64,000 nt of DNA from Ornithodoros turicata (taxonomy: Eukaryota; Arthropoda; Arachnida; Ixodida; Argasidae). The notes beneath the pieces were generated by a model, which saw only the letters and a list, made by a program, of their open reading frames with translations, searched no databases and was not told the DNA's origin. Position numbers and translations under genes: made by a program. Below are positions 1-64,000 of this stretch, one piece after another. The stretch is from positions 126,122,123-126,186,122 of the forward strand of contig NC_088202.1 in NCBI RefSeq assembly GCF_037126465.1. Reading direction: 5' to 3'. The stretch's first letter is position 1; every line of letters starts with the position of its first letter.

Positions 1-3000
1 AACGTTTCCGAAAACATGATAAGCCAATTGTCTGATTCCTTTCGAGTGGGTGACATGACGTTGATGGTACCTGATTGACTGACAGCGATAGGGAGCTAAA
101 CTCCCTAACTAATTTGCTAAAACTCCCAATTATATCATAAATTGCAGTGTCAATTTATCGAGGGAGAGAAACCATGCAGTCACGCGAGAAACGCAGTCGC
201 TACAATCACGCACTGGGGTAACTAAGCTAATCTACCAAGCTTGGTGACTCTGAAATTCGAAAGCAGGTTGCTCGCACATAACACGGTTGAAACGCCAACC
301 ACTCGGAGGCACCGATCGAACGCTCAACGAGCTAAAGCAAGAAGCGCCGCCATCGTAGCTACACGTGGCGCCATCTGGAACAAGGTGCGGGAAACTCATT
401 TGTGTTGCCTTTTCCCCTCGGCTCTACTCTCTTCCCTTTCGATTTGGCGCGAAACAACGCCGCTATGAAAAGCAGATAGCCTTGGCAGGCGTGTGTTGTG
501 GGAAATAACACTCGAATTTACGGTACACAAGCCCTGGGCTTAAGGTGCGATTAGTTAATTGACAGAAACCTGCATTACAGAGATGTTTCTCGGCGCATAT
601 TTTTCCTTTATTTTGATATTTTTGTTAGGATGATGTTAACCATATTTTTCCTTCGTTTAGTAGTACTTTTCGCACTGCCTGTTGAAATTCCAGGTTCACG
701 TACAACCACATTCTCCAACTATACATGGTCCGTACCTCCCTGCTTATGCATTGCTTAAATGTAGGCTAACCTTTCCCTCCTTTTTTCATAAAAAACATAT
801 ATCCAACATTGTTTAGAGAGCAGTTAAACAGGTATTCGATATTATGAAGTCATTGTGATATTTTGAAGGAGGATCCTTGTTCCATACATACATATTTGAA
901 GGCGACTATCCCTTTAAATATTAGGTGTCGTAAATTCATGCGTATAACCTGTGGATTATCTTTCGGAAACAGTTTTCCCGTTGGAAACATGCTGCGACTT
1001 ATACACTCATACACCACTGCGGCAAAGCTAAGCCTTTAGCTGATGCGTTCCAAAGTCAGCTCACGCAGTTGAAGGTGTTGTGAAACGATTCTCTCCACTC
1101 TTGGAGGGTTCGTGTTGTTAATGCGGAGATTTGCCTCTCGAATGTGTTAAGCAAAGCCCTATGCTGACGCGATCCTGCGTTCGGAAGTTATTGCGCATGG
1201 AAAATCCGACACTGCGAGAAAGGCGCCTTCGCTCTCTGCCTGAGTTCTCGCAAAGATAATACGTATCGTATAGTAGATAAGGCCTTGCTGTACCTGTTCC
1301 CATGGTGACCGTCTGCTCCTCTGCAGGAGATTTTTGCGTTTGGTGTCGGGCTCTGCTTATATCGAGCTGGGGAAAACGCTTGTTTTTAAATGCTATATTA
1401 CAAAAGCGGCGTCCTCCAAATAGATATGGCTGCGTCTACTGAACGTGTGAAGTACCATTTTGCACACAGCGCAAACATGCAAATAGCTATAGCTTCTCAA
1501 TCCGTTTAACGGCGTCATTTCTTCGCAGTTCGCGTGAACGTGTGCTTTGTTTTGAAGCCAAAATTCTGTCCTGTGTGTGCTGTGAGCTGCTTCTATGAAG
1601 ATACGGCTTATAAAGTTTAGCCACAAGTCCAACAGGAGCGGCCTTGTGGTCTATCGGCAGTGCGGCTAAAACGAGTGAAATTACGGTACATATGATTTTG
1701 AAACCCCATTTTTAGTGCTCTGTGACCAGGCACCTATATACTCTGTGATCACCGCAAATTACTCGGTGACAAGGTCGTTCTTTAATGCAGCAGCTTGGAC
1801 CCGAATCACAGAAAACCCGCTTTCCCCGGAGCCCCTTGATGCCCAGGATGTAAAATGTTTCGATAAAGTTTGTACTTTGTAAACATTTATTTCAATTTCA
1901 TTCAGTTCACTATTTGGTTCAGCACGTTCATTTCAAGCGCGATCGGACACAGCTTTTGTTTGCCAGAATTACGAGATCCGTATTCACAGACACTCCGCTA
2001 AAACAATGTTAGTATTCTTATATTTATCGTGAGGGGTAAAACGATAGTAAGAGCTATATATTAGGTTGATGTGTTTTCATTAACAAAATTAATTATACAC
2101 CTTAGCTGCAGCACTAGCCTGTTTGAAATTCGGGTGATGATTACTACTCCAGCAAATCCGTGTCGTACACTCAGCAACCGGCTTACAACGTGATAACTGC
2201 TGCAAATAACATGCATGTGTAATCGTCACTCTGTGGTCTATCTTCCGTGGTCATATATGGAGCTTTCTCTTCGATCTTTCACTGAGAATGAGTTGAGAGG
2301 GCGGCCGTACTGTCCGAATGCTATATGTGCACTCCGGGGAGTGATTTAGTTTATGCAGTTAGGCTTCTCCGTATTACCCTTCATAATGCAGAGTAGCATC
2401 CTTCACGTGTTCTCTGGCACGTCACACATGAAACAACACTAAAAAACAACATAAAAAAGTAACACTTTTATCTCATCTTATTTTATTTATTTGTGCAGGC
2501 GTACAAACGTAATTCTTAACGGTGTTGTGTGATCGCTAACGGTACTGTACGTTGCAGTATGCGTGTCCTACACACTGTATTGTTTACCCATTACATGGAA
2601 CACCGCATGAGTGAGTTATACCGATTAATTAACCTGACTCCTTATACTTTCTAACAGTCCTTTCCGCAATGTCTGTGGTCAGCACGCACCGAGGAATTTT
2701 GTACAGTCACGGTGAGAAATTACGTGTTGTCATTATGAATCTTGCATATTCTTTAAATTAAGCTTTGACATTACTATGCTGTATAAAACATATCTCCGCG
2801 ATCTCGGATACCACTTCCTGTGTCAAGTAAAATTTAGACAACTACTTTGCGTGAAACTGTCGAAATGAGAAGCACAAGGAACGAGAACAACAGAAACACA
2901 TAAGGTATACAGCAGCGTACGGTGCCGGCCCACATTAGCGAGTAGAGTTTGACGACCTCGAAGCATACAGTTTTGACAAATAACTTACTTTACATTTTAC

Positions 3001-3259
3001 AAATTTTTCAGGAATCGTCGAAGCTTGAGCCGAAATTGATGCGATATATTTTAATCGCCGATTATTGGGAGAAAACGCGAAAGCGTCCTCGCCCGCACCG
3101 ACAAAGAGTTTGAGTTTGATTTGCAATTTTCTGGCGCAAAGATATCCCCACCGACGAAGAGGTAGAGAAGGACTTTCATAAATGGAAAATGCAAACAGTT
3201 AGTATATGCCCGATAGCACAAAGTCGAAAAAGTAGCGAGCAAGAAAAATAAAACAACCA
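1..3259. other. Unassigned non-coding DNA
   Basis: I see no recognisable gene or repeat. Open frames are short, mutually overlapping and have no family motifs. A CTCF-like core (GGCGCCATCTGG on the plus strand) lies at 367-378. Composition is mixed, with A/T-rich patches around 2,400-2,500. Diverged repeats could be present that I cannot recognise by eye. Confidence 0.4.
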
Positions 3260-3269
3260 GGAGCGAGCA

Positions 3270-3560
3270 ATGAGCTGTATTCACAACGAACTAACAAAAC
3301 AATTGGGAGGTGATTTACACCTGTGGCGAGCGAACTATTTCATGCAGACTGATTGTATTTCTCCTCTTCCTGTGGTTGACGCTCCTACTCTCACACAAGC
3401 GCGCTTCCCACCGTTTCCATGGCAACCGCGACGCGGAGTCTCGCGCGTCATCTATCGCAAAGACGTTGAACTACACCCATGGTTTTGTCGTTCGGCGGCG
3501 CACAGGGTAGCACAGGTTTCGGTTTGGCGGAACCTCTCCCAAAGAGAGAGGAAATGAAGT
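3270..3560. promoter_or_regulatory. CpG-rich patch with RFX-type X-box
   Basis: This stretch is visibly richer in CG dinucleotides than its neighbours. It contains GTTTCCATGGCAAC at 3413-3426, which fits the RFX X-box consensus RYYNYYATRRNRAC at every position. X-boxes drive ciliary genes in animals (established knowledge). The patch could be a promoter of a gene outside the window or of a first exon I cannot recognise. There is no TATA box and no clear downstream coding exon. A 95-codon open frame across it resembles no family I know. Confidence 0.35.
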
Positions 3561-4439
3561 CCGTGGTCAAATGATGGCAACTTCCACTCGAACGGTTTGA
3601 GATTGTTACCTGTCCGTGCATATGAGATTAATTTAGATCAGACAGGAAAAGAAAGAAACAAGATGAGATTTTTTTACGGTATTTACGGTATTTCTCTTTT
3701 CTTATTTTTCTCCTGACACTGGTCACAACTGGCTATTCCGACCAACTGTCAAATAAGGTACCTCCATTCCCGATGATGGCTCAGCTGTTCGATCATGTAG
3801 GGTTTCGTATTGACAAAATCACAAAACCAGCCACGATAACTGTGAACGTATATAGCAATAGTGGTTTACATGTTCGTAGACGTGTTTTATTTTGCTCCAT
3901 GTGTTTTCATTATGCATATGTGTGCTGCATTGTTCAGTGTGTCATTGACTTGTTGTGTTATTTGATTATTATAATTCACACTGTTCTGAAAGTGTTCTTC
4001 TCGAGTTGAGAAAAATGACATGCGTGTTTATTTGGTGCGCGATACGGTGTTGTGATGAACTGTGCATCTGGGTCTGGCATGCATGCTGTAGCTCGCACTG
4101 CGATATCCGTGTTTGCATGATTTCGTCTATAGCAGTGTGAAGTTGGATCTTTATGTTTGAATACATGGGTATTTGTCAATTTCTTTAGCACTGGTCTGGA
4201 CTGACTACGTAAAATGATTGATTTCAGATTTCAGATTTATTTGCTAAAACAATATGGTACAAGAGTTTACAGTTTACATATAGAGGTCCCATATTGCTTC
4301 ATATATTCCTGTATTGGCGAACCTATGTTAGTATGAGCACTTTCCGTAATACCATATTTCGTTGGATGCTGACTCTTGACTTGATACAAACAATTATGCG
4401 TTCTCGCCCTTACGTTTCGAAGTGACAGTCGTGCACATG
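3561..4439. other. Unassigned non-coding DNA
   Basis: No gene or known repeat is recognised. Short frames occur on both strands around 3,770-4,190, but they overlap each other and lack motifs. Confidence 0.4.
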
Positions 4440-4654
4440 TACAGGGTGTTTGCTCTAACTTATCCAGAAATTTTATTTAAAGTGAGCCATAAAAGAGAAA
4501 CGAGCGCTACTTTTCAGCTACTTGACTAAGAAGAAGGTGCTACTAGTGAAGCAGTACCTGTTTCTTACTCAAGTAGCAGAAAAGTACCACTTGCTTTTCT
4601 TTTATTGCTCGCTTTAAATATAATTTCTGGACACGTTAGAGCAAACACCCTGTA
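4440..4654. mobile_element. TA-flanked foldback MITE (CAGGGTG ends)
   Basis: The element begins TACAGGGTGTTTGCTCTAAC and ends with the reverse complement, GTTAGAGCAAACACCCTGTA. The arms continue inward for about 90 bp with few mismatches, so nearly the whole 215 bp folds into one hairpin. TA dinucleotides at both ends fit the target duplication of Tc1/mariner-type elements. There is no transposase, so it is non-autonomous. It shares its CAGGGTG terminus with the elements at 8.4, 13.2, 17.2 and 28.8 kb, although the internal sequences differ. Confidence 0.8.
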
Positions 4655-5729
4655 TGTGTCCGAACGCTCGCACAGGCACTTTACAGAGGTAAATCTATAG
4701 TTCTCAAACATCCATATAGTTACCTTTCCTGACCAGCGTATAGGAACGTAACTTTTGAAGAGCCCTATGTGGATATTATGTGTGCTTGATGATTGATATG
4801 ATATTATTATATATTATATATATTATATATATATATCATTGATGATATGATATTTGGCGTGCAGATGTCTATGCATTTATGCACAGTGATCACCTCCTAT
4901 AGTGTGTATGTCATATGTTTACGCATGTGTGTTTGTATGTGAGCAGCAGGCTGCAGCTTGTAGGTACCAATCTCTTCTTCTTTTTTTTTTTTTTGTCTCT
5001 GACATCCAACTATCCATAAAAGAAACAAAAAGCTTTAAACTGGTCGGCTCCTTAGCTCCAAGTTAAATGTGACGAATAAAGGGTACTACGTTTCCCACCC
5101 TCCCTTCTTTCTTTTTCTTTTTTTTTTTCAGGTTACATATTGCGCATGAAACTGTTACCTACGTTGCTCTCACGACGCACTGGTTATCTCTGAGTGATCC
5201 AATTCAGGGGACAAATTATTTTCTCAAGGAGCATATCAGGAAGGCACATATATGCCCACTTAATGTGTTCTCATAGCTGTCTGGTCTTGCTTTTATTGGC
5301 GTTACGCTTGAACAGGTTGTGCTGCAACTTTGTTGTGTGATGTATGGCAAGGCATAGGCACATTTCAGTTGACTCGATGAAGCAGATGATCACGCGAATT
5401 TCACACCTTTGCGAACGTAGGTATGTCTGTCTTAGCCATGAGTTAATAAATATAACAAAGCACGCAATGTTTGCATTACCAGTGATCGCACTAGCACTGC
5501 CCACGTATATGAATTGTATATGTATGTTTAACATCTTCATGCAGTTTGACTAGCACAAAGTACTTCTCGACCTCATTACTAGTTATTTACGATGTTAGGT
5601 CGCATGTCTTGCATTTGGCGTTAGCACGTGGTGCAGTTCGCAATGTGTTTCTTCAAGTACACTCGCAACCGCTCGAAGGAATGAAATAGTGAACATAGAA
5701 GTAAAATGCAAGCGAGCTGGTGTAGTATA
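4655..5729. other. Unassigned DNA with TA-rich and poly-T tracts
   Basis: The stretch has a TA-rich microsatellite at about 4795-4840, a poly-T run near 4980-4995 and a pyrimidine tract near 5105-5130. I recognise no gene. Confidence 0.45.
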
Positions 5730-5887
5730 CTTGACGTTAGCAACATGTCCCTGAGCTTGGGGGAAGGACAAAACACAAAAACGAGCAGCACAAGACAAGG
5801 ACTATCGAGCCTTGTCTTATGCTGTTCGATTTTGTGTTTTGTCTTTTGTCCTTCCCCCAAGCTCAGGGACATGTTGCCAACGTCAAG
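5730..5887. repeat. 158-bp palindrome, probably Penelope-like end
   Basis: The left arm (CTTGACGTTAGCAACATGTC) is repeated as its reverse complement at the right (GACATGTTGCCAACGTCAAG). The arms meet near 5810. The adjoining left 30 nt could be a tail like those of the palindromes at 6.2, 22.8 and 59.0 kb. I could not find a target-site duplication here, so the assignment to Penelope-like elements is inferred from style alone. Confidence 0.6.
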
Positions 5888-6249
5888 GAGATAGCCTTCG
5901 ATAGTTCTCGCTGAAACATTTGCGAGTTTGCAAAATATCATTCTGACAAATTGTTCGGTTGAGCTTTATTTTACTTCAATGCGTGTTCAATGGAAGCGGT
6001 GGTGGTCACGAATGAATTGAGAGTTTACCGGGTTGACCCACGGCTTATGCTCGAGAAATACATAAATACGTCGAGAGAGGCATACAAACATAAACAGTAT
6101 ACAAAGTATACAAGTATATATACAGAGTATACAAAACATAAACACTGCGGAACTCGACGACCGTTTAGAAATACCGACTACGTAATATAACAGCTGGAGA
6201 ATGAAAATTGTCACCGACTTAACGCAACGGGAAATAACAATTTATTTAA

Positions 6250-6282
6250 ACGTTCCGTCTCCTGTGCGGGAGACATCATCAG
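6250..6282 (-). ncRNA. Hammerhead-like hairpin, left arm (degenerate)
   Basis: Read on the minus strand, the hairpin has CTGATGA, one extra T, a six-pair stem GTCTCC/GGAGAC, then GGAA where a hammerhead needs GAAA, followed by CGTT. The first core box is intact and the second carries a G substitution. Together with the extra nucleotide this makes catalysis doubtful. It is the mirror copy of the motif at 6508-6541. Confidence 0.45.
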
Positions 6283-6507
6283 TACAAGGCTAGGGACGGG
6301 AATGAGGAGCACCAAAACCAGTCTTGCTATTTAAGGGTTCACCGAGGCCAGAGTACGGTCTGCAGGAAGTGGGCCACGGTTAGCATTACATGCTGTTGGC
6401 TCCCTTTGTATGTGCCACGATTCGAGGAATTTTCTCGGTCCCCACCGCTGTTCGCGCGCCAAGGTGACGGCACCCTTGTAGTCGTCATTCCCGTCCCTAG
6501 CCTTGCA

Positions 6508-6541
6508 GTGATGATGTCTCCCGCATAGGAGACGAAACGTC
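6508..6541 (+). ncRNA. Hammerhead-like hairpin, right arm (degenerate)
   Basis: The order is GTGATGA (consensus CTGANGA, so the first C is G), an extra T, stem GTCTCC/GGAGAC closed by a six-base loop, an intact GAAA, then CGT. It sits in the right arm of the Penelope-like palindrome, where a hammerhead would be expected. The core has one substitution and one insertion relative to the canonical type I core, so I call it hammerhead-like only. Confidence 0.45.
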
Positions 6542-6638
6542 TAAATAAATTGTTATTTCCCGTTGCGTAAAGTCGGTGACAATTTTCATTCTCCAATTAT
6601 GACGCCCGGCTTTTGGAGTATCTTCGTAATATAACAGC

Positions 6639-8431
6639 AATATTGTGCAGTCGTTGAACACCAGCCGTGCCACATTTCTGTCATCCATTACAATAATGAG
6701 CTGTTAAACATGTAATATAAGCTTTACGCACTTCGTTTACAGTTACGGCAGGGTATATGTACCCAACCCTCATATCAATGCAGTCATCTGGCCGTTTGCG
6801 GAGTGTTCAGAAGGGCAGCAAATACCATATTGGTTGAAGTCCCCCAACTTTGTTCTCTTCCATCACGCAACAGTAACAGTTCCCGGAAAAAAAGATCCGT
6901 TCATTGCTTCGGGACGGCGAATGGGAAAGAAGAATTCAGCCGTTTTCAATGAGCGTACCTATGGGAACCCGGCAGGGGGGACAGACCGCCTTTGAATCTA
7001 CCCCGGGAGCACGTAGAGGGGAACCAGCGACGGACGGTCGCCGAGGGTGGAGTTGAGCTTTGTAGAAGTCACAAGAAGAAAGAAAAAACAGAAAAGAAAA
7101 ATCACATGGGTGAAGTAACGCGGGGATTGGCAGATTCGAAAACGAAAACCAGGGTGAAAGAAGAATACAAGAGGATGCGTCTCGGCAAGTGCGAGATAAA
7201 TGACTCTTCGTACTTTGTTCGTAAGTCGGCTGTCTTGATCGTGTCGGCCGCTTGGAGCGTTGAACCCCCACCACCACTGGTGAACGGTTAGAGATAAATG
7301 GCAGTGACAGTCACGAGAAAAATGAGGCGCGCTTGTCCGTGGTATAGGGAAGGAGGTCCTACAGCGACATAATAGCATCTACGTCGATTTGGGTGTTCTT
7401 GTCTGCGATATCGTGTGACTTCTCTCGAGTTCTATAGAGCCAGCTGTCCCTGAAGTTTGAAATCGATACACGTGCATAAGTCTTGAGACCGCGTCCCCGT
7501 GCTTTTAGGTAGCAAGCGTCCACTCTACAGGAAAAAGAACAGAAGAAACCAAAAAAAGGCCGCATGCAAGACGAAAACCATCGTATTTGAAACTAAAATC
7601 TTAGACTGCTTTTACATGGATGGAAGGGCAACAGTGAATCGATAAAATTTATGCTCAATTGAAAAAAAAAAAAAAAAAGAAAAACATTGTTCTGGAAAGG
7701 TTGACTTAAAAACGAGGTTGCGTTTCTAGCTACTAAAGACATCCACGTATATGCCGCTATTTAGCAGACAAATTCCAGTGCATCACACCCTCTAATGAAA
7801 TTTTCGCGAACGTAGCCCTCTAATGAAATTTTCGCGAACGTAGCCCTCTAATGAAATTTTCGAAATTTCAGTGTTCGAAACGGAATCTTGGGAGAGTAAA
7901 TTAGGGTAATAAGTGTCGGAGAAGTGCATACACGAGAAGAAAGGTGTAAAAGAAGAGTAACAGTCGGGACATAGTCAGTGACCAGTGTTGGTACGGGTAC
8001 AACACTCGCCATAGTGCATGGCGACTGATCGAAACTGCACGTACGACCATCACTGATATTTATATAAAAAAATTGTGCTCGCAGAGGGCCTACTTGCAAG
8101 TATGTAGTGGTGCACTGTGGACATATACCTCGACAGCGGTATTTGTAGACAATGGTATATGCGGACCTATACCTCCTCCCCCAACAAAAAATATATTTTC
8201 CAGTTCAAATTAAATTCAGTTTCAAATAGTACTTTTCGCTAGGTTTTTAGTATCGTGTATAGCGGAAGCTTTCATCTATCGAACGTCATATTGCAGATGT
8301 CTTTATCAGGACCGCCACGTTTCGAAAATCGTAGTCGAAAATTGCCAAGATTGCAAAACTTTAGTTTTCTTGTCGTCGCTCACACAAGCGGTAGCGCACA
8401 GAAACACGAAAGTTTTTTTTTTATATATATA
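6639..8431. other. Unassigned non-coding DNA
   Basis: No gene is recognised. The stretch includes a 28-bp tandem repeat (listed separately), an A-rich tract at about 7662-7685, and several overlapping frames around 6,940-7,380 that fit no family. Around 8,300 the sequence CACGTTTCGAAA resembles part of a Penelope-type end, but no arms or cores are visible. Confidence 0.4.
7788..7862. repeat. 28-bp tandem repeat, ~2.7 copies
   Basis: The unit starts at 7788, 7816 and 7844, each beginning CCCTCTAATGAAATTTTCG. The first two copies are identical. The third breaks off after 19 bases. It is probably a slippage product. Confidence 0.85.
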
Positions 8432-8853
8432 TACAGGGTGTCTCAGTTAAATCGCCGGGCTAAATAATAAATCCCCGGGCCAATAAGGGAGTGGAAGAGC
8501 GTCCTTTTGCGCTTCACCGCGACCAGCCGCGACAAAAATATGTAAACCGAAACCAATTAATTACTGCAACAAATGACCCGCTTGGGTGGCACATTTTTAT
8601 CGAAAAGGTGTCCACTGAAGCTCCCAAAACGGGTATATAGTACCCATTTTAATGCCGACGGCGCCCTGATTTAGAAGTTATGTTTTTCACGAAACTCATT
8701 TGAATTTTTATTTAAATAATGAGCGCCTGCCACTCATTCACACGGTGCGCAGCTTGTAGGTATCGGACAGATACTTGTAAAAAAGAAAGTTTTTCGATTG
8801 GTGCACCCGTTCGCGAATTATTTAGCCCGAGGATTTAACTGAGACACCCTGTA
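8432..8853. mobile_element. TA-flanked MITE with ~38-bp inverted ends
   Basis: The left end is TACAGGGTGTCTCAGTTAAA and the right end is its reverse complement. Inverted similarity covers roughly the outer 38 bp. The inner ~340 bp is not palindromic. TA at both ends fits Tc1/mariner-type insertion, here beside a TA microsatellite. There is no coding sequence. It belongs to the same terminal class as the foldback elements at 13.2 and 17.2 kb, but with short terminal repeats. Confidence 0.75.
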
Positions 8854-9081
8854 TATATACATTCGTCACATACCACGCAACAAGGTACCGTGATTATTTT
8901 GCCCGCGAACCGTCAGGGGGAAGGCGTTATAAAATGGCACACACCGCCGAAATCGCGTCCTTTATGCGCAGCACTAGAGGGAGAGGAAAGGAACTGTTCA
9001 GCATTAAGTACACAGGGCATACAGTATCGAGTGTATCGCGCCTTCAAACGACATAAAAAACACGACTGGCAGGTCGTATGT

Positions 9082-9279
9082 ATGGCTCTGCAGTACCTTA
9101 TTTACACGAGGTCTCGCGCAACCTTAACAAGATAGAAGGCCGGGCAAATGTTGAATTGGTGTTCACAGTTCCATTCAAGTTAGAGAACCTGCGCAAGGCC
9201 AGTAATCTGGAAAGAGCTCTACCTCTACGATGCGCAGAAAAGCATAAGAATTAGTGCACAGAGTGTGTACGCAATGTCG
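9082..9279 (+). repeat. Left arm of ~190-bp inverted pair
   Basis: This arm begins ATGGCTCTGCAGTACC and is repeated in inverted orientation at 10853-11032, at a guess around 90 percent identical. The left arm has a ~15-bp insertion absent from the right. The arms could be long terminal inverted repeats of a ~1.95-kb element, or an inverted duplication. I see no clear target duplication outside them. Confidence 0.75.
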
Positions 9280-10852
9280 AAGCACGACTCCCGCACGAGC
9301 GAATAAAAATGGGAAAAATGTGACCTACACTTTTCTGAGTTGACACCGCCTATCAGGCTCTTCCAAAGACTGAAGGTAATACTGTATATATTTTAGCTGA
9401 GACATGTATAGAGCTATTCTTCCACGTACAGGCGCCATACTATTTCAATCCCTTTCTGAAAAATATCGGTGACGGTCGAGCGCCCTGTTTGGATTACCTG
9501 CCGTGGAATGGTCCAGTTTTCATGTCTGTGTCTTTACGCAGTGTCAGATTATCATGTGATAGACTAAAGAGCAGCAGAAAACGGCAAAGAGGGAGTAACT
9601 ATATATACTCATAACTACTCTGCATTTACTGTGTGTACATTCTTGATGAGTATAGATCTTATTCAGACTCTAATAGTTCCATGTCCATGGCGCTTCGAGC
9701 GCCAGATATCTTGTAGATGCTACACCGGCATAGCGCTATTTGTTAGAGGTATTAATGGCGACGCGGGGAAGGAGGGAGCTATACAATACTTGCCTTCGAA
9801 CCGTGGTTTGAAAGTCATTTCTCGCAAAATTTCGGCCTGAAAGTCTCACGCGGAATATTCACGTACCGGTGGGGTGGGCTCTTGAGGAAGTTCTCATTCA
9901 CGGCGTCACAAAAACAGAAAATGCTGACGCTGCGGTCGGCGTATAGCGTATAGTTTGTCGGTCTTCCGGAACTTTCAGGTACTACGATGGAACTTATTCC
10001 GGACGTACGAAAATATAGTGGCTGTAAAGGTTGTGGGGGTCACGTGGTCACAGATCGATTGGGATGTTGAAACCCCTTGGCGGTTTCCTTGGGTTTCTTG
10101 GTAACGTACGAGTATTGTTCCATCATGTATATGCGAATTTTAGACTGTATACGAAACCCGTTACTCATTTCTGCTACGCCCAAACTGGGTGGTTGTGTCA
10201 GTTTAGTGAGTACCCTTGATATCTCGCCGCGCACAAGTGGTGCATCACTTCACGTTGTATTTCAGACTATTTTGCAGGCCACGAGGAAGGGCGAAACGTT
10301 CGAGTTTTCAAAAATTACAAGTGTAGAGCGTTGAATTAAAATTTACCCTTCAGCATATGTATATAGTGCGATTTTCTCTCTTCAAGTAGACAACAGGGAC
10401 TTGTCATTTTCAAGAGAGTAAACCTTTCGGCTTGTTGATACTGCGACACACAAAGGCAAAGCGCTACTTCCACTAGGTTTGATCGAAGGCAACACAAGCA
10501 CACATACATACACTGTTTCACACCGCATACGCTGATAGCGTTGAAAAAAAAAAAAGCGAAAAAGGCAAGTTCTTTACCAGAAAGTGACACAGACGGGGTG
10601 CTGAGGCATTCTGTTCCTAAATGCAGCAATCTTCCCAGCCTCAATTATCTCCCTCGTGGTCCTATATTCGCACTTTTCGCGATAAGGCCACGATCATGCA
10701 ACAAACTGCTTACAACCGCATGAGCTGCAGTGCTGCGCCAACCAGCCTTCCATGCCGTTCTTCACATTAGGAATGATCCCTGAGCCTGTCATTTATACAG
10801 CGACCAGTCTGGCACCCATATTTCTTATCGCAGGAGATGGGAACAGAACACA
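9280..10852. other. DNA between the two inverted arms
   Basis: About 1.57 kb lies between the arms. No transposase or other protein is recognisable. The largest frame, about 100 codons on the minus strand near 10,340-10,640, has no familiar motif. An A-rich run lies at 10,543-10,553. If the arms are transposon ends, this would be a decayed or non-coding interior. Confidence 0.4.
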
Positions 10853-11032
10853 CGACATTGCGTACACACTCTGTGCACTAATTCTTATGCTTTTCTGCAC
10901 ATCGTAGAGGTAGAGCTCTTTTGCGCAGGTTCACTAACTTGTATGGAACTGTGAACACAAATTCAACATTTGCCCGACCTATCTTGCTATGGTTGCGCGA
11001 GAGCTTGTGTAAATAAGGTACTGCAGAGCCAT
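10853..11032 (-). repeat. Right arm of ~190-bp inverted pair
   Basis: This is the reverse-complement partner of 9082-9279. The shared tracts include the segment around ATTCTTATGCTTTTCTGCAC and the end CTGCAGAGCCAT. Its outer neighbour (TGCTCTTC) does not match the outer neighbour of the left arm. Confidence 0.75.
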
Positions 11033-13241
11033 TGCTCTTCTTCTGAGGCTGTCCTTTTTCCTCTCGTGCAGTAAGTTATGGGCTTCACTGTCACGCAGGT
11101 AGAAAAGCGAACCACGTTTTTATCGCGAATAAAATTTTTCTTTCGCCATATCCTTTTACCACAATGTGGGCGTTTGCTTGCTTTGAACAGCAGCTTCTAT
11201 TTGTTGCTTCCAAACACTGCTCGACTAAGGATTGCTGAATGAAGCGGTCCATGTTTCCTTCCCAGTTATTGTCGTCTCCGTTTGCTCTGAATAGAAGCCA
11301 TCTTGATTGGGCGAATAAGCGCCTAATACATGTAGTAAGGGTGATGTTGAAATCCATGAAAGATTTGGACAACTCGCCCAATTTTGTGTAAAAAAAAAAG
11401 AAAAAAAGAAAGAAGAAAAAGGAAGAAAGAAAAGAAAAAATAGGAAGAAGAAGAGAAACGAAAAGGGAATTTGGCTGGAGGGGAGATATATTTATTAGAA
11501 CAGAGGGGAAAAAAAAACAGGAGGAAAGGTCAGCTAAACGGTATGACGGCTTGCTATTCCGCAAAAAGAAAAGAAAAAGAAAGCAAAGAAAAGAATCAGG
11601 AGCAAAAGAAAAAAAAAAGGTTTACAAAGACTACGATGCCTACCATTTCAGTACCGTAAGACTAAGGTAAATCTCGCCACTCCAAAATGACAAACCTGTG
11701 GACACAAACCTGTGACGTGATTGGTAGAAGTAACATACTACAGATGAGCAGAGTTCTGGACCGTTTTGGTTCGGAGGGTTTCGGTTCGACACCCTGCAGG
11801 TGAGTACCCCGAGAGCCATAGTTTTGACAGTTTACCCACCCACCACTTCGTCAAATTATCTCAAGCTACGAGTAGCTCAATAACCTAGCTAATGTCATAA
11901 AGGCACCGCGCACGTACGTGAAAAAAAAAAGAAAAAAAGAACACCGTCTACCTTGCAACTGAAGCTGGAGCACACGCCCTTTCGGTGTGTTCATGAGCTC
12001 TGTCTGTTCTGGACACTGCATCACACACATTTGGTCAGCTCCATGCAGTTACAGATAAATGGGGTTAAAATATCTGAGTTACAGCTACAGATACACCGTG
12101 GGAGAAACTACACTGATACAATTAAAGATACTTCCAAAAATGTACTCAATACTTTTACAGTTACTTTTTCCATTAAATTGATTGGGTTGATTTGGCGAGC
12201 AGTTATAATACGATGAGTAAAGCAGATTACCTTGAGACACAACAGCAACAACTTTGTTAGGGGATGATAAATGGCGACAGCAACTTGTCTCAGCTGTTTG
12301 CTATATTTAGTTATTATTATTATTATTATTATACCTTCTGTTTGCACGAAGGAGCACAGTCATTTCAAGATTCTTCTCTGTGAGAATAATAACCGCTAAA
12401 CCCCGGGCTAAATAACCGCTCCTCCGTGGAACTCCTTCGCAACCCAGTATTATATTTGAGAAATACTTCAGACATCAGTACTGATTGCAAAGCACTCAGG
12501 CCAGATTGCATAGCCGAATTGCGCTACCTGTCAAGGGCAATTTCACTCTTGTTTTTTTTTTTTTTAATGTGAACAAGTACTCCAAAAAGAGCAAACGTTG
12601 CAGATAAAAGTACCTCTATGACAATGTATATGTTAATTCACCCATAAAAAGTATTGAAATACAAGTACTCGATTACTTTATTTAGTTACTTAACAACTCT
12701 AGTTACCACAAAGGTGAAACCCGAGAACATTAACATCCTAAGCAGCGAGTTCGCCGGACTGCTTCGAAGAACATTAAAAACTGTAAATGTCGTACCAATG
12801 ATAGTTTTGCACTTTGCGCAGTGGCTAAGATGTTAAGCAATTGCGCCTTTTTGCGACTTGAGAACAAATTTAACAAATAATTATCCCTATGAAATGTCTA
12901 TTAGTAAAACACCACCCGTGCTGCGCTGATTATAATAATAAATACCCATTCATAATTTATTATGCACACTCGAGAACATTATTATGACGGGATACATCTT
13001 AGCGCACATAATATATGCCATCTCCACGGTAGTCCACGAAGACACTACTAGATGGCGCTGTGCAAAAATTACACAAAATTGAAACGAGGCACCACTAACA
13101 GCGTTAGAAGCCGTTCAGAGGGGCACCAAAAATATTGTGCTTATTTCCATTACAACTGAGAGATTCGTAAGTCATCCGCATATTGCAGTTTCTTCCGAAG
13201 TCCGAACCATGTTTGTTCCGCTGGTCATGGAGGAGCCGGTC
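11033..13241. other. Unassigned DNA; purine tract and hAT-like end
   Basis: A long A/G-rich tract runs from about 11,385 to 11,625. A TTA microsatellite lies near 12,308-12,332. At 12,640-12,703 the sequence ends TTACTTAACAACTCTAG after a run of GTA/CTT-rich steps, which looks like one end of an hAT-type MITE, but I cannot find the opposite end. A CTCF-like core lies at 13,045-13,059. No gene is recognised. Confidence 0.4.
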
Positions 13242-13793
13242 TACAGGGCGTGCAGAAAAACGTGACCCGCAGTTTTACATGCAACTCGTTGTCTACTTAC
13301 CTGAGGAACTTCCGGTGGCGTACGATGGCGTATTTATGCGTGCGAAAGCTACAAAAAATCCTGGAAGCCTTACTCAGCGTAAAAAAACACAGCAGAGAGC
13401 GCGAAGACATGGGCTTCCATGCATTAGAATAGGTCGGTCATCACAGTGCATGGTAGTGCATTTCGGTCTCAGAAGAGTTATGTGCAGGCACCGCTAGGGG
13501 TACTGCCGATGAGCATCCATGTGGGACATCGTTTCGATTTATGCACCTATAGCTCCCCTAGCGGTACTTGAACACAACTCTCCTACGTCCACCATGTTGC
13601 CTTATTCTGATGCATGGAGGCCGACGTTTTCGTTGCTCCGTTTATTTTTTAAGCTGAGCGTATGGCTTCCACAATTTTTCTGCAGACTTCGCACGCATAA
13701 ATGCGCCATCGTGCGCCACCAGAAGTTCGTTAGTTAGGTAGACAACAAGCTATGTGCCTAAATGCGGGTTATGTTTTTCTGCACACACCCTGC
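13242..13793. mobile_element. ~550-bp foldback MITE
   Basis: The element opens TACAGGGCGTGCAGAAAAAC and closes with a diverged inverse, GTTTTTCTGCACACACCCTG. The arms remain alignable to the centre near 13,520, including the tracts around ATGGCGTATTTATGCGTGCG and ACCGCTAGGGG. The left TA is intact and the right flank reads CA. Both arms carry many substitutions, so this is an old insertion. Open frames across it are by-products of the palindrome. Confidence 0.75.
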
Positions 13794-16700
13794 ATTTCGG
13801 GCAGGTTTTGGACAATTACGGACGAGGAAGACATTTTTGACAGAAACCTCAATGCAAATAGATAACTGCTGCATTTCGGGGGAGTATGAGATCCCGATTC
13901 CGCGCGACAGGACGAGGAAACGGATAAAACGCGCGGTATGACGTCGCTTTTTTACATATATATCTATATTCAAACTCAACGTCGAATGTCTAAAGCACAT
14001 TTAGAAAGGTAAGTACGTATGAAAAACCAATTATGAAAACTAAAATCCATAGGCTAAGGTCAATGGGATTTTCATTAGTCCAGGACCCAACACGCAAGAA
14101 GAAAGTGTTTCAAATTACTCTCGCAGGCCCTCGTAAATTCTTTGAATACCGTGTTCCGCGTTATGGTAGTCGTGTCCTGTTGTCCTATATTGAGCGCATT
14201 TTATACTTGTGGTTAACGTTCTTAGTTCTTTTTAATAAAAATATCGTTTCTCTGTGAGAACTTGATAATAATTAACGGAGTCAAATAATTTGAGTGAGTC
14301 CAGTTGCGTTCATGCGCGGTCCTTTTGAAATGGACATTTGCACACAAAGGCAAGACTCATGTTCCCACAAGCTTTACCTCCGCTTCAGCATGTTTCTTCT
14401 GGTGGGGCAGACAATATGGAGATCCTAATGTGCCTGTCTCGAGTGTAATAGTTGAACGTAACTGTGACCATGTTTGTTTGCCTCCAGTATCTTTTGAAAA
14501 GGTCGACGGTCATATTCATTTAGAACATCACATGAGCGCGTATTTAACTCTGACGGACCGCCAGTGTGATAAGATCAAACGCCAATAGACGGTGCACAGG
14601 GATATGCCCACCATTCGAAATTACTCCGAATAACTTGTACCTACACGAAGTACACCTGCACAATACAAAATGTGAGCACCAGATTGAGCGGAGTATAACA
14701 CTTAACGTCGTCTAGCCTTACTTGAAACATTTTATCGCAGCACGTGCGAAAGCTGCATATCACGACGCATTGTTCCGTAACACCGTGTCGAGCTTAATTA
14801 CTCTGATGGACTATAGTCAGGCATGTAACTCACTTTCGCAGGTATGGTTCAGCTTAGAAACGTACATAAATCACTCGCAGGCGCCGTGCAGCCTCCGATA
14901 ATGAACGTCATATACCGAAACAATAAGACCCCCGTATAAAAATTTATCCGAGCACAGCACGCACTGGGATGTGAAAGAAGTCGATCGGGAGCAGCTGGCA
15001 AATAAGAAAGAGGTTGCTAAGATGAGGAGAAAACCGGGAAAAAAGAAGAGACACCCAGGAACGGAAATGGGAAAAGGAAGCACATGGGAACCTTTCCTTC
15101 CCTCCCTCCCACCCTCCCATTTCGATTGGTAGCTCCAGAGAAGGGCAGCTGTACGGCGTCGCATTGGGCGGTGCTGCTGCAGGCGCATGCTTTTGTGTGA
15201 TCCCCGGCGCCTTACCAGGGATGGATGAAGTATAACGTAGAGCTCATTGTTCATATTCAAACTAGAACCTCAAAATGCACGTGGGAAGAGAGAAACAGAC
15301 AGAGAAAAAACTGCTGCGAGAAATCGACAATCGACGAGAAATCGACCACTCATGTAATCTAACAAGCGTTTGTGTACATGTGCGCCCATCCCTTTGCATC
15401 AGTGCGCCTTGTACACACAAGCTTTGATGTACGGCCGATCGATGCTGTGAAATTGCGCCACGTTCTGAATTCTAAGTATTAGAAAAGCAATGAAGGCAGG
15501 AATCATCATCATGAAACTCAACGAATAAAGTTCCAATAAAAGACTATAATCTCCGATTAAACTATAATGAACTAAAGTATTTCTCTATCAAACTAAACTG
15601 TATAAACTATTATTCTCTCTCGACAGCGAACTCAAGTGATGAACCGTCCAAGTAATTAATTGTGTCCTTTGTTTGCGGCGAACACGATCGGACGAGGACG
15701 ACACGAGGAACACACCGCTACTTTCAACCAACTTTATTACAACAACAAAGAGTATGTATCTATATGTCACATTACTATAGTTCCGGTTTCAATTTTCAGA
15801 TAAAGCTACACGTACCAGATCACGGAATTGATAAGGTTACGTTGATTTTATGTGGGCAGTGCCTTGGCAAACGCGTGGGCACATTAGGTGCACTAATCCG
15901 ACAATAACTGAATTGTGAATATTCATGTATGGGGATTGTGCTGAGGAGCTACTCTGACATAAAGCCTTTGATAACCACAACCATCATTTGAAATAAGGGG
16001 GAAGAGGCGTGGTGTATAACACACTAGCAAAAAATTCATCAATGTGACACTCGTAAAGAGTGCTTTGCCGCATCAACTCATAAACTGAGGCATAGACAAC
16101 TTTACGGGTACAACAGCTACAGTGGAGCTTACATGATTAGTGGTTTGAAGCGCTTGCTGAAAAGGCTTGCACCCTCCCGAGGGTCGGATTTTAATCGGAA
16201 TTTGTAGATACGCGTATCAGCATGCACATGCATGATAACAAGTACCAATTCTCGGCTCTTCGCCGCACGTTTCTCCCCCCCCCCCCTTATGCTGGAAATA
16301 AAATTACATACATACACACGTACAAACTGTAAATGTGGCAGCCCACCTGTGCTAGTCAATACATAAATACTTTCTCGTCGAGCGACTTGCCTGACGTCGT
16401 GTCAAGCGATGTCCGAGAGCGACAGATTTTATCGCTCGAACGGGTCGAGGTAACTGTACGGTCCAGAGCAGAGCAAACGACGAATGCCCTGCCCAAGTAC
16501 GGCTCCATGATGCAGGCGTTGCGTGCGCGCAGCCGCTGTCCTTTATGAACAAGTGATGCGGACTGAATGTTCCCCGACGTTTCCACGTGTTACTGAATGC
16601 TGCTACCACGGCGCAACGGTGCATCAACCGTCCCTTTGTCAAAGACTGGGTGCACGAACTTTACATGAACTTTACGCCCAGATGGACGGCGGTTTACCAT

Positions 16701-17244
16701 TACGTTTTGTCCTGTTGTTGTGTCAGTGGAAGCTAGTGCCCGTATGAAATACGCTGAAAATTGGACTCCTGGAAGGACGTACACTCTTTAGACTCTTTGT
16801 TCTTTAGAGAGCAAGCAAAGACTCCGGTGATACGGTTTGCATGTTCAATGCACAGATGTCTTCCCCATTCACGTACAGAGGGTACTCAATAAGCATGACC
16901 GAACAATGATTATGCGTTGGGGATAAATTATACAATGCCTATAAGTCAGGAATAAATATTTTCATAATGATTATCACATTTAATTATTCGCAAAGCAAAT
17001 GCGCGGTGAAGGTACCTCGTTTGGCTGAAATTGGTCTTGATCACAAAGCTGCCACGATAACAGAAACAATCCACATCGCATCCAATTATTATATGGTAAT
17101 CTTTCGTTTTGGCGCCGAAAAAACGCAAAAAAGAACCGAAAAGTTCTGCAACCACATTGACATATTTAAAACGTTATGTTGTCATTAACATTATTCATCC
17201 CGCGTAGTGCATTTAAGGGAGGGAGGGAGGATGCCCTTTTCATA
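13794..17244. other. Unassigned non-coding DNA
   Basis: No gene is recognised. A 94-codon plus-strand frame at 14,304-14,588 and a 129-codon minus-strand frame at 14,871-15,260 have no motif I can name. The minus-strand run around 15,680-15,735 (AATAAAGTTGGTTGAAAGTA) resembles the end of a tick Penelope-like repeat. A poly-C run lies at 16,276-16,287. Confidence 0.4.
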
Positions 17245-18125
17245 TACAGGGTGTCCCAGAAAACGTGTCATTGAATTATAATAAAAAAACTACGCCACCT
17301 AGAATCATGCGGTCAACAGCATTTGTTCTTATTAGCTTTTTGCCACCTCCTAATGTGAATGTCATGTATTCCAAGTTTAATTATGTAAATATTTGCGAAC
17401 TGAACTCGGAAATTTGCCAAGTAAAGGTCACTTTTTTACCCCACCAATATGAAGAGCGTGCCGAATTCACTCAAATTAATGATAATTCACAGTGATATTC
17501 GCGAGCTATCCCATCGAAAAAAATAGCCGAATATCATGTTTTTCGGAGCACCGGACCATAGCGCGCGATGACTTTTTGAGCGCAATCGCTCTCAGTGCGA
17601 CGAAAGGAGGTTCCGAAGCCAGCCCACAGAGTGATAGTAGAAAAAGAAACAGTTCCTAAAATTGGGAGAGGGAAAGCATTATCCCAGCGAAAGTCGGACG
17701 TGATAAGCCGTTCCTGTTTTATCTCTTTCTGCGATGTCGGGGAGGGCTGGGTTTCCAACCTCCTTTCGTCGGACTGACAAAGATTGCGCTGAAAAATTCA
17801 TCGTGCGCTATTCTGTGCGACCTCCGTAGAGCATGATGTTCGGCTATTTTTTCCGATGGGATAGCTCCTGAATACCCCTGTCAATTATCATTAATTTGAC
17901 TAAATTAGACACGCTCTTCACATTGGTGGGGTAAAAAAGTAACCTTTACCAGGCAAATTTCCGACTTAAGCTCGCAAAAATTTACGTAATTAAACTTACG
18001 TTACACGATATTCACATGAGGAGGTGGCAAAAACCCAGTAAGAACAAATGCCATTGACCGCATGACTCTAGGTGGTGTAGTTTTTTTATTATAATTAAAT
18101 GACACGTTTTCTGGGACACCCTGTA
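17245..18125. mobile_element. 881-bp near-complete foldback MITE
   Basis: The ends are TACAGGGTGTCCCAGAAAAC and its reverse complement, with TA on both sides. The arms match along almost their whole length to a centre near 17,685. One paired tract is GGAGGTGGCAAAAA, another is CGAAAGGAGGTT with AACCTCCTTTCG. There is no coding capacity. Such a long palindrome would form a strong hairpin in RNA and could seed small RNAs (inference). It abuts the Penelope-like palindrome at 18,126. Confidence 0.85.
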
Positions 18126-18428
18126 TATAGTTGAAATAAATGGGAGACAGAAGACGAAAGTAGGGGAAGTAACAAAAAAGACGGGCGGGAATTTCCCCCA
18201 ACCGACCACGTCATTCTCAAGCCCCTTATCAGCCTCGTGGCCACATTTAGCTCTTTTGTCCCGAAGAAGGCGGAGCTTCCGCCGTAACGTAGACTTCCTC
18301 CCTAACTTTTATAATTTTTAAGTTTTAATAAACCCCTTTTTTGTTACTTCCCCTACTTTCGTCTTCTGTCTCCCATTTATTTCAACTATAATTACGTAGC
18401 CGTCCGGTCCAACTCCAACTTTTCAAGA
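18126..18428 (+). mobile_element. Penelope-like end pair with tail
   Basis: Arms of ~53 bp (18,126-18,178 and 18,338-18,390) are inverted copies starting TATAGTTGAAATAAATGGG. The right arm is followed by a ~38-nt extension rich in CCGTCC and CCAACT, then a TA microsatellite. The interior carries a hammerhead-like hairpin and an AATAAA-like stretch (TTTTAATAAACCCC). The layout matches the element at 6.2 kb. It seems to have inserted into the TATA at the edge of the 17.2-kb MITE. Confidence 0.6.
18261..18290 (+). ncRNA. Hammerhead-like hairpin (degenerate)
   Basis: The sequence reads CCGAAGA (CTGANGA with one change), an extra A, stem GGCGGA/TCCGCC with a three-base loop, GTAA in place of GAAA, then CGT. 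The stem is perfect, but both boxes carry a substitution. The extra base sits at the same place as in the 6.2-kb and 60.9-kb motifs, suggesting common ancestry. Confidence 0.4.
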
Positions 18429-18452
18429 TATATATATATATATAATATATAT

Positions 18453-21357
18453 TCAAACTCAAGCTCAAAACGAATTAGTTACTTCGTAAACTTTTGCGCG
18501 AGAGACCAGCGTGATTTCCCCCCCCCCCTTTTCTGTTTTCGGGTTCACAGATTTGGTGATAACACAAAAACTAATTTCACTAGCTTGTTATAGAAAGTTT
18601 GGGATGAAAGCCCGTCCGTCAGCTGGAGGCGCTCGTACCACTGTCAGCGGTTGCGTAATTTGCATTCGAGGGTTCTCAGCCTTGCAAACCGTCAAAACCA
18701 TTCAAAATATCAACGCTATTGTATATGAACAGCCAAAGAGTGAGACGGTTCACTTGAAAACAAACAAGACATATACTGAGCAGCTACTCTCTTAAGAATT
18801 GAAGTGCTGCCTTTTGTCGTTTATTACTATTATTTTTAATCTATATCATCGTGATGGACATATGTTACCCATGATGAGAACCTTCGAATGAGCAGCAAGT
18901 GACTGGTACTCACGTCCTCATTTGCACCGTCCCTACTGCGTCGCAGCTAAACTCCTCGTTTGACAAAGTTATTTTCCCAAATTATGTGTATTGAAAAACG
19001 TCGAATTGCTCATAAGTGGGTCCTATCGACAGGGAAATAATACGTTTTGTCTCGAAGAAACATTCGTAGATTTTTCCCTTCGAGCTATTTTTAAGCTTTG
19101 AAAAGCAGCACACATGCATACAATTAATTCTTCAAACTTCAGTCATGGGGCAGGCTTCATGCCGAGTTCTTGTTCCAAAGCTCGTCGTGCTCGCATCAAT
19201 GTACTCGCGGACGCTGTCCAATAATTTGCTCTCCTGAGTTCTGTCCTGTCAACGGAGCTTTCTCGCCAAGTTTTCATTCACATACACCTGTCGTGCAACT
19301 ACCGTCCGTCCTGCTTCGCCGAGACACAGGATCGACGAGACGTTCCTCTAGTGCATTCAACTCCATAAACCCTATACGCATTCAAAGGTGGCGTGCGGTG
19401 CCCGCCGTTTGTGCCATCGAAACGTGGCACTTTCGCGCCGTTTAGTGGCCATATCATTGCCGTTGACATCTCGTAAAAGCTCATCTGTGGCAGTCAACAC
19501 AACAGAGGTCGTCACCAGACGTCGCTACTTGACGAGGTATAAAATGTTTGGGGGGCCCCTTCAGGGGCGCTCGCCTTTTTATGGCTTTGCAGCTGTTCAG
19601 TCACATTTTGACGACAGCCATGCGGTGGACCGGGTGAAGCCCTTGAAGACAGCGAGGGGGGCTTCTGCTTTGGCTCAGAAGGAAAGACTGGCCAGTGTGT
19701 TGGGACCGCTAAGACAGAATTTCTATACATAGAAAGAGGAGCTTTGGGCCTTGCCGAGCATTCGTGGAGGAGATTTTGCTAAGGGAAGTATATCGCACCG
19801 TGTTCCTAAGCTTTCTTTTTTTTTGTGTGTGTGTGTGTGAACGTCTATTATAGTGTCCATTAATTGTTATGAGGGCACATGAAGGGCACATACAAGGAAA
19901 CCACATAATATAGCTTGCTAAAAGCAACAATTGTTATCGATTACACAGAAGGAATTCGTGTGCCCTATACACATATCCTATACAGCAGAATGCTGAAGGA
20001 GCGTTGGGATCAAGGAAGAGGCCCCGACACTGATTAGCCAACACTAATGACACTGAGTACAGTGATAAGGTTTAGCTATACTATTTTTTTTTTGTGTTTC
20101 GTTTTCCTTCTGTTTCTCTTTTTTTTTGGGGGGGGGGGGAGGGTTGAAGGGCAGGTTCTATTTATGTGAGTAGTCGAATCTCTCGATTTTATATGTTTTT
20201 TTTTCCTTCGCCGGCATCAACGTCATGTTATTATGAGAACTATTCACGTTGAAATATCCGCGAACTGAAATTTTTGCAATACGAAGCATGTGAAACATGC
20301 TAAGCACATTTGTATCGTATACGTTTTACCGAGCACATCCTCTGGAAAGCACGTGTTAATAGCACCCAAAGCTGTAAGATCTTCAATCAGCTCGTCATCC
20401 AAAGTAATAAATTTACAGTGACTCGTTCCAAGGTAGCACCTGTGATGTTCAGTACCTAACGATGTGTTTTTTTTTTTTTTCCTGCCACGGGTATGTGGTA
20501 ATTTAATTTAGAAAATCTCGTTTATCATAAACTGCATCTGCTGTCCAAGTGAAGTGATGAATGGGCTTTTTCGATGTCGCAAGCAAGAATTAACATGCTA
20601 AGCGCACGTCACTGATATTAATTTTGAAAAATACCCATTATTCAATTAATGGATACGTTCGCAAACACCACAAAACATTGGTAGTCCCAGCATTAGTTTA
20701 GACGCAGTTCGCGGCCTTCGGGCTTGGAATATACCCCAAGGAATTGGAATATATAACTTAAAATATATACAACTTGGAATATATATATAAAAAGTCATTG
20801 CACAGATTATCATACTATACAATGCGAACTATCAATTTGCAACACATCGATTATGCCGCACATGATAAGGTACACCTCGCAAAACCGTCCCGACACACGG
20901 CGCACTTATAAGAATGCGAGGAATTCCATCCATAGCTCAGCGAACGCCATAGGAACCACGCAGGCATAGGAGCTGATATATGGTAGTTCCAAGTACGAGG
21001 AAACTGGTTTCTCTGCGCCATAACTCTCGCTAGTCTTGTTCAGGCGCGTCAGAAACCATGTTCGACCTCCACTCGTTGCAGGTAACCAAGAAACAGCTCT
21101 CGACGTGATGGGGAGGAGGACTCTACAGCCATTTTTTTTTCCGAGTCGCCAGTAAATGTAGCCGCCCTGCTGTGGCTCTCCATTAGGGTCACGACACGAT
21201 ACACAAAAGAGGGAGATGTGAAGAGAAAGATGCCCGAATGCTATGTTTGAGGCTGTGGCGAGAGGCATCGATAAATGTGAGGAATACGTGCCGCACGTGC
21301 TGCTGTAATGCGTAGTTTTATGTCATCTAGAATTCGTAACAGTGACGTGCGATGGCC
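18453..21357. other. Unassigned non-coding DNA
   Basis: No gene is recognised. A GT microsatellite lies near 19,826-19,839, a poly-G run at about 20,129-20,140, and poly-T tracts at 20,083 and 20,467. A minus-strand frame of 120 codons at 20,906-21,268 has a Trp/Tyr/Gly-rich segment (GGYIYWRLGKK) but no family I can name. A short open region around 19,170-19,730 is likewise unidentified. Confidence 0.4.
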
Positions 21358-21785
21358 TTAACGGGGGCACTAAAGGTGCAAACATTTCTCCTAAATGAAA
21401 AATAGCGTTACCTTGACACCAATACAAAAGGAACTGCATTCGTCCGCTGTGTCTTCGAGATTTATGAGCGAAAGAACCTGCCGTTTACTCTTTCCGCTCT
21501 CCCTCTCCTCCTCAAGGAGGCTAACAATGCGTAACGCACTCTCATTGGTCTCCGCAAATGATTTGTCCAATCATGGCGGGAGGTCGTTTGAGGAGACCAA
21601 TCCGAGGCCTCTCCGCACTTGTCGGCCCCTTGAAAAGGAGAGGGAATGCGCACATTGCAGTTTCTTTCGCTCATAAATCACGAACGACGCAACGGGTGAA
21701 TCATGTTCCTTTTAAGTTGCTGTCAAGGTAACGCCATCTTTCATTCCGCGAACATACATTCTTTTCCACTTTAGTGGTCCTTTAA
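21358..21785. mobile_element. ~420-bp foldback MITE, TTAA-flanked
   Basis: Inverted ends around GCACTAAAG and CTTTAGTGGTCC lie just inside TTAA at 21,358-21,361 and 21,782-21,785. The arms align inward, including GCGTTACCTTGACA and TTTATGAGCGAAAGAA with their complements at 21,660-21,745. TTAA duplications are typical of piggyBac-type insertion, but superfamily cannot be fixed without a transposase. Frames on both strands here are palindrome artefacts. Confidence 0.65.
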
Positions 21786-21844
21786 CGTTGTATGTAAATT
21801 GTGTTTGCGGTGCATTACTCGATTATTTTCTTTTCTTTTTTTCT

Positions 21845-21985
21845 TTCCTTATGCGCGCCGCGAGGCAACTGTGGCTATGAGCGGCGTACAGATGTGGACA
21901 GATGGAGAGAGGACAGCTGGAAGGAGTGGGGACAGGGGGGTTAGTATGCGTCCTGGGCCGACTTCAGGGGGAACTGTGCTCGATT
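21845..21985 (-). mobile_element. Truncated tRNA-derived SINE fragment
   Basis: This segment matches the SINE at 59,820-60,124 over the body: GTACAGA(T/C)GTGGACAG, GAGAGAGGACAGC, and GTTAGTATGCGTCCTGGGCC. The tRNA-like head is missing or unrecognisable here. A pyrimidine-rich stretch at 21,827-21,848 would be the A-rich 3' tail on the minus strand. Confidence 0.65.
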
Positions 21986-22773
21986 TTCTCTGTTTGCTGT
22001 TCCACTAACTGGAGAGAGACCATCCTATTACTGGCCTTCATATTTACTAAAATTGGTGCAACGAAAGTGAATATTATGTTTCGAAACTGTTGAAAAGCAG
22101 CAAAGTAAATACGATAACGAAGTCTAGGCTGCTACGAAACAAGCTCGCACACTACATGCTCGGCAGGAAGTATATAGGCAGTTGACGTGTGCTTTATCTA
22201 TCCTATACTGTCTTGTCCTCATAACGTACCCGTACAGGGCTTGCCCCTATGTTTTGGCGCACTTAAATGATCGGGATACGCCCTAATTATGTGGGGTTTC
22301 CTTAAACCTGCCGTTCAAACACTGTCATAAGATTCAAGATTCAGATTCAAACACTGTGCTAAGATAAGATAAACTCTCATTATGATCTGATGACTAGCCT
22401 GTGTGCGGTTTACATACGCGTTTCTGCTAACGCGAACGATTATCTCCAATTAGGGTGATACATTGCGGGCAAGTTGGTATCGTTCTTACATAGGTAAGGA
22501 CAGACAGACAGCAGGAGAGACCAGGACAAGGTCCTGTGTCCTTGGCCTGTTCTCTCCTTCTATGCCTTATTGCCTAGTGCTATAGTACATCATGCAAGAC
22601 TATCTCCAAGTCTCATGGTGAATCGGCTCATGCTTGCACAGGTATTTGCTAAAAGGTTAACCATTTTTAACGTCCTATCGATAAGATGTCGCTAAAGACG
22701 ACCTGCTTTCGTTTAGGCCGATCACAACAGTACCCGGGTCTCCGAGAACGCCATTAAAATAGATTCTCCGCCT
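21986..22773. other. Unassigned DNA with short hairpin
   Basis: A short imperfect palindrome lies at about 22,498-22,565 (CAGGAGAGACCAGGACAAGG with its diverged complement). It resembles the other short hairpins in the window. The rest is unassigned. Confidence 0.4.
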
Positions 22774-22975
22774 TCGAAATATATGAACATAACATGAGTA
22801 GGCAACCTAGCTGATGTTGACTTGATGTTAACATTGCCTTGAGTACGAGGGAAAGCACAGGACGAGAAGAACACACGACAGACTCACGAAACGTTAGCCA
22901 AAAGCAGTTTGTCGCGTGTTCTTCTCGTCCCTCTTTTCCCTCAAACTCGAGGCAATGTTAACATCGAAATATATG
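22774..22975. mobile_element. Penelope-like palindrome with 12-bp duplication
   Basis: A perfect 12-bp direct repeat, TCGAAATATATG, lies at 22,774-22,785 and 22,964-22,975. Inside it is a 38-nt one-sided tail (22,786-22,823), then arms starting GATGTTAACATTGCC and ending with the complement. The left arm includes CACGAAACGTTAG, which looks like the 3' half of a hammerhead core, but no CTGANGA box is present. Layout and polarity agree with an inverted pLTR pair whose tail is on the left. Confidence 0.6.
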
Positions 22976-24113
22976 CACGAATATATTGGGGCAGTGGCAT
23001 CGGCACTAAGGACCTATCGCTGGCTTCCGGATTCTTCTAGGCAATATGGGTGCTGTATTCTCATTGGTGGAGTTTTTGACCTATTAAACGAAAAGACAGG
23101 TTCCCGAACAAAAACATAGATGGCGCTACATTACGAATTTTCCTTTATTCCACTGTTTCTAGGTTGAAACCGCAACGAATACATTGCTGGGCCACACGAC
23201 TAAAGACCTTAGACTTAGAGTCACTAAATAAGCTACCCGTAGCTTTAGTGATTCTAGTTATAATCTGTTTGTGCATCGTATTTAGTTATATAGTAAATGT
23301 GCTGCTATTGACCGCTAAGAGTGTAAGCTGTTCACAAATATATTTACCGCAGGTTCATTGTACGAGTGCACTATGCGCGTCACTCGCAAATTATTTATTT
23401 ATTTCGTTTCACACCAAAGACACATGAGCGCGTTACATGGGGTGAAGGCCAAGGGGGGATGTGGAAAATGCAGTAATGCAACTAAAGAAATGCATATAAT
23501 GCGTCGTCAAATCAAAAATGCACAATTAAGCGGCTAGCATTAAACAACCTGGCTGCGACATCAGGCGCAAACTGCTTTCTCTTAATTTTCAATCTCGGTG
23601 TTAACGCACCAAGCCCACTGATTTTGTGGTGATGTGACATTCATTTCAATCCAAATGAGGAAAGGAGATATGATCGGCAATGCGATTTCATTTCTCACCC
23701 CTTGAGCGCAACTATGTCATGCGTCCGCTTACAGACAGTTCAATGTCCCCCGTCACCATGGTAATACATTTGTTGTTGTTGCTGCTGTCGTTACAGTGTG
23801 TTCTATGCGCTGTTAAAGAATGTCTGCTGCTAAACAATGCACTGATAGTAAAAAATATATATAGTTGAGGTACACCACGAAGCTCTATTGTGGTTCGTCA
23901 CGGACACCATGCATACAAAAGCGTTACAAGCGTGCACGTCATTCCCTCCCGCTAAACTGGACCAGTGACAACTTACATAAATTGAAAGTGTCGCGAGGAA
24001 GTTGTACGCCATCCGTTTCCCACGGATCAACAGTGTGAATTAACGGTATCATTTTAATACCCATGCCACAGGGGTAGTCTTCAATGGTCATTGAAACCAA
24101 CAGGTCATTCAAC
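22976..24113. other. Unassigned non-coding DNA
   Basis: No gene is recognised. A CTCF-like core AGATGGCGCT lies at 23,118-23,127. A short TTG/TGC repeat lies near 23,770-23,790. Confidence 0.4.
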
Positions 24114-24422
24114 ATAGGGTGCATGAATACTAGCTCCCTCTGTGTAGGGTGACGATAACCGCATCGTCTGCGACGAATTTCCGCCATCTTGATGCCCACG
24201 CACAGCTCGCGATGCGCTCACAAAAGTGTAGTATACGCTTAGCTGCACACTCCATTTTGGTGTTGAGTAAATACATAGCATGAGGTTTGAAAAAGTGGAT
24301 GAAATCGGAACACAGCATTCATGCACGGTGAGTGTGGGCTTCAAAATGGCGGCTCTGAGGCGTTCGTTTCCGGAAAGGGTGACTCCACCCTACACAGAGG
24401 GAGCTACTATTTGGGCACCCTA
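24114..24422. mobile_element. 309-bp MITE with TA ends
   Basis: The terminal repeats read TAGGGTGC at the left and GCACCCTA at the right. Inside them a shared tract, TAGCTCCCTCTGTGTAGGGT, is inverted between the ends (about 45 bp alignable). The interior is not palindromic and has no transposase. It carries CCGCCATCTTG at 24,180-24,190 and AAAATGGCGGC near 24,344, both matching the YY1 core in opposite orientation. Confidence 0.75.
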
Positions 24423-27400
24423 ATTGAACATGCGTAGTAGCGCCAACTTCTAACTAACGCCACGCAAACATATCAATGTGCATTTTTGAAGATAATAAAC
24501 GACTTCGGTTTGAATAATGGCAGTTGCAAAAAAAAAATATATTAAAATGCACCATCAGTTGGAATCGACACACTCCGATTGCTCTAGGGTTGTTTGTGGG
24601 TGAAGCTACTGAGTTCGTACTTGTGAACGCGGATGTTGCAACGTCTCGAAGTTGGTCATAAGGCGTTGGTTCGAATTGGTGGGAAATGTTGCCTCGTCTG
24701 AAGCCGGAGTGTCTTTACAGCAGAGAAATAACCCATGTCTGGGGAAGGCAAAATCCAAAACGATCAGAAATCGTAGGGCTGCACTCGAAAAATATTATAG
24801 GGAGATTGTGGCTCCACAAATCTGGAACCTGCTAATCGTGACAGACGAGTTTTTTTTTTTTTTTTTTTCGCAACAACCGTTTTGTTTTGGCTGGTTCCTC
24901 GGTGCACGGCGCCTGGGTTTTTCCCGGTCCGTGCTTGCTCTCTGTCCCCATATTTCATTTTTCGTTGAATGGGCTTTATTCCTCATCAAAATCTGTCATC
25001 TAACGCCAAAAAACTCCAATCACAAAACACCAACTAACTTCATAAGATAATTACACGTGTCTAGAGGAGAAGTGCAAGGCCCAGTCCACAAATTTGGGTT
25101 TCGGTGGCAATAATAGAGTGTTTGAGAAAAAAATGAGCCATACTACGTTTCGTTTTACGATTCCGGTTCCCGTAACGCGGCGACAGAAAGGGAGTTGTAG
25201 GAGAACCACGTTCCCTTTCGCGCTAAAACCCTGCATCATGAACGGCAGCGCCATCTGGTAGAAGCAAAAACCACTATTTCGGATTTACACATTCCGTGAT
25301 CGACGACTATTTGGCAGCGCTTTCAAAACGATTTTCACACAACACATCATGTACAAGGTGCAAGCCGTCGTCGACCGTGAAGCTCTTGCGTTTTCTGCCG
25401 CTCATTTCCGAAACGGCGTTTCGTTGTCGACAGCCGCCAACTCGAAGGAGGAGTAGGGAAAGGAACCCGTTTCAGCTACCGTGAGTCGTTCGTCCGTAAA
25501 ATGTATCCCACCACGACTCAACCCGCTGCGCTGTGATTGGCTGGTTCCCGTAGGGAGTCGGAGTAGGGAAGCGTCTTTGGTTCCCCAAAACTCCCTAACA
25601 ATGAGCGCAGCTGATCAACAGCGCACGTGAGGGGTCTTTGATATGAGTCAAGCTGACGTCATTCGGTGATGAAAGCGAGCGTGCCAATCAGATGGCTCGC
25701 CGCGTGACGTCAACCGGCTCCGCGGAGTTGGTCGTCTGTGGGCAGCGGCGCACCGTGTCAGTGTAGCCAACGAATTTTCAGTGGTGAATGAGAGGCTTCC
25801 TTTCATGTCACGGCCGCATGGGTTCGGGGCATGTTTGGAAGGTTTCGTCGCTTCTCAGCGTTTTCGGAAATTGAACTGAGAAAAACCTAAGCGGTCATTA
25901 GTCGATTAGCGATTAGTGTATGCTAAGTAAGGAATTACCTTAGTACACTACAAACTCTTTTTAAAAGCAGATAAAATAAATCGTTGCGGGATGGAAATTA
26001 TAGGGCTTATTTCTAAAAACAGTTGTCCAAAGTTAGAGATTCTAGAGAGAGCGTTCATTTGCGAAATTCCATCGGTGTCCATTCTACATTCGTATCAGCA
26101 TCGATAACGGCACACTAAGGAAGCTCACCGATCATTTTCTAAACATACTTTTCTGCACGAGAAACGCTGATTCACATTTCTTTGGCTGACGAAAAGTGAT
26201 TCACTCTTCAACAACAACAACGTGGAATCAATGAGCTGACGTTTGACACCGTAAGTATCTCAGTAAGGGCAAACGTGGTTTCCACGACGTAGTAAATACC
26301 AAATAGTAAATTCCAAAGTAATTACGGAGATGGGCAGAGAAACTTGTTATCAAGTGCAGATAATACATTTTCAAGTTGAAATGGCAGTCCTCGTTCGACA
26401 AATGGATATGCAGCATTTAACCAGAAGCTCTAACAGCATCTATAGATTGGCTTCAGCTCATGGAATTTTCGTTTTCTCTATTTCCGTCATTGCACTAAAG
26501 GGTAATGAAAGGAGATCGAGCAAGTAAGTGTATGAGAACGTCACTTAGTACAGTAGATGAGGCAATTAAACATATAGCAGAACGAAAGCAACAAAAGTCT
26601 CATAACGCTCAGTTGCATGCTTGAACTGCCATTATTCAACTCTACGAGAAGGTCACTGTTTTCCTTATTCATTTTATGAAGCTGATATTATCGCATGCCG
26701 CAAGCGGTGAAGCTACCGAGAGTGTATAGGTTGACAGTGCAAGCAAAACAGTGTGACTGACTTCCAAAGTGCAGAAAGTTTGTGATTCGCCGCTGTCCTC
26801 TACCATGCACATACGCTTTTCCAAAAAAGGTAAAAGGAAACAAATATTCCTAACTGCACGCCGTACTATCCAAGCATATATAAACTAACTGGGAAAGACA
26901 TAAGACATGCCTCATCCCCGTAAGTGTACCCGAAGCTGACACATATCATCCTTTTGTTTACTGTGTTTCCATTCTATGCAACGCGTATAGCAAACGCAAG
27001 CCCAACAGCTATTGAGCTCCCGAGGTCCATGAGGATTTTTCACTGCCTCTCTCGAGTTCTAGAACTTTACTTGTCCCGCAATCTGGAGAAAGAGGCTCCA
27101 GACACACGACCAATGCGGATACGAGTCCACAGACAGCTATTCACAATCGCTGCTCCTTCATGTGCTGATAGAAGGAGGGTCGCACAAACACTTCGCCCGC
27201 ACGAGGGCGTTCCTCGTAAATACAACAGCGGAGAAGGAATAAAAACAAACACGCCGACGGTGTCAGTTATGAGGACCGTATACTTCTGCACCATTTTATT
27301 CGGAGGGGTTTACACAACTTTGGAGATTGCCTGCGCATCAGATGTATAGGAACAGGGAAGATCTATTCGTATGTACGAATTTAAAAAAAATAATAATGTG

Positions 27401-28802
27401 CAGACGAAATGTAGGTGGGCATGATCTAGAGGCAAGTTACCTGCGAGAAACGTCCTCCTTCGAAATCGATTATTGTTTTCGCAGAAAAAAAAAAAAAGAA
27501 GTAATGAATCCCACTTCGACGAAGGTGTTCAAGATAACGGTTCCGAAGAACATAAGCCAACTGCTAAGTCGCTTAGAAGCGGAATGAAATTATATTACTG
27601 ATCTTTGATATGTGTTCGTAGTGTACTTGCGATGAAGTAAATATCGCCATTACGGAGCGCCTTATCCTATCGTCGAGGACGGTCCCATTCGCACAAAGAA
27701 GACGATGGCACGCAACGACAATTTAAAATACAAAAAAATAATAATGCGTTGAAACAAAACACCAAGCGCTTTCCAATCTGAATGGGTGCAACCTCAAATG
27801 GCTTGAAGGTAAAAATGGCAAACATCCCAAAAATAGCCGCGCTTATTAAGCCCTTTAATGCAACAATAGAACTAAAGCAGAAACAAATGCTGAACACCCT
27901 AAAGCAAAAAAAAAAAACAACAGCAACAACAACATGTACGCGTTAATAGGAATGAATGTGGACTCATCCTCACTATACGTTGGCAAGCGGAGCGCAAACA
28001 AGAGCCCCGAATAGAAAACACTGCCAAAGCGTGACTTATGACCTCCCCAGAGATCTCGGGAGTGATTTTATAGTCGGAATAAAACCATGCAACCAGAATG
28101 TCTTCTTTCCCTCCCTATTTCTTCTTCTTCTCTTTTTTTCCCTTCTCCCATCTTCCAGTCCGCTTGGAACGACCTCTGAGATACTGTGGGAGTTGCGTCA
28201 ATGCGGAGCGGCGAATGCAGCATGCTGTGTTTTTGCTTTATACGCGCTCATGTATCCGTATTCTCGAGGGCAGCATATGCGTCGAGAGGGTTATACGGCT
28301 GCCTCCTTCTTGCTGGCAACCTGATTGCGAGGTGGATAACTAAGTTTTCTCGGAGCTCCTAGCGTTAATCCATTTAGGCCGCTAATCCAGCGGGAGTAAT
28401 CGTGTTAGGCAGAAAGTGCGCGCTTGGCCAGAATTGTTGGCCGAGAAAGTTTGTTGGATGGTGAAACTTTGGCAGGAGCGTGCTTCCCTGTCGGAAATAA
28501 AGGGCTTTGGGAAAAAGGAAGGGTTGGAAAATGTGACCTAGTTCTGAGAAGGACGCTTCAGGACGGATGTTTCTTTGAATGTCGTCAAAAGTGCTAACGC
28601 GCAGAAGTTTCATTGAGAAAGTTTGTTTTTCTAGCATTTCACTCTGAACAAAATTTATCGCCTATATAGCATCCTTTTTGTTCGCTGTTCGCCCTGACGG
28701 GAACCAGCCAGGATGTATGTATTGAAGAAGCCTCAGGTCGCGAGCTGCTGTCATTTCGAACAGAAGCACAACCTAACAGAATAGACAGGGACAACACAAT
28801 AG
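24423..28802. other. Unassigned non-coding DNA
   Basis: No gene is recognised, though the part at 25.5-25.8 kb looks promoter-like (separate entry). A poly-T run lies at 24,850-24,868. A CTCF-like site (AGCGCCATCTGGTAG) lies at 25,247-25,261. A pyrimidine tract at 28,115-28,158 ends TTCCAG and could be a splice acceptor, but the following open frame is not recognisable as an exon. Confidence 0.4.
25500..25800. promoter_or_regulatory. Possible GC-rich promoter (CRE, CCAAT)
   Basis: The stretch contains GTGATTGGCTGG (inverted CCAAT), two CRE-like cores (GCTGACGTCATTCG and GTGACGTCAACC), and GCCAATCAGATGG, within roughly 200 bp of CG-rich sequence. Such clustering is typical of housekeeping promoters without TATA. 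A short frame begins at an ATG near 25,787 but is brief and unidentified. No downstream exon is recognised, so this is a weak call. Confidence 0.3.
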
Positions 28803-29668
28803 TACACCATGAACGCCATCTAAAGTGATAAAAATTTTTAACTGGCGACGTACTCGCCAGAAGATTGTGGGTCTTTCGGCAATTGCCTTCTGGGAACTTT
28901 TGACGCCGTTTAGGAAGGCTTTGGCTAATTTTTAATTGAGGGAAATTTATTTTTTCAACCGAACTTTGCAAACTGCCAAGCGAACCTCACCTTTTTTCTT
29001 TTTTTGACAGAAATACGAAGTCCTCCACAGATAACCACAGACCCCCCCCCCAAAAAAAAAAAAAAACTATGCACAGTATGCTAACAGTCATAGTCGATAA
29101 AGATTAGTAAAAATTCTGCTTTAACCTGCTTGATTGCCGCAAAGAAGAACGCACAGAAGGTGCGGAGAGAGGGGGAAGTATTACCACCTCTTGTTTTACC
29201 TTTCTTTCGCCCGCTTTGACCTTGATGCTGGTGATAACCGTCTTATCACGAAGAAAACAAAACAACCATCTTATCACAAATAAGGAAGAACAAATAAAGG
29301 CAGGGACACTTTCTCCTCTATAGACGAACATTTCGCGCGCACTTCTTTGCGAAAATCAAGCAGGCGAGGTTAAAGCGTAATTTTTACTAATTTTTTTCGA
29401 CTATTTCTGCTGCGATAGTGTGCATAGCTTTCGTTCGATCTGCGGTTATCCGTGGAGGGCTTCATATTTCTGTAAAAAACTGTAAGGTTCGCTTGGCAAT
29501 TTTCAAAGTTCAATTGAAAAAAATAAATTTCCTGCAATTAAAAATTGTCCAAAGCCTTCCTCAATAGTGGCAATAGTTTCTAGAAGGTAATTGCCGAAAG
29601 TCTCACAATCCTCCGACGGGTACGTCGTCAGTTAGAAGTTTTTATCACTTTAGGTGAAACACCCTGTA
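28803..29668. mobile_element. ~866-bp foldback MITE with internal spacer
   Basis: The right end is ACCTAAAGTGATAAAAAC-type sequence in inverse, closing CACCCTGTA. The left end is eroded but aligns from about 28,803, with TAAAGTGATAAAAA at 28,821. The arms pair through CTTTCGGCAATT, AAAGCCTTCCT and CAAGCGAACC tracts down to about 29,105 and 29,345. A ~240-bp unpaired centre holds an A-rich segment. The left arm has a C10-A15 homopolymer junction at 29,042. It is of the same CAGGGTG class as the 17.2-kb element. Confidence 0.7.
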
Positions 29669-30275
29669 TAGAGGAACAGTCGTTGTTCGAAAAATCGGCA
29701 GCTTCGGACGTGAGGCGTCTGGTTCAGTCTGCTTTAATCGCCTGGATTATTCATTTTCCAAAGATACATCATGCATATTCGCTCTCACTAACTGTGAAGA
29801 TTCCTGTTTTTCATTTTTTTGTTTTTCATCAATCTACAGCAACAAAATTAAGTAAACAACGCACGGCTAACTTACAACTAGAATTCCTCGGCATCATACA
29901 AGTACAGGGGTGGTGGTGGTCGCGGCGTGGCATTTTTTTTTTTTTCAGAAAAAAATATTTATCACCGCAAATATCACCGCAAAGGCTACTGCCTCGACAA
30001 CCGTTTCATATGCCGTGCAATCCAAGACACGGCCCTCACGGGGGTGGGCCACGTTATCAAGGGGACCTTCTCCATATATGAGGGACGGGCTCCCTTTTGC
30101 CCCCCTCCACCGCGGTCTGCATGCCGCCGGGTACTACAGCCGAATTTTTTTAGAAAAATAAAAAGCAACAACTAATAGGGCAGCATAGACAGGCATTTTT
30201 GCAGGTCCCTTATTCGGCCAGCCGGACATCCTCCCAAACAATATCTCTCGTTACCTATTTAATTAAGGACACTTG
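29669..30275. other. Unassigned non-coding DNA
   Basis: Overlapping frames run through 29,680-30,175, but none has a recognisable motif. A poly-T run lies at 29,933-29,946. The CG-rich stretch at 30,000-30,130 is unidentified. Confidence 0.4.
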
Positions 30276-30543
30276 CACTCTCTAGACAGAACTCCACCGC
30301 ATAGCACGTTGTGCGCGAACCACTGCCGCGAAAGATATGGTTATCGCTAGTGATTTGGAGAGAGCGGGGGGCGTACGTCTTTTTGATGCAATTACCACAA
30401 CTATCCAAATTACTACAAAAAGGCGTACGCCCCCCCCCCCCCACACACACGCACACACTCTTCGCATCCGACGGTAACACCAATCATTCACGGCAATGTT
30501 TGGCGGGCAACGTGCTACGCGGAAAAGTTCTGTTCTGAGAGTG
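30276..30543. mobile_element. Foldback MITE around GGGGGCGTACG
   Basis: The ends are CACTCTCTAGACAGAACT and its diverged inverse, AGTTCTGTTCTGAGAGTG. The arms share ATAGCACGTTG/CAACGTGCTA, and the element folds around a pair of GGGGGGCGTACG and CGTACGCCCCCC tracts near 30,366 and 30,425. A related, partly degraded copy is at 33.6 kb. The superfamily is unknown. Confidence 0.6.
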
Positions 30544-33500
30544 TGGGCAAAAGTGAGATAGCAACCCTTGTGAAAGCCATTCTATTTTTAACAAGACCTG
30601 AAACGAGCGAATACATTAAAATCTGTCGCCGAATTTCACTGTGCAAACTAGCCGAAACCGCACATGAGGAGCGCATGGAAAACAACGCTTATTATCACGT
30701 CGAAGGGTCACGTGTCTCCGCGCAGGGGCGAGGGTAAAATTTGGAGAAACTACGTGACGAAGTGTCTGTCCAATCAGAAGGCAACAATAACGAGGTAATG
30801 GCAGACCGGCATGGGTCCACAGAAGAAACCATGGGCGCTTCACCTTGAAATGTTTCGTCATTATTTGGGAGAGAGACCAATGAGGTCACTCCACAGGCAA
30901 TAGGGGAAAGAGAGAAACTGGGGAGCCGTGCAGACGGCTGACCTACTTGTACAGCGCATTGGAGTAGGTGCTGATCTGCTGGCTAGATCGACCGCTTCGC
31001 GGCCCAGATGAGCCGGCGACAGTGAAGGTCATGTTCTCAGTGCGCCCCGAATGCGCCCGGTTTTGGTTCCGGCTCATTTGTATAGCAGAATGTCGCCGTT
31101 GGATATTTCAACGCACGTGGTCGTTTCAGGACTTGTTATAAAGAGAATGACTTTCAACAAGGATGGTCTCCCATGCAGTCTCCTATCTCCCCTTTGCCCG
31201 AAAGCCATCTAATTAAAGATCTGAAAGCTTGGGCGTTGGTGAGGCTTAAATGCTGAGTTTGTCTTAACAGCTTCTTCAGCCTATGCGATTTACGTCACTA
31301 ACAAGTTATTTAATGAATTTTAGATAATTAGTAATTTAGTAATCAAGTACTCGGAGATAATGTCGGCCTGGAAAATCGGCATCTATGCTGCACCAGCTCT
31401 CATAGATTTTTTAAGTGCAAATATGTAATAAATAAAAACGAATAGAAACGGACACACTGTACAGTTACAGTCGCGTTCAACGTTGGAAGGGCATTGCATG
31501 TTCACCCGTAGTTGCCCATCACGCTGGTAATCGCCTCACGTACCAATAATAAAAATAAAACCAATGCAATACTTAGTAACTATTCGCTTTTTGTGTCTTT
31601 TGCTTGTTAAGGTAATAGCCTTTGATTCGAAGAGAGAGAGAGAGAGAGGCGTATCGCCTTTTGAGGGTAATTATCATCCAAATGCCACAAAAAAGTCAAA
31701 TGCCACAAAAGCAAAATGCCCCAAAAAAGCGCCCCCTCGAGTAAAACAACTTTTTCTCAATGTCCTCATTGTGTATAGGGTGGCACTCTGAGTGTTTGTC
31801 TTTTACTTAAACGGCTAAGGAAACATGACACACGTTCGCACACGTCGTACAAAGAGCTACATTATACCCTCTCACCGAGAGGAGTGAAAAACAAACAAAC
31901 AAAAAAACAAGTGCGTACTAACATAAATGAGACCGACGTGAAGGGAAGTCATCTGTCACGGTAGAATTAATGCCTTCAAGCAACATAGTCTGCTCAATCT
32001 CAAGCAACAAACGTGGAATGACACACTCCAGTTGTTATCTTCTACACCTCCCAGAACCTTATAACAGTTTACGGACAACATGCTATTCCCGTAAACAGAG
32101 TCCCTTAGTTCAAGGCAAGAAAGAATTTCTCGAAAAGATGCGCGAACTCGAGAAACCAGCAGGTTCTGCACAATTTCCTTGATTGTCAGCCAGTGAAGCA
32201 GAAAACAATTTCGCAAAAGTCTAGCCAACGAAACGCAAGAAGGACCAAAATAAGCAGATATCCAGTCGCCGGATCGATACGGCGACAGGCTTCGAGAGCC
32301 GCCTGCTGGTGTGTTGGCGAGGTTGCGGCGTTCCTGTTCATGCGCACATCAGTGTCGCTCCCTCTCGGTGTTTTAGCTCCGCCTTTGCTTATGCGCAATG
32401 CTGGGGCGCCGCGAAGCTGAGAAAGGATGCGGTGCTGAGTATTTTGCTGACACTATTCCGTCTACGCGATTTTCCTGAGGTGGCGTACAGGGTAATGCGC
32501 CTGCAATGCCATTGTTTTAGTATCCTGTTTTGTTTTCTTGGAATTCAAATCTCACAAACCAACGTGTCATCCCACTATAGACGAAGTGCTTCTGCTTCAC
32601 AAACGGAAGGGAGGAAGAACGTCCAAGCCTGTTTTAAATAAACAGACACTTCGCATAGTAATAGTCACTTCGGGCAGATGGCACGAGGTCATAGTCTTAT
32701 TGATGAGCACTACACCAAGACCTGTGCGCCGCCGACTCGCACCGCCGGTATCCGCCGATTTGCCTCACGACGGCGCTGCCGCCAACCCGGCGCGCCGATG
32801 GGCTTATTCCTACTTAATCCAGTTGGAGGGTTCTGCATACTAAAGTAATCTAGTAACTTAATCAAGTGGGACGGTTCTGTTCTTGTGGCAGCGTGTCAAA
32901 AGAGCAGGCGTAGAGATAAAAAAATGATGTCCGACAGTTCTGCTTTTACGGAATAGCAAACTACACGCGTTTATGCGTTCGGTGGCTCCTCGCAAATAAC
33001 CAGGCGATTGCTGCGCACAAACCGTAGATACCGTTCGCTCGCCGCAATGGCATGGTCGTAAGGTGTAGGCCAGCACTTGCACGCTCGTGCCGCCGCCGAC
33101 CCCAAAAGCCAGCCTAACGCCGCCGTCGGTCAAAGTGCCATCGGCGCACAGGTCTAGCACTACCAAAGCTAATCTTAAAGAATACGGAGACGGCACACAT
33201 CCCTATATAGCTCTGTATTCTTCCATTCAGCCCTAATGAGTGATGGGTGTGAGCTTTCGCATAACACTTCATTAAAATAGGTACCAAATTTATTAAATAG
33301 TTTGATGTATCAGTAGTATATAGACTGTTGTAGATGTTGTATCCATATTTTTGTGCACTGTTGATCGACACCGGACACTCGCTTTTGACAAAAAAAGAAA
33401 GAAAAAGAAAAAAAAAAACAAAGAAAGCCTTGTGTCATAAGCGCAGGAATCCGTTAAATAGACTTCACTTGTGGTGACACAAACGGTGTCGTCACAATCA

Positions 33501-33587
33501 CATGGGTCTTTGTTAAAATTTAATAGTCTCTACACGACTTGCGTCAAGCGTGCTATTCATTTCTGTGTATGTTTGATGCAGAGAGCC
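30544..33587. other. Unassigned non-coding DNA
   Basis: No gene is recognised. A GA microsatellite lies at 31,631-31,648 and ATGCCACAAAA is repeated at 31,680-31,705. The segments around 32,716 and 33,141 share an inverted AGACCTGTGCGCCG. They bracket a CG-rich stretch of ~430 bp that may be a repeat; a similar run occurs at 43,939. A run of overlapping frames in 32.2-33.2 kb has no known motif. Confidence 0.4.
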
Positions 33588-33800
33588 ACACCCTAAAAAC
33601 AGAGCTTCACCGCATAGCACGCTCCTAGCCATCCGTCATCCCGAAGGACAACGTTTCCCCCTTGATTTGATGAAAACTGGGGGCGTACGCCATTTTTGTG
33701 CCAATTGTTTGTTTATTTGTAAGGAAAAAAACGGAAGAAATTGAACTCTTCTCCCGAATTGTTTCTTCTACTCCTAACGAATTCTCACGCCCCCCCCCCC
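33588..33800. mobile_element. Degraded relative of the 30.3-kb MITE
   Basis: It shares ACAGAGCTTCACCGCATAGC with the 30.3-kb element's left arm, and GGGGGCGTACGCC at 33,679-33,691. The right arm is missing or replaced by a C/A homopolymer junction (about C13 then A17) at 33,789. The boundaries are approximate. Confidence 0.45.
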
Positions 33801-33822
33801 CAAAAAAAAAAAAAAAAAATAC

Positions 33823-35188
33823 TTCTCAGGTGGCAATTATGAACTGCATAATGGAATAACGGCATATGTCGAGAGGCCTTAGCACGATCCTTGGAAAATT
33901 CTATGAGAGTCATTCTAGTGTCATTGTCGATTGTCATTCCAATACAGTTACACTTTTTTTCAGGCTAGTCAAATATCACGTTCATCTTTACGTCTCACAG
34001 ACGTCAAGGCTTCCCAGTGCCTTCCCAGGGGGGGGGGGGGGATATGTTTAATGCAAAGTAAGAAAAAGGGAAGGGAAAGGTTAGCCACGGTGTGGGCTTG
34101 CTATTCCCTAATGCTTTCAAGCCCAGTTCAAGTGGCAACCCTGTAGCTTCGTTCAGTTGTAACTGGATGAAGCTACAGTTGTACCCAATCGCAGCTATAC
34201 TGCATCGTTCATTAAACTGAAGATTTCATCTTTTCACGAAAATGCATGTGGTACTTCTGCATGCATGTGGTATCGACGACGCTTTCGTAAAACGCCAAAA
34301 TGATCTGATGTATCTAGGAGAGTGTGAATTAAAAGAAGTAAATGAAACTAATAACTAAAAACCTAATTTACTCTACATTATTTTCCAGCAATCGTGGTAG
34401 TACTGTCCGAAGTCGCTGGAACCAATCAAGGTCACGGAGCCAGAGACCACTAAATCCTGCCCACGGAAAACGCCGACAAAGCCCGCAAACGCACAGATAA
34501 CGTCGGCGGCTGACTCTTCAAAAGACGTATGTTCCAACGAGCTCCTTGTCTCCAGCGATAAGAAGAAAGAGAAAAAAAATCGTCCCGTATGCTCACATAA
34601 ATATCACTACCTGTGATCCAAATGCAAAGCACAGCGAACTAAAAATGATCCCTATCCACGGGCACTCAATGGCGTACCATGCACGTTAGTGCGAAATCAA
34701 ATGGACCAGTCGCAGTGGCCATTCCCATAACGCTTCTGCCGTACTGGCGGATAGCAGATGTGAACGCCCATGTTCGGGGAGGGGAACGAGATATTCCGCT
34801 TATCTCAACCTTACACTGCGGTTGCTTGTAAGCGTAACTTGTGTTTCTTCTTGCAGGTGAGATAGAGCATTTGGGCCTCACAACATCCGGGACAGAGAGC
34901 GCTTCCTGACTGTGGAAGACGTCTGGAATGGCGGGAGGAGATAGGAAACAACAACGGAAATGGACCCCATCCCCTGAAAGCCCATTGGTTGGATGGTAGA
35001 GGGAGAGATAAAAATGCACTACCATAAAGTTTGTACAGTAACGGTGTTATGCTTTGTGCCGTTCTTGGAATAGTGCGCCATTTGCGCAGGAATTTTTAGT
35101 TTACACGTGCACGTGAGCTTTGGTGACACGCAAATCGGAAGCCCGTTTCGTCCCAAAAGCAGTCTACATATTATAATGCAGCATAACT
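33823..35188. other. Unassigned DNA with a small dispersed repeat
   Basis: The stretch starting at the poly-G run 34,029-34,040, followed by GATATGTTTAATGC and an A/G-rich tail, recurs at 49,802-49,850. This suggests a small dispersed repeat. A 119-codon minus-strand frame at 34,666-35,025 is unidentified. Confidence 0.4.
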
Positions 35189-35666
35189 TAAAGCCTAGTT
35201 CTCACATACGACAACGGCGCACGGCAACGGCGCACGGCACGGCAAATTGTGTTGTTCCGACGCCGTAATGGCGCCGTTCTGGCCGCCGTCTCACGGCAAA
35301 AGGAAGTTGAGCCATGCTCAACTTCTGCCGTGCCGTGGTCCCGCCCACATCACATCCAACCAATGAACGGCCCGCACCAATGAAGATGGCGGCTTCTCAG
35401 CTTGATGCCGAGAAATTAATTGAACTTGTGAGAAGGTTTCCTTATTTGTATGATTTGTCGCATTCTGATTTTAAGAATACACAGAGAACACGTGCAAAGA
35501 GAACACGTGGAAATCCATCTTTGCTCGCCGCGGCTCGTGATGTTCGACATCACGTGAACACGGCAGCACGGCGAGGTGGAGCGACGGCGAAACGCACGGC
35601 GGCGGCAACGGCACGTCACCGTTGCTGTTGCCGTGCGCCGTTGTCGTATGTGAGAACTAGGCTTAA
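35189..35666. mobile_element. PIF/Harbinger-like MITE, TAA duplication
   Basis: A 472-bp element (35,192-35,663) has terminal inverted repeats AGCCTAGTTCTCACATACGA and its complement, extending into CG-rich CGACGGCGCACGGC-type sequence. It is flanked by TAA on both sides (35,189-35,191 and 35,664-35,666). Three-bp TWA duplications are diagnostic for PIF/Harbinger elements. The interior is not a transposase but includes the beginning of a MADF-domain open frame. Harbinger elements often encode a MADF or Myb-like partner protein, so the fragment may come from the parent transposon. Confidence 0.8.
35380..35514 (+). pseudogene. Truncated MADF-domain coding fragment
   Basis: From ATG at 35,380 (a second in-frame ATG lies at 35,386) the frame reads MKMAASQLDAE, then KLIELVRRFPYLYDLSH and SDFKNTQ. 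This is the usual start of a MADF domain: helix 1 with L-I-E-x-V, then the P-x-L-Y/W-D motif. MADF domains bind DNA in Adf-1-like regulators and in PIF/Harbinger helper proteins. After about 26 domain residues the similarity ends and the frame runs into the CG-rich inner terminal repeat, so helices 2 and 3 are missing. It is very unlikely to be functional on its own. Confidence 0.7.
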
Positions 35667-36080
35667 ATACGTACCGGCAAGGATGTGTAACATAGGAAGT
35701 GTATTGCATTACCTCTGCAGGCGTATTATTGGAATCCGTGCGCTTTTTTTTTTTTCTGTCTGCACACGATAAACATTCTCCGCCTTTCGAACGCCTGAGA
35801 ACCGAAGTTTTCCACAATATGTCATAAATTTTCTTTTTGTATAGTATTATTACTGATGGGGCTTACTTCAATTGAGAGTGCAGTTAATCTTTAACAAACC
35901 AAAATTTATACCAAAATTTCGTTAAGTCTTGTTAGAGTAGCTTACGGAGATGAATGAGCGAGTGCAAATAGAAATCATTGTAAATGAAAAGTAATAAAAA
36001 TGAGTCACATCGGCTCCATCGACGTGAATGTCGGGTACTCTACATCTCATGTAGCTATCTAATATGTCTTAGGGACGTGA
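35667..36080. other. Unassigned non-coding DNA
   Basis: I see nothing recognisable apart from a poly-T run near 35,743-35,755. Confidence 0.45.
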
Positions 36081-36611
36081 GTATGCACCAGGGCTGCAGA
36101 GTTGCCACTCCGGAGTTTGAATGATTCTGGAATCATTCCAGATTTATCAAAGCCCAAAATGGAATTGGAATGGAATGGCAATGGAATGGCGGAAACTGTG
36201 ATAGGAATGGAATCGGAATGGAATGAGGCACTTTTTCGCAGGAATTGAATTGGAATGGAATGGTCTGGATGCCCCGGTGGTAGTTTTGGTTTCCTCGTGC
36301 ACTTTGCACACAGCACAGCACCTGCACACGGATCAAGAGCGAAATAACCTTGTCTTTGTGCTTCTTCCGTGCTGGATAATGTCAATCTCCCAAGCACTGC
36401 TGAACTAGCCCCGGTACGGTTACCGGTCCCTCTTCTTTAATTGATGGAATTAAAGGAATGAAATGGGGTTGCAAAGCCATTCTATTAATGAGAACTTACC
36501 ATATTGAGGAATTCCAAGGAATTGAAATGAATGGCATTATCACAAACCTCCATTCCTCGGAATGGAATTTGAATGGAATGGGTGACCCCATTCCACAACC
36601 CTGCTGTGCAC
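36081..36611. mobile_element. hAT-like MITE rich in GGAAT steps
   Basis: The element runs from CAGGGCTGCAGAG at 36,089 to CCACAACCCTG ending at 36,603. The flanks GTATGCAC and CTGTGCAC agree at six of eight bases, as expected for an aged hAT 8-bp duplication. Both subterminal regions are packed with irregular GGAATGGAAT repeats in opposite orientation, with an unrelated middle (~36,270-36,430). There is no transposase. The repeated pentamer motif may be transposase binding sites (inference). Confidence 0.6.
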
Positions 36612-37919
36612 GTCTGTGTATAGCTCACGTGAGCATATCGCGAACTTGCGTTACCAAACATGCAGCTATCGTGAACAAGTTGAGATTCAATAGGACAATA
36701 GATTCACACCTTAAACACCTTGTTCTGCAAGCATATTTACGATCCATTTGCTTCACGCACGCTCCTGCAGGCCACCACGAAGTCAGAAATGCTGAGTTAT
36801 GAAACCAATTCCGGAGTAAATGACATAGAGTCGGTCCCGACGTACTACGCTAACACGGGTCGTCAACAGGATATGCAAAGGGGAAACTGACACGTTACTA
36901 TTGTTACGAGTTTTGTGCACAGTGCTCTGCAGTTTCTCCAATGTTCCTTACGTGCACCATCGTTCTCAATATACGTGCGGAAGGAAAGCGCGAGAGCGTG
37001 CTTTTTCTCGAGCAAAGGCTGTCGTATATATCAGGGGCTACCGTCAGCTGGGCCGCCAAAGCGAAATGAGCTGATGCCAGCACCAACCCTCCCGGCCTTC
37101 CCCTATATTCTATATACGCCATCGAGCTTGCAGAAAAGTTTGCAGGCCTCCTTCCTCGCGTGCTGAGCTCAAGTGGAGGGTGTCAAAGACAGCGAACGGG
37201 GAAATGAGTTGCGAGCAAATTTATTGGACTGCCTATACGGGGCACTCTTTCCAAATGTGCCCGCTGTATATGGAGTATGGAAGAGATATATATACCAGTA
37301 TATTGTTTGGTGATTCAAGTATACTGTTAGAAGTTTTTGCCAAGGCGTACCGTTATTTCCTTCCTCCACCTCACATTTCTCAATTTCTGACGTTGGAAGT
37401 AATGTAGAGGCAACACTCACCGGTTATGAAGGCACACTTTTGCAATTCCTATGGGACACATGCTGTGAAATCCTGCGGAGCTATCTGAAACAAAAGAACC
37501 ACACTACTGAGAACAAAAATTGAGACATGGGGATTGAAGTGCTTATAATTATCGAGACAGAAAAATGAAATCGACAAAAGCTGATGTCTCGTCATTTTCG
37601 CCAAAGACATTTTGCTACGACGAAACTCAGTCCCGTTGAATCTTTATTGCACAGGCAACTAGATGATTGTAGCAGTTTGTTACAAACAATGTAATAGCAT
37701 AACCGAATATCTAATGCAAGTATCATTCGCACGCAAGAAGGAATGTTTATGCAGCGAACAGACGCCACGCAGCGCCAAGCATGCTGTGTCATTATCTTGT
37801 GGAAAATTCCTTACGACAGCATATGAGTTAGATATCAAGCAAGGCGTGTACAGGTATAAGTCTCGCGTCCTCGCTTTTAACCGAAAAACATGCGCCGGTA
37901 ATTTGTTTTTCATCATTCA
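36612..37919. other. Unassigned non-coding DNA
   Basis: No gene is recognised. Short frames on both strands near 36,900-37,420 and 37,590-37,930 have no motifs. The TATA-rich short run at 37,285-37,300 is unremarkable. Confidence 0.4.
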
Positions 37920-38359
37920 GTTTTAACCAGGGATCGGAACCGGTATTTTTTTCGGTTCGGTTCGGGTTTAGCTCAGGGAGAACACCGCCCCCCGCCGCCG
38001 CACACACACAGAGGTTTGGAACATTTACAGGGATTGGAACCGTCACCTTTTTCGGTCCCGGTTTAAACGGTTCATGGGCAGTAATTTTGCTACATGAAAG
38101 CGAGCTTACGCTCACCGTACACAGTTGTAAGATAACCGTTTCGGGTGAGTCAAAAAAAGGTCGGTCAGTAGTACAATTATTTCAGCCCTGAACCGATTCA
38201 CGAACCGGTAACCGTATGAATTTTTTTCGGTTCAGTTCCGGTTCGGTTCAGGACAAGGAAACAAAATTGTTCGGGTTTGGTTCGGTTTCGTCAGAAAATA
38301 ACGTTTTTTTTTTTTTTTTCGGTTCGCGTTCAGTTCATGTTTCGATCCCTGATTTTAAC
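37920..38359. mobile_element. hAT-like MITE rich in CGGTTCGG
   Basis: The ends are CAGGGATCGGAAC at 37,928 and GTTTCGATCCCTG ending at 38,351. The flanking octamers GTTTTAAC (37,920-37,927) and ATTTTAAC (38,352-38,359) match at seven of eight bases, fitting an hAT target duplication. The interior consists of irregular CGGTTCGGTTCGG and AACCGGTAACCG tracts and poly-T runs. It has no coding capacity. Confidence 0.75.
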
Positions 38360-39238
38360 CGAAAAAACGCAGAGTACAAATGAATGTCCAAGGAAAGTTT
38401 AGGGCGATAGAGGGCGTCCACAATGTTGGGCGTAGTATATCGCAAAGAGCGTGTAGCGGTGTCAGACAAGAATCTGGGCAAGTATGCCTGCATCTATTAC
38501 AATAAGTTTAAATGAGCTCTGCTTTCACGATTTAGGTACCAGCACTTCGCTGTGGAGCAATAAGCGTTCCGTTTGTGATGTCTCGCTAATTTTGTATTTT
38601 TTTTAAGGACTGCGCTGAGACGCACGCTGAAATTACGTTGCGATTTATATTCCCCGGTAAACAGCAGGGTAATCCCATGTACACGCCAGAGAAATCCCCG
38701 AAAAACGCCGATATTATGAAAATAAACAAACACCGAAAAAGGTACGCCGAATCCGCCTTAAAATAAAAACCGAAAGCGGGGAACCCTACATATAACATAA
38801 CAGGGTTTGCGTACTTCCAATTCGTTATCACACAAAAAAAAGAAAGAAAAAGTGAAATGCTTGCACTGTTGACTTATTAGATGAGTTAAATAAAATAAAG
38901 ATCTCCCACTGCATGTAAAAGAAAATCCAGAGCATCACACACTGGCTTCGGGCTCTCATGGGGCACGAGCGAAGACATGCGCGGTGTTGGCCGTGCATCC
39001 CATAGGTGCATGCATGCAATAGAGCACAGTTGCGTATACTCCCAATGCGACAAATGCTTGACATGCATTGAATCTTTGAATTATATATCCTTGATATGCG
39101 ACAAATCCATTTGAATCCCTGATATGGGACGTAAGGAGTATACTCTCTCTATCTGGTTTCACTATCAGGTTTTACTTGAACTATACTGAAACAACTGATT
39201 ATTTACACGGCAGAACTGTGAAACGATTCGTCATAATA
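38360..39238. other. Unassigned non-coding DNA
   Basis: No gene is recognised. An A-rich run lies at 38,831-38,852 and a TTGATATG/CTGATATG short repeat near 39,090-39,125. Confidence 0.4.
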
Positions 39239-39362
39239 GTGAGTTTTAGTGTACCGTGGATAAGGCTATCGTGCCGATCGGAACCAATCGCAGTCGCGCG
39301 TGACTCAGAATCTTATCCACTGATTGGTTCCGGTTGGTACGGTTCGACGCTGCTAAAACTCT
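39239..39362. repeat. 124-bp hairpin repeat
   Basis: The ends GTGAGTTTTAG and CTAAAACTCTC pair, and CGGAACCAATC pairs with GATTGGTTCCG in the middle. GTGGATAAG and CTTATCCAC pair in register as an inner segment. It is probably a small MITE. No target duplication is obvious. Confidence 0.5.
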
Positions 39363-42300
39363 CTATTAATAACTACGTACTACGTTACGACACGTAACTG
39401 CCAAGTCGTGCATCCCATCCCTAGCTCTCTGTTTCTAGCTGTTTCTGTTAGCTCAGTTTCAGCTGTTTTAACTTTCGCTGTTCTATAGCTTCACTCTGTT
39501 ATTTGTAGGCTTACGGGTAACGTAGGTTTCGTAGATTGTAAGGTCAATTTGTAACGGATATCTCCTTTCATTCACTAGAATCATGGATTCACAGCGAACG
39601 CCAAACTAGAGAGAACCCATAGACCCACACCAGCCACCCCGTGCTCATCACGCTACATTGAAGGCAGGGCCTCACAGGTAAGCTTCATGCACGTCCGATA
39701 GATCCTCATTCACAAAGCAAGGCTCCCCCCTCCTGCAAATACCAACATAAATGGAGCACATATATACAGACTGGCCATCATGTTGCACTCACTGGCAAGA
39801 TACCTTGCTTGAAACACACTTACACGACGCCCGGAATGGATGCACCTGCAATCTAGCCACTCGCATGTACTCTATAGATATCAACGCCAACACCAATGAA
39901 TCCTCGGTGCAGCCCTCGACGGATTTCGTCTCACAGGCGCCCCCATCACCATTTGCTTTCCTCTCTTCCTCCACGACTCTGATTCCTCCACCTCATTTCT
40001 GTGTTTGTTTCTTTCCACGGTATATAGACCAATTGCATGTTATCTGCAAAGTTGCGGACTCAAAACGACCACTGTATACGGTCTGTGTGCTTTGGATTTA
40101 CAATTAGGCAGCAGAGGCTTCCTGGCCTTCGTTCCTAATGCAGTGGGTATGGGGCACGCCCGATTCGTGTGTCTGGGAACGAAGGCATATTTATTTCGGT
40201 TGCCGGTATTGCTTTTTCGGATCTGCTTTGGCTCACAGGTGAGGATGAGGAGGTACTGACAAGGCAGGGAGCTGGAGGCAAGTGAAAGAAAAGTACGGTG
40301 CGGGGGGCATAGCACTCCGGGGAGTTGATTCTGATTCGAATCGGGGTTGCTACTGACGCGGAGGGAGGGCGAAGTAGGAAGCTCAAGCTGTGAGAGATGA
40401 AGTTGAAGCAACAGACACCGTCAGAAGCATGAAGGAATAACGTGCACAATGGTGAAGACAGGAATCGGGTGTGCTGTTGCAGGCTGGGTCGTCGTAAACA
40501 CATCAATTCAAATATAAGATATTAAGATATACAAAAAGTGCAGTGTATTTGTGGGCCTCAACTTTCACTCAACAACTCCTCAGTATGCCTCAACTTTCAC
40601 CCTAATTTGTAAGGCTGATCTCTTAAAAGAAATTGGCCGGGACAATATAAGGGGAACCAGAATGGTGTAATCCGGACGACAAAACAAGCCAGGATATTTT
40701 ACGTGGACCAATCAACAGGGATATTCTGTGTTCATCTTTCACGTCGGATATGCTCACTGCTTGGTCACGTACATTAAAAACATCACTCATTCAACAGGCT
40801 CAGTATATCGGATGAGTACCTTCCATAGGAATTACACACCACAGCTGCGTGTACTGAAGCTTGAATCGTATACTAACAGATTCTCACGCGCGCAGTTTTA
40901 CCTCCGCAGGTGTCACATGTAAAGTAAGTTTCAAACTATGTAGAAATCCCAAAGCGTGTGATCAAGCCATGTAGCAGAGTTGTTGTGCGTGATATTTGCA
41001 ATATGGGTGGCCCGATATAAATACTCCTAAGCACCTATAATACCTATTTTTCTAGTACAAATACTCTACAGTGCACGTGATTGTGCTCTCGATGCAGACA
41101 CAATTATTGTCCTCCCCACCGTTTATCGTAGCACGTTTAGAATTTACGAAGATGTGCTGTCTCTAACGCATCAATATGTATGCAAGCTGCTACAATCTGC
41201 GTAGCTATTGACACTTTTATCAATTACCGTGTCGTCTGCATGAAGACTAACATTACAGCTAATATTTGGTTGCAGATGATGATGCAAACAAACGTTTCAA
41301 AGCGTCGAGGTTAGTGTAGTTTCCCTTTCTTTTATTAATAACGCGTCCTGGAGTAGCCAGTCCCGAGTGGCTCGAGACTACCATCTCCATTTTTTTCTTT
41401 TAAAATCAATCAATGATGCAAACAGCGAGAGGGACTGTTGAAGAGTCTATATTACATTTTTCTTGCAACTTTCTTCGACAACGTATTAAATAACAGTCCA
41501 AGAGGAAGAGCACAAAGCATTTAGCTTAATCCTTGTTGTTGTTGGGCACAAGCTCAGGTTCGTCGTCATATATCTTCTCCACCAGGTTGCCTGCGTATAT
41601 GCTATTTTATCCGTTAGTAGTTTAATATACCTCATTGTGCGTGCCATTGGCGTATAATATTCGACATAATAATCGTTTTATGTAGAAAGTCGCGATATAG
41701 GGGAGGGCGTAATCATTGTCCACATGCATTGCAACCCATTTCGGTATTTAAGGAATATGAGAAGTACAGCTCCCCGCACGTTCGTTTGTAGGCATCATTT
41801 TAGGCACACGCATTCGTCATCCTCTTAAAGCGGCTGCTAAAAACATGATATTGAGAATATCGACAGTCTATGAGGACAAATTTGACATATTACCTTCCTG
41901 CTCTCGCCTAACCAGCATCCTTTAGGCGTATAGCGAATGAGTGGCACTTCCACTATTGACAATTTCTACTGTGATTCTTCTTGTTTTTTTTTGTTTTTTT
42001 TGCATGTTATTGTCAGAAACGACAATCGAAACCTACGAACTTTTCACTCCCTTGCGAACTCTCACAGCCACTCTGACCTGATTTCCAATTCTCACCCACT
42101 GAATGCTATTGAAAAAGAACCTCACTGGCCTCCTTAAAGCACCTCCTCAAACCGCGGGTATATACGACAGCCAAAGAAAATAAATAACAAATATAATTTC
42201 ATACTCACATAACCCAGCAACTATAGTCAAGTGAAACCTTTATCGCACACAACGAATGCAAAGAAAAAGGATCTTCCGGACACCAGACAGTTTTGTACGC

Positions 42301-45300
42301 TTTTGTCACCTAGCCAGCTACGTACCCAGGCACAGAAAAACGTCCGCGAGAGAAAAGCTGAGGGGAGGACCTGAACCATGGGTGTCGGGTTCGCAGGCTC
42401 CCTGACACATGCTGCATGGGTGACGCTATTGGTCGGGACACTGACAAAAGGTCGAAGGGCTGCTGAGGATAAAGTAAAAGTAGAAACGAAATTTGCGTTT
42501 CCCTTCGTTTGCCTCTGCGGTATAGAGTGGCCTAGAAAGTCTCAGAACATGAAAAAAAAATTATAAAAAAATCACATTTTCGTCATACTTTGTCCAAAGG
42601 TTTAGCGCGAACAAAAGTTCCGTCCCGGGTTGGTTCATCCCCTTTGAACTCCCGAGACCGTAAGTCTTGCGGTCAGATCCGTTCCTAATCGCGGATTTGA
42701 AAGCCGTTCGTGCACGGAAGCATCCACACACTTGTGTTCCTCTATACCTCGCAAATTTCAGCTCAAGGTTCCTCTATAGTGTAGATCCTTCATGCGATTA
42801 CTTTTTTCGGGCAGAATCGCTTGTGTTGTCAGATTAAGGATGAAGCGGGGAAAACTATGTTTTGCTTTGGGAATGGGATTACATCGAGCGGTGTTTTCGT
42901 TCCGGTGTCCTGGGTGCTGATAAATGGCGCGATCGGAACACATGTTTCTCCTGCTGCGCATGTTGAAGCGAATCTCGCAAGGCGTCTTGTGGCGCCACTT
43001 CCTCCGATACTTTAAAGGGAGAGATGCAACCACGCCTGGTGGGGCACTACATAACAGTGAACCCACACAATCCATTCCGACAGAGTTAACAGGCACAGAA
43101 TGAACCATTTTGACGCATATGTAAAGGGCACGTCCTGAATGAAGATGGAACGAAACTATAGGAACGGCCACCAAAACAGCGTGAACGGCGTACGAGATAA
43201 CAACTAAGCAAGTTGATGAGTATATCGGGGCGTTGGTAAAATTACGCCATTGTTACCTGCAAATGAATCAGCCTGAATAACAACAAAACTACAAATGAAC
43301 CACAATTAACATAAGGTCGTGAATAGAGTACGAGAGAACGACGTTAAGACATTTGAGTAATCCGATACGTTGGTAAAAACGTTACCTACAATGCTCGAAA
43401 TGCAACAACTCAGGGAAAAGAGGCGCTGACTCCGGGCGTTTCGATGATTCCGGGCGTATGAGGCTTACATGTTCGTGTCGTCCCTTAGTGTGGTCTGCCT
43501 CGACCAAATCTCGTTGTCAACCGTACCTACAATGCCGCTGTTGCCTACAAGCGTATTCGTCTCCGAGGTGTTTCGCTTATGACATTTCATTTAAATGCGG
43601 TAAGACGTTTTACACGTACTCGGTTCTGACGACAACTCATACTCAGTACCGTAATGGAGCAAGGAAAGGATATTTCCGGTTGGTTAAATCCGTGCCTATA
43701 GTTCGTCATGCAGCATAACAGGAGAAACTATACGCATACTTTGTCAGTGCGAGCTGCTCTCACAGGGCAATTTAATTTGCACGTAAACATGCAGCGTGGT
43801 GAATGTCTCTCAAATCTTGGGGCGTCAGGTGCATCCCAACTCGGTGATAGCGGAATAAATGGTTTCCATCATTCGTTATGCAAAATTCGTACGCTACCGA
43901 CAAGACGAGACCGCTCTTGTGAGCGCTTCCCGGCGCCAAGACCTGTGCCGGTTGACCGACGCCGGTTGACCTTCACATCACGATTCGTTCGGCGGCCGCT
44001 AGAGTCACGCCGCAACAGACTCAGCTCATGACGTCAGCTGGAGAATACATAATAGGAAAATCGCCACACATGCACCGCTCCAGAAATGCCGTTAACAAAT
44101 GTCAAACTCGGGGGTGTGCTTCCCCACTACATGATGCACCATCCGGCCGTGTACACTTTACAGGAACTCTTTCGCACAAGCATATACCAACTATATGAAT
44201 AACACTGCAGAAAAAAAAAACAAGAAAACTTCGAACCAGGTAACAAATACTTCATCTAGTACCTTCATGGTTTTTCTGCGCAGTATTACGCATATAGTCA
44301 CTCAATCACGGAGTCTCAACAACCTAACATGATGTACCAGAAGGGAAAGCGACTAAAGATTGATTTTGTTGTGTCGCTTGTCATTCATTGGAGGAAGAAG
44401 AGATGCGTGTATAACTTTAGATACTGTGTGCTATATGTTTTATTTCCATAAGGCAACACCATCCTGAACAGCGGAGCACAAATAAACACACATGACCAAT
44501 ATAGTTGATAATTCATTTCTGGACTGCACTGCTCTCTCCTTTATGAAGCATAAAGGTTAATTGTTACAACCAACGATTGGGTTACGTCAGATTCTGGTGA
44601 AAACGATCATGTGGGTTTACATGCGACAGCATGCATGGTGCTATGCCATTACAATATGCCAGTGAACGATTATCGTCACACTGCTCGTCGTTTCGACGAC
44701 AAGACATCGTCTTGTGCACGGCGGGCTAGCAAAAAAAATTCGAACTGCCTGCTATTCGCAAATAACGGGGCACAGACATCATAAACTGGTGTACAAGTAA
44801 AGGAAACGGAAGCAGACGCGCATCTGACGTCAGAGAAACTCCTCACTCTCCTCCTCAAAGTTCACTTGCTACGCCAGCGCCACCTCTAGCATATCTGCGA
44901 AGTTTATATCGCGGCGCCATCTCTCGTCGGTCGGGCGCAACTCATAGGCTTGAGCACGCCTCTTTTCCGCCCAAGTACGAAGTTTAACCAATGCGGAGGG
45001 AGAACAAGTTTGCTCCGCCTCTTTCTCTCTTTCTCACTTCCCATGATGCCTCATGGCGCTTTGCAGTGAGAAAGTATAGTGGCGTCACGTCGTTAGTCTT
45101 CTAGACAGCTTCAAAGCAAACGCACGGGAGGAAGCACGCCTCGGATGCAAGCGAGCATAGAGATTTTCCAGAGACGTGGTGACGGCACGCAAATGTTTCC
45201 GCTCCTGTGCTTTTTCAAGTAAAAGTGCCAAAATACGTTTAACACATGCCGCTTTTGCCTGAGCTATCTATCAATTCATGATTTCTATCCGTACCTGTGT

Positions 45301-47217
45301 TACATCAGGAAGACATTGTTGGGCAAATAACGTGATTTGTAGCAGTCACCGAGAATACCATGCCGCCCTGCATCCCTTTTCATGTTAACGTAATAATTTA
45401 TCGTCTATATAACATCGTCATTTGGGTAGCGACGATCACTTTCCCCGCTACGGCTAACGCTACTTTACAAAAACGTTGAACATACAGAGGTAAACGGAGC
45501 GAGACAGGAGCAACACAGTTTTATCTCGCTCTCTTTTATTCATCTGTCATGCATGCAGGCACACTTGCCTGACGACACTTTGATATTAACTATAGTGTCA
45601 TAAGTTAAGCAACACAAGAATACCACATCGAATATGGTGAAAGGTGCGGTTCTCTTCCAATACGTCTGAATCTATGCAGTTGTAATATCTTGTGCGTATT
45701 CGTGCATTTTTAGCCTCCTGCGATCCGATACTGAATAATATGACAATGGGGGCAAGTTTTTAGTTGAATAAGTAATTGCGAAGCTTCTGTATGTGCGCCA
45801 TGTTGACATATTACAAATGGGTTCTTCGCTGCAGATAAACAAAATATGTAAACAAAATTCTGTCGCGTGGAGCAGGAAACCAATGCGATATCATGTCATG
45901 AAGATGAGGACGAAGCATTATCTTAGCTCACGCAGGTCGTCGAACGTGATTCGATTGCTGCTTCATAGGAGACATGTAAGTCTGTGGGTTATAAGCTTTG
46001 CCTCCTTTGACGACTGCCGTATATAGTTGTTCTATGGCGTGGAGGCTCTTTACCTAGCCATGGTTGGCAAACCCCCAGTGAAAGGAGAAAAAGAATGAAA
46101 AGGAACCAACATGACCTGACATAAGTAAATATTTGCAAGGATATTCGGTATATTTACCAGAGGTGTAACTCAAGGAAAATCAATCCGGTAACAGTAAGCA
46201 AAAGGGAAAAACCTAAGGCTGAGAATTTCTGAGAGATTGCTTTTTTGTATTAACGTGTTGAAAAATTATTGCATTATACAAGATAACATAAATCCACATC
46301 CTGTGAAGGTAAAAAGAAACAATAAATAACATAGCCATATTGGAAGCAGGTTGTCATACACTTTATGCTGCATGCTGGCTGTTTGGACTAACACCTTCAA
46401 TAGATATTGCTACATTAGAGCAACGAGATGCCTGAACAGCGAGGAGCGCAGCAAAGAAAAAAAAAGAAGGCAGAACAGTATTTGCGTTACGGTTGATTGG
46501 CAGCAGGAGTGGTATTTTTATTCTATTTATTTATTTAAAAGTGCACATCAACGGAAAAATCCTACTAGATGGTGCACCGTACTCACATTCAATTATATAT
46601 TGCCGCAAAAAAAACAAAAAAAAAAAAAAACAGGCACAAACACACACACATACACACACACAAGTAGGAATCAAGTGCCTAACGCATCAAGCTAACCCAG
46701 TTTCGCTTATACACACATCAAAGGACGACAAGGTGTCAATGCTACCATCACAGGAGGATACATTGTAATTATGTTGAAAACGATGCCAGAGCTAAAATAC
46801 ACAGAAGGGTAAACAATCAAGCGAGAACGCGTGTGCTTCTACTTGGGACATGAAAACAAACATTATCAAGGAGTCTTGCAGAATCAGTAATGCCATGACT
46901 TAATTTCTGTAAAAGAGGAAAAAAAAGGCTCTAAGTGTTCGTCTATAGAAGTCTATGTATAGACATGTTGATCATGTGAAGTGCACTGACATAATTGTAG
47001 TAGCAAGCGCGTCCAAAGTATTTATCACAAGACAGCGATAACTTCGTCTGCACTCTTTCAGTACAAGAAACCTGAGCTAAATTCAAAGAATTTCATATAA
47101 CTGAAGCGAATTCCAACCGGCTGCGGACCAATGATGTGTACAACCTAACAAGAACAACAACATTATTTTAAGATGTGTACAACCTAACAAAACAAGTAGA
47201 GTCTCGCAATTCACGAG
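39363..47217. other. Unassigned non-coding DNA, long stretch
   Basis: I recognise no gene or full repeat over this 7.9 kb. Overlapping frames of up to ~140 codons (for example minus-strand 42,758-43,174 and plus-strand 39,751-40,107) lack family motifs. The CG-rich stretch at 43,900-44,040 shares CCAAGACCTGTGC with 32,716. A CG-rich segment at 44,860-45,120 could be regulatory. A short A-run and CA microsatellite lies at 46,607-46,660. Confidence 0.35.
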
Positions 47218-47625
47218 TTACCCGTGATATAAAACCAAGTACACGCAGGAAGGACACATGTTGATGAAACCGTAGAACGTTATCACAAGAAGTACGTCAA
47301 GATCACGTATAACATTCACTCTAGTAGTTATAGTGGCATCGGTGAGTTTATAGTCAAAACACAACAGATCATGTTTTCTAGAAAAAGAAATCGCCTTTGT
47401 CTTCGTTTGATTTAAGGAAATGTCGTTTCGTGTAATCGACAGAACATCAGATTGCAATCGCACACAATCATCAAGACAACTGACACGACGAAGCAGATTA
47501 ATATTATCGGCGTATATTAGAATATAGAAGTTCTTAACTGGACACACAACGTCATTAACAAAAATTAAGAACGATAGCTGTCGTAAAGTGCTGCCATACG
47601 GTACACCAACAACCAGACAAACAAC
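47218..47625 (-). pseudogene. LINE reverse transcriptase fragment, inactive
   Basis: On the minus strand an uninterrupted frame contains GVPYGSTLRQLSFLIFVND, matching the GVPQGSxLxPLLFxIFxND block of non-LTR reverse transcriptases. About 20 residues later it has ILIYADNINLL, the catalytic box that should read YADD or FADD. It continues with DDCVRLQSDVLSITR and LNQTKTKAISFSRK, the block after the active site, and ends near LVLYHG. The second catalytic Asp is Asn and the Gln of GVPQG is Tyr, so polymerase activity is lost. Upstream and downstream domains are absent. It is most like CR1/Jockey-group LINEs (inference). Confidence 0.85.
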
Positions 47626-50600
47626 CAGAGACACGAACAGTACTGCGTCCATGAGACTAATAACTTTCAAACCATTTGCAAGATGCAGATGCAATGCAGA
47701 AGATGCACCTTGCCGATTTGCAGGGTGCATTTGCATTTGCAAGATGAAGAAGATAAACCGTAGACAGAGAGTTTATATAACGACAATAGGTCGCTGACCC
47801 TGTCAAACGGTTTTGAGACAATTACACAGGCTTTTGAGACAAATAGACAGAAAAACAGGCAACATCCACTTGGCCACGAGCAGAAACGAAAGGAGCAACA
47901 GTCTGAGTTGTTTTGGTCCTATACATAGATCCGTGCGAAATGGAAAACGATAAGAATTCATTCCTAATAATTCATGTTTTTAGAACTTTCCTTTATATAG
48001 GTCCTTCGTTATTATTGATTTGTTTCTGTTTTGCGCGCGACAAAAGGACCTGCTATTCCATGCAGTTTCTCTTCATTACTTCTCTTATATCATTTTGGCT
48101 CTCTCACAGAGGCAGACAAAGAGGGAAAGAGAGAGAGACAGAGCGGGGAAAGATTCACAAGCCCCTCCACGACGTCTGTCGTTGAGTCGATAAATTATTT
48201 GGTATAGAACAGCAACAGCAACAACAACAACATCTACATGTATGGCGATGGTATGCGGTGTATAGAGCAACAACAACAATAAATGAAGGAGAAGTGATGA
48301 TGACGTGGTGGTGTACAGAAGATTAATCGCAAAGTATACAAACTTCGCTCGTGCTTCACATCGAGTAACTTGATATCGTGCATACCAAGCTTCTATTAAA
48401 TCAACCTTGATTGATCAAAATCCATGATTGAAACTCTCGGGACAACACGAGAAGGTAAACAAGGATAACAAAACAATGGCCAGGATTTGATCTCAATAAC
48501 AACAGCAGAGTCTGACTTTGTCGTGAATTAAATCCCCACTTTTCCCTTTTTCTATCACATCACATCACAATAGCAACAGCACTATCGTTAAGTTGTTCTT
48601 TCACGTTGAATTCCCGTGTAGTGCGACACATTGCAATTCTGTAAGCCATTACGCTTTCTAATTACACCCGAGAGCCCCGTGTTCGCGTCCATTCTGAAAA
48701 TAAATGATGTCACATAGATTCACTACAAACTTTGCCTGACGAATGCAGAATCGAAACAACGAACAAGAGCAAAAGTATAAACGTGACGAAGCGCTTATCT
48801 GACCGCATAAATTAGTTCCAATCCGTTACGCACGCATATTCTTAAACTCTGCGTCGAGGCAAGGGTGCAAAGTGCGGCGTCCGCTTCCGTTTCGAGGGAA
48901 CACGATAAGGCTTCCGTGGTTGTGGTGTGTCTATGTCCGCACATCTGCACTTTTACAACGTTTTAATGCGCGCTATAAAACGGCGCCCACCTCCTCCTTA
49001 CCCAGCATGGATTCGCTAGACCGACGCTACCTTTCCTGTCTTTCACGATGTAGAGCAATAGTACAGTGCCACATTAAACGTTCCGACACATCCGTCACCT
49101 GATAACAGAGCGCTCTGTTGTTCATCAGAACGTTCATGCCGCAGTATGCACGGCGCGTAATTAGCAGGAAACTCTCGCTGATGTGAGATGGGTTGACGGA
49201 AAGTGGCTCAAATGGCTTAGGGGTGGAAAAGCTGGGCAAGTTAATAATAAACCCTGTTACATATTCAAGAGGAACGCGCGGTGGGCCCGCGATGAAAAAT
49301 TAACGGTATATTTTACGTACTTGCGCACTCAATACGCGAAGTGTCCTCTTAAGAAGTTTAGAGCTTCGACGTTAGTACTGTGTATTTTGTTACCTGCGTG
49401 GTGTTTGGTGTCTTCTGTAGTGCTCTGTTTCCAGTAAATTTTCCGTCAATCTCATTTTGTTGCAGCCAGGTCTCCACGAAATTACTGAATTGATTACAAA
49501 TGGCCTCCTGTATACGCAGCAGGACTGTGCGAATTCTGCATTTTTTCTAATACCGAAGCGAGTAAGTTACGTATCCGATTCGAAGCGAACATGGAATTCG
49601 ATATTCGAATTTTGAGTCGAAGCCGTCTCTTCAAAAAGGAATGTATTAGAATAGCGAAGATAGAAAGAGTTCCGAAGCTGGTCACGTAAGGCTGAAGACG
49701 ACACAAGACATGGTAGCACAACAAAGTGGGCCCTGCTTCATGTGTAGATCCGTATGTATATACGTACATGCCAGCGATGTGGATTTGGCGGCACAAATCG
49801 GGGCGGGGGGGATATGTTTAATGCTCAATAAAAAAAGAAAAAGAAGGAAAAAAATCGGATTCAGATCGTATCTCTGTATTACCGACAAACCACTTGTGTC
49901 GTCAAATCAAAACACTTTGAATCCTGATTTTTATTTTCTACGTTGCATCAAATGCCTTTTAAAATCCGAATTTATCAAGATGGTGCTGGTGATGTGTTAA
50001 AGAAAAAAATCAAATAGAATTCATCAAATCCGCCGCCAAATCCGAAATGTCGGCTCCCTGGGACTCCCCATATGAAAAACAGAAAAATCTAGGAATGGCT
50101 TCGAGGTGTAAAAATGACTCGGTGTCCGTTACTATTATACGAATATCTCCGACAAAAAGTAGCGGTGCATGCAGTAGGCATCTCAACTCGTACCTAGAGA
50201 AACGAACAATGAACAATAATAGGCTAATTGGGAGCTCAATGAGAGGGACGACGTAACTGGAATGTTAATGTCTAAAAGCGTAGAATGTGATGGTATTCAT
50301 AAAATAGAAATAACAACGTATCGCGCTTCAGGAACACCTGCCTCCCTCATCCTTTATAATGGTATAGACGGCGTTTGTTCTTGTTCGATAGTATTTTTTT
50401 TTTTAAATCAAAATCTATACTGTCTTGCGAGCGGGTTATACTAGCCTTGCGGCCATTGTTCGTAAGAGAGTATGCCCTTCTGACTCCAGAGGTCGAATAG
50501 GGTGCACCTTAAAAAGGTGTGCTTTTATGTTTTCCTCCAGGGTCACGAAATACAGCTGGAAACAGGTTGAATAGTATCGAAAAAGGATTACCATGCTCTC

Positions 50601-52585
50601 GCCACTACCGGAAACAGCAGTTAAACAGACAGTACGAGATCCAATCGCTGCAAAAATATCAATTGTATATGTATCGTAACATATAGTCACGGAACATGGT
50701 TGTCCGTTCGTGGGCGGAGCTGTGTATAAGTTACAAAAAAATATAAAAATATGTAATTATGCTACCATTACCGTCACACGACTTGAAAGTAATTAATTAC
50801 TGGAACTAAATAATAACTCAGTATCATCATTATCATCAGTGTCATCATCATCGAGTTGTTGCTGTTGTCTTGAAGTTACTCATAATACTGTGATTGAGCC
50901 AATTTTGATTTAGTTCTTGTTTTCATTTAGTCCATATATGCGTTTACAATGGCTACACATTACAACGTTTCCCACAAAATCATTTAAAAGAATTATTTTC
51001 TTTTTTCATGCTAGCAGTCCCATATTTAGACAAAAGACTGAACGACGTTAAGGTTTGCGTGAACAACGAATTTCCTGTCTAGAAAACGGTACTTTAGGAA
51101 ACCTCGGAAATGAAAGCAATCTAACCCTACTGTTAAATTACTACTTCTATTTAGCTAGACATATATGATATTAAACTGGTGCGTACAGACCACCATAAAT
51201 TCATTTATGAAGACAGAACGTGAAATTAAACACCGTTAACTACTGCGATGATGGTGCCACATGAACAGTTACAATTTTGTCGTCGGAGTATATGTACGTA
51301 TTACGTACTATGAACCAGTGTAGTGGATTTGGAATTCCAGATTTGATTTAAAGCCGGATTTAAATGCACATGAGAGGCATGTCTATTTGATTTGAATTAA
51401 TGGGCAGGATTTGGATTAAATCATGCTTATGCAGAGGGATTTGTATTGAATCAACAACAACAACAGATATATTCCGATGATGAAGTGGGGAGGTTTTCCA
51501 CTGGATTGAATCACTTTTCTGCAGAAGGATTTGGAATTGCTTTTTAGATTGAATCACTTTTTACACTGTGAGCTTCAAATGCACGCCCTCCATACGTATC
51601 CCAAACAGTGCACATAGTGGTCGCCACCGAAACAATGTAATGCAATACCCCTACTTCACTCAAAAGTAGCGCAATACTGGCGTCGCTACAAATTCGAAAA
51701 TTTCACTGGGTACCACAACCAAATAAAAGGAATGTAAATATTTTACTGCTATTTTCTCGCTACCTATACTCTCGGTGTTTAGGCATATCGTTGTCCAATG
51801 CATTTTGCGAAGACGGAATATTGAAATTCCTCCAATTAGTCAACATGTCGCATAAAATGCACAACAAGCTACAGCCAAGATAATAGATTAACATTACGCA
51901 GATTTTAATACCAGAATTATGATGACATTGGTGGCACTTTATGTATATGGTATGTGTAGAAAATTTATGTGCAACTAAAGCGTTGAATGAACAGCGTTGG
52001 GACAATGGTCTAGTATACCGTACCGACTGCCATGTGTGGCTCCACTGGTAAAACACCAGGAGGCGAAAAGATTTGAGTTGCGTTCGAATGAAACAAAAAG
52101 TTTCTTTTGCGGCACATGCTTGGGTGTGACTGTCGCAATAAAAGGTATAGTGCTTCAAAGCTTAGACTTCTCTGAAAGGCAGAGAGGACCCTAGTCAACT
52201 CAATCTTGACATGTGCAGAATACCTTTAGAAGAAAGTTATTGTTAGGACCTCCACAGCTATACGAACAACAGCAGAAGACAGAGAGCTGCCTCTAGAGGT
52301 GCTGAGGATGTAAGAAGTAGTGCGACACTATCTGCGCCTGAATATGACATGACAAGCACCCCCTGGCACGGCAGTTGAGATGCCGAAATTTGGAATTCTA
52401 CAAGGCCATTGCTCCTTACCAGCGCAACTTGCAAAAAACACAGCCGGCAAGAGCGACTCAGCATCCCACTTGGACTCTAGAGCTACCCCGGACTTGCATC
52501 TCCGTACCTCGAGTACCCCAACCCAAGTCTACTTTGCCCACTGCAATGCTGAGACAGCATTGTCTATCTATGACGGAGCGTCACT
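47626..52585. other. Unassigned DNA; AT-rich GGATTT repeats
   Basis: A short poly-G/GATATGTTTAATGC repeat (49,802-49,850) matches one at 34,029. CAA-rich tails occur at 48,213-48,235 and 51,452-51,466. Irregular GGATTTGNATT/GAATCA steps fill 51,335-51,575 and may be a degenerate hAT-type element. A GATGTGTACAACCTAACAA direct repeat just outside this stretch is at 47,133 and 47,172. No gene is recognised. Confidence 0.4.
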
Positions 52586-53460
52586 GTAGCAGCCATTTCC
52601 ACTGACGGATTAACGACGTCATCAGGCTCAGCATCTGCTTTTGTAGTTCCACTGCACTGGAAAGAGGGAGTGACACTACTGTCGCACACCACATCTTCAA
52701 TAACCGCCTGATTGGTAGCCATCCAGCTGGCAATACAGTACGTAGCAGCAAAACAGTCACCTGCCGATTGGATGGTATACGGCGATTCAAAAGCCGGACT
52801 TCAAGCCATGCTTTCATTCTTTGGAAATGACTGTACGAAACCAACAGTTCGGCAAATGCTCGATGAATACAAAAAATGTAGAGTCGTCGGTCACGAAGTA
52901 TCTCAGCAGTGGATTCCTGGACATGTGAGTTTATATAGGAGCGAATCAAGCTGCAGACGAACTAGCGGGCATAGCACATCTATCTTCAACGATACATCCG
53001 GTGACATACTGAAAGTCAGATGTTACATCTTTATTAAGGTCATTGTCGCAGGAAATGTGCAGACGGCGAATGGGTACAACTTCAGAGTGATTCGTCGCTG
53101 CCACATCGCATAGATCCGGAGCTAAGGTTGTGTTCCATCTACTTTACCGCGCTCTGTTCAGACATTTTTACACCGGTGTCAGTTGTACGGGCCTGATGGG
53201 CGTCATTTTCTCCATACGGAAGTGCCGACTCATCGTCGGTTTGTACAACGGTAGAGGATAGTGAGCATATAATAATGCACTGCACTAGTTATGCATCACG
53301 AAGAGCAACCCTGAAAGCTACACTTGATCGACTAGACAACAGGGTCTTCGATATAGTGAGGCTGTTTGGACTTTGGACACCGAACATGAGGGATGCTGCC
53401 TTGTCAAATTTGTTCAGAGCTGTGGGATGGATACGTCCTTCTAGGCTCCTCTGTGCATGA
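52586..53460 (+). pseudogene. LINE RNase H and C-terminal fragment
   Basis: The frame from 52,586 reads VAAISTDG, the first catalytic Asp of RNase H, then GSASAFVVP and HTTSS. At 52,709-52,711 a TGA stands where the catalytic Glu of AEL should be. It resumes LVAIQLAIQYV, then VYGDSKAG with the second Asp, and WIPGHVS. A frameshift near 52,935 moves GANQAADELAGIAHL, with the fourth catalytic Asp, to another frame. From about 53,224 a frame reads TVEDSEHIIMHC followed by SYASRRATLKATLDRL and ends RPSRLLCA, the usual C-terminal zinc-knuckle tail. Jockey/I-group LINEs have this order. Several disablements show it is dead. Confidence 0.85.
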
Positions 53461-53925
53461 TCTTGGGATATGTGTGAATAGTGGACTTCTGAATAGTGGA
53501 TTTCTGAATAGTGAACATATGAATAGTGGACTACTGAACAGTGAATATCGAACTTGTGAATAGTGAACTTGCGAGCAGAGCACCTGAGAAGCAGGGGAGT
53601 AGCAGTTTTTTTGTTTGTTTGTTTTTTTGTGGGGGGGGGATAATTTATGTTTATGTTGTTGTCGTTTGAACTGGCAGAACACGTCGGGGGACGAGTTCAA
53701 TTTCTCCTCTTCTACTTCTTACAAACAAGCAAGCTATGAACAATGCTAAAGTTTCCATAACCTATAGACGGGATAATGGTATCAGATAAGAAATGGTATT
53801 CTCCCGTATCTTTAGATAAAGGGGAAATTTTTACCTAAAATAGAAGACAAAGTACCAGGAAACGTACATTAATGATGATGATGATTCGCGTTTTAATGGC
53901 GCACGGACAACTATAAGGTCATAGA
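53461..53925. other. Unassigned DNA with GAATAGTG repeats
   Basis: Just after the LINE fragment, the motif GAATAGTGGA/GAATAGTGAAC recurs at 53,475-53,570 about seven times with irregular spacing. A GT/poly-G run lies at 53,608-53,640 and a GATGATGATGATG run near 53,873-53,886. Confidence 0.5.
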
Positions 53926-54253
53926 AATGTACAGTAAAGTACTGGTCACGTGCAGAGTAAATTTAGTCTGTATCGATTGCATTACACAGTCCCTTTTGGT
54001 GGGGACAGAATGTGCGAAGTAGAAAGGCACAGACCAAACGGCGAGTAATTTTGTTTAGGTTGGCATTTTTTGTATTGCATTAAATTATTGTATTGTATTA
54101 AATGTACAGTAAAGTACTGGTCACGTGCAGAGTAAATTTAGTCTGTATCGATTGCATTACACAGTCCCTTTTGGTGGGGACAGAATGTGCGAAGTAGAAA
54201 GGCACAGACCAAACGGCGAGTAATTTTGTTTAGGTTGGCATTTTTTGTATTGC
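53926..54253. repeat. Exact 175-bp tandem duplication
   Basis: The segment from 53,926 is repeated from 54,101, an offset of 175 bp. The 153 bp shared (starting AATGTACAGTAAAGTACTGG) appear identical by eye. The 22-bp linker is AT-rich. An identical tandem pair is either a recent duplication or an assembly artefact. It lies immediately outside the giant inverted-repeat element. Confidence 0.85.
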
Positions 54254-54284
54254 CAGAAGCTTGACGAAGCTCGACTACAGTATT

Positions 54285-54490
54285 CGTCGCTCATTTTAAT
54301 CCATTGGTCACTGAATTTGTACCCTGCGCTACCCAATTTAATCCATGGATCAACCAACTTAACCAAAGCGCTATCTAATGTAGTCCCCAAGCGTTATCAA
54401 GTTAAATCCATCGGTCAACCAATTTAATACAAGTGCACATAATTGTATAATCCAGCTTTTAATGACTGCAATAACGATGCAAATATCAGG
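54285..54490 (-). repeat. Left inverted flank of satellite element
   Basis: The outer edge is CGCTCATTTTAATCCATTGG. Its reverse complement, diverged at roughly one base in five, occurs at 61,300-61,472. The shared tracts include TTAAATTGGGTAGC/TTAAATTGAGTAGC, CAGTGACCAATGG and ATATTTGCA. Similarity extends for roughly 190 bp with gaps. It lies just left of the satellite array. Confidence 0.65.
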
Positions 54491-55320
54491 ATTACTGCCT
54501 TACTCCTACTCGGCTTTTTATGCTGAGACTCTAAACGTTGTAACAGCGTTATTCATGACCACTGTCGTCATTATGACTTCGTGACTATTTCTACGACACT
54601 GTTATAACTTCCATTTGTGCAGTAAACAGGTTTCAAACAGTGTCCTATACGGTGTTTTATGCTACTGTTGGTCATTATGACATTTCATGACTATTTTCAT
54701 GATATGTCTCACAATTCGCCTTTCGCTAACTACCTCTGCATATGGTCCAGACAGTATCATACGGCGTTTTATGACCACTGCTGGTCATTTTGACATTTCA
54801 TGACTACCTTCATGATAGTCTCATAATTCGCCTTTCGCTCAGTACCCATGCACATGGTTCAAACAGTGTCATACGGCGTTTTATCACCACTGCTGTTCAT
54901 TACGGCATTTCAACACCATTGTTATGACCCGTCTCACAATTCGCCTTTCGCTCACAACTACTGCATATGGTTCAGACGTGTCATACGGCGTTTTATCCCC
55001 ACCGCTAGTCATTATGACATTTGATGAGTATTTTCATGATACATCTCATAATTTGCCTTTCGCCTCTAGTCCAAGCAGTGTCATACGGCGTTTTATCACC
55101 ATGGCTGGTTCTTATGACAGCTCATGACTATTTTCATGACACGTCTCATAATTCGCCTTTAGCTCACTACCCCTGCATATGGTCCAAGAAGTGTCATATG
55201 GCGTTTTATAACCACTGCAGGTCATTATGACATTTCATTACTATTTTCATTACACGTCTTATAATCCGCCATTCGCTCACTACAACTGATTGAAGCAGTG
55301 TCATACGACGTTTTATGACC

Positions 55321-55470
55321 TCTTCGCATCTCCACCCTTCATCCTCTATCCTACATCGGTCTTTCATTTTTTTTTTTTTTTGCTATAGTCGTGACGACGC
55401 CCACTTCTGTGTGGCCAACAACGACGGTCCGACCTTGCCATTCATTACCCCCCCACACACACACGCACAC
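55321..55470. mobile_element. 150-bp insertion inside a satellite monomer
   Basis: The monomer is interrupted after GTTTTATGACC and resumes at GACCACTGCTGG, leaving GACC on both sides as a possible 4-bp duplication. The insert has a T-run at 55,369-55,381 and a CA microsatellite at its right end. No family is recognised. Confidence 0.55.
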
Positions 55471-56212
55471 GACCACTGCTGGACATTACATTTCATAACC
55501 ATTGTCAGGATATGACTCATAAATTGTCCTTCGCTCACTACCCCTGGTTTCAGCAGTATCATACGGCGTTTTATCACCACTGGTGGTCATTATGACATTT
55601 CATGGCTCCACGACACGTCTCATAATTCACATTTCGCTCGCAACCCCTGGTTCAGAGACTACCGTACGGCGTTTCTTCACCACCCCTGTTCATTATGACA
55701 TTTCATGACTGCCTTCATGCTAAGTCTCATAATTCGAATTTCGCTCACTACCCCTGGTTCAAGCATGCCGTGTCATACGGCGTTTTATCACCACTGCTGG
55801 TCATTATCACATTTCATGACTATATTCGTGATACGTCTCATAATTCGCCTTTCGCCCCTGGTTCAAACAGTGTCTAGGCGTTTTATCGCCACTGCGGGTC
55901 ATTATTACACTTCATGACTATTTTCATGATAATTCGACTTTCGCTTACTACCGCTGCATACGGTTCAGAGAGTGTCATACGACGTTTTATGACCACTGCT
56001 GGTCATTCTGGCATTGCATGACGATTTTAATGATATGTCTCCTAATTCGCCTTTTCCTCACTACTCCTGCTTTAAACGGTGTCATACGGCATTTTATCAC
56101 CACTGCTGGTCATTATGGCAGTTCGTGACTGTTTTCATCGTAGGTCCCATAATTCCTCTATCCCGCCTGGTTCAAACATGTCTACGGCGTTTTATTACCA
56201 CTGCTGGTCATT

Positions 56213-58753
56213 ATGACACTTCATGACTATTTTCATGATACCTCTCATAATTCGTCTTTCGCTCACTACCGCTGCATACGGTTCAAAGAGTGTCATACGG
56301 CGTTTTATGACCACTGCTGGTCATTATGGCAGTTCGTGACTGTTTTCATCGTAGGTCCCATAATTCCTCTATCGCCCCTGGTTCAAACATGTCTACGGCG
56401 TTTTATTACCACTGCTGGTCATTATGACACTTCATGACTATTTTCATGATACCTCTCATAATTCGTCTTTCGCTCACTACCGCTGCATACGGTTCAAAGA
56501 GTGTCATATGGCGTTTTATGACCACTGCTGGTCATTATGGAATTTCATGACGATTTTCTTGATATGTCTGATAATTCGCCTCTTCCTCACTACTCCTGCT
56601 TTAAACGGTGCGATACGGCATTTTATCACCACTGCTGGTCATTATGGCAGTTCGTGACTGTTTTCATCGTAGGTCCCATAATTCCTCTATCACGCCTGGT
56701 TCAAACATGTCTACGGCGTTTTATTACCACTGCTGGTCATTATGACACTTCATGACTATTTTCATGATACCTCTCATAATTCGTCTTTCGCTCACTACCG
56801 CTGCATACGGTTCAAAGAGTGTCATACGGCGTTTTATGACCACTGCTGGTCATTATGGAATTTCATGACGATTTTCTTGATATGTCTGATAATTCGCCTT
56901 TTCCTCACTACTCCTGCTTTAAACGGTGCGATACGGCATTTTATCACCACTGCTGGTCATTATGGCAGTTCGTGACTGTTTTCATCATAGGTCCCATAAT
57001 TCCTCTATCCCGCCTGGTTCAAACATGTCTACGGCGTTTTATTACCACTGCTGGTCATTATGACACTTCATGACTATTTTCATGATACCTCTCATAATTC
57101 GTCTTTCGCTCACTACCGCTGCATACGGTTCAAAGAGTGTCATACGGCGTTTTATGACCACTGCTGGTCATTATGGCAGTTCGTGACTGTTTTCATCGTA
57201 GGTCCCATAATTCCTCTATCGCCCCTGGTTCAAACATGTCTACGGCGTTTTATTACCACTGCTGGTCATTATGACACTTCATGACTATTTTCATGATACC
57301 TCTCATAATTCGTCTTTCGCTCACTACCGCTGCATACGGTTCAAAGAGTGTCATATGGCGTTTTATGACCACTGCTGGTCATTATGGAATTTCATGACGA
57401 TTTTCTTGATATGTCTGATAATTCGCCTTTTCCTCACTACTCCTGCTTTAAACGGTGCGATACGGCATTTTATCACCACTGTTGGTCATTATGGCAGTTC
57501 GTGACTGTTTTCATCGTAGGTCCCATAATTCCTCTATCACGCCTGGTTCGAACATGTCTACGGCGTTTTATTACCACTGCTGGTCATTATGACACTTCAT
57601 GACTATTTTCATGATACCTCTCATAATTCGTCTTTCGCTCACTACCGCTGCATACGGTTCAAAGAGTGTCATACGGCGTTTTGTGACCACTGCTGGTCAT
57701 TATGGAATTTCATGACGATTTTCTTGATATGTCTGATAATTCGCCTTTTCCTCACTACTCCTGCTTTAAACGGTGCGATACGGCATTTTATCACCACTGC
57801 TGGTCATTATGGCAGTTCGTGACTGTTTTCATCGTAGGTCCCATAATTCCTCTATCCCGCCTGGTTCAAACATGTCTACGGCGTTTTATTACCACTGCTG
57901 GTCATTATGACACTTCATGACTATTTTCATGATACCTCTCATAATTCGTCTTTCGCTCACTACCGCTGCATACGGTTCAAAGAGTGTCATACGGCGTTTT
58001 ATGACCACTGCTGGTCATTATGGCAGTTCGTGACTGTTTTCATCGTAGGTCCCATAATTCCTCTATCGCCCCTGGTTCAAACATGTCTACGGCGTTTTAT
58101 TACCACTGCTGGTCATTATGACACTTCATGACTATTTTCATGATACCTCTCATAATTCGTCTTTCGCTCACTACCGCTGCATACGGTTCAAAGAGTGTCA
58201 TATGGCGTTTTATGACCACTGCTGGTCATTATGGAATTTCATGACGATTTTCTTGATATGTCTGATAATTCGCCTTTTCCTCACTACTCCTGCTTTAAAC
58301 GGTGCGATACGGCATTTTATCACCACTGCTGGTCATTATGGCAGTTCGTGACTGTTTTCATCGTAGGTCCCATAATTCCTCTATCACGCCTGGTTCGAAC
58401 ATGTCTACGGCGTTTTATTACCACTGCTGGTCATTATGACACTTCATGACTATTTTCATGATACCTCTCATAATTCGTCTTTCGCTCACTACCGCTGCAT
58501 ACGGTTCAAAGAGTGTCATACGGCGTTTTATGACCACTGCTGGTCATTATAGAATTTCATGACGATTTTCTTGATATGTCTGATAATTCGCCTTTTCCTC
58601 ACTACTCCTGCTTTAAACGGTGCGATACGGCATTTTATCACCACTGCTGGTCATTATGGCAGTTCGTGACTGTTTTCATCGTAGGTCCCATAATTCCTCT
58701 ATCACCCCTGGTTCAAACATGTCTACGGCGTTTTATTACCACTGCTGGTCATT
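56213..58753 (+). repeat. Three 847-bp higher-order repeats
   Basis: Copies span 56,213-57,059, 57,060-57,906 and 57,907-58,753. Each contains eight monomers with the spacing order 113, 98, 113, 107, 98, 113, 107, 98 (sum 847). Equivalent positions in the three copies are nearly identical by eye, while neighbouring monomers differ clearly. That is the signature of recent unequal exchange on an 8-mer. Confidence 0.9.
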
Positions 58754-58996
58754 ATGACATTTCATTACTATTTTCATGATACGGCGCATAATTCGACTTT
58801 TGCTCGCTACCCCTGGTTCAAGCAGTGCCATACGGCGTTCTATGACTACTGCTGGTCATTATGACAGTTCATGACTATTTTCATGATGCGTCTCATAATT
58901 GGCCTTTCGCTCACTACCCCTGGTTTAAGAAGAGTAATACAGCGTTTTATCACCACTGCTGGCCATTATGACATTTCATGAGTATTTTCATGATAC

Positions 58997-59180
58997 GTCT
59001 CATAACTCAAAGCAAAAAAACGGGCGTGTTGGTGTTGATCTTACACGATGAACTTGCACTTGGGACGGGACAGAGAGAAGAGACGATAGGACAGGTGCAG
59101 GACAGGACTAGTACCTGTCCTGTCGTCTCTTCTCTCTGTCCCGTTCCCAGTGCTAGATCATCATGCAAGGTCTCATAATT
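58997..59180. mobile_element. Palindromic insertion in the satellite
   Basis: The satellite is interrupted at 59,008-59,169 and flanked by GTCTCATAACT / GTCTCATAATT (11 bp, one mismatch). A 31-nt one-sided tail (59,008-59,038) precedes inverted arms built around GGGACGGGACAGAGAGAAG and its diverged complement, meeting near 59,110. The architecture matches the Penelope-like insertions at 6.2 and 22.8 kb. Confidence 0.65.
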
Positions 59181-59537
59181 AGTCTTTTGCTCACTACCCC
59201 TGCATATGATTCAAACAGTGTCATAAGGAGTATTATGATCTCTGCTGGTCATTATGACATTTCGCGACTATTTTCATGATACGTCTCATAATTCGCCTTG
59301 CGCTCACTAACCCTAGCTGGATCAAACAGTCTCTCATTGCGTTTTATCATCATTGCTGGTCGTATGACACTGCATGACTATTTTCACAGTACGTTTCATA
59401 ATTCACCTTTGGCTCACCACCCCTGGTTCAAACAGTGTCATACGGCGTTATATCATCACTGCTGCTCATTGCAGTTAAGAAGTATTTTCAAGATGCGTCT
59501 CATGACTCGCCTTTCTCTGATTACCCCTGTTTCAAAC

Positions 59538-60210
59538 GTAGACTTATGAGGCGCATCATGAAAGTGACCAGCAGTAATAATAACTCTATGACACTCTCTG
59601 AACCAGGGGTAAGACCCCAGAAAGGCGAAGAATGAAGCGTTCCATGAAAATAGCATAAAATGTAATAATCAGCAGCAGTCCTAAAACACCACATGACACT
59701 GTTAGAACCAGGAGTACTCACAGAAGGGCGAGTTATGAGAAATATGAAATGCAGCAATGACCAGCAGTATTCATAAAGCACTGCATGGCACTGTGTGAAT
59801 CAGGGGTAGTCACAGAAAGGTTGATTTTTTTATTCCGTGTTAGCGCCACGAAGCAACTGTAACTACGAGCGTCGTACAGACGTGGACAGGTAGAGAGAGG
59901 ACAGCAGGTAGGAATGGGGGACAGGGGGTTAGTATGCGTCCTGGGCCCACGTCAAGGGGAACCGCGCCTACATACGTCTGGAAAGACTGCCGGAAAACCC
60001 ACGAAAAATCTCAGACAGCGCAGCCGGCGGTATAGGACTCGAACGCGCCACCTCGCGGTCTTCAGCACGACCTTGGCTACCACCAGCGAGAGGACGTGTT
60101 AGCCCGCTCGGCCATGCTGCTGGCCAGAAAGATTATGAGAGGTTAAGGTGAAAGGGTTATGAGACGTGCCATGAAAATATTTATGAAATCATAATGGCCG
60201 ACAGTAATTA
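59538..60210 (-). repeat. Satellite in reverse orientation (split by SINE)
   Basis: From about 59,538 the monomers are the reverse complement of those to the left, for example CATGAAAATAGCATAAAATG, ACCAGCAGT, and GAACCAGGGGTA. About three monomers (59,538-59,819) are followed by the SINE and then a last partial monomer (60,125-60,210). The orientation flips between CCCCTGTTTCAAAC and GTAGACTTATGAGGCGC. Confidence 0.85.
59820..60124 (-). mobile_element. tRNA-derived SINE with 7-bp duplication
   Basis: Read on the minus strand, the head contains ATGGCCGAGCGGGCTAA, an A-box like that of Leu/Ser tRNAs, and GCGTTCGAGTCCTA, a B-box. Polymerase III promoters of this type drive SINE transcription (established). 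The body then runs to an A/T-rich end at 59,820 (AATAAAAAAATC). CAGAAAG at 59,813-59,819 and again at 60,125-60,131 is the target duplication, and the SINE sits inside a satellite monomer. A fragment of the same family is at 21,845. An alternative is a decayed tRNA gene, which the long body argues against. Confidence 0.8.
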
Positions 60211-60240
60211 TATATATATATATATATGTATATATATAAT
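60208..60240. repeat. TA microsatellite
   Basis: A (TA)n run with one interruption near 60,227, at the junction between the satellite and the hairpin that follows. Confidence 0.9.
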
Positions 60241-60352
60241 ACAGGAATAAAGCAATTAAAGAAACAAGTAAATGACACTAGACGTGTTTGAAGTTTCAAA
60301 CACGTCTAGTGTCATTTACTTGTTTCTTTAATAGCTTTTTTTTCCTGTATTA
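60238..60352. repeat. 115-bp near-perfect hairpin
   Basis: The arm AATACAGGAATAAAGC..., continuing with AAAGAAACAAGTAAATGACA, is mirrored at the right, and the arms meet in GTTTGAAGTTTCAAAC. It lies between a TA microsatellite and the hammerhead region. Penelope-like or MITE origin is not resolved. Confidence 0.75.
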
Positions 60353-60446
60353 TAATTCACTGGGTTGCACTGTGGCATTGAGTAGTGCTCAGTCCCCCTC
60401 CCAGGTGTATATCGCTCGCTGAGCGACCCCTGGTTTGCCAATTCCG

Positions 60447-60522
60447 AACGATGCGCAGCTACCCAGAGCTGACGAGCCGCAAACACGGCGAAACACGTGT
60501 CCTCTGGTGCTGTCGCATCGTT
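60447..60522 (+). ncRNA. Complete type I hammerhead ribozyme
   Basis: All elements are present in order. The outer helix is nine perfect pairs (AACGATGCG 60,447-60,455 with CGCATCGTT 60,514-60,522). An internal loop follows, then six pairs CCAGAG (60,463-60,468) with CTCTGG (60,502-60,507). The core boxes are CTGACGA (60,469-60,475) and GAAA (60,490-60,493). Helix II is GCCG/CGGC with loop CAAACA. Helix III is ACACGTGT with no loop, followed by the cleavable C at 60,501. Known animal Penelope and retrozyme hammerheads are type I with a minimal helix III and are thought to act as dimers, which fits. I infer self-cleavage of transcripts 3' of C60,501. Confidence 0.88.
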
Positions 60523-60528
60523 CCATGA

Positions 60529-60566
<38 letters not shown>
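60529..60566. repeat. TA microsatellite
   Basis: An uninterrupted (TA)n run between the hammerhead unit and the Penelope-like palindrome. It may have served as insertion target, since the palindrome is followed by another TA run at 61,037. Confidence 0.95.
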
Positions 60567-60569
<3 letters not shown>

Positions 60570-60656
60570 TATTCAATAAAGACCAGAAGTGGAGACGGTG
60601 CTTCTACAGGATAAGTAATAAAACGGGACTTTATTAAAAACTAAGAGGGGGTATTC

Positions 60657-60688
60657 GACGTTTCGACAGCAGCGCTGTCTTCAACAGG
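60657..60688 (-). ncRNA. Hammerhead-like hairpin, left arm
   Basis: This is the mirror image of 60,877-60,908. On the minus strand it reads CTGTTGA, an extra A, stem GACAG/CTGTC, GAAA and CGTC. Confidence 0.4.
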
Positions 60689-60876
60689 AATGGGATACTA
60701 TGGTGACGCAAAACAATTGCAAAGAATGAGAGGGGAATATGTACAAGGAGAGAGGGCAGCACACGTGCTTTGTCAAACAAAGGTTGTTTGACAAAGCACG
60801 TGTGCTGCCCTCTCTCCTTGTACATATTCCCCTCTCATTCTTTGCAATTGTTTTGCGTCACCATAGTATCCCATTC

Positions 60877-60908
60877 CTGTTGAAGACAGCGCTGCTGTCG
60901 AAACGTCG
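60877..60908 (+). ncRNA. Hammerhead-like hairpin, right arm
   Basis: The order is CTGTTGA (consensus CTGANGA, one change), an extra A, stem GACAG/CTGTC around CGCTG, intact GAAA, then CGTC. The extra base after the first box recurs in the 6.2- and 18.3-kb motifs. The extra base and lost A make activity uncertain. Confidence 0.45.
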
Positions 60909-61036
60909 AATACCCCCTCTTAGTTTTTAATAAAGTCCCCCTTTTATTACTTATCCTGTAGAAGCACCGTCTCCACTTCTGGTCTTTATTGAATACCTTT
61001 ATTTTTCGTGGTCAACCGCATTCGTTTATTTCAACT

Positions 61037-61064
61037 TATATATATATATATATATATATATATA
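61037..61064. repeat. TA microsatellite
   Basis: A (TA)n run immediately after the tail of the palindrome and before the second hammerhead-bearing segment. Confidence 0.95.
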
Positions 61065-61130
61065 GGTGGCACTGTCACAGTGGAACACTGATGTCTCGCC
61101 GAGACACACTGTTAGCGCCCACCTAAGATA

Positions 61131-61203
61131 GTGTCACTTCCCTGCGCCGCGCTGACGAGTTCCAAGTATAGAACGAAACAGCTGTCCTCGGCTGGGAGTG
61201 CAC
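61131..61203 (+). ncRNA. Second type I hammerhead ribozyme
   Basis: The core boxes CTGACGA (61,152-61,158) and GAAA (61,175-61,178) are intact. Helix II is GTTC/GAAC with loop CAAGTATA. Helix III is ACAGCTGT without a loop, followed by the cleavable C at 61,186. The inner helix I is GCCGCG with CTCGGC, one C-T mismatch. The outer helix pairs GTG, CAC and CCC tracts (61,131-61,142) with GGGAGTG and CAC (61,194-61,203) with two bulges. It is the same architecture as the copy at 60,447 but with different stem sequences, so the stems have co-varied or the copies belong to different subfamilies. Activity is plausible but less certain. Confidence 0.78.
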
Positions 61204-61299
61204 AATCAAATTATAAACATATGCTCCACGTGCAGCCACAGAGCTTTGGCTATTTTTCATTTGTATATTTTCTTATATATATGTCATAAAATATGAATC

Positions 61300-61472
61300 G
61301 AATCCAGATATTTGCACCGAGATTTCGGTAATCACAATGTGCATTAAACATGTACAATCATGGGCTCCCCGGTTAAAATGGATAGATCTTGGATTAAATT
61401 CCATGGCGTTTAGATTAAATTGAGTAGCACTTGGACTAGATCCAGTGACCAATGGGTTAAAATGAGCGGAAA
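61300..61472 (+). repeat. Right inverted flank of satellite element
   Basis: This is the counterpart of 54,285-54,490 in inverse orientation, with outer edge CAATGGGTTAAAATGAGCG. It contains CAGATATTTGCACC, TTAAATTGAGTAGC and CAGTGACCAATGG, shared with the left flank. It lies 90-100 bp beyond the second hammerhead. Confidence 0.65.
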
Positions 61473-64000
61473 ATCATGTAGTTTGGTGCTCACTCATGAA
61501 TGCTCATTTACACGATTAGGTATTGATAGCTTTATTTATTTGTTCCTTTCACGAGTTTCTTTCATTCTTCAGTTTCTATTACCAGCTGATCGCATGGATG
61601 CTTGAGAAGAACGTAATGCACAAAAGTGCGTGAAGAACACCAAGACGTACATCACTTGAAATGTACGTCAAGCAAAGTAGAAAGATATTGAAATGCATAC
61701 TTGAAGTAGTACTACATATGTAACTTTTACTTCAAGTAATCTCGGGCACTAGCATTGAAAAATATAAAAATAAAAAGACTGACTTCGTGCATATGAAGAA
61801 CTTTTGACAGCTTGTAATTTAAGGACTAGCCCGGACAATTTCGTCGTTGTAGAATCCACATCTGGGAGCTGCTGGTAACAAGTTTTAGTTTCGTGATTTC
61901 GCGCCGTTGGAAGTAGTGCGTGTCGTTTAGCCACCGCGGGTGCGAGAGCTATATACTGCGGAATCCTTCGATAGAGCTTTGTGGTGTTCTTGGTGCAAAA
62001 ACAACAGCAACAGAAAAGCTAACCCTTGCTGAAAGCAAAATTGGCACGCGCAGGACATCCTACCAAAAAGTCAAGAAAATGTATACGCGGTGTCCAAAGA
62101 TTAACTTTACGTTTGTCGCTTCGCTTCCTGCAATGAACTCAGTGGTGAATCACCCCAGGTCATAGTCACTATTTATTTGTTGTTGTTGTTATTGCAATGA
62201 ACTCACCTTTAGATAAAGAAAAAACTTGGCATATAAAATCATGTTTATCACCTTAATTGGTCTAATGAAAACCTGCGGTTTCTTATCTCATAACGCAACT
62301 AGGAATAAGTTAATTTCTGAGCAGTAGTAAAACTGGCAGAAAATGATCTGCGACGGCGCTATCAGGTACAGCTCCATGACCTCTCACTAAAGGCGCCAAT
62401 AATTCCGTGCGAAATGCGAGCTTCAACAGCAGTGAAGATAACGAAGAAATGCGTAGGCATCGGGACCTCGCAGAAATGCGATGCAATGGTTGGTACCTGT
62501 TGGAGCGGTATTGTCCATAGAAATGACCGTTACTACTAATAATAACTGTTACTCAGAGATTAGAGCTACGTTCCCAAACAAGCGCTTTTGATGCGCGAGA
62601 GCGTGGAAATGCCACGCTTCTCGCTCACGCTCCTCGCTCGACTATTCCCGAACCAGCGAGCCACCCAGCGCGAGCGTGAATTTACCATCTCCTGATATCT
62701 GCGGCATTCAGATATTTTCGCTCTCGGTTCCAAAATGGCGGACTTTATTAACCAAGAGAGAACGAAAACATACGTGCATGCTGGCAGATGGAAATGTAAT
62801 AAAGCAACTAATAGCGATAATTTTAGCTGCGCTATATCAGGCACTAAACTTACAGCTGTTTTTCATGCTTCGTTCTATTTCACGCAAACAACTGTGTGTA
62901 AATGAATTCACTGGAGAGTCCGCTAACGGACCCAATGTCGCAACAAATAATCACGAAACTGGCCCATGCAGAACCGGCGATAAAAGGCTGGGAAATTTGG
63001 ATAAACTCATGAAAAACGTAAGCAGTGCCGTTGTGAACACGCACGGAAGTGCGCAAGAATCTCATAATCACGTTTGCGCCTGTCTCTAATTGTGCGCAAT
63101 GTTTAAAATATCTCGAATGGCATTATATGATATGACTTCGAGGAACTACACGCATTTTGGACGGCATGATGAACACGGTCTTCTGATCCAGCGTTTCTCG
63201 CGAGCACCTTTGGGAACAGAGGAGCTGGAGGGGGTGTCTCTAAGCGATAGCCTGTGGTAGCGAGTCCTCGACCTCGCGTTGCTTTCCAGCTCTCGCTGTA
63301 AAACTCGCCTGTTTGCGAGATAATCATTTGTCTCTAATCACTCAAAGCAAAATAGAAACCATGCGCACGCGCACATCCTTTTCCCAAATTTGACCCTCAC
63401 AAGGTGCACTACGATTGCAGCAAGTGCACGAATGCCCTTTAGCTCTGATGCGGGCTGGGAGATCGGGAGGTGACCGTGGTTGAATCCGGACACATGTTGT
63501 ACTAGTGCAGTTTATCCAAAGCTATCTTCAGACGCCACTACGGATCTGTCGGCGCATACACACGAAGTTGGCTCATGACGTACGAAGCAGAGACCGAAAG
63601 CAATTCATTTCATCGTGGAAATTAATAATGCTAATGCGTTACATTTGGTAGAGGAGAAATGCGTAATGGCATTATTCATAACTTGGGTTAAAAGTTCACG
63701 CATTGTCTAAAGCAGCAGTTGCGAAATGTGCCTGGTAAATTCATGAAAATTCCCCAAGCTGTTTTTCCCAGCTTCTTTTGTCACTGGCCAGATCACCAAG
63801 GAAGAAGACAGAGTCAAAGTGGAATCTTTTAACACCAAGTCCTTCAACGATGCAATTAATCTTATCTATGATTGATCAATTAGATTATGCTACCGCTCTC
63901 ATCTGTTGACGAACTCATCGATACGTATCGATTTTGCATAACGAAGTAAAACACTAATCACGTCTCTTTACGTCTGTTTCAAGCACCACGGAGGACTACG
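61473..64000. other. Unassigned non-coding DNA
   Basis: No gene is recognised. A TTG-rich run lies near 62,176-62,190. The part at 62,567-63,220 may be a decayed DNA transposon (separate entry). Confidence 0.4.
62567..63220 (+). mobile_element. Possible decayed Harbinger-like element
   Basis: GAGCTACGTTCCCAAACAAGC at the left resembles the inverse of TTTGGGAACAGAGGAGCT near 63,207-63,225. A frame starting after CCAAAATGGCGGAC includes MLADGNVIKQLIAIILAALY and LQLFFMLRSISRKQ, a hydrophobic helix followed by basic residues like the start of some PIF/Harbinger transposases. I see no DDE residues or confirmed target duplication. This is a weak call. Confidence 0.2.

Follow-up and report, generated by a model that had tools for sequence, protein, structure and literature searches.

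Which enzyme copies the retrozymes of animals has been an open question. The window, by which we mean the whole 64,000-nucleotide stretch of Ornithodoros turicata DNA that was analysed, contains two hammerhead ribozymes with a TA tract, a palindrome and a second TA tract between them (60530-61064; Table 1). We propose that the two ribozymes mark two retrozyme-like families that were likely copied into TA tracts by a Penelope-like element (PLE) of the same genome, which would supply both reverse transcriptase and endonuclease, a reading to which we would give a probability of roughly two in three. In the passages cited here and below, Cervera and de la Pena 2020 (PMC7229834) regard PLEs as strong candidate movers of retrozymes, on the grounds of co-occurrence, tandem arrangement and shared hammerheads, and a review (PMC7761336) likewise proposes them in this role. 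The finding of the same footprint for retrozymes and a PLE in one genome adds evidence at the level of the insertion junction.

Table 1. Coordinates of the hammerheads, repeat copies, TA tracts and palindrome arms in the window.
Feature	Position	Strand	Basis
TA tract with a single TG interruption, to the left of the inverted fragment of family A	60209..60238	.	
Fragment of family A in inverted orientation (unit 231-277), facing the 60287..60532 copy head to head	60245..60291	-	Inverted repeat
Family A retrozyme-like copy, unit 223-288 then 1-178	60287..60532	+	
HHR1 plus outer helix I stem (10+4 bp), UAC/U internal loop	60446..60523	+	Fold z, HH9 model
HHR1, type I hammerhead ribozyme, family A	60463..60507	+	RF00163, 43.9 bits
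TA tract common to family A 3' end and left PLE arm	60530..60567	.	
Left palindrome arm, inverted PLE 3' end, outer end = GAATACC site	60568..60780	-	98.6% to right arm
Right palindrome arm, PLE 3' end, outer end = TTTCAAC site	60784..61035	+	Genome matches
TA tract common to PLE 3' end and family B copy	61037..61064	.	
Family B retrozyme-like copy, unit 22-230 of 233, then short TA run	61064..61274	+	
HHR2, second type I hammerhead, family B	61146..61192	+	RF00163, 34.5 bits (cut-off 34)

Two type I hammerheads in the window

A covariance-model search of the window placed HHR1 above the RF00163 gathering cut-off of 34 bits (E 5.7e-8). The invariant core (CUGANGA, GAA, an A-U pair and H17) is present in full, as CTGACGA at 60469-60475, GAA at 60490-60492, an A-U closing pair at 60493/60500 and C17 at 60501, and so are the three helices, with no mismatch in helix I (6 bp) or helix II (4 bp) and with ACACGTGT as helix III. 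Cleavage is predicted to occur after C60501. The first-pass annotation had described a complete type I hammerhead and had proposed a covariance-model check with RF00163; core, helices I and II and C60501 were all verified, and the check came out above the cut-off. The internal loop that it placed in helix I, and that may serve the tertiary contact with loop II, is likewise there, whereas the outer helix, given as nine pairs, in fact comprises 10+4 bp with a bulged U. The HH9 model (RF02275), which like RF00163 agrees with HHR1 in its core, its helices and the palindromic form of helix III, spans this outer stem with a score of 44.1 bits, under its cut-off of 52, and the Rfam membership of HHR1 is therefore RF00163 only. 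That HHR1 might be a lone chance motif is ruled out by its RF00163 score, by a z of -6.1 for the 83-nt fold around it (60444-60526) and by the recurrence of its 45 letters at 16 places in the fetched sequence, window included. The pattern of core plus helices had 0 matches in 20 random 64-kb sequences built with the dinucleotide frequencies of the window, and a scan of viral contigs for the letters of HHR1 gave none.

Helix III had been singled out as a loop-less palindrome that would call for a dimeric transcript. The palindrome is real, but it is not unusual, as the RF00163 consensus has the same form, and the helix can be formed from 2 bp capped by a tetraloop; a requirement for a dimer is thus not established. 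When the monomers were constrained to the hammerhead fold, with helix III drawn in this closed form, they lay above the free minimum by 4.0 kcal/mol for HHR1 and 7.5 kcal/mol for HHR2; that the hammerhead is not the best fold of the HHR1 monomer speaks in favour of a dimer. So does a hammerhead of the axolotl whose helix III has 2 bp, and whose monomer cut only 22% in an hour while its dimer did better (PMC7229834). Against it, most invertebrate retrozyme hammerheads are reported to self-cleave efficiently (PMC7229834), the majority of them as monomers (PMC7761336).

The second hammerhead, HHR2, was absent from the first-pass annotation. One of the 6 positions of its helix I is unpaired, and its cleavage is predicted after C61186.

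Two tandem repeat families of the host genome

Judged by their sequence, HHR1 and HHR2 belong to two non-coding, retrozyme-like tandem repeat families of the host genome, which we call A (unit 288 bp) and B (unit 233 bp). The search covered the window's own 1.07-Gb assembly, and the match counts are lower bounds. The surroundings of HHR1 (query 60356-60529) gave at least 41 matches, 40 of them long and at 92-100% identity, and the HHR2 region gave at least 337, with 88-92% identity among the matches listed, the window itself aside. The tandem copies that the first reading had suggested searching for were found in both families, family A units being spaced by about 288 bp in arrays. In the fetched stretches, family A comprises 123 units at 27 loci, with 1 to 28 units per locus and some arrays extending past the fetched stretch; family B includes a 12.6-kb array on C3.

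Several features recommend a comparison with the metazoan non-LTR retrozymes of PMC7229834, which A and B look like. Both families carry a canonical type I hammerhead with a short palindromic helix III, in tandem units that fall within 150-450 bp and within the 170-400 nt described for those elements. Both occur as anything from single units to large arrays in a genome where PLEs are co-resident, and neither has coding capacity, the longest ATG frames in trimers of one unit each being 34 aa (A) and 36 aa (B). The predicted circular folds of the units reach -82.9 and -86.7 kcal/mol. The resemblance is one of features, and in base composition the two families part: one unit of family A has a GC content of 0.476, on the retrozyme side of 50%, whereas one unit of family B has 0.541, over the range stated for metazoan retrozymes. 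A dispersed repeat of more than 2.9 kb, seen at loci L007-L012, also holds two hammerhead segments that resemble family B and are separated by 141 bp (for example L009, 1360-1575); in L009 the core of the first is broken and that of the second intact.

Integrity and covariation of the ribozyme core

A pairing-filtered pattern recovered 161 hammerhead sites, 55 of them distinct, from the fetched sequence and 0 from 20 random 64-kb sequences. Helix II occurs among these as GTCC/GGAC, GTTC/GAAC, GCTC/GAGC, GGTC/GACC and GCCG/CGGC, and the variants of helix III include ACGGCCGT, ACAGCTGT and ACACGTGT. Pair counts from such sites are biased, as the sites were chosen by pairing, and compensatory changes were therefore counted without the filter. 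Family B then showed 68 compensatory cells against a shuffled mean of 51.6 and a maximum of 59 in 500 shuffles, a comparison that ignores kinship between copies; family A showed no excess, with 1 compensatory pair against a shuffled mean of 0.6.

The state of the core depends on the size of the family A locus. Of the 36 units at small loci (5 units or fewer), 30 have all 12 core positions intact, and 16 of the 20 small loci keep at least one unit with an intact core, whereas above 5 units the core is intact in 23 of 87. No stronger conservation of the core was seen over all 123 units, the core deviating more (0.061) than the rest (0.027 and 0.043), because the large arrays carry a U4 to C change; within the 36 units of the small loci the core deviates by 0.016 against 0.031 and 0.036 (P 0.08). 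The U4 to C change was present in all 28, 11 and 10 units seen at C2:36406074, C1:144833964 and C115:37240, respectively, and these arrays look as though dead family A units had been amplified locally.

Such arrays invite an explanation by ordinary satellite DNA, in which arrays grow by unequal exchange, TA tracts are recombination-prone edges and the ribozyme is a relic. The often broken core of the larger arrays, the lack of any better conservation of the core across the family as a whole and the length of the family B array on C3 all speak for it. What it does not provide is an insertion process, which is called for by the scattered small loci (one to five units) whose core is largely intact, and we consider it unlikely on this ground as well as on those given in the next section.

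Polar contact of array ends with TA tracts

An array end was scored as in contact with TA when a TA run of at least 8 lay within 24 nt outward of it. Ends were tabulated by genome place, for arrays of at least 100 nt with ends more than 26 nt from the edge of the stretch and at loci other than L007-L012; the window background for such contact is 0.5%. By this measure 21 of 31 family A 3' ends meet a TA run, the corresponding count for 5' ends being 3 of 36 (P 4e-7 by Fisher's test). Many of the 5' ends assigned to unit position 1 reflect a break of the alignment in a homopolymer, and when all ends at that position are removed the 5' figure becomes 1 of 17 (P 4e-5). Family B has the same polarity in weaker form: 9 of 17 3' ends are on a TA run and 8 are without one, against 2 of 15 5' ends (P 0.03), and the contrast loses significance once the 5' ends assigned to unit position 1 are left aside (2/13, P 0.06).

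The 3' ends are also few in kind. In family A, 13 of 31 lie at unit 170-186, 14 at 282-288 and 4 elsewhere. When distance is measured from the cleavage site, the interval +31 to +35 holds 10 of 31 family A ends and 4 of 17 family B ends, and three B ends lie at +26 without TA contact. Linear self-cleaved templates would have been signalled by 5' ends at the cleavage site, an expectation that was not borne out: within 5 nt of the site we found 0 of 36 5' ends in A and 1 of 15 in B.

Where neighbouring copies lay no more than 120 bp apart, their orientations were compared. Head-to-head pairs comprise 11 A-A, 4 B-B and 1 A-B, tail-to-tail pairs comprise 5 A-B and 2 A-A, with a TA run in every spacer, and 3 A-B pairs run in the same direction. 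The family A sequence of the window is itself a head-to-head foldback, formed by the inverted fragment and the forward copy of Table 1. Fixed 3' sites on (TA)n and head-to-head foldbacks are not described for retrozymes in the passages of PMC7229834 cited here. The small number of fixed 3' sites, the polar contact with TA and the foldbacks again call for an insertion process, which growth of a satellite by unequal exchange would not supply.

A Penelope-like element between the hammerheads

The palindrome between the two retrozyme-like copies is 440 nt long; its arms measure 161 nt (99% identity) and 78 nt (90%), and 3 nt separate the inner arms. Its right arm has at least 45 genome matches (40 of 811 candidates scored), 40 of them full-length at 98-100% identity, and shares its outer end with the PLE copy L081. 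Since the right arm matches the 3' end of this protein-coding copy, the palindrome is, on sequence grounds, best described as two inverted 3' ends of a PLE, which stop at alternative sites, the GAATACC site falling 38 nt short of the TTTCAAC site. L081 has an open frame of 917 aa with a reverse transcriptase domain above cut-off (RVT_1, E 2e-10) and a GIY-YIG match just under it (21.6 bits, cut-off 22.6; E 2.6e-4); the 66% relative P0001 passes the GIY-YIG cut-off with 25.8 bits. With this support, L081 combines the reverse transcriptase and C-terminal GIY-YIG that define a PLE in one frame. Among the best 120 of 1987 homologues the highest-ranking comes from Ornithodoros turicata (66%) and passes the GIY-YIG cut-off, and the seven named homologues that follow it in the list are from Ixodes, which points to a tick as the likely host; a search with PF02098, a tick marker, gave one weak match.

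The PLE meets the same kind of target as the retrozyme-like families. We took 20 PLE 3' ends from the 40 full-length matches, so that the TTTCAAC site was preset by the query and not all ends are independent (L082/L084 and L095/L098 have like flanks); 18 of the 20 border a TA run of 8 nt or more, and for the remaining 2 the run is 7 nt. The start of L081 lies at a TA tract and carries 44 nt of the element's own 3' end in inverted form, beginning at the GAATACC site. Head-to-head PLE pairs were found in the window, on C17 and on C139, of which the latter two share a flank (L098, L095) and may be one event; close tail-to-tail pairs were found on C38 and C4. An exact pattern in which the 3' ends of a PLE and of a family A copy abut a common TA tract occurs at 3 places, with 0 in the reversed control.

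The PLE has a hammerhead-like motif of its own, which is minimal and core-changed in the copies seen (CTGTTGA...GAAACGTC in the window and L081). A search of L081 for family A or B sequence found none; the PLE is autonomous and coding, in contrast to A and B, and their hammerhead units are not in it. Near position 114 of L009, on the minus strand, there is a PLE-like end with an intact minimal hammerhead core (CTGACGA...GAAACGTC), unlike that of the window PLE, and further PLE-like ends lie close to retrozymes in the flanks of L029, L027 and L049.

Comparable behaviour is on record for Poseidon, a PLE of the lizard Anolis (PMC11167929). Its protein cuts and extends both strands and prefers AT-rich DNA, and its reverse transcription begins at two internal sites that delimit a tail of 30-40 bp. 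The two PLE 3' sites 38 nt apart, the TA tracts and the foldbacks of the tick PLE fit this behaviour, and both elements carry a hammerhead-like motif near their ends. Both-strand priming was seen in vitro for Poseidon.

A proposed model for retrozyme insertion

Retrozymes and PLE are found on the same TA tracts and in the same mirror-image shape, which makes the PLE the likely source of the copying enzyme. In the model that we propose, the family A and B repeats would be transcribed, the hammerhead would cut the multimeric transcripts, and the resulting RNA would be circularised or left multimeric. The PLE protein would then cut both strands of a TA tract and prime on the RNA from both sides by target-primed reverse transcription, with the two cDNAs meeting 5' to 5' to give head-to-head foldbacks. 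The window would record three such insertion events in a row, namely A'A, PLE'PLE and B. As the family A copy of the window crosses both the unit boundary and the ribozyme cleavage site, its template was probably a ligated circle or an uncleaved multimer, and likely not a linear self-cleaved monomer. Derivation of each locus from one circle was not borne out by shared variants: units were closer within the locus than to units outside it at 1 of 10 multi-unit small loci of family A, and tied at one more.

We infer the role of the PLE protein from this common footprint. The matching target, the fixed 3' sites and the foldback shape lend support, short of proof, to the view in the literature that retrozymes are mobilised by PLEs. 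The TA target alone is not specific to the PLE, as an unrelated repeat with TACAGGGTGTCCC-like ends also lies at TA-rich stretches (flanks of L031, L034, L037, L068, L069 and L081). A further point against the reading is that neither family turned up in L081, where it could have offered the PLE protein a sequence to recognise. Nor does that signal have to be the ribozyme, since the motif of the tick PLE is core-changed in the copies seen and the anole PLE still inserts when its ribozyme is mutated (PMC11167929).

An alternative source of the enzyme would be a LINE-type (APE) element, with the TA tracts merely a common AT-rich landing place. In favour of this idea, the window contains a frame at 47218-47772 that resembles a remnant of a LINE reverse transcriptase. 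LINEs are also named as candidates alongside PLEs in PMC7229834. The two 3' sites, the head-to-head foldbacks and the common TA tracts nevertheless fit the PLE of this genome, in a comparison that covered retrozyme and PLE copies, and mobilisation by a LINE seems to us improbable, to much the same degree as the satellite account.

That HHR1 is the PLE's own ribozyme, as part of a pseudo-LTR, was rejected as very improbable: a PLE end does lie 61 nt from HHR1, and hammerheads of the minimal type I form occur in PLEs (PMC7761336), but HHR1 sits in family A units, the PLE end and L081 bear the different motif given above, neither family is in L081, and most fetched retrozyme loci are without a PLE-arm match (matches in 6 of 80: L009, L021, L027, L029, L049 and L051). 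The early comparison with Penelope and retrozyme hammerheads accordingly holds for the world in which HHR1 is found and fails for HHR1 as the hammerhead of the PLE itself.

If copying by the PLE protein is taken a step further, retrozymes may stand to PLEs as SINEs stand to LINEs, a generalisation that we offer tentatively and at slightly less than even odds. The PLE protein would use retrozyme circles, would start at fixed sites tied to the hammerhead (with a cluster at 31-35 nt past cleavage in both families) and would prime from both TA strands, with foldbacks as the signature. Were this true, the large arrays with broken cores would be dead satellites left behind by PLE-retrozyme traffic. 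Two retrozyme-like families, an open PLE frame and TA targets together make up a system in which these ideas could be tested directly.

Other repeats in the window

Hairpin-like stretches at 4438-4656, 5763-5847 and 59037-59172 match Rfam miRNA models below cut-off on both strands, as would be expected of foldback repeats. A long array with spacings of mostly 98, 107 and 113 bp (CTGGTCATTATGACA...) and strong GC and AT skew occupies 54000-59550 and stops to the left of the retrozyme cluster.
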